Virus record (IMG/VR): IMGVR_UViG_3300025872_000394
Coordinates: 1-20,442 of that record
Direction: 5' to 3' (one strand)
Source of the DNA: a virus
Length of the DNA stretch: 20,442 nucleotides
This document shows positions 1-20,442 of this stretch, piece after piece; positions within the stretch are counted from its first letter, which is position 1, and each line of letters starts with the position of its first letter. Both the position numbers and the translations under genes were made by a program. Under the pieces are notes generated by a model, which was not told the DNA's origin, made no database searches, and worked only from the letters and a program-made list of their open reading frames with translations.

Positions 1-190
1 TCATTAAGTCAACTAAGTTAGAACAAAGTTGTGCCGGGCATCCTGAAAACTGTAAACTTGTTAGTGTTTCGTTGCCCTCAACGTAACTGCCAACGATTAA
101 TAAAGATTGTGGCGAATCTCTTTTAAGTTGCTTTTCATCGACTTGTTTAGTTAATACAAGGTCTTTAATCTGTTTGCTTATCTTATCCAT
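1..190 (-). CDS. Hypothetical protein, 3' end beyond window
   Basis: An open frame begins with ATG at 190 and runs off the left edge after 63 codons, so only the N-terminus is visible. It begins MDKISKQIKDLVL, which is Lys-rich and probably helical, followed by a more hydrophobic stretch around SLLIVGSYVEG. Its start overlaps the end of the large terminase gene by 8 bases (ATGGATAA), so it is probably translationally coupled to it. In many phages the portal or another head gene follows the terminase, but nothing visible here identifies a portal. I do not recognise the family. Confidence 0.7.
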   Translation of the reverse strand, partial: MDKISKQIKDLVLTKQVDEKQLKRDSPQSLLIVGSYVEGNETLTSLQFSGCPAQLCSNLVDLM

Positions 191-1466
191 TGTTTCCGTT
201 TACTAAGCTTGAAAATCTTAAAATGTCTTTTATGCTTTTAAATTCAGCATGGATGCCATAACGCATTGCGTCAAATGAATCCATTTTATTTGTTGCCCTG
301 TCCTTTATCAATTGCGAACTACCTTCTTTTGGTTTCGCTATTGAAATATCCCGTGCTAAGATAGGGCATTTATTTTTATCCACAAAGACTAAATTGTGAA
401 AAAATGCTGTATTGCATAAATCCCTTGAATAATCCAGCATAGGGTTTTGTTTCCTTGTATCAATGAATCTGCTAAATGGTATTCCCAAGGTCCGGCTTAT
501 TATCTCATAATCCGTTGTATTACCCCGTGTATCTGACTTGCTTCCGGAACTGTCGCCCGTTACAAAATATGCTCCTTTAAAGAATGTCAATGAATCGAGA
601 TAACGCCTTACCATTTGCGCTAAATGGTGCGTTCCACCATCTGCTGTTAACTCCATAAAGAAATTAATACCGCCCCCGTTCTCTGCCTTGTCTCTTATTG
701 TTTGTTTGAAAATACAAGTACATGGATCGACGTTAAAATCCCAACAAAGTGTAATAGGTGCATATTCATCAATCGGAATATCCTCAATTATATGAACATC
801 CGGCTTTAACTCATAAAGCCATAACTGACCGCTAAAGTCAACAAATTGCGCTTCCCATTCCTGTGCATAAACTAATGGGCTTAAAATCTTCTTTTGCGTA
901 ATTATTTCTTCTGGTCTTATGTATGGGTTATTTGTTGCCCTCATAGTCCAATGACCCCACTCATCGCCTTTGTTTAGTGTGATCGCTTCTATTGCTGTAT
1001 TCTTTTTTGGAGTGCCAAAAAACCATACCTGACCGTTATAGTCTGCAATCGTTGGTAAAAGCACGGCCATTAATATATCCAAATCATAGTAAAAGAATTG
1101 GAACTCGTCAAACAAAACCTTGTGGAATTTCTTGCCTCTTAGCTTTTCGAAGGCTTCGTAACTATAAAACCTTATCCGGCCTCCGGTTATTGTTCGTATA
1201 GTTAACCTTTGCTTAGAAACCATAGCCACGCAATCTGCCATTCCGCTAACAAGTGATTCGTACATTTCAGCACAATAACCGTAATCAGGTTGCACTATTG
1301 CCACCTCCTGCCCAGCCAACGCCCACACGTTTGAAAAGTAAATGATGCCGGAAGTCTTGCCCGACCTCCTTGTCGATGGGACCGAATTTAGTTTTTTATC
1401 AGACCCAAAAACTAACTTTTGATCCGGTATTGGAATAAAATCCGAATCAATTTCAACAGTTACCAA
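183..1466 (-). CDS. terL: Terminase large subunit
   Basis: This is the DNA-packaging motor, with an N-terminal ATPase that pumps DNA into the prohead and a C-terminal nuclease that cuts it. The 427-residue length is normal for the family. Visible motifs are the Walker A variant STRRSGKT (31-38), the Walker B segment VLFDE (117-121) with the catalytic Glu after Asp120, and a motif III-like FFGTP (149-153). The nuclease half has an RNase H-like acidic set: Asp243 in CWDFNVD, Asp305 in TGDSSG, and Asp396/Asp399 in MDSFDAMRYG. It follows a putative small terminase (1653-2018) and a small basic gene, overlaps the latter by 14 bases and overlaps the next gene by 8. Identification is firm from the motifs; the packaging strategy (cos or headful) cannot be read from this window. 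Confidence 0.93.
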   Translation of the reverse strand: MVTVEIDSDFIPIPDQKLVFGSDKKLNSVPSTRRSGKTSGIIYFSNVWALAGQEVAIVQPDYGYCAEMYESLVSGMADCVAMVSKQRLTIRTITGGRIRFYSYEAFEKLRGKKFHKVLFDEFQFFYYDLDILMAVLLPTIADYNGQVWFFGTPKKNTAIEAITLNKGDEWGHWTMRATNNPYIRPEEIITQKKILSPLVYAQEWEAQFVDFSGQLWLYELKPDVHIIEDIPIDEYAPITLCWDFNVDPCTCIFKQTIRDKAENGGGINFFMELTADGGTHHLAQMVRRYLDSLTFFKGAYFVTGDSSGSKSDTRGNTTDYEIISRTLGIPFSRFIDTRKQNPMLDYSRDLCNTAFFHNLVFVDKNKCPILARDISIAKPKEGSSQLIKDRATNKMDSFDAMRYGIHAEFKSIKDILRFSSLVNGNNG

Positions 1467-1641
1467 TGCTGTAAACTCTTATTTTCTGCTTTTCTTCGTT
1501 TGAGAATGGAAGATTTTTAAGGCAATCCCTACGCATTGAACGTGGCACTTGCCCTGACAATTTTAAAACGGCTTTCTTTTTAACCTTTGCCTTTTTTGGA
1601 GTGCCAAAATACTTTTCTCTTAAGTTCTTTAAAAATCCCAT
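1453..1641 (-). CDS. Small basic protein between terminase subunits
   Basis: This is a 62-residue, strongly basic protein with no membrane segment. The N-terminal half is Lys-rich (KKAKVKKKAVLK at about 16-27), suggesting nucleic-acid or virion contact. It sits between the putative small and large terminase genes, 11 bases after the first and overlapping the second by 14 bases, so it belongs to the packaging operon. Residues 12-17 read FGTPKK, the same peptide as terminase residues 150-155, encoded by an identical 19-base DNA stretch; this may be coincidence or a small duplication. I do not recognise a family. A packaging accessory role is only suggested by position. Confidence 0.6.
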   Translation of the reverse strand: MGFLKNLREKYFGTPKKAKVKKKAVLKLSGQVPRSMRRDCLKNLPFSNEEKQKIRVYSIGNC

Positions 1642-1652
1642 GCTTTGCGTTT

Positions 1653-2018
1653 TTAAATTTTATCGTTCCAGGTCTGTTTAACAATGATCTTCTGCCCTTC
1701 TATTTTGATACTTGAACCTTCACCCTCTTTATTCTTTGGCTCCCATCCTAAATACTTACCTAATAATTCAACTGCCTTTAAGTCTGTTTTCATGGCCTTT
1801 TGTATCAATCCCTTTGCTATTTGACCCTCCCAACTTATTAACAAGTCTTCGCCTGTTTCAGTTGTTTCCTTTGAATAGAGCTGTGCACCCAAATATAATA
1901 ATGCCTCCTTCATTGTCTTTAACTCTCTATTTGCCCGTTTACGGTTCTCTGGCTTTGGTTGCCTGTCCTTTGAGAATTTTACCCCTCCTTTGCCCTTAAA
2001 ATTATCTCCCTTTGGCAT
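1653..2018 (-). CDS. Putative terminase small subunit
   Basis: This is a 121-residue protein. The N-terminus is Gly/Lys/Arg-rich (KGKGGVKFSKDRQPKPENRK), resembling the disordered GNPxGRP-type leaders of some phage small-terminase-like families. A helical core follows (about residues 30-95), and the tail is Lys-rich. The small subunit normally recognises the packaging site and regulates the large subunit; here the main argument is position, first gene of the cluster that ends in the large terminase. A TAnnTTTG box lies 18-25 bases upstream of its ATG. No classical helix-turn-helix is obvious by eye, so the call is tentative. Confidence 0.5.
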   Translation of the reverse strand: MPKGDNFKGKGGVKFSKDRQPKPENRKRANRELKTMKEALLYLGAQLYSKETTETGEDLLISWEGQIAKGLIQKAMKTDLKAVELLGKYLGWEPKNKEGEGSSIKIEGQKIIVKQTWNDKI

Positions 2019-2035
2019 ACATCGTATTTACATCG

Positions 2036-2043
2036 CAAAATTA
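2036..2043 (-). promoter_or_regulatory. Bacteroidota -7 box before the terminase operon
   Basis: Read on the minus strand this is TAATTTTG, matching the Bacteroidota -7 consensus TAnnTTTG, 18-25 bases upstream of the ATG at 2018. It lies in a 123-bp gap after an unrelated gene. It is enclosed by a 6-bp inverted repeat (ATCGTA at 2021-2026, TACGAT at 2042-2047) that could be an operator. No convincing -33 TTG element is visible at the expected distance, so this is a moderate call. Confidence 0.45.
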
Positions 2044-2141
2044 CGATTTTATTCTATATACAGGTTTTCTTAATATGTTCGGGATATTTTTCACCCCTTC
2101 GGGTATTGTTAATTTATTTTAGTTTGGTTTATGAATGATTT

Positions 2142-3011
2142 TTAATACTTCAAATACGTTCCATTCGGCTGCAATTTGTATTTTCCCCATGCTGTGAAAA
2201 TGGATTTCCATTTCTTTGATTGCAAATTGGCAACAAGACTGTCAACCATTGCCTTAAATACTTCACCTGAAATTGCCCGTAAATCCGCAAGTTCGCCACC
2301 CTCTTTTATTGCGTACACTATATTATTCAACAATTCAGGCACGTTCCCATCATAACTGTAAGGAATAGCAAACCCATAGCAAGGGTAATTCCAAAGTTCA
2401 AATGGAAGGTTTCCTAATTGAGGCAATCGGAAATACATTTTATTCTGGTGAAAGCTTCCAAAACTCAATTTCTTTCCGGTAATTAGGCTGATTTCATTTT
2501 TAGGAGTACTAAGCTCTAAATCGGTTTGGAACGCAAAGGCGAATTGTAAGGTGTCTTCTTTTGTGTCGATATACCATTCGTTTAGGATAATGTCGGATTC
2601 TTGAACTCCGTAAATTGATTTTAAGTAAATGGCGAATGCTTCATTTGCTCTCTCTGTTGGCAACTGAACTGTTTTGCCGCTAAAGATTTCAATTGTAAAC
2701 TGTCCGTTTTCCTTAAAGTCATAATAGCCGCCCCGTATTGAGAACTCCCCTGTAATTAGGTTTTTCTTTTTTGTTGGCTTATTTAAGATGTCCTCAAGAT
2801 CATCTTTTAAATCTACCAACGGGCTTAAAACAGGTGAGAATATTTCGTCATGTTGCTGTGATAACTCCCCTGAATGAATTAGCAAATCAATTTCGTTTTG
2901 CAAATTTTCGATTGCCTGTAATGTCTTTTCTATTTGGCTCATGTTATTTGGTTGTGTTTGTGAATAATTTATTTCCTCTGGGAGGGGTGCGAGGTCTCGA
3001 AGTTTTACCAT
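2142..3011 (-). CDS. Hypothetical protein, 289 aa
   Basis: I do not recognise this protein. Residues 25-80 look helical and coiled-coil-like, acidic and Leu/Ile-rich. A mixed, aromatic-rich globular region follows, containing GGYYDFKENGQ, FELWNYPCYGFAIPY and a C-terminal helix before NGTYLKY. There is no signal peptide or membrane segment. Met24 is an alternative start; I kept the first because it lies 12 bases after the preceding gene. It sits between the membrane/lipoprotein cassette and the packaging genes, so it could be a virion or an accessory protein; the sequence does not decide. Confidence 0.7.
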   Translation of the reverse strand: MVKLRDLAPLPEEINYSQTQPNNMSQIEKTLQAIENLQNEIDLLIHSGELSQQHDEIFSPVLSPLVDLKDDLEDILNKPTKKKNLITGEFSIRGGYYDFKENGQFTIEIFSGKTVQLPTERANEAFAIYLKSIYGVQESDIILNEWYIDTKEDTLQFAFAFQTDLELSTPKNEISLITGKKLSFGSFHQNKMYFRLPQLGNLPFELWNYPCYGFAIPYSYDGNVPELLNNIVYAIKEGGELADLRAISGEVFKAMVDSLVANLQSKKWKSIFTAWGKYKLQPNGTYLKY

Positions 3012-3023
3012 GCTTTACAGATT

Positions 3024-3449
3024 TTAGTTTACCCTATGCATTATTACCGTTTCTTTTGCCGTGTCAATTTGGGAAAAATCTTTGTTCCGGTACTCTATCT
3101 CTGTAATTCCTAATTCGTGACCGTAAAATGAAGTTCCCTTATTTTTTTCGATAAAAATGCCACGCCTTGAATAAATGCATTCGTTTTCCTTTGTCTTGTT
3201 TGAGATTATTAAAGTACATTGGAAGGTGTCAGTTTTGGCAGGTGAACTTTGATCGTTCGGGTGTATATTCGGATAATAAGCTACCTTATTACAAGGAAGA
3301 TTAACAGGTTCAAATATTGCTGAATTTCCTACTTCAATAGTATCAACATTTCCATAAGTATAAATAGTATCAAGTTGGCTGTATATTCCATTTCCATTTT
3401 GAGCCAATCCTAAATTGTAGAAAAGAATAAAGAATAGCACGTATTTCAT
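3024..3449 (-). CDS. Secreted or periplasmic hypothetical protein
   Basis: This is a 141-residue protein with a clear N-terminal signal peptide: MKY, then a hydrophobic core (VLFFILFYNLGLA) and a probable cleavage just before QNGNG. There is no lipobox cysteine, so the mature protein should be soluble in the periplasm or outside the cell. The mature part is mixed beta-like with two Cys residues (CTLIISNKTKENEC) that could form a disulfide. Its ATG overlaps the stop of the preceding membrane-protein gene (ATGA, 3446-3449), tying it to the lipoprotein/membrane cassette. No family is recognised. Confidence 0.7.
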   Translation of the reverse strand: MKYVLFFILFYNLGLAQNGNGIYSQLDTIYTYGNVDTIEVGNSAIFEPVNLPCNKVAYYPNIHPNDQSSPAKTDTFQCTLIISNKTKENECIYSRRGIFIEKNKGTSFYGHELGITEIEYRNKDFSQIDTAKETVIMHRVN

Positions 3450-3631
3450 ACATCAGAATTTAATGTTTTGAAAATTAAAAACAAGGAACAAATGCCTAAA
3501 AATAATTCAATGGATGTAAAATCTCTTGTCATAAATTTGTATAACATCCAAAGGAAAAATGAACTGCTATAAATTACAATGGATAATACGATTGTAACAT
3601 TCAAAATCGTTCTTACTTGTTCGGTAGTCAT
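3446..3631 (-). CDS. Small two-TM membrane protein
   Basis: This is a 61-residue protein with two predicted membrane helices, about residues 10-32 (ILNVTIVLSIVIYSSSFFLWML) and 41-57 (IELFLGICSLFLIFKTL), joined by a short loop with Lys, Arg and Asp. The hairpin topology and size are compatible with a holin or antiholin, but also with any small phage membrane protein. The start lies 12 bases after a 34-codon gene, and the stop overlaps the start of the exported protein downstream. A better positioned holin candidate is at 17502-17699, next to the lytic enzyme. Confidence 0.65.
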   Translation of the reverse strand: MTTEQVRTILNVTIVLSIVIYSSSFFLWMLYKFMTRDFTSIELFLGICSLFLIFKTLNSDV

Positions 3632-3643
3632 GTTATTGATTAT

Positions 3644-3748
3644 TTACAGATTTTTAAAAATTTCATCATTGCTCACCGGCTTTGGCTTCTTTGAAAACCA
3701 GCCTTTGAGGATTTTGTAAACTGATATAAAGTTTATTTTAAAGTTCAT
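3644..3748 (-). CDS. 34-aa amphipathic micro-protein
   Basis: This short gene starts with ATG at 3748, one base after the TAA of the lipoprotein gene at 3750-3977, so it is probably coupled to it. The product begins MNFKINFISVYKILKGWFSKK and ends in a Lys/Pro/Asp-containing tail. It looks like an amphipathic, Lys-rich helix rather than a full membrane span. Support comes from exact abutment with its neighbours and absence of any other use for the space. Function is unknown. Confidence 0.5.
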   Translation of the reverse strand: MNFKINFISVYKILKGWFSKKPKPVSNDEIFKNL

Positions 3749-3749
3749 T

Positions 3750-3977
3750 TTACCTTATTTCACATACCCAATTTTGGCCATTTCTTAACCCCTGTATTTG
3801 CATTGAATCAATCCAGGTGCGCTTATCTTTTGGGTTACCATCACACATCGGCCCGGCAATGAAGTGTAAATTAACTTCTTCGCAATAGGCGCATCCTTCA
3901 GAATCTATGTAGTAATAAACGCATGAAGTTATCAATGCAAGTGCTGAAATTAAGACAATGGCTTTAAGGGTTTTCAT
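3750..3977 (-). CDS. Small cysteine-rich lipoprotein (copy 2)
   Basis: This is a 75-residue protein with a type II signal peptide: MKTLK, hydrophobic core AIVLISALALI, lipobox ITSC (Cys19 as the predicted lipidation site). The mature part has CAYC (about 29-32), then Asn, then a single Cys (PMCDG), a Trp/Gln region and a final Cys in VCEIR. This order of Cys and flanking residues is shared with the lipoprotein at 4227-4439, so the two are paralogues. It starts one base after the 42-aa membrane gene and is followed by the 34-aa gene one base later. Outer-membrane or periplasmic location is inferred. An outer spanin (lysis) role is possible, but the Cys-rich rather than Pro-rich mature region argues for another job such as surface exclusion. 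Confidence 0.75.
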   Translation of the reverse strand: MKTLKAIVLISALALITSCVYYYIDSEGCAYCEEVNLHFIAGPMCDGNPKDKRTWIDSMQIQGLRNGQNWVCEIR

Positions 3978-3978
3978 G

Positions 3979-4107
3979 TTACTTTGTTTTGGTTAATCCT
4001 TTTATAAACTGATCGAAAGCGTAGGCAATGGCTTCACCTACCTTTGGGAATTTGATTGCCACAACAAGCAGGGCAATGGATAAAATGATTGAGGCTGCTA
4101 TTATCAT
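3979..4107 (-). CDS. 42-aa single-TM micro-protein
   Basis: The gene starts ATG at 4107, overlapping the stop of the preceding 39-aa gene (ATGA), and ends one base before the downstream lipoprotein start. The product has one N-terminal membrane helix (MIIAASIILSIALLVVAI) followed by a short Lys-containing tail with an amphipathic segment (FPKVGEAIAYAFDQFIKGL). Exact junctions on both sides and an uninterrupted hydrophobic segment make it likely to be real. Roles such as inner spanin, holin modulator or partner of the adjacent lipoprotein are guesses. Confidence 0.65.
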   Translation of the reverse strand: MIIAASIILSIALLVVAIKFPKVGEAIAYAFDQFIKGLTKTK

Positions 4108-4223
4108 TTGACTTTGTTTTGATCGTTAAAAAAATTCCAAACTCTGTAAAGAACATACCCAACTACCAAAATAAGGCAACTTAATAAAACGAATCCGAGA
4201 TCAATGTAAATTTCTAACAACAT
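4104..4223 (-). CDS. 39-aa single-TM micro-protein
   Basis: The gene starts ATG at 4223, three bases after the TGA of the upstream lipoprotein gene, and its TGA overlaps the next ATG. The product has a single membrane helix at about residues 9-27 (LGFVLLSCLILVVGYVLY), then a short charged tail (RVWNFFNDQNKVK). The layout, lipoprotein followed at once by one-helix membrane peptides, recalls spanin pairs, although real inner spanins are usually much longer and coiled-coil. Family unknown. Confidence 0.65.
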   Translation of the reverse strand: MLLEIYIDLGFVLLSCLILVVGYVLYRVWNFFNDQNKVK

Positions 4224-4226
4224 GGT

Positions 4227-4439
4227 TCAATCAATTGTACACCTCACCGTATTTGGAGCATACTTCTGTTCCTGCCAACGGATATGTGAGTTAATAAAAT
4301 CCTGGTCTCCGCAAACGGGTTGAATGTAAATATCCGGCCTGTTTAAGACCTGACAAAGTGCGCATTTCTCTTGACTGCATCCAAATAGACAGGTCAGGAT
4401 TAAAGCGAATAGCGAAATTTTAAAATGGCATTTCTTCAT
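4227..4439 (-). CDS. Small cysteine-rich lipoprotein (copy 1)
   Basis: This is a 70-residue lipoprotein: MKKCHFK, hydrophobic core ISLFALILTCL, lipobox LFGC (Cys21). The mature region carries CALC (about 26-29), an Asn four residues on, a Cys in PVCGD, a Trp/Gln segment (RWQEQ) and a near-terminal Cys in VRCTID. The pattern matches the lipoprotein at 3750-3977 position by position, although overall identity is low, pointing to an old duplication. The gene starts inside the end of the preceding gene (20-base overlap) and leads the run of micro-genes. The two copies may form disulfide-stabilised folds at the outer membrane. Confidence 0.75.
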   Translation of the reverse strand: MKKCHFKISLFALILTCLFGCSQEKCALCQVLNRPDIYIQPVCGDQDFINSHIRWQEQKYAPNTVRCTID

Positions 4440-4731
4440 TGTTTACTTTTATGGGTTGTTGTGGATTTCCGGTTGTTGGTTTTTCCCAATCGTCAATTTT
4501 AACGGAGTGTGTGCGGTAGGTTGTACGGTTTTCAGGCTTCAATGGGAAAACTGCAAGGTCAATGCTTTTGTGAACTTTGCCTGTTTTGTCCTTCCATTCT
4601 TTGATCTTGTGCTTTGCTGCTCCTTTGGTGTATTCAAATAGTTCTGTTAAGTCCAATTGAATTTTCATTCCGTTACCGTTGGCTATCTCATTTGCGGAAC
4701 CGACATACATACTTTGTTTTTCTGCGCTCAT
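4420..4731 (-). CDS. Hypothetical protein with SSB-like acidic tail
   Basis: This is a 103-residue soluble protein. A beta-rich middle (KIQLDLTELFEY, KSIDLAVFPLKP, YRTHSVKIDDW) is followed by a Pro/Gln/Asn linker (TTGNPQQPIKV) and a tail ending NNEEMPF. That ending resembles the acidic-Pro-Phe tip of bacterial single-stranded DNA-binding proteins (typically DDIPF), which recruits repair and replication partners. An ssDNA-binding or tail-mimic role is therefore reasonable but unproven; no full OB fold can be confirmed by eye. Its ATG overlaps the AlkB-like gene's stop by one base (TAATG). Confidence 0.6.
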   Translation of the reverse strand: MSAEKQSMYVGSANEIANGNGMKIQLDLTELFEYTKGAAKHKIKEWKDKTGKVHKSIDLAVFPLKPENRTTYRTHSVKIDDWEKPTTGNPQQPIKVNNEEMPF

Positions 4732-5213
4732 TATATATTGATTTTTTCTTTTGAATTTCTGAATACTATTGAATATCGTTTATCTTCGGCCACCGCTTTA
4801 TGCTGCCACTTCCAGCGATATTCATTCTCTAAAATAGTCAAACTTCGTGGCTTCAATTCCAGGTGCTTTACTTCCAATGATTGCGGATTTCTTAGATAAA
4901 ATTTAGCCGTTCCTAACAAACTTAAAATTATTATCCGATTTCCTGAATTGTGAAGGTCAATATGATAATCAATCATTTGACCCTCAAAATATTCATTGAT
5001 CGTAACGCTGTCAAATTCTCCTGGAATATCCAGCTTTCGGAATATTTCAGGTATTTTATGACTTACCAAATTTGAAGGATAAGGGTGAACACTTCCAAAC
5101 CTTAAAACCTGGTTCCTGCCCTGCCCTAAACTTTCCTTTTCTGGAATTAACTTTAAAATTTCAGCTTCCTGAACTTTTGAAATGTAATCTTCTATATAAA
5201 TTACCGGATTCAC
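4731..5213 (-). CDS. AlkB-like 2-oxoglutarate/Fe(II) dioxygenase
   Basis: AlkB-family enzymes oxidatively remove alkyl groups from DNA or RNA bases using Fe(II) and 2-oxoglutarate. The 160-residue protein shows the signature: NEYF (73-76), the iron-binding HxD in YHIDLH (His84, Asp86), the distal His138 in WQHKAV, and the 2-oxoglutarate-binding Arg pair in KRYSIVFR (Arg146, Arg152, spacing R-x5-R). The start codon is GTG (5211-5213), overlapping the TGA of the 38-aa membrane gene (GTGA). No upstream in-frame alternative exists. It could repair phage DNA or reverse methylation; the same phage encodes a DNA methyltransferase domain at 8028-10214. The family assignment is good; the substrate is unknown. 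Confidence 0.85.
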   Translation of the reverse strand: MNPVIYIEDYISKVQEAEILKLIPEKESLGQGRNQVLRFGSVHPYPSNLVSHKIPEIFRKLDIPGEFDSVTINEYFEGQMIDYHIDLHNSGNRIIILSLLGTAKFYLRNPQSLEVKHLELKPRSLTILENEYRWKWQHKAVAEDKRYSIVFRNSKEKINI

Positions 5214-5326
5214 AACTTTAAAAAAAGTGAATGAATTACATTTGCTAACATCATGGACAAGCCCATAACCGCTAAAACAATTGCTGCCAATTCTGCGCCC
5301 TTTACTTCATTATTATTTGCTTTCAT
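5210..5326 (-). CDS. 38-aa single-TM micro-protein
   Basis: The product starts MKANNNEVKG and has one membrane helix (AELAAIVLAVMGLSMMLANVIHSLFL). The frame is open further upstream to 5395, but that extension would translate through the hairpin terminator at 5343-5372, so I start at the ATG at 5326. Its TGA overlaps the GTG start of the AlkB-like gene. It is placed directly behind the tRNA transcription terminator. Function unknown. Confidence 0.6.
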   Translation of the reverse strand: MKANNNEVKGAELAAIVLAVMGLSMMLANVIHSLFLKL

Positions 5327-5342
5327 TTTTTGCTTTTTAAAA

Positions 5343-5372
5343 AACAGGGCGGCGAACATGAACCGCCCTGTT
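5343..5372 (-). terminator. Intrinsic terminator after the tRNA gene
   Basis: A perfect 10-bp GC-rich stem (AACAGGGCGG at 5343-5352 with CCGCCCTGTT at 5363-5372) encloses a 10-base loop. Read on the minus strand it is followed by a six-T run. It would end the tRNA transcript, but it lies only 17 bases before the start of the 38-aa gene, so it could also act as an attenuator for that gene. Confidence 0.85.
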
Positions 5373-5419
5373 AAATCATTCTGGTAAACAATCAAAAATC
5401 ATGTATAAACATAAAATCG

Positions 5420-5491
5420 TTGCAGGGGTAGGAGTTGAACCTACATTTTCCGAAATATGAACCCGGAGTTCTGCCATTAAACTACCCTGCT
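5420..5491 (-). tRNA. tRNA with CAU anticodon (Met or Ile2)
   Basis: The minus strand folds as a full 72-nt cloverleaf. The acceptor is six pairs (GCAGGG with CCCTGC) plus an unpaired A1/A72, and the discriminator is A73. The D stem is GTTT/GAAC with GG in the loop. The anticodon stem is CCGGG/TTCGG with loop TTCATAT, giving anticodon CAU. The variable region is five bases, and the T arm is GTAGG-TTCAACT-CCTAC. CCA is not encoded. CAU can mean elongator Met, initiator Met, or Ile after lysidine modification. The missing 1:72 pair and G29-G31 are initiator-like; the U11-A24 pair is elongator-like. It is flanked by hairpins on both sides. Confidence 0.93.
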
Positions 5492-5497
5492 ATAAAA

Positions 5498-5513
5498 GCC
5501 CCACTTTTGGGGC
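5498..5513 (-). terminator. Hairpin with T-tract just before the tRNA
   Basis: A perfect 6-bp stem (GCCCCA/TGGGGC) with a 4-base loop is followed on the minus strand by TTTTATA and then, seven bases from the stem, by the tRNA. It has the look of a weak terminator. Because it sits between the promoter-like box (5544-5551) and the tRNA, it may instead be a processing or 5' leader structure. Confidence 0.5.
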
Positions 5514-5543
5514 ATGGTAAAAATTCCTGAGTGAATGAGTGTA

Positions 5544-5551
5544 CAAATATA
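5544..5551 (-). promoter_or_regulatory. Bacteroidota -7 box before the tRNA
   Basis: Minus-strand TATATTTG matches TAnnTTTG. It lies in the 100-bp AT-rich gap between the 58-aa gene and the tRNA, about 53 bases upstream of the tRNA 5' end, which would give a leader including the 5498-5513 hairpin. No clear -33 element is visible. Confidence 0.5.
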
Positions 5552-5614
5552 ATTTATTTTTCTTAATTTATTCGTTTTTTGGTATGGATTTTTGTGGTTT
5601 TTTTAATAGAAAAT

Positions 5615-5791
5615 TTACAGCCTCTCCAATATTCTTTTCTCAAGTTGGTTAATTGTTGCTATCATTGTTACACGCTGAATTTCTGATATTTCACCCTCTG
5701 TAAATTCAGCTTCTATCTCTACTTTTAATTTCTTGCATTCATCCTTTATCTGATCCTCAATCGCTTTTTTGATTACTTCGTATATTTTCAT
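5615..5791 (-). CDS. Small coiled-coil-like hypothetical protein
   Basis: This is a 58-residue charged helical protein beginning MKIYEVIKKAIEDQIKDECK, with a Glu-rich middle and a C-terminal helix ending KRILERL. The frame stays open eight codons further upstream, but the ATG at 5791 overlaps the stop of the preceding 30-aa gene (ATGA), the usual junction type in this genome, so I prefer it. No family is recognised. Confidence 0.55.
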   Translation of the reverse strand: MKIYEVIKKAIEDQIKDECKKLKVEIEAEFTEGEISEIQRVTMIATINQLEKRILERL

Positions 5792-5880
5792 GGCTTCTTT
5801 TTTTGTGCCTCCCATTCAATACGGATTATTGCTACTCCGGTTAAAATGAAGATGGCTAAGATTGTGAATAGGATTATCAT
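5788..5880 (-). CDS. 30-aa single-TM micro-protein
   Basis: The ATG at 5880 is preceded by an A-rich leader (AAAAATCAAA) like those of many genes here. The product is an N-terminal membrane helix (MIILFTILAIFILTGVAIIR) with a short charged tail (IEWEAQKKKP). Its TGA overlaps the ATG of the following gene, and a terminator hairpin lies immediately upstream at 5895-5923. Function is unknown; the size and topology resemble other tiny phage membrane peptides. Confidence 0.6.
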   Translation of the reverse strand: MIILFTILAIFILTGVAIIRIEWEAQKKKP

Positions 5881-5894
5881 TTTGATTTTTAAAA

Positions 5895-5923
5895 CCCTGC
5901 CCCGTGCATTACATGAGGCAGGG
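5895..5923 (-). terminator. Intrinsic terminator after the RHH gene
   Basis: A perfect 7-bp stem (CCCTGCC at 5895-5901 with GGCAGGG at 5917-5923) and 15-base loop are followed on the minus strand by TTTTAAAAATC. It ends the transcript of the ribbon-helix-helix gene (stop at 5935) and is only 15 bases from the next start codon. Confidence 0.75.
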
Positions 5924-5934
5924 AATGACATAAT

Positions 5935-6078
5935 TTAGCTAATGTGGTTTTTCAAAGCCTCACAAACGACTAAGGACATAGACTTGCCCTCTCTTTTTGC
6001 GAATTTCTCAAGCTTTGTTTTTTGCTTTGGTGTCATGTACGCCTTTACGTAATCCTTTTCAATTGTTGCAGTTGCCAT
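5935..6078 (-). CDS. Ribbon-helix-helix-like DNA-binding protein
   Basis: This 47-residue protein has the pattern of the MetJ/Arc ribbon-helix-helix fold. A short beta strand (DYVKAYMTPK, about 9-18) is followed by helix A (QKTKLEKFAKREG), a turn GKS, and helix B (MSLVVCEALKNHI). Such proteins bind DNA as dimers and usually act as repressors in phages and plasmids. The gene is followed by a strong terminator. It lies 11 bases after the 250-aa gene of the replication block. Target sites are not identifiable by eye. Confidence 0.7.
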   Translation of the reverse strand: MATATIEKDYVKAYMTPKQKTKLEKFAKREGKSMSLVVCEALKNHIS

Positions 6079-6089
6079 GTTTTAAAAAT

Positions 6090-6842
6090 TTATGAGTGAA
6101 TAAAATTGTTTTGCACTACCTCCGGATGGTAAATAAATAACTCCTTTAAATGTGAACGTCTTACTTCATTTCTTAGTAAAGACTTCCCGTTCAACTTTCC
6201 ATGCTCTAAATAGTATTTAAACTCATCCTGAATACTTAAAATTTCTCTTTTGATATCTTCGCACTCTGCATATCCTTTAACCGTGTGCATTTTATTGGTC
6301 AATGATTCGCATAGTTTGCTTTGCGTATCTTCAATCAAATCATAAAGTTTTTCACCCAACTTTTCAGAAATTAAAGCAAAATTTGAAGTATAAACCTTGC
6401 CGGTATTCAAGTTTATTTCGCCCGTTCTTTTAAACCATTCAAAACATTCTCTTAAGAGTTTTGCTGAATCGTATTCTTTTGCCGCTTCCGGCAGTTTGTC
6501 GTCTGGTTCATCCTGGTAAAGCTTAAATAGTTTTTTGCGAAATTCTGATAGTGAATATTTTTTAATAAGGCTAATTACGTGCGCCGCGCTGATGTTGTTG
6601 TCGTCATTGACCTTGTAAAGTTCAATGGCCAGGCTAATATCAATAAGCTTTATTTTTGGAACAGAAACGCAATACTTCAAAACCTCATCCCGAATGATAG
6701 CCAGATTATGTGCGTTCGGCTCAATGTTTTTGAAAAGAAAATAACGGGTAACAAGCTTTGTGATTTCAACCCCTGAATAAATTAAATCCTCAACAACTTT
6801 CGGGCTTCGCTTCCATTCCTGTAAAAAATCTTCCGGTTTCAT
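6090..6842 (-). CDS. Hypothetical protein of the replication block, 250 aa
   Basis: This protein is unrecognised. It is largely helical and charged, without membrane segments. There is no Walker A motif, so it is not a classical DnaC-type ATPase loader. Noticeable segments are the N-terminal FLQEWKRSPK, a mid-region SEFRKKLFKLYQ and a C-terminal SHLKELFIYHPEVV. It begins four bases after the replisome-organiser-like gene and precedes the RHH regulator. A helicase-loader or replication-partner role is inferred only from this position. Confidence 0.7.
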   Translation of the reverse strand: MKPEDFLQEWKRSPKVVEDLIYSGVEITKLVTRYFLFKNIEPNAHNLAIIRDEVLKYCVSVPKIKLIDISLAIELYKVNDDNNISAAHVISLIKKYSLSEFRKKLFKLYQDEPDDKLPEAAKEYDSAKLLRECFEWFKRTGEINLNTGKVYTSNFALISEKLGEKLYDLIEDTQSKLCESLTNKMHTVKGYAECEDIKREILSIQDEFKYYLEHGKLNGKSLLRNEVRRSHLKELFIYHPEVVQNNFIHS

Positions 6843-6846
6843 TTTA

Positions 6847-7614
6847 TCAAAATTTTATGTTTAAACTTTCTTCGGCTGCTTTTATCGTGCGTTCTGCTTT
6901 TGAACTTTGTTGATCGCTTCCATTATACTTTTGGACTCCTGTTTGAGGCCTTTCGTTATTTCTCAAAATCCAGCCCTTCGCTGCTGATTTCCAATTTTTC
7001 ATTTTTGATTTACCTACCATCCAGTTTTTAGAATCGTAAAAAGCCTCAAACTTTTGTGCCTCAATTTCGTTTGATCCGCTATCCAAAAATAATAAAAATA
7101 TTTCTGATAATTCAGGTTTTTGAAAATTATTTTTCCCCCCTTCACCCCCCTTTAAAGAATCCTTATCCTTATCCTTTTCTTTATCCTTATCCTTAACCCT
7201 ATGAATAGGGTTTAATTGAGGTCTATTTGAGGTCAAATCTATAAACGTTTGTTTTTCAATATTATAGTAATTTTCAAGGGTCAAATTTTCGATTTTTAAA
7301 AGCTTTAAAATTGACTGGTGTACTTTAGAATTTTCGTTAAAATTTGTGCCATATTGAAACGAAAAAAAACCAGGAAAAAACCATTTTCCGGAAGCTAAAA
7401 CAATTACCCGTATTTTGCCGGAATTAAAAAAATCAATGGCCTTTTTGAGGTCAACATGGCCACAAATTGAGGCAAAGATAAGCTTATTTGGCCGCCATAT
7501 ACCGGCATGGTCTGCCTTGTCAAGTGCGTATTGCCATAACAATTTATATTCGTTTGGCATCTCTAAATACCAATCTTCCGACCATATATCAGTATCAATG
7601 AATCTTTTAGCCAT
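6847..7614 (-). CDS. Replisome-organiser-like replication protein
   Basis: This 255-residue protein has the two-part layout of phage replication initiators. The N-terminal winged-helix-like domain begins RFIDTDIWSEDWYLEMP and continues through LLWQYALDKADHAGIW. It is joined by a charged linker made of KD/KE repeats (140-152) and a Gly-rich stretch to a C-terminal domain with FEAFYDSKNW and KMKNWKSAAKGWI (187-216). This C-terminal motif is common in phage DnaD/replisome-organiser-type proteins, which bind the origin and recruit the helicase. The linker is encoded by an AAGGAT-type repeat, followed by a hairpin and TTGAGGTC repeats, so the origin may lie inside the gene, as in lambda O. It is preceded by a structured leader. 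Confidence 0.7.
   Translation of the reverse strand: MAKRFIDTDIWSEDWYLEMPNEYKLLWQYALDKADHAGIWRPNKLIFASICGHVDLKKAIDFFNSGKIRVIVLASGKWFFPGFFSFQYGTNFNENSKVHQSILKLLKIENLTLENYYNIEKQTFIDLTSNRPQLNPIHRVKDKDKEKDKDKDSLKGGEGGKNNFQKPELSEIFLLFLDSGSNEIEAQKFEAFYDSKNWMVGKSKMKNWKSAAKGWILRNNERPQTGVQKYNGSDQQSSKAERTIKAAEESLNIKF
7159..7195 (-). repeat. Hexanucleotide AAGGAT repeat in the replication gene
   Basis: A degenerate tandem array of AAGGAT units (minus strand) with one AAAGAA interruption encodes the KDKDKEKDKDKD linker. It is immediately beside a perfect 7-bp hairpin (AACCCTA at 7195-7201, TAGGGTT at 7206-7212). It may simply be a low-complexity linker or a length-variable microsatellite. Confidence 0.8.
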
Positions 7615-7742
7615 TGCATAAAAATAACCCCAATTTGGGAGCGTGTACCGAGGCCAAAAACGGGGAAATGACTACCCAGATATTCCGATCACACGCCCCC
7701 AGATTGAGGCAATTTTTAATAAAAAAATACAATATTGAGGTC
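7216..7742. repeat. Dispersed TTGAGGTC octamers
   Basis: Four exact TTGAGGTC copies on the plus strand (7216-7223, 7227-7234, 7445-7452, 7735-7742) plus TTGAGGC at 7467 and 7704 fall in and just upstream of the replication gene. They could be initiator-binding iterons. The shorter core TTGAGG also occurs elsewhere in the window, so the significance is uncertain. Confidence 0.4.
7637..7700 (-). promoter_or_regulatory. Structured leader upstream of the replication gene
   Basis: GGGAGCGTGT (7637-7646) pairs over ten positions with ACACGCCCCC (7691-7700), with one G.U in RNA, around a 44-base loop. A second palindrome CCCAATTTGGG (7629-7639) overlaps the proximal arm, so the two foldings compete. 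The element lies between a promoter-like box (7766-7773) and the start codon at 7614. It could be an attenuator, a translational operator or a DNA-level protein-binding site. Confidence 0.55.
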
Positions 7743-7765
7743 ATTTCATAAAATTTTCGGCACTA

Positions 7766-7773
7766 CAAAAATA
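7766..7773 (-). promoter_or_regulatory. Bacteroidota -7 box before the replication gene
   Basis: Minus-strand TATTTTTG fits TAnnTTTG in the 174-bp gap between the MazG-like gene and the replisome-organiser-like gene. Transcription from here would give a leader of roughly 145 bases carrying the 7637-7700 stem. No clear -33 element is visible. Confidence 0.45.
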
Positions 7774-7788
7774 GTAATTTATTTCAAT

Positions 7789-8025
7789 TTAAACGTGTTT
7801 TATTTCGTTGTTTTCCAATTCGTCATGGAAACGGATAGCTACGGCTGATATCTGTATTAACTCTTCTTTCATTCTTAAAACGTCTGATTTCTTTTTTTTG
7901 ATCTCATGCCATAATTCTTCAACTTCTTCAATTAAAACAGCGTATGCCTCATGTGATGAGTTAAAATGGCCGTATGTTTCAAGTGCATAGTCTATTTCTG
8001 CCTTGATTATTTCATTTGTATTCAC
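7789..8025 (-). CDS. MazG-like nucleotide pyrophosphohydrolase family protein
   Basis: This is a 78-residue all-helical protein. It carries the EEVEE acidic motif (33-37) of all-alpha NTP pyrophosphatases, then a helix with KEELIQISAVAIRF (53-66), the position where classical MazG has ExxD; here the fourth residue is Gln58. Short phage homologues with this Q variant are familiar as MazG-like proteins that may hydrolyse non-canonical NTPs or alarmones, but the substitution leaves activity uncertain. It starts two bases after the helicase-methyltransferase gene, suggesting co-expression with DNA metabolism. Confidence 0.65.
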   Translation of the reverse strand: MNTNEIIKAEIDYALETYGHFNSSHEAYAVLIEEVEELWHEIKKKKSDVLRMKEELIQISAVAIRFHDELENNEIKHV

Positions 8026-8027
8026 AG

Positions 8028-10214
8028 TTAAAATAGTTCAGCTTGTTTTTTTGATTCTAAAATAGATTTTATATTCTTTTTTGCCAATTGAAAATAACTT
8101 TCTTTTAATTCAAAGCCTATCGCCTTTCTACCCATTTTTAATGCCTGGTAAACTTCGCTACCTATACCCATGAATGGAGTAAAAACAGTATCCCCTTTGT
8201 TGCTGTATAGGTGAATTAATCGCTCTATAGTGTCAAGCTGCAAAGGGCAAATATGCTTCTCGTCATTATCCTCCCTACCGTTTCTAAAACCTTGCAGTGT
8301 GTTGCCATAATCAATGTCCATCCAGACAGGAGAAGCATACTTTTGCCACAAATCAACTGGTAAATCTGTATTTGTTACAGGATTATTTCTGTTTCCGTCT
8401 TTTCTGAATATCATAACATAATCTGGTATTCCAACCCTACTCATTGTACTATCTTTTTTAATTTGCTTGTGTAATAAACCAAGAGCCTTTGTTCTCTGCA
8501 TTTCAATTACCGGATCTTTCCAAATTGTTATTCTTGATGCATAAACAAACCCTGCATCCTCAAATGATCTAAGGATCATTCCTGAAAAATCCCTTAAACC
8601 TATAAATCCTTCCTTGCCCTTCTGTATTGGTAAATCCATACAATGCACACAAACATTTCTGCCTTGCATCATCACCCTATAAAGTTCTTTTATTAAAAAA
8701 CCAAACTGAATCAAAAATTCATTGTAGTCCTTTGAATTTCCCATATCTTCTAAATGACTCGAATACGTATATAATTCAGCGAATGGAGGACTAAAAACGC
8801 TCAATCCTATTGATTCAGAATTTACGTTCTCAATTAATTTAATACAATCACCTCTTTTTATTTCGCAAAATTCATTAATAAATTCCTTTGTATCAAATTC
8901 AGACAAACTCAATAAATTATTATTAAGGTTTTCATTAACCGCCTTACTCATTTCATCTTGCATTATTTCAAATTGTTTTTGTTTCGTTTCAATTGATTGT
9001 TTTACGTTTGCCATTGTATCTGTTGTTATAAGATAGATGTTAACTTCGTTTTTTTGTCCGAATCTGTAGCTTCTTCTAATTGCCTGGTAAAGCCCTTCAA
9101 ACGAGAAATCTAAACTTGCAAATATTTGATTGTTGCAATTTTGATAATTCATTCCGAAACTTGCTATCTTGGTTTTTGTTATTAATATTCTAAATTCGTT
9201 ATTTGCAAAGCCTAATAATGTTCGCTCTTTGTATTCAGTTGAATCATTACCTTTTACTTCTTTTGCATCTGGAATCATTTTTCTTAATAAATCACCTTCT
9301 TCGTTCTGTTTTATCCATATTATAAAGTTCTCATCCTGCTTTGAATTTATAATTCTTACAACTTCATTTAATCTCTCGTTTTTTGTATTCCTTAACTCGC
9401 TATTAAAATTTGTTGCTGAAATGATAGAATCATTAAATAGCATTCCATTATTTCTTTTAGGCGTTTTTATCTGATTCTCAATAATATTTAGACTCGGTAA
9501 ATCATAGCCATCAGCATCAAAACCTATATCCTGAGGCTTATTCAGCATTATAGCCCATGTACTTATAAATTGATAAAATAATTTTATAGCATGTCCTTTT
9601 AATCTCCATTTTGCAGTTTCGCCACCATCATGCACAAAATACATTGCTAACATTTCATTGCGGCTCATAATGTCTAAGAACTCCGAATGATTACCCATCT
9701 CCATTGGATCATTTGGGCTTGGCGTTGCCGTACACGCTAATTTATATGGAGTATTTTTAAACGAATCAATAATTAGCTTTTTTGTAGCCCCTTCAAAATT
9801 CTTTAAAATACTGCTTTCGTCTAAAACTATTCCAGAGAACAAAGAACAATCAATGTTTTCTAATTGCTCATAATTTGATATTTGAATACCATAGTTTGAA
9901 TTTCCTGTATATTTTACAACTGGTATATTAAACTTTTCGCCCTCTTTTATAGTTTGACCGGATACTGCCAACGGGCAAAGTATTAAAACTGGCTTACCTG
10001 TTTTTATATTTACTTGTTTCGCCCATTCAAGCTGCATTAATGTTTTACCTAATCCACAGTCAGCGAGTATGGCATACTTCCCGGCATTCAATGCTCTTTT
10101 AACAATAAACCTTTGGAAATCAAACATAAAACTATTTAGATCAGATTCTTTTATATCGAATCCACTAAATACATGAGCTTTCTGTTTGCTCTTTAGAAAT
10201 TCATTATAATTCAT
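8028..10214 (-). CDS. SNF2-type helicase fused to DNA methyltransferase
   Basis: This is a 728-residue two-domain protein. The N-terminal half is a superfamily 2 SNF2-like ATPase: Walker A in CGLGKT (53-58), DESS box (132-135), TATPSPND (162-169), and motif VI QAIRRSYRFGQ (377-387). The C-terminal third is an amino-type DNA methyltransferase: catalytic SPPF (475-478, variant of [DNS]PP[YFW]) followed by the AdoMet-binding loop TPFMGIGS (679-686), the order typical of the beta class. It probably modifies phage DNA (N6-adenine or N4-cytosine), with the motor aiding translocation or remodelling. No nuclease motif is evident, so it is not a complete restriction enzyme. It has its own promoter-like box 31-38 bases upstream. 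Confidence 0.88.
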   Translation of the reverse strand: MNYNEFLKSKQKAHVFSGFDIKESDLNSFMFDFQRFIVKRALNAGKYAILADCGLGKTLMQLEWAKQVNIKTGKPVLILCPLAVSGQTIKEGEKFNIPVVKYTGNSNYGIQISNYEQLENIDCSLFSGIVLDESSILKNFEGATKKLIIDSFKNTPYKLACTATPSPNDPMEMGNHSEFLDIMSRNEMLAMYFVHDGGETAKWRLKGHAIKLFYQFISTWAIMLNKPQDIGFDADGYDLPSLNIIENQIKTPKRNNGMLFNDSIISATNFNSELRNTKNERLNEVVRIINSKQDENFIIWIKQNEEGDLLRKMIPDAKEVKGNDSTEYKERTLLGFANNEFRILITKTKIASFGMNYQNCNNQIFASLDFSFEGLYQAIRRSYRFGQKNEVNIYLITTDTMANVKQSIETKQKQFEIMQDEMSKAVNENLNNNLLSLSEFDTKEFINEFCEIKRGDCIKLIENVNSESIGLSVFSPPFAELYTYSSHLEDMGNSKDYNEFLIQFGFLIKELYRVMMQGRNVCVHCMDLPIQKGKEGFIGLRDFSGMILRSFEDAGFVYASRITIWKDPVIEMQRTKALGLLHKQIKKDSTMSRVGIPDYVMIFRKDGNRNNPVTNTDLPVDLWQKYASPVWMDIDYGNTLQGFRNGREDNDEKHICPLQLDTIERLIHLYSNKGDTVFTPFMGIGSEVYQALKMGRKAIGFELKESYFQLAKKNIKSILESKKQAELF

Positions 10215-10244
10215 GAAATGTCATTTTAGATTAATTTGGCCTTA

Positions 10245-10252
10245 CAAATATA
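10245..10252 (-). promoter_or_regulatory. Bacteroidota -7 box before helicase-methyltransferase
   Basis: Minus-strand TATATTTG exactly fits TAnnTTTG, 31-38 bases before the ATG at 10214, in a 171-bp AT-rich gap. Of the boxes seen here it has one of the most favourable positions. The expected upstream TTG element is not obvious; a TTTG directly abuts the box instead. Confidence 0.55.
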
Positions 10253-10385
10253 CAAATCTTTTTAATATTGGGTACTTTTTTTGATCTTTTTTTGTCAGCC
10301 TTTAGCTTTACTTTTAATAATCGGAATGTTTTATGCGTATAGCAATAAGTTACCTGCAATATTTATTAAAAATTCCACCGCACAG

Positions 10386-10748
10386 TTACGCAGTTTTAAG
10401 TTTCTTCAATAATAAACTGTTGTCAACCATGTATTTTCCAAACCCTGATTTTTCTTCGTTAGAAAGTTGCGGTATTTCGTGTTCAGTATTGTAACTTTCT
10501 TTAATCACATTCATGCAGGTTTGGAAATCGTTTCCGCACAGTTTTTTTATTCCTTCAAGTTCTGCTTTTAGTTCTTGAAACCATTTTGGATTTACCTCTT
10601 TCAAGTAATCCATCGCAACTGGCAGATGATGTGTCATTAAGCTATCGCCTGTAATGTGGTTTAGCATTTCATACACATCTCCAATTTCAGTTGATAATCT
10701 GCCATCCAAAATGGAGAACAGTTGTATCATTGTGAATTTCTTTGTCAT
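10386..10748 (-). CDS. Conserved phage protein of unknown function
   Basis: This is a 120-residue soluble helical protein beginning MTKKFTMIQLFSILDGRL, with a conserved-looking block GDSLMTHHLPVAMDYL and a Trp-containing NPKWFQEL. I recall similar short proteins in other Bacteroidota phages without an assigned function. The frame is open 24 codons upstream to 10820, but that part runs through an arm of the inverted repeat at 10802-10877, so I start at the ATG at 10748, preceded by GGGAGG and an A-rich stretch. It lies between the NinG-like gene and the helicase-methyltransferase. Confidence 0.75.
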   Translation of the reverse strand: MTKKFTMIQLFSILDGRLSTEIGDVYEMLNHITGDSLMTHHLPVAMDYLKEVNPKWFQELKAELEGIKKLCGNDFQTCMNVIKESYNTEHEIPQLSNEEKSGFGKYMVDNSLLLKKLKTA

Positions 10749-10801
10749 GTTTTTAAGTTTAAATGCCTCCCTAATTTTTAATAAATACTGACAGGTAACA
10801 T

Positions 10802-10877
10802 GGGCTTGGCAAAATGCCACTAATCAGCTTTGTGCCTTGAAATTATCGGTTTGCTTGGTGGCACTATCGCCAAGCCC
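10802..10877 (-). ncRNA. Nested inverted repeat, candidate structured RNA
   Basis: GGGCTTGGC (10802-10810) pairs with GCCAAGCCC (10869-10877), and inside it TGCCAC (10815-10820) pairs with GTGGCA (10858-10863), leaving small internal loops and a 37-base apical loop. A competing local hairpin is possible because GCTTGG/CCAAGC (10853-10858 with 10870-10875) shares the same arm. No T-run follows, so it does not look like a simple terminator. It lies in the gap after the NinG-like gene and before the gene starting at 10748. It could be a regulatory leader, an RNA-processing site or a protein-binding DNA structure. Confidence 0.5.
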
Positions 10878-10883
10878 CGTCCG

Positions 10884-11435
10884 TTAAATTTTAACACCAT
10901 TCCTTTTATTCATTGCCTGTATCATTGCCATTAACCAAATTTCATCAGGTTGGCTTTTTAGCTGCCCTGATTTTACTTTGATTAAAAAGTCTTCGGCTCG
11001 TTTTTCAAGGTCTTTTATCTTTTCCTCTCCATGCAATTTTACAAGGCTGTTTCGCATTGCAGGAATTGCGGCCTGTTGTATCATATTGCATTGGTAGCAT
11101 TGTACATTTGCGTTCAATTCATCGTATGCCAGCATCCAGTAAATTCCTTTAGGAAAATAATGTCCGATATGTGCTGTATTTGTTACATTGGTTCCCTTTA
11201 CAAGAATTGATTTTTGGCAAGTGCAACAAATAGTAAACTTCTGGTCTTTGCAAAGTTTGGCTTTCATTAACTTTGAATACAAAGCCTGTGCCTTGTCCTT
11301 TAATGCTTTTCTTTGCGTTGGTTTGCCTTTGGAAGATTTCTTTTCTGCGCTCTTAATCCGTGCGCCTTCCCTCCAGCATTGGCCGCAAAGCTCATTTCCT
11401 TTAGTATAAATTCCGTGTCGTTCGCAAACTGGCAT
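10884..11435 (-). CDS. NinG/Rap-like recombination endonuclease
   Basis: Lambda NinG (Rap) is a Holliday-junction and D-loop endonuclease that supports Red recombination. This 183-residue protein shows its zinc-finger layout: CCTCQK (70-75), TAHIGHYFPKG (87-97) with His89 and His92, and VQCYQCN (111-117) with paired Cys residues. An extra N-terminal zinc-like set is present (CERH at 4-7, CGQC at 17-20). The middle Lys-rich segment fits DNA binding. Location downstream of the exonuclease and annealing genes supports the call. Its start overlaps the preceding stop by one base (TAATG). Confidence 0.8.
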   Translation of the reverse strand: MPVCERHGIYTKGNELCGQCWREGARIKSAEKKSSKGKPTQRKALKDKAQALYSKLMKAKLCKDQKFTICCTCQKSILVKGTNVTNTAHIGHYFPKGIYWMLAYDELNANVQCYQCNMIQQAAIPAMRNSLVKLHGEEKIKDLEKRAEDFLIKVKSGQLKSQPDEIWLMAMIQAMNKRNGVKI

Positions 11436-11695
11436 TAAGATGCTTTTAAATACTGCTTATACAATTTATCCAAACCTTTAAAATGTGCTATCTGGTAATG
11501 ATCTAAAGCCGTTACCCATTTGTAAGGCTGTTTGCTTTTAATGTTCATTTTCTTTGTCGATCTACGTTGGAGTGTTTCGATTACTAAAATAGGATGGTAA
11601 GGAGATATCGCAAGGTGAACAAATTTTTTATTCTCCTTTTCAAATTCGGGCATTACGATCTCACGGATTTTGTTGTAAATTGTTTCTTTGGTCAT
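11435..11695 (-). CDS. Hypothetical protein, 86 aa
   Basis: This small, basic, soluble protein is not one I recognise. It has an N-terminal helix (IYNKIREIVMPEFEK), a central strand-like segment (FVHLAISPYHPILVIETL) and a C-terminal Lys/Tyr-rich helix. It overlaps the upstream wHTH gene by four bases (ATGA) and the NinG-like gene by one, so it is part of the recombination operon. A nucleic-acid-related role is only suggested by charge and context. Confidence 0.65.
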   Translation of the reverse strand: MTKETIYNKIREIVMPEFEKENKKFVHLAISPYHPILVIETLQRRSTKKMNIKSKQPYKWVTALDHYQIAHFKGLDKLYKQYLKAS

Positions 11696-12039
11696 AACTC
11701 CATTTTTGACTGTTTAAAAATTGATTGATTAATTACCCATTTGTGGTTTGGTTTGCCGTACCGTTCGGCTTTCATTGTTTGGGTTTTCTTTAATGCTCCC
11801 TTTGATTCCAGGTTAGTTATTGCCCTACGAATGCTTGTTATAGGAACATCTGGAAATTGTTTTTGGTAGATTTCCTGAATTTCAAATGGAGTATAGGCGT
11901 TTCCTGTTTTGAAAATTTGGAAGATTCTATATTCCTGCCGTGTGCATTTAATGTTTGCATTTTCAAGTTCTACGCCCATTAAATCAATGGAGTTGTAAAA
12001 TGATTCAACTACTGTGTTTATGTTTTGGAATATGCTCAT
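11692..12039 (-). CDS. Winged-helix-like regulator or DNA-binding protein
   Basis: This is a 115-residue protein starting MSIFQNINTVVESF. From about residue 30 it has a wHTH arrangement: QEYRIFQIFKTG (helix), YTPFEIQEIYQKQF (helix), VPITSIRRAITNLESKGAL (recognition-like helix leading into a wing), then a Lys-rich beta hairpin ending KPNHKWVI. An earlier in-frame ATG at 12078 would overlap the preceding gene; I prefer the ATG at 12039, preceded by an A-rich leader. It could regulate the operon or act with the recombination proteins. Confidence 0.7.
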   Translation of the reverse strand: MSIFQNINTVVESFYNSIDLMGVELENANIKCTRQEYRIFQIFKTGNAYTPFEIQEIYQKQFPDVPITSIRRAITNLESKGALKKTQTMKAERYGKPNHKWVINQSIFKQSKMEL

Positions 12040-12052
12040 TTTGGTAATGATT

Positions 12053-12610
12053 TTAAATAGTCTCCATTTGCATTTCAATAATCATTCGGCTATCTTTGCC
12101 ATCTTCAAAGTATTTTTTAAATTCATCACGGCTTAGAAAGCTGATTCCGTATTGATTTGCATAGGTTGAAATAATTTCTTCTTCAAATCGGTTAATGAAA
12201 TCTCCATCGCTCATTTTTGTTGTAGTCATTGGAACAGCGATATATTCCGGTACGTTGCCCCTTGCATCTTTTTTGTTGAGCAAATTCTTTACAAGTGAAG
12301 GATTGAACATTTGTTTGTGATAATCGTGGAGAGTTTGAATATCAATCGGGATGAGTTCGCCTGTCATTGGGTCAAGGATTTGATTTATCCCGTTTCGGTT
12401 CATGTGTTCAACGATCAATGGAAGCACATGGCCAAAATGAAATTTATATCTCCAGCCTCCTGTTCTTTTAACTTCCTGAATAAAAACCTTAAACATACCT
12501 TCGCCCAAATTTGTAAGCGTTTCTTTTAAGCTTCTGAAAGATTCAGCAATCCAGTCTATTTTTCCGGATTCGTTTTTCCTTCGGTGTAGGTATAAGGTTT
12601 TTGGTTCCAT
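12053..12610 (-). CDS. Hypothetical protein of the recombination block
   Basis: This is a 185-residue protein beginning MEPKTLYLHRRKNESGKIDW. It has a core of aromatic and His residues (GGWRYKFHFGHVLPLIVEHM) and an acidic C-terminus. I do not recognise a named family; position directly after the exonuclease parallels the small accessory genes that accompany phage recombination modules. The start at 12610 overlaps the exonuclease stop by one base (TAATG); a TTG two codons upstream is less likely. Confidence 0.7.
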   Translation of the reverse strand: MEPKTLYLHRRKNESGKIDWIAESFRSLKETLTNLGEGMFKVFIQEVKRTGGWRYKFHFGHVLPLIVEHMNRNGINQILDPMTGELIPIDIQTLHDYHKQMFNPSLVKNLLNKKDARGNVPEYIAVPMTTTKMSDGDFINRFEEEIISTYANQYGISFLSRDEFKKYFEDGKDSRMIIEMQMETI

Positions 12611-13302
12611 TACCAAACAATTTTATTTAGAAAATCCCTGCAATCGTTAATCCTTTTACAAAGAGGATCAATTAACGTTTTATCAAAATCATATTCTTTA
12701 ACATGAATGCGATCTTTGTACTCCAAATCTTCGTATCTGAATTGCTTTTGCATTTCCTTTACGTAATCCTGGAAGGCTTCAGAATCGGCACTAACTCCGC
12801 TTTGATATAGTGCCTGTTTCAATTCTCGTTCGATCAAAGCCTCCGGAGTATCAGTTAACACATAAGCAAGTTTTGCTTTTGTCCTTCCGGTTAACCACAT
12901 ATATCCCTGCAATTGCAAAATGTAGTCTTTATTCTCCTCGTTCTTAATTGCAGCAAATGTGTGTATATCCCAACTCGATTTAATATCAATAATCGTATCT
13001 TCCGTAACGATGTCAGGCGTTCCACAAATGAAATTGTTTTTGAAAAATGTTTCATTTTTTGTAACAAATTCCATCGTACAAATTGAGTAGGTATCCATAC
13101 TTAACTCCTCAACTCCTAAACCTTTTTCAAGGAATTTTGACCGGATTTCTTTTTTCCTGCCGAATCTCTTTTTAATGTATATTTCGTATAGGTATTTCTT
13201 TGTCGTTTCGCTTAACTTTTCAGTTTTCGACCTTGCATCGGTCATTAATTTGCCAAGCTGCGAACATCGAAATAAATGATTGTCGAAATTAATGGGTTCC
13301 AT
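12610..13302 (-). CDS. PD-(D/E)XK exonuclease (lambda Exo/YqaJ-like)
   Basis: This enzyme should resect double-stranded ends 5' to 3' to expose single strands for annealing. The 230-residue protein shows the nuclease core: a helix with Glu65/Glu66 (GLGVEEL), Asp97 in CGTPDIV, the D-x-K pair Asp106 and Lys108 in IIDIKSSWD, and the following helix with YILQLQGYMWLTG (127-139) that supplies the conserved Gln. Length and motif order agree with lambda exonuclease-type phage recombinases. It follows and overlaps (14 bases) the putative annealing protein, the classic exonuclease-plus-annealing pair. Confidence 0.85.
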   Translation of the reverse strand: MEPINFDNHLFRCSQLGKLMTDARSKTEKLSETTKKYLYEIYIKKRFGRKKEIRSKFLEKGLGVEELSMDTYSICTMEFVTKNETFFKNNFICGTPDIVTEDTIIDIKSSWDIHTFAAIKNEENKDYILQLQGYMWLTGRTKAKLAYVLTDTPEALIERELKQALYQSGVSADSEAFQDYVKEMQKQFRYEDLEYKDRIHVKEYDFDKTLIDPLCKRINDCRDFLNKIVW

Positions 13303-13960
13303 TCTTTGCAGTTAAAGTGGTTTCTAATTGTGCGAAGATTTCAGCGTGTTCCGGTTTTAAGTGTGGCTTAATTTTATTTAGGTCCTCAACCGTTTTAGCG
13401 TTTAATATCATTTTTGATATTCTATCTTCGGAAGGTGCCGCAAATCGTCCTAACATATTCTCGTAATTCATTAAGTCCTTCCGGTTTAAGTCCTTGCCGA
13501 ATATCCTTCCGATCTTTTCGGCAGCATCTTTTATGGCATAGGTTTCTGCTGCTGGTAGTGCCATTTGAACGGCTGCATTCTTTACTTCGTTGAAATCACA
13601 AGCTTTTGCGCCTTTGTTGGTTTGAATTGGGGCAGCCCCTAAACCATCCTGGAATAAAAATTCTTCTTTTTGGTCGTTTAAAATATTCAGATAATGAAGG
13701 CGTACATGAACGCAACAAGAGTTTGCAATGACCTTCCATTCGATTACCTCCACATACCAGCGAATAAAAATCCTGGTAAGTAAGTATTCGATCTTATCAA
13801 TTGGAAGGTACTTTGACCCGTTTGCAAGGTCATTTGTTTTTACCCAATCCTTTAAAGGTTCCTGATTTAAGAGTACCTGCAAATCATTTTCATTACTCTT
13901 TTCTTCGCTTTGGTTTACAAGGTCTGCAAACGTTGGCAGTTTTATTTTTACGTTGCTCAT
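13289..13960 (-). CDS. Rad52-like single-strand annealing protein
   Basis: This 223-residue protein probably coats and anneals complementary single strands made by the neighbouring exonuclease. Recognisable segments are KYLPIDKIEYLLTRIF (50-65), a beta meander with VHVRLHYL (84-91), QDGLGAAPIQ (104-113), and the helix-rich block PAAETYAIKDAAEKIGRIFG (136-155) followed by KDLNR. These resemble Rad52/DdrA-type annealing proteins of phages; RecT or ERF is less likely but not excluded by eye. The C-terminal tail is probably a protein-interaction region. It overlaps the exonuclease start by 14 bases. Confidence 0.7.
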   Translation of the reverse strand: MSNVKIKLPTFADLVNQSEEKSNENDLQVLLNQEPLKDWVKTNDLANGSKYLPIDKIEYLLTRIFIRWYVEVIEWKVIANSCCVHVRLHYLNILNDQKEEFLFQDGLGAAPIQTNKGAKACDFNEVKNAAVQMALPAAETYAIKDAAEKIGRIFGKDLNRKDLMNYENMLGRFAAPSEDRISKMILNAKTVEDLNKIKPHLKPEHAEIFAQLETTLTAKNGTH

Positions 13961-13974
13961 TTTATTGATTTTAA

Positions 13975-14184
13975 TTAACTTAATTGGTTTAAAATTTCCT
14001 CACATCTTTGTTTCAGAACCTTGCCCTTTACATTCGGCAAAACTTCATTGAATATTTCCTTTGCTCTTTTCGGGTCAACAAAGTGCCAATGTGGCAATCC
14101 GTTGCCCCCTGTTTCACAGTAGAAAGATACTAATTTATCCGCATTTTTTATACGAATAATGTCAAATTTTACGTCTTTTTGCAT
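13975..14184 (-). CDS. Hypothetical protein, 69 aa
   Basis: This is a small soluble protein with an N-terminal beta hairpin (KFDIIRIKNADKLVSFYCE), a Gly-rich turn with PHWHFVDP and a C-terminal helix. The start is supported by an A-rich leader (TTAAAATCAAAAAAA) much like those of the flanking genes. No family is recognised. It is upstream of the annealing protein in the same run of genes. Confidence 0.65.
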   Translation of the reverse strand: MQKDVKFDIIRIKNADKLVSFYCETGGNGLPHWHFVDPKRAKEIFNEVLPNVKGKVLKQRCEEILNQLS

Positions 14185-14195
14185 TTTTTTTGATT

Positions 14196-14399
14196 TTAAT
14201 TATATGATCCAAATTGTTTAAATCCCTTCCAGTCGTTGCCGCTTTCAAATTCATTTTGTGAATCCTGGCAATCGTCAAGGGTCAGACTACCGTCGCTTTC
14301 GCCCGTTAATTCATAAAGGCAATTCCAAAGGTCTATGCCCTTTAAATCGAGCGCATACGTCATGCGCTCGAATAGGTTTAATTTGCTCTTGTTGTTCAT
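14196..14399 (-). CDS. Hypothetical protein, 67 aa
   Basis: This is an acidic protein beginning MNNKSKLNLFERMTYALD and ending WKGFKQFGSYN. The frame is open 14 codons further upstream, but the ATG at 14399 overlaps the stop of the preceding gene (ATGA), so I take that start. It has one probable N-terminal helix and an Asp/Ser-rich middle. No family is recognised. Confidence 0.6.
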   Translation of the reverse strand: MNNKSKLNLFERMTYALDLKGIDLWNCLYELTGESDGSLTLDDCQDSQNEFESGNDWKGFKQFGSYN

Positions 14400-14839
14400 A
14401 ATTCGCTTAAGTATTTTAGTTCGCCTTGATAATGCTCCCAATCTAATAACTCACTTTCGTGGTTATTTAAAAAATGGTTTTCGCATTCGTTTAAAAGTTG
14501 TTTGAAAATTAGAGAATCAATTATCGTAACAGGTATATAATTTTCAGAAATTCCATCCTTCGGGCATTGGCTTATGCCATTGATTGTAATTTCAAAGTCA
14601 ATTTGTCCGTTTTGATCCTCTGTTTCCGGCACATAGTTTGTTATTTCACCTGAATATTCGACCAGGTATAAAACGTTATCGATTTCTATTTCTAATTCTG
14701 TGCCGCCTCCCGACTGGTTTACTTTCATGTAGTCCTTATTTTGACTTAAAAGTTTGCATTCGTTTACGGTTTGCCTTAACGCCTCTACTGTTTTGCGATA
14801 TTCTGACATTGCTTTGTCTAATGCGTTAAAATTATACAT
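14396..14839 (-). CDS. Hypothetical protein, 147 aa
   Basis: This is an acidic soluble protein. It has an N-terminal helix (ALDKAMSEYRKTVEALRQTV), a central beta-rich part with a Gly turn (SGGGTELEIEIDNVLYLVEY) and a C-terminal helical part. The start is preceded by a long A-rich leader with a repeated ATCAAA unit and by the terminator at 14868-14892. I do not recognise a family. Confidence 0.65.
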   Translation of the reverse strand: MYNFNALDKAMSEYRKTVEALRQTVNECKLLSQNKDYMKVNQSGGGTELEIEIDNVLYLVEYSGEITNYVPETEDQNGQIDFEITINGISQCPKDGISENYIPVTIIDSLIFKQLLNECENHFLNNHESELLDWEHYQGELKYLSEL

Positions 14840-14867
14840 GATTTTGATTTTGATTGTTTTAAAAATA

Positions 14868-14892
14868 GGGGGCAGTCGAAGCTACCGCCCCC
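14868..14892 (-). terminator. GC-rich hairpin terminator
   Basis: A perfect 6-bp stem GGGGGC (14868-14873) with GCCCCC (14887-14892) and a 13-base loop is followed on the minus strand by TATTTTTAAAAC. It separates the 60-aa gene from the 147-aa gene and sits about 30 bases from the next start, as with the other terminators here. Confidence 0.75.
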
Positions 14893-14905
14893 GTACCAAA
14901 GTTTA

Positions 14906-14962
14906 CTATTCCCAGGTTGCCTGACCTTTGCCAGGTTTGGAAGGATGAAAAGAGTTTTTAAT
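14906..14962 (-). CDS. Possible 18-aa micro-ORF with ATT start
   Basis: Between the 60-aa gene and the terminator at 14868 an open frame reads IKNSFHPSKPGKGQATWE then TAG. It would start with the rare codon ATT at 14962, overlapping the upstream TAA in the same style as other junctions. Codon and amino-acid composition look coding-like, and the TAG lies just before the terminator. Without an ATG this remains speculative; it could be a decayed gene end. Confidence 0.2.
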   Translation of the reverse strand: MKNSFHPSKPGKGQATWE

Positions 14963-15140
14963 TTTTTATAAAATAAATATCTGATTCAAATACACATTTT
15001 TCACCTTGCCCCTCTGTCCCTATTGCTTCCCAAATTCCACCGTTGTATTTTCTTTTTATTACAAAACAATAACCCTCTGGTGTTATTAGATTAGTTCCCT
15101 CTTTAAAATCTTCTTTTGTTGCCCTTCTTAAATTTTTCAT
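14958..15140 (-). CDS. Small hypothetical phage protein, 60 aa
   Basis: This is a basic, compact protein beginning MKNLRRATKEDFKEG, then a strand-rich part (LITPEGYCFVIKRKYNGGIWEAI) and a short tail ending YFIKN. It resembles the many short phage proteins with an RKATKEDxKEG-type opening, whose function is unknown to me. It is the first gene after the 348-bp regulatory gap, so its start probably marks the beginning of the recombination operon. A promoter-like box lies at 15169-15176. Confidence 0.65.
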   Translation of the reverse strand: MKNLRRATKEDFKEGTNLITPEGYCFVIKRKYNGGIWEAIGTEGQGEKCVFESDIYFIKN

Positions 15141-15168
15141 AATTTTTGATTGTTTTAAAATGATAGAT

Positions 15169-15176
15169 CAAAGATA
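15169..15176 (-). promoter_or_regulatory. Bacteroidota -7 box before the recombination operon
   Basis: Minus-strand TATCTTTG matches TAnnTTTG and lies 29-36 bases before the ATG at 15140, a suitable distance. No clear -33 element is seen; direct-repeat copy 1 begins 22 bases upstream and may be an activator or repressor site. Confidence 0.5.
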
Positions 15177-15197
15177 AAACAAGGGTGAATGGTCAGT

Positions 15198-15334
15198 ATT
15201 ACCCTTTTTAGTATAAATCATATTAGAAAAATCTTTATACGATAAGTCATTGATATATAAACAGATAGATATTAAATATTAACCTATACAACCTAAAAAA
15301 AATCAGGTCAGGCCAAAATTACCCTGTTTTAGTA
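15198..15334. repeat. Pair of direct repeats in the control region
   Basis: Read on the plus strand, ATTACCCTTTTTAGTA (15198-15213) and ATTACCCTGTTTTAGTA (15318-15334) differ by one inserted base and start 120 bp apart. Similarity continues beyond them as a GGTCAG motif just to the left of each (15191-15196 and 15306-15313 region). They look like binding sites for a regulator. The right copy overlaps a TAATTTTG -7-like box (15314-15321, minus). Confidence 0.6.
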
Positions 15335-15450
15335 ATATAATATATTAAAGGAAATTTATATATGTTAAAGGGCATACGCACCTATTTGCCCCCAAATAGT
15401 AAAATTTATACGAATTTTACGAATATGCTACTAAAATTACGAAATCGGCT

Positions 15451-15481
15451 TTTAGGCCGAATATTGAGAATATCGCCTAAA
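15451..15481. terminator. Long inverted repeat after the phosphoesterase gene
   Basis: TTTAGGC (15451-15457) and GCCTAAA (15475-15481) flank a second pair ATATT/AATAT around GAG, giving a 12-bp interrupted stem. It begins 8 bases beyond the stop of the phosphoesterase gene, suggesting a transcription end. It lacks a clear T-run on the minus strand, so an operator role is also possible. Confidence 0.5.
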
Positions 15482-15488
15482 TTGGCTA

Positions 15489-16511
15489 TTAAACTACCCT
15501 GCCGTTAATTATATCGCACAGTTTAACATCGAACGTGCCGCCCTCAAATGTTTCAACATGGGCGAAACCGTGCATTGAATTGCTAGCCAATGGGTTGTAA
15601 TCTGGTCGTAATTCACATAGGCAGCCGGTCGAAAAACACATCGTAACATTACCGTCAATGTCTATTTCTGTTTGTTTGGAAGACCTGTGCAAATGTCCTA
15701 TTAAGGTAGATTTTTTTGCCTTCATATAAACCCCCCTGGCAGGGTTTACCGGAGCGAATACTCCCTTAACTAAATGATGCCCGTGCGTTACATTTAATTT
15801 GCCCATTTTAACCAGCACTTTGTCATCTATTAAATGTATGCGCTCCTGATTTAATGCTAAACGGTTTTCAAGTTGGTAATAAGGATCGTCGAACACCTCC
15901 AGCACCTTTGTCATTAACCAACGTTCATATCTCATATCATGGTTCCCTTTGAGCCAATAAATATGTGCATTCGGGAAAGCTGCCCTCAAGGCAACGTTAA
16001 ATTGTTTTGCTGCTTCAAACTCTTGCTTTAGGCTTCTTTTGCGTGGGTCTTTTTCAAATTTTGAGCATCCATGAAAATCAATGAGATCACCGTTTATAAA
16101 AATCGTATTGCAGTTATTTTTAAGCCCATAGTTGAACGCAATTTCTATGCTTTGTGAATCGTGGTAAGGTATATGAAGATCAGACAACACTAATATATTG
16201 TTGCATCCAACGGGCAATGTAAACGGTTCACGGTCTGCTTTATAACTTTCTGGCAAATTAAACGGATTCTTGGGTCTATCTTCTTCCATTAGGTGTGTTT
16301 TTAATATTCCTGTTTTGCCTTTGCCTTCAATTGCCCTTAGCATTGTCCTTGCTGCGTCTATGCTTGAAAATACTGACTTGTTATCATTGTACATTTTACG
16401 GGCAAGCGTCAACGTTGGCACATCCATGCCATATTTGTCTCGGTACTCCCTTGCTAAATTTGATTTTGAAAACCCTTTTATTGTTTCGCCTTTTTTGGCC
16501 ATTACTTCCAT
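15489..16511 (-). CDS. Calcineurin-like metallophosphoesterase
   Basis: This is a 340-residue protein with the complete two-metal phosphoesterase motif set: DLH (111-113), GDLID (141-145), GNHD (189-192), a His-rich THGHH (242-246) and GHLH (272-275). About 75 N-terminal residues form a Lys/Arg-rich helical region (SNLAREYRDKYG, LARKMYNDN, DAARTMLRAI) that looks like a DNA-binding or helix-turn-helix leader, as seen in related phage proteins. Substrate is unknown; nucleotide or polynucleotide phosphoester cleavage is the family range. Two starts are possible: ATG at 16511, or ATG at 16502, which overlaps the lytic enzyme's stop by one base (TAATG) and is equally plausible. Confidence 0.85.
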   Translation of the reverse strand: MEVMAKKGETIKGFSKSNLAREYRDKYGMDVPTLTLARKMYNDNKSVFSSIDAARTMLRAIEGKGKTGILKTHLMEEDRPKNPFNLPESYKADREPFTLPVGCNNILVLSDLHIPYHDSQSIEIAFNYGLKNNCNTIFINGDLIDFHGCSKFEKDPRKRSLKQEFEAAKQFNVALRAAFPNAHIYWLKGNHDMRYERWLMTKVLEVFDDPYYQLENRLALNQERIHLIDDKVLVKMGKLNVTHGHHLVKGVFAPVNPARGVYMKAKKSTLIGHLHRSSKQTEIDIDGNVTMCFSTGCLCELRPDYNPLASNSMHGFAHVETFEGGTFDVKLCDIINGRVV

Positions 16512-16993
16512 GTATTTTCATAGCCGCCTTCGACAAGATCAAGCCACACAAGCGCAAATAAATTATCTGAAATTAAAGGATCACGCCCGTTTTCATGTCG
16601 GCAAATTTCACGGGTCAAAAGTTTAACGTTCTCACGGCTCCATTCAAATTTATCCCTTGCCTTAAATCCGGTTCCTTTGCAAACTTGTTGAACGTAACTG
16701 AATGTTTGATTTTCGACGGGCGGGGCATATTTGTTTAACACCTTTTCAATTGTAGTCAACTTGTACTTAAAATAATATGATCCCAATAAAACTACTAAAG
16801 CCCTTACGCCTTGCCAATATTTACCGAATTGCTCGAATGATCTGTCCTTAGAATCAGAATGTGGAATTTTGCCCTTCCATTGGCTTTTACTTTTTCGAAT
16901 GTTTCCAGGATTATTATTTCGCATCCCTCTCGGGTATCGACCATCGTTTAAAAATGTAACATCTAAAGGGCTGTTTACAATTTCCTGGAGCAT
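16502..16993 (-). CDS. Lysozyme-like lytic enzyme (endolysin candidate)
   Basis: This is a 163-residue protein with the signature RGMRNNNPGNIR (22-33), followed by Trp/Gly (QWKGKI), FxxFG (53-57), GVRALVVLLGSYY (62-74) and YAPPVENQT (89-97). This pattern is typical of phage muralytic proteins of the lysozyme/transglycosylase superfamily, found both as endolysins and as virion-associated enzymes. There is no signal peptide, so release would need a holin; a two-helix membrane protein lies at 17502-17699. A strong terminator directly precedes it (17018-17046). Confidence 0.8.
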   Translation of the reverse strand: MLQEIVNSPLDVTFLNDGRYPRGMRNNNPGNIRKSKSQWKGKIPHSDSKDRSFEQFGKYWQGVRALVVLLGSYYFKYKLTTIEKVLNKYAPPVENQTFSYVQQVCKGTGFKARDKFEWSRENVKLLTREICRHENGRDPLISDNLFALVWLDLVEGGYENTWK

Positions 16994-17017
16994 GAAAATA
17001 ATTTTTAAGAAACAAAA

Positions 17018-17046
17018 AAGGGCAGCCTATTTATCGTACTGCCCTT
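17018..17046 (-). terminator. Intrinsic terminator before the lytic enzyme gene
   Basis: A perfect 8-bp stem AAGGGCAG (17018-17025) with CTGCCCTT (17039-17046) and 13-base loop gives a six-T run on the minus strand. It follows the stop of the secreted-protein gene by 16 bases and leaves only 25 bases before the lytic gene's ATG, which raises the possibility of controlled read-through into lysis. Confidence 0.85.
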
Positions 17047-17062
17047 AGAAAATTATTCACTT

Positions 17063-17467
17063 TCAATTCTCTTTTTTTACCTCTGCAAAGATTTTTAATC
17101 TTGTGCTTTGGGTTCCTGATGTAATTACCTCGTATTTTATTCGACCGCTCATATAGTTTCCTGTTATCGCTTTGCTTGTTGTTTGAACTCCGTTTATCGT
17201 AACCGTTCCGATGCTTATATATTCAGTACTTGAAGCCTCTTTAGGTTTGTGATAAAACGTAATTGTTCCGGCAGTTGACCCGCTCAATGAATCAGCGATG
17301 ATGTGAAAAGCGTAATCAAATGGATAGCTAAACTCCATTGTTTCCCGTGTAATCGTATCAGCGTTCGTAATTGTGTCAAGTGTTTCCGTAACATACGTAC
17401 GGTTAACCTGACCAAACGAAACAAACGAAACAGCAAGGAATGAAAATAGTAAAAGAAATTTTTTCAT
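17063..17467 (-). CDS. Small secreted beta-rich protein
   Basis: This is a 134-residue protein with a canonical signal peptide: MKK, hydrophobic core FLLLFSFLAVSFVSF, cleavage probably after FGQ. The mature region is Thr/Ser-rich and strand-rich (TITFYHKPKEAS, ISIGTVTINGVQ, GRIKYEVITSGT), like a small jelly-roll or fibre-like domain. An exported protein here is unusual for virion genes; it may act at the cell surface. A promoter-like box (17497-17504) lies just upstream and a terminator just downstream, so it may be a separate transcript. Confidence 0.7.
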   Translation of the reverse strand: MKKFLLLFSFLAVSFVSFGQVNRTYVTETLDTITNADTITRETMEFSYPFDYAFHIIADSLSGSTAGTITFYHKPKEASSTEYISIGTVTINGVQTTSKAITGNYMSGRIKYEVITSGTQSTRLKIFAEVKKEN

Positions 17468-17496
17468 TTTAAAAATATTTTAAACGTTTAAAAATA

Positions 17497-17504
17497 CAAA
17501 GCTA
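17497..17504 (-). promoter_or_regulatory. Possible -7 box before the secreted protein
   Basis: Minus-strand TAGCTTTG matches TAnnTTTG, 30-37 bases before the ATG at 17467, but it overlaps the stop codon of the holin-like gene and has no clear -33 element. A 10-bp palindrome TAAACGTTTA (17481-17490) lies between it and the gene. Confidence 0.35.
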
Positions 17505-17699
17505 TTGATCCCTCTTAAAAAAGAAACCATATAAGGCCACTACCAACCCTATAATAACATTAGCAGCATCCCAGACTGCATCTAAATTATTTTGAAGGAA
17601 TGTTAAAACTGGAAGCCATGCATTGAGGCCAATTAAGCCAATGATAGTTCCAATTGCCGTTAAAAAATGTCGAATTAAAGATTTTGTTTTCGGATCCAT
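17502..17699 (-). CDS. Holin-like membrane protein
   Basis: This is a 65-residue protein with two membrane helices, roughly residues 12-34 (FLTAIGTIIGLIGLNAWLPVLTF) and 44-61 (AANVIIGLVVALYGFFF). They are separated by a short polar loop (LQNNLDAVWD), and the C-terminus is charged (KRDQ). Size, topology and position near the lysozyme-like gene fit a holin that lets the endolysin reach the cell wall. Holins are too diverse for certainty. Confidence 0.6.
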   Translation of the reverse strand: MDPKTKSLIRHFLTAIGTIIGLIGLNAWLPVLTFLQNNLDAVWDAANVIIGLVVALYGFFFKRDQ

Positions 17700-17718
17700 T
17701 TTATAAAAATTTTATTTG

Positions 17719-19566
17719 TTACTTATTCCTTTGTCTTGTCTTAACGTACATATTTCCCTTACCTTCGATGTAATAAATTCCACCTATCGGAATTTCGCTT
17801 AACTCTGCTTGTCTTTTACTTTTAAAAGTTCGTATTCCCATATTATCTACCGTAGGATAATCTGTTTGGGCTGCCCGTTCGGTTAATGCGCTTGGAACAA
17901 ACGAAAGCTGTTTAGTAATTTCCTTTTTAATCTCTTCTTTAAATTGTCTTTCATTCCTTTGAATCTCATCCTTTGACAACGGCCGCCCTGCGTTCATTTC
18001 AGAGGGCATATACGGTGCTCTCATTCCGAAACAATTAGTATCTAAATACAACTTAAAGTCGCAAACCTCAACACTCCTACATTCAAGGCCACCGCCACCG
18101 CCTCCAGGATCGCACATGAGCATAACATAAGCTGGTGTGCAATCGCCATCCCACGGCGCAGGTAAACTTCCACAATTGAAAAATTCACTTGATGCCACTC
18201 GAACACATGAACCCTCTTTAAACGCTAAGATTGAATCCGGATCGCTTGTTCCAGAATTAAAAATCTGTCGCATATCTTCGCAATCCGTAATAAAATTACT
18301 GCCTGAAACCCTTTGACAGCTTCCTGTTCCTGTATTCAATGTTAAAATAAAATCCCCTGCATCCAATGTACCACCGGCACTAAATATGGATGCAATCGTG
18401 TCACAGTTAACAGTTGCCGCACCTGGAAATGGAATTTTGACACATTCGCCCCCGTTATCTGCGTATATTGAATCAGCAGTCGAAGCCGGACTAAATAAAG
18501 CATTAAGACTATCGCAATTGAAGTCTAACATTACGGCCTCTCCATACATTCCTTCGCTTCCGCAATATAATTTAGTAAACCCTGGGGGCGGGACAGGGTC
18601 CATAATAGGCGAAGCAATTATATCCCCTGCATCAATCGAAACGTCTATACAATTAGTTGCCCTTGTTGATATTTCTACTTTAAAACAATTTTCGCCACGC
18701 AAAATAAATGCAATGTCATCTTCCATTAATTCGCTCTCCTCTTGTATTTCCTGCAAAATTCCGCAAATATCAATGTAAATAGAATCTGTTAAAACGCAAT
18801 CACCATTAGGCAAAATAGTAACATACTTTTGCCCTGCTTCCGTGTTTGCATCTTCTAATAAATTCAATGCTTCACATAAAATGCCTTCATTAAGACAAGC
18901 TAAAACGCTATCGCAAAGGAATGTATTAACACAAGCTGCCACGCTATCACAATTTAGTGGTGGTATTGACCCGTTTATGCCTCCTTTAATTACACACGTA
19001 TCAACTGGTGTACCATCCCAATCAGTTAAAGCAAACGTACTATCATTAATGCAATTGAGCATATAGCCGTACTGAAAATTAGTTCCATTCTCATTTATCA
19101 ATGTGTAACTTCCGTCTGCATTATTTACAAGTCTGACAGTGTCCCCAACACCCGTAATCAAATTAAGATCGTAAAGCCTACAATTATTTGACTGATTGAC
19201 ACCTACTAATTTATCCCCTGTGCCGTAACTTTCGTTTCCGAATGTTCCTAAAACTTCGCACAAAACTCCACCTGTTAAACAATCTCCAACGCTATCACAA
19301 TTAAAGCCGCCTCCACCGCCACCACCATCACCACCATAATTGTTTATAATGTCGATTAAGTCCTGGATGCTTATACAGATAGTTAGTTTGCCTGTCGTAT
19401 CTGTCATCCTGAACATTGAATCCAGCTTTACCCCTGCCGTGTCCTGGCATCCGTAAAGTTGCTTAAAGGAAATTCCTTTTCCGTCATTCTCATAAGTTTG
19501 TGAAAATGACACATTCGCTGCAAACATTAGGCAGCCTATAAAGATTATTTTATTTAACATCCGCAT
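17719..19566 (-). CDS. Exported Cys-repeat protein, possible fibre or adhesin
   Basis: This is a 615-residue protein with a Sec signal peptide (MLNKIIFIGCLMFAANVSFS, cut before QTYEND). An FIGC lipobox-like site is an alternative reading. A Gly run (about 79-87) leads into cysteine-bounded modules. In the N-terminal half, CDSV..C..GxLCExL units recur (90-, 206-, 218-). In the C-terminal half, three modules of about 35-40 residues (351-, 388-, 429-) share CD/CE-x-IF-x-SG and G-x-C-(V/Q)-(R/K). A Gly-rich linker (488-493), a charged helix (532-553) and the end IPIGGIYYIEGKGN follow. It overlaps the upstream gene by 13 bases; ATG at 19560 is an equally good start. A surface or fibre role is inferred only. 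Confidence 0.7.
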   Translation of the reverse strand: MRMLNKIIFIGCLMFAANVSFSQTYENDGKGISFKQLYGCQDTAGVKLDSMFRMTDTTGKLTICISIQDLIDIINNYGGDGGGGGGGFNCDSVGDCLTGGVLCEVLGTFGNESYGTGDKLVGVNQSNNCRLYDLNLITGVGDTVRLVNNADGSYTLINENGTNFQYGYMLNCINDSTFALTDWDGTPVDTCVIKGGINGSIPPLNCDSVAACVNTFLCDSVLACLNEGILCEALNLLEDANTEAGQKYVTILPNGDCVLTDSIYIDICGILQEIQEESELMEDDIAFILRGENCFKVEISTRATNCIDVSIDAGDIIASPIMDPVPPPGFTKLYCGSEGMYGEAVMLDFNCDSLNALFSPASTADSIYADNGGECVKIPFPGAATVNCDTIASIFSAGGTLDAGDFILTLNTGTGSCQRVSGSNFITDCEDMRQIFNSGTSDPDSILAFKEGSCVRVASSEFFNCGSLPAPWDGDCTPAYVMLMCDPGGGGGGLECRSVEVCDFKLYLDTNCFGMRAPYMPSEMNAGRPLSKDEIQRNERQFKEEIKKEITKQLSFVPSALTERAAQTDYPTVDNMGIRTFKSKRQAELSEIPIGGIYYIEGKGNMYVKTRQRNK

Positions 19567-20105
19567 GGTGTATCTGTATTTGGATTATCTGATCCGTTTG
19601 TTGTACAAAATCCTGAACCTATTAAAATATTGGGTCTGAATCTTACCGAAATTGTGCATGGTAGTTCTGCTGTTCCCATTTCTTTAGGGCTTCCGTTTTC
19701 ATCGAAAAACTCAATACGGTAATTATTAGCATCGAAATTTGCCCCGTTCCATTGAATTTCATACGTGAACGGGTCCATGCCAGTTGCCATATATCCGCCC
19801 TCAATTTTTTGTCCGTTCCAATAAAGTTCAAAGAAAGCATATTGGTTGTTGTCAGTTGGGTAAACGTATGTTTGCCCTGTTAATGGGTCAACAAAGGGCA
19901 AATCAATCTCGGTTTCGCCCGTTAAAATCCAAGACCACATAACCGGTTTACCAGGAATAGTAAAGGTCAAAAAACCTTTGATCCATTCAAGTATTTTCCG
20001 TACAGTTATCCAATTGTTTCTTAGCCCATTTTTAGTTAGCTTTCCACAATTATCAGGTACTTCGATTGTTGTATTTGCTAAAGCAGCGCACGTATTTACG
20101 GCCAT
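19554..20105 (-). CDS. Hypothetical, possibly structural protein, 183 aa
   Basis: This protein has a helical N-terminal part (KNGLRNNWITVRKILEWI), then a strand-rich region with many aromatic residues (YAFFELYWNGQKIEGG, TYEIQWNGANFDANNY, YRIEFFDENG). It ends in a Cys-containing tail (GSGFCTTNGS, PCGC). There is no signal peptide, unlike its downstream neighbour. The beta-rich fold and the location before the repeat protein would suit a tail or fibre component, but I do not recognise a family. Confidence 0.65.
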   Translation of the reverse strand: MAVNTCAALANTTIEVPDNCGKLTKNGLRNNWITVRKILEWIKGFLTFTIPGKPVMWSWILTGETEIDLPFVDPLTGQTYVYPTDNNQYAFFELYWNGQKIEGGYMATGMDPFTYEIQWNGANFDANNYRIEFFDENGSPKEMGTAELPCTISVRFRPNILIGSGFCTTNGSDNPNTDTPCGC

Positions 20106-20115
20106 ATCTTAAAAT

Positions 20116-20442
20116 TTAGAAAGTTGAACAAATTTTAATAGTACTTCCATCTTCTGCTAATTCACTTCCGCAAATTTCCTGTGCTGTAACCTCGTCTTGA
20201 TCCACTTCAAAGAATATTCCTGTCGTTAATCTAAAATGCTTATAAATCGTTTGAGTTTCATCACATTCGTTTATTGTGTATTCTAACGCACACCCATCCG
20301 GTTGCAATATCTGAAAATTAATAAGTGCATCTTCATTCAGTATGTTAGCAAATTTTAAAGGCTCTCCAATGTCAAATATTCCCTTTACTGAATAAATTTT
20401 GCCCCTGAAATTTGCGTAAAATATATGTTGCCCTGCTTGTAC
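20116..20442 (-). CDS. Hypothetical protein, 5' end beyond window
   Basis: The frame is open without a stop to the right edge (108 codons visible), so this is the C-terminal part of a longer gene; a TTG at 20307 is not the true start. Visible sequence includes IYSVKGIFDIGEP, a Cys-containing middle (DGCALEYTINECDE) and the end STIKICSTF. It is strand-rich and acidic, and its cysteines echo those in the next two genes. It ends ten bases before the next start. A structural role is possible by position. Confidence 0.7.
   Translation of the reverse strand, partial: VQAGQHIFYANFRGKIYSVKGIFDIGEPLKFANILNEDALINFQILQPDGCALEYTINECDETQTIYKHFRLTTGIFFEVDQDEVTAQEICGSELAEDGSTIKICSTF

What the first reader, a model, noticed from the sequence alone, without database searches (positions are those of the whole stretch)
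3644..4439. Translationally coupled micro-cassette of lipoproteins and tiny membrane peptides
Five consecutive genes of 34-75 codons (lipoprotein, one-TM, one-TM, lipoprotein, amphipathic peptide) abut or overlap with gaps of 0-3 bases, and a two-TM gene and a signal-peptide gene follow. Only two short frames fill the space between the lipoproteins, and their junctions are exact. The layout suggests a membrane-spanning system: a new lysis/spanin type, a surface-exclusion device or a host-envelope modifier.
Basis: partly seen in the sequence, partly recalled or inferred. Interest (0 to 1): 0.7.

Follow-up and report, generated by a model that had tools for sequence, protein, structure and literature searches.

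The report
Phage operon of tiny envelope proteins
A phage that probably infects Chitinophagales bacteria packs two small lipoproteins and several tiny membrane peptides into one tight run of genes; the genes look real, but only one lipoprotein recurs in the closest relative found, so this looks like a collection of separate envelope genes (perhaps including a blocker of re-infection) rather than one new membrane-spanning machine.

Summary
The layout is real. The five frames are at the stated coordinates on the minus strand, with gaps of 3, -4, 1 and 1 bases. Shuffling the DNA between the two lipoprotein genes rarely rebuilds such a two-gene tiling (24 of 20,000) and never with two transmembrane products. 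No other run with four or more membrane-targeted small genes turned up in 1.73 Mb of phage DNA.

The unit interpretation fails. The closest relative found (L143, terminase 61-62% identical) has one ortholog of the first lipoprotein (41.5%, E 3e-15), elsewhere, near terS. It has no detectable homolog of the 39-, 42-, 34- and 61-codon genes, the second lipoprotein or the 141-codon gene. The two lipoproteins share four cysteines and are probably, not certainly, paralogs. The first is predicted as a compact beta-beta-alpha-beta domain.

A holin-like/endolysin pair and a spanin-like pair lie elsewhere in this phage, and the TM peptides lack the long periplasmic domain of an i-spanin, so lysis is unlikely. 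Best reading: a small, probably disulfide-bonded outer-membrane lipoprotein acting in superinfection exclusion (Llp-like by analogy, not homology), with the TM peptides as phage-specific accessory genes. The function is inferred; the family has no annotated homolog.

The parts
4227..4439 (-). lipoprotein of 70 aa (mature part about 50 aa, four conserved cysteines besides the lipidated one)
   Evidence: Lipobox LFGC; ortholog L143 6011-6241 at 41.5% identity, E 3e-15; mature-domain shuffle z 22, dN 0.58 against saturated dS; AlphaFold2 beta-beta-alpha-beta, block pLDDT 87-91 beyond residue 30
4104..4223 (-). 39-aa single-TM peptide, predicted N-out/C-in
   Evidence: Hydrophobic core 2.51, tail charge +2; tiling not matched by shuffles; no homolog found
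3979..4107 (-). 42-aa single-TM peptide with amphipathic cationic tail, predicted N-out/C-in; ATGA overlap with the 39-mer
   Evidence: Hydrophobic core 3.02, tail charge +3, highest moment of the set; no homolog found
3750..3977 (-). lipoprotein of 75 aa, probable diverged paralog of the 70-aa one
   Evidence: Lipobox ITSC; shared cysteine pattern; profile score exceeded by 15 of 5,000 shuffles with signal peptide kept, 107 of 4,884 for the mature part alone
3644..3748 (-). 34-aa cationic peptide frame, least certain of the set
   Evidence: ORF with 1-base gap; codon score ambiguous
3446..3631 (-). 61-aa protein with two hydrophobic segments
   Evidence: hydrophobic core 1.95; no family
3024..3449 (-). 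141-aa secreted protein with signal peptide
   Evidence: coding-like codon score; no homolog

Best explanation
This is a dense accessory block of small envelope-directed genes between the replication genes and the terminase of a siphophage that probably infects Chitinophagales. It is not one co-evolved machine. Its conserved component is a small lipoprotein with four conserved cysteines and a compact domain of about 50 residues, present as one copy in a relative and probably as two diverged copies here. Most likely mechanism (inferred): the pre-lipoprotein is exported and lipidated, disulfides form, and it sits on the periplasmic face of the outer membrane, where it binds an outer-membrane receptor such as a TonB-dependent transporter and blocks adsorption of further phages, as T5 Llp and Rtp45 do. 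Two diverged copies could cover two receptors or receptor states. The 39- and 42-residue TM peptides, the 34-mer and the two-TM protein are separate phage-specific accessory genes in the same block. Shown: the genes, the lipoprotein family, its place in the relative, the absence of the other genes there. Probable: the second copy. Inferred: localisation, disulfides, receptor blocking, host.
For: Lipoprotein ortholog alone and at another place in L143, no other cassette gene detectable there. Confident compact fold of the mature domain. Size and cysteines like the exclusion lipoproteins Llp (Cys11-Cys58 disulfide, periplasmic, PMC9586334) and Rtp45 (about 6 kDa, PMC12685063). Lysis genes lie elsewhere. 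Another distant relative has unrelated small TM and secreted genes at the same place upstream of terS, as expected of a variable accessory region.
Against: No sequence or fold similarity to Llp, Cor or Rtp45; the weak Cor match of the L143 protein (E 0.14) covers only its signal peptide. The genes are not beside the receptor-binding genes, where coliphage exclusion factors usually sit (PMC11990801). Only one informative relative was found, and its record is incomplete (27 kb).
Confidence: 0.4

Rival explanations
1. Ordinary accessory genes: unrelated small envelope proteins collected in a tightly packed block, each with its own host-takeover or envelope role; the lipoprotein does something other than exclusion.
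For: No family match for any of them; gene content of this place differs in each relative; tight packing is general here.
Against: Five membrane-targeted genes in one run is unusual in 1.73 Mb of phage DNA, and the lipoprotein is probably present twice, which suggests a shared purpose for at least those two.
Confidence: 0.36
2. One system: the lipoproteins in the outer membrane work with the single-TM peptides in the inner membrane as an exclusion or envelope-control device.
For: Exact junctions, including one ATGA overlap; the run is unusual; similar but unrelated membrane-gene run upstream of terS in a distant relative.
Against: In L143 the lipoprotein ortholog occurs without the peptides. 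Predicted C-in tails leave almost nothing of the peptides in the periplasm to meet a lipoprotein.
Confidence: 0.1
3. A new type of lysis or spanin cassette.
For: Lipoprotein gene next to small TM genes in a Gram-negative phage; short lipoproteins as in Rz1.
Against: i-spanins are N-in/C-out with long periplasmic helical domains (PMC6139136); these peptides have tails of 13-24 residues and the opposite predicted topology. A holin-like and an endolysin-family gene are 12 kb away and a TM plus coiled-coil gene overlapping a signal-peptide gene is found in L111.
Confidence: 0.06
4. The 39-, 42- and 34-codon frames are not genes; only the lipoproteins are.
For: Codon model scores lie between true and false windows; no relative keeps them.
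Against: Tiling with two TM products was never reached in 20,000 shuffles; hydrophobic cores of 2.5 and 3.0 are typical of real TM segments. The 34-mer lacks such support.
Confidence: 0.08

Closest known systems
T5 Llp, Cor proteins and Rtp45 (superinfection-exclusion lipoproteins of coliphages)
   Same: Small single-domain phage lipoprotein of about 6 kDa mature mass with periplasmic-type cysteines
   Different: No sequence or fold match; four conserved cysteines rather than the single disulfide described for Llp; probably two copies; not beside the receptor-binding genes; different host phylum
Two-component spanins (Rz/Rz1 type)
   Same: Small lipoprotein gene next to small inner-membrane protein genes with overlapping or abutting frames
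   Different: No long periplasmic coiled coil, opposite predicted topology of the TM peptides, folded rather than proline-rich lipoprotein, not in the lysis locus, pairing not conserved in the relative
Generic phage accessory (moron) blocks
   Same: Tightly packed small genes of no known family, differing between relatives
   Different: Unusual concentration of envelope-targeted products and a probable duplicated lipoprotein

Membership tests
Two-component spanins | o-spanin: small outer-membrane lipoprotein | tested here: met
   Signal peptide plus lipobox in both lipoproteins by sequence; outer-membrane sorting itself not testable
Two-component spanins | i-spanin: N-in/C-out TM protein with long periplasmic helical domain | tested here: not met
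   Tails of 13 and 24 residues with net positive charge, predicted C-in; definition from PMC6139136
Two-component spanins | Pair kept together in relatives | tested here: not met
   L143 has the lipoprotein without the peptides
Two-component spanins | Location near holin/endolysin | tested here: not met
   Holin-like gene at 17699-17502 and endolysin-family gene at 16993-16502
Llp/Cor exclusion lipoproteins | Small lipoprotein of about 60 mature residues or fewer | tested here: met
   Mature parts of about 50 and 57 residues
Llp/Cor exclusion lipoproteins | Sequence similarity to Cor/Llp families | tested here: not met
   No PHROG Cor match for the window proteins at E up to 1; L143 match E 0.14 in the signal peptide only
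Llp/Cor exclusion lipoproteins | Fold similar to solved Llp or Rtp45 | tested here: not met
   No significant PDB match and no exclusion lipoprotein among 45 listed
Llp/Cor exclusion lipoproteins | Intramolecular disulfide | tested here: inconclusive
   Four conserved cysteines in all three sequences; bonds not observable
Llp/Cor exclusion lipoproteins | Gene beside receptor-binding protein gene | tested here: not met
   Lies between a 103-aa gene and the terminase block; usual location from PMC11990801
Llp/Cor exclusion lipoproteins | Blocks adsorption of further phages | not testable with these tools
   Needs expression and adsorption assay

The most novel reading that the evidence does not exclude
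A previously undescribed exclusion or envelope-takeover system of Bacteroidota phages, in which a duplicated four-cysteine lipoprotein on the outer membrane works with several single-TM peptides in the inner membrane.
Probability: 0.1. Interest if true: 0.65.

Novelty: new member of a known kind. Interest (0 to 1): 0.33.

Why it matters
Small phage lipoproteins that block receptors are known mainly from coliphages. A Bacteroidota counterpart would show how phages of these bacteria protect infected cells and could point to their receptors. The case also shows that a striking gene layout in one genome need not be a functional unit: the nearest relative keeps only one of the seven genes.

Tried and rejected
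(1) Homologs of four of these proteins in 50,697 phage records: only chance matches; the best hit for the 75-mer lies in an unrelated fecal contig. (2) 80 IMG/VR loci sharing the helicase-methylase: apart from this phage itself none carries a cassette gene, so that gene is no guide to kinship. (3) 349 Chitinophagales genomes with the two-lipoprotein profile: 102 genomes with weak matches, the strongest with stops inside; background. (4) Codon-model test of the small frames: inconclusive because of amino-acid composition. (5) Paralogy of the 39- and 42-mer: z 1.7, not supported. (6) Bacteroidota-type promoter scan: no full consensus on the coding strand. (7) PDB and viral fold searches of the 70-mer: nothing significant. 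(8) PADLOC, NCBIfam and Pfam: nothing above cut-off for the cassette. (9) Terminase in 395 genomes of the wider class: none at E up to 1e-30. (10) A large structural protein in 349 Chitinophagales genomes: two distant hits; one, G284, shows no other homolog in the surrounding 20 kb.

Full report
Observation. Reading 5' to 3': a 103-aa gene (4731-4420), lipoprotein of 70 aa (4439-4227), 39-aa TM peptide (4223-4104), 42-aa TM peptide (4107-3979), lipoprotein of 75 aa (3977-3750), 34-aa cationic peptide (3748-3644), 61-aa protein with two hydrophobic segments (3631-3446), 141-aa signal-peptide protein (3449-3024) and a 289-aa gene (3011-2142). Junctions are -20, 3, -4, 1, 1, 12, -4 and 12 bases.

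Is it more than chance? The 249 bases between the two lipoprotein genes were shuffled 20,000 times with dinucleotides kept. Two tiled ATG frames of 25 aa or more appeared 24 times, never with two TM products. In 1.73 Mb of phage loci no other run with four or more membrane-targeted small genes was found; with three or more and slightly looser limits, only L138, a distant relative, had one. These thresholds were set after seeing the window. Tight junctions themselves are ordinary for this stretch of the genome. A codon-usage model did not discriminate: the short frames score between true and false windows.

What genome is this? The window is part of a phage genome held more completely as contig IMGVR_UViG_3300025732_000080 (43,389 bases, G001); the proteins compared are identical, and the window runs over that contig's ends, so the genome is circular or circularly permuted. 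Terminase, a tape measure protein and a putative major capsid protein indicate a siphophage. Relatives of its 728-aa helicase-methylase at 76-77% identity occur in contigs binned with Chitinophagaceae, so a Chitinophagales host is likely but not shown.

The decisive comparison. A two-sequence terminase alignment found one real relative, L143 (record of 27 kb, terminase 61-62% identical, structural proteins mostly 36-72% identical). It contains orthologs of the oxygenase, the 289-aa gene, the 62-aa gene at 1641-1453, terS and terL. It also contains one lipoprotein gene (L143 6011-6241), orthologous to the window's 70-aa lipoprotein: 41.5% identity, E 3e-15, mature-domain shuffle z of 22, and dN 0.58 against a saturated dS. 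This gene lies downstream of the 289-aa and 62-aa gene homologs, near terS, not between the 103-aa and 289-aa genes. No homolog of the 39-, 42-, 34-, 61- or 141-aa genes or of the second lipoprotein was detectable in the record. So the lipoprotein is inherited independently of the TM peptides. A more distant relative, L138 (terminase 33-35%), has other small TM and secreted genes with ATGA overlaps upstream of terS, none homologous to the window's. This suggests a variable accessory region near the terminase.

The two lipoproteins. They share C-x2-C-x3-[NG], a third cysteine 13-14 positions further on and a fourth near the C-terminus. A profile of the 70-mer and its L143 ortholog scores the 75-mer above all but 15 of 5,000 shuffles when the signal peptide is kept, and above all but 107 of 4,884 for the mature part alone. 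Paralogy is probable, not proven. AlphaFold2 with three sequences gives the 70-mer a confident beta-beta-alpha-beta mature domain (block pLDDT 87-91 beyond residue 30); the earlier two-sequence model of the 75-mer has the same order of elements at low confidence. Fold searches find nothing significant.

Function. Lysis is unlikely. A two-TM holin-like gene (17699-17502, by inspection) and an endolysin-family gene (16993-16502, phrog_873, E 1.4e-39) lie elsewhere. A 95-aa TM plus predicted coiled-coil protein overlapping a 75-aa signal-peptide protein (L111 3666-3379 and 3382-3155) looks more like a spanin pair (by inspection). The 39- and 42-mers have net-positive C-terminal tails (+2, +3), predicting N-out/C-in, the reverse of an i-spanin (PMC6139136). 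[quoted passage not shown] Rtp45, about 6 kDa, acts on LptDE (PMC12685063). The window proteins match in size and in having cysteines, but not in sequence, fold or genomic neighbourhood. I therefore say 'may work like Llp', not 'is an Llp'.

Verdict. A real, dense and unusual-looking run of small envelope genes, but not a conserved unit. It holds an undescribed family of four-cysteine phage lipoproteins, with a probable second copy here, plus phage-specific TM peptides of unknown role.

Noticed in passing
window 3971-3991 and 4101-4121: Near-identical 21-nt sequence (CAAAACAAAGT...ATG) at the starts of the 42-aa and 75-aa genes, 130 nt apart (86% identical). The exact 9-mer AAACAAAGT preceding a start occurs at only a few places in the genome. 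Could be a footprint of insertion or loss of the 42-aa gene, but similar two-copy repeats occur by chance here.
   Followed up: partly
window 8028-10214: The helicase-methylase fusion is 78-84% identical across at least 80 IMG/VR contigs whose other genes are unrelated to this phage, and is missing from L143, the closest relative by terminase. It looks like a strongly conserved, freely exchanged gene.
   Followed up: partly
window 16502-17699: Likely lysis pair: 65-aa two-TM holin-like gene (17699-17502) and 163-aa endolysin-family gene (16993-16502, phrog_873), with a signal-peptide gene between them.
   Followed up: partly
L111 2428-3666 (minus strand): Spanin-like pair (95-aa TM plus coiled coil, overlapping 75-aa signal-peptide protein) followed by a 249-aa protein with a metalloprotease-like HEALHALGFEH motif.
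   Followed up: no
window 4420-4731; L143 4390-4701: Small proteins with acidic tips (NNEEMPF, DDLPF) resembling the C-terminal tail of single-strand DNA-binding proteins; the L143 one matches phrog_24909 of unknown function.
   Followed up: partly
window 5419-5491: tRNA gene with CAT anticodon just upstream of the operon.
   Followed up: no
window 4731-5213: Likely 2OG-Fe(II) oxygenase of the AlkB type (PF13532, E 8e-7, just below the curated cut-off), conserved in L143 at 49% identity.
   Followed up: partly
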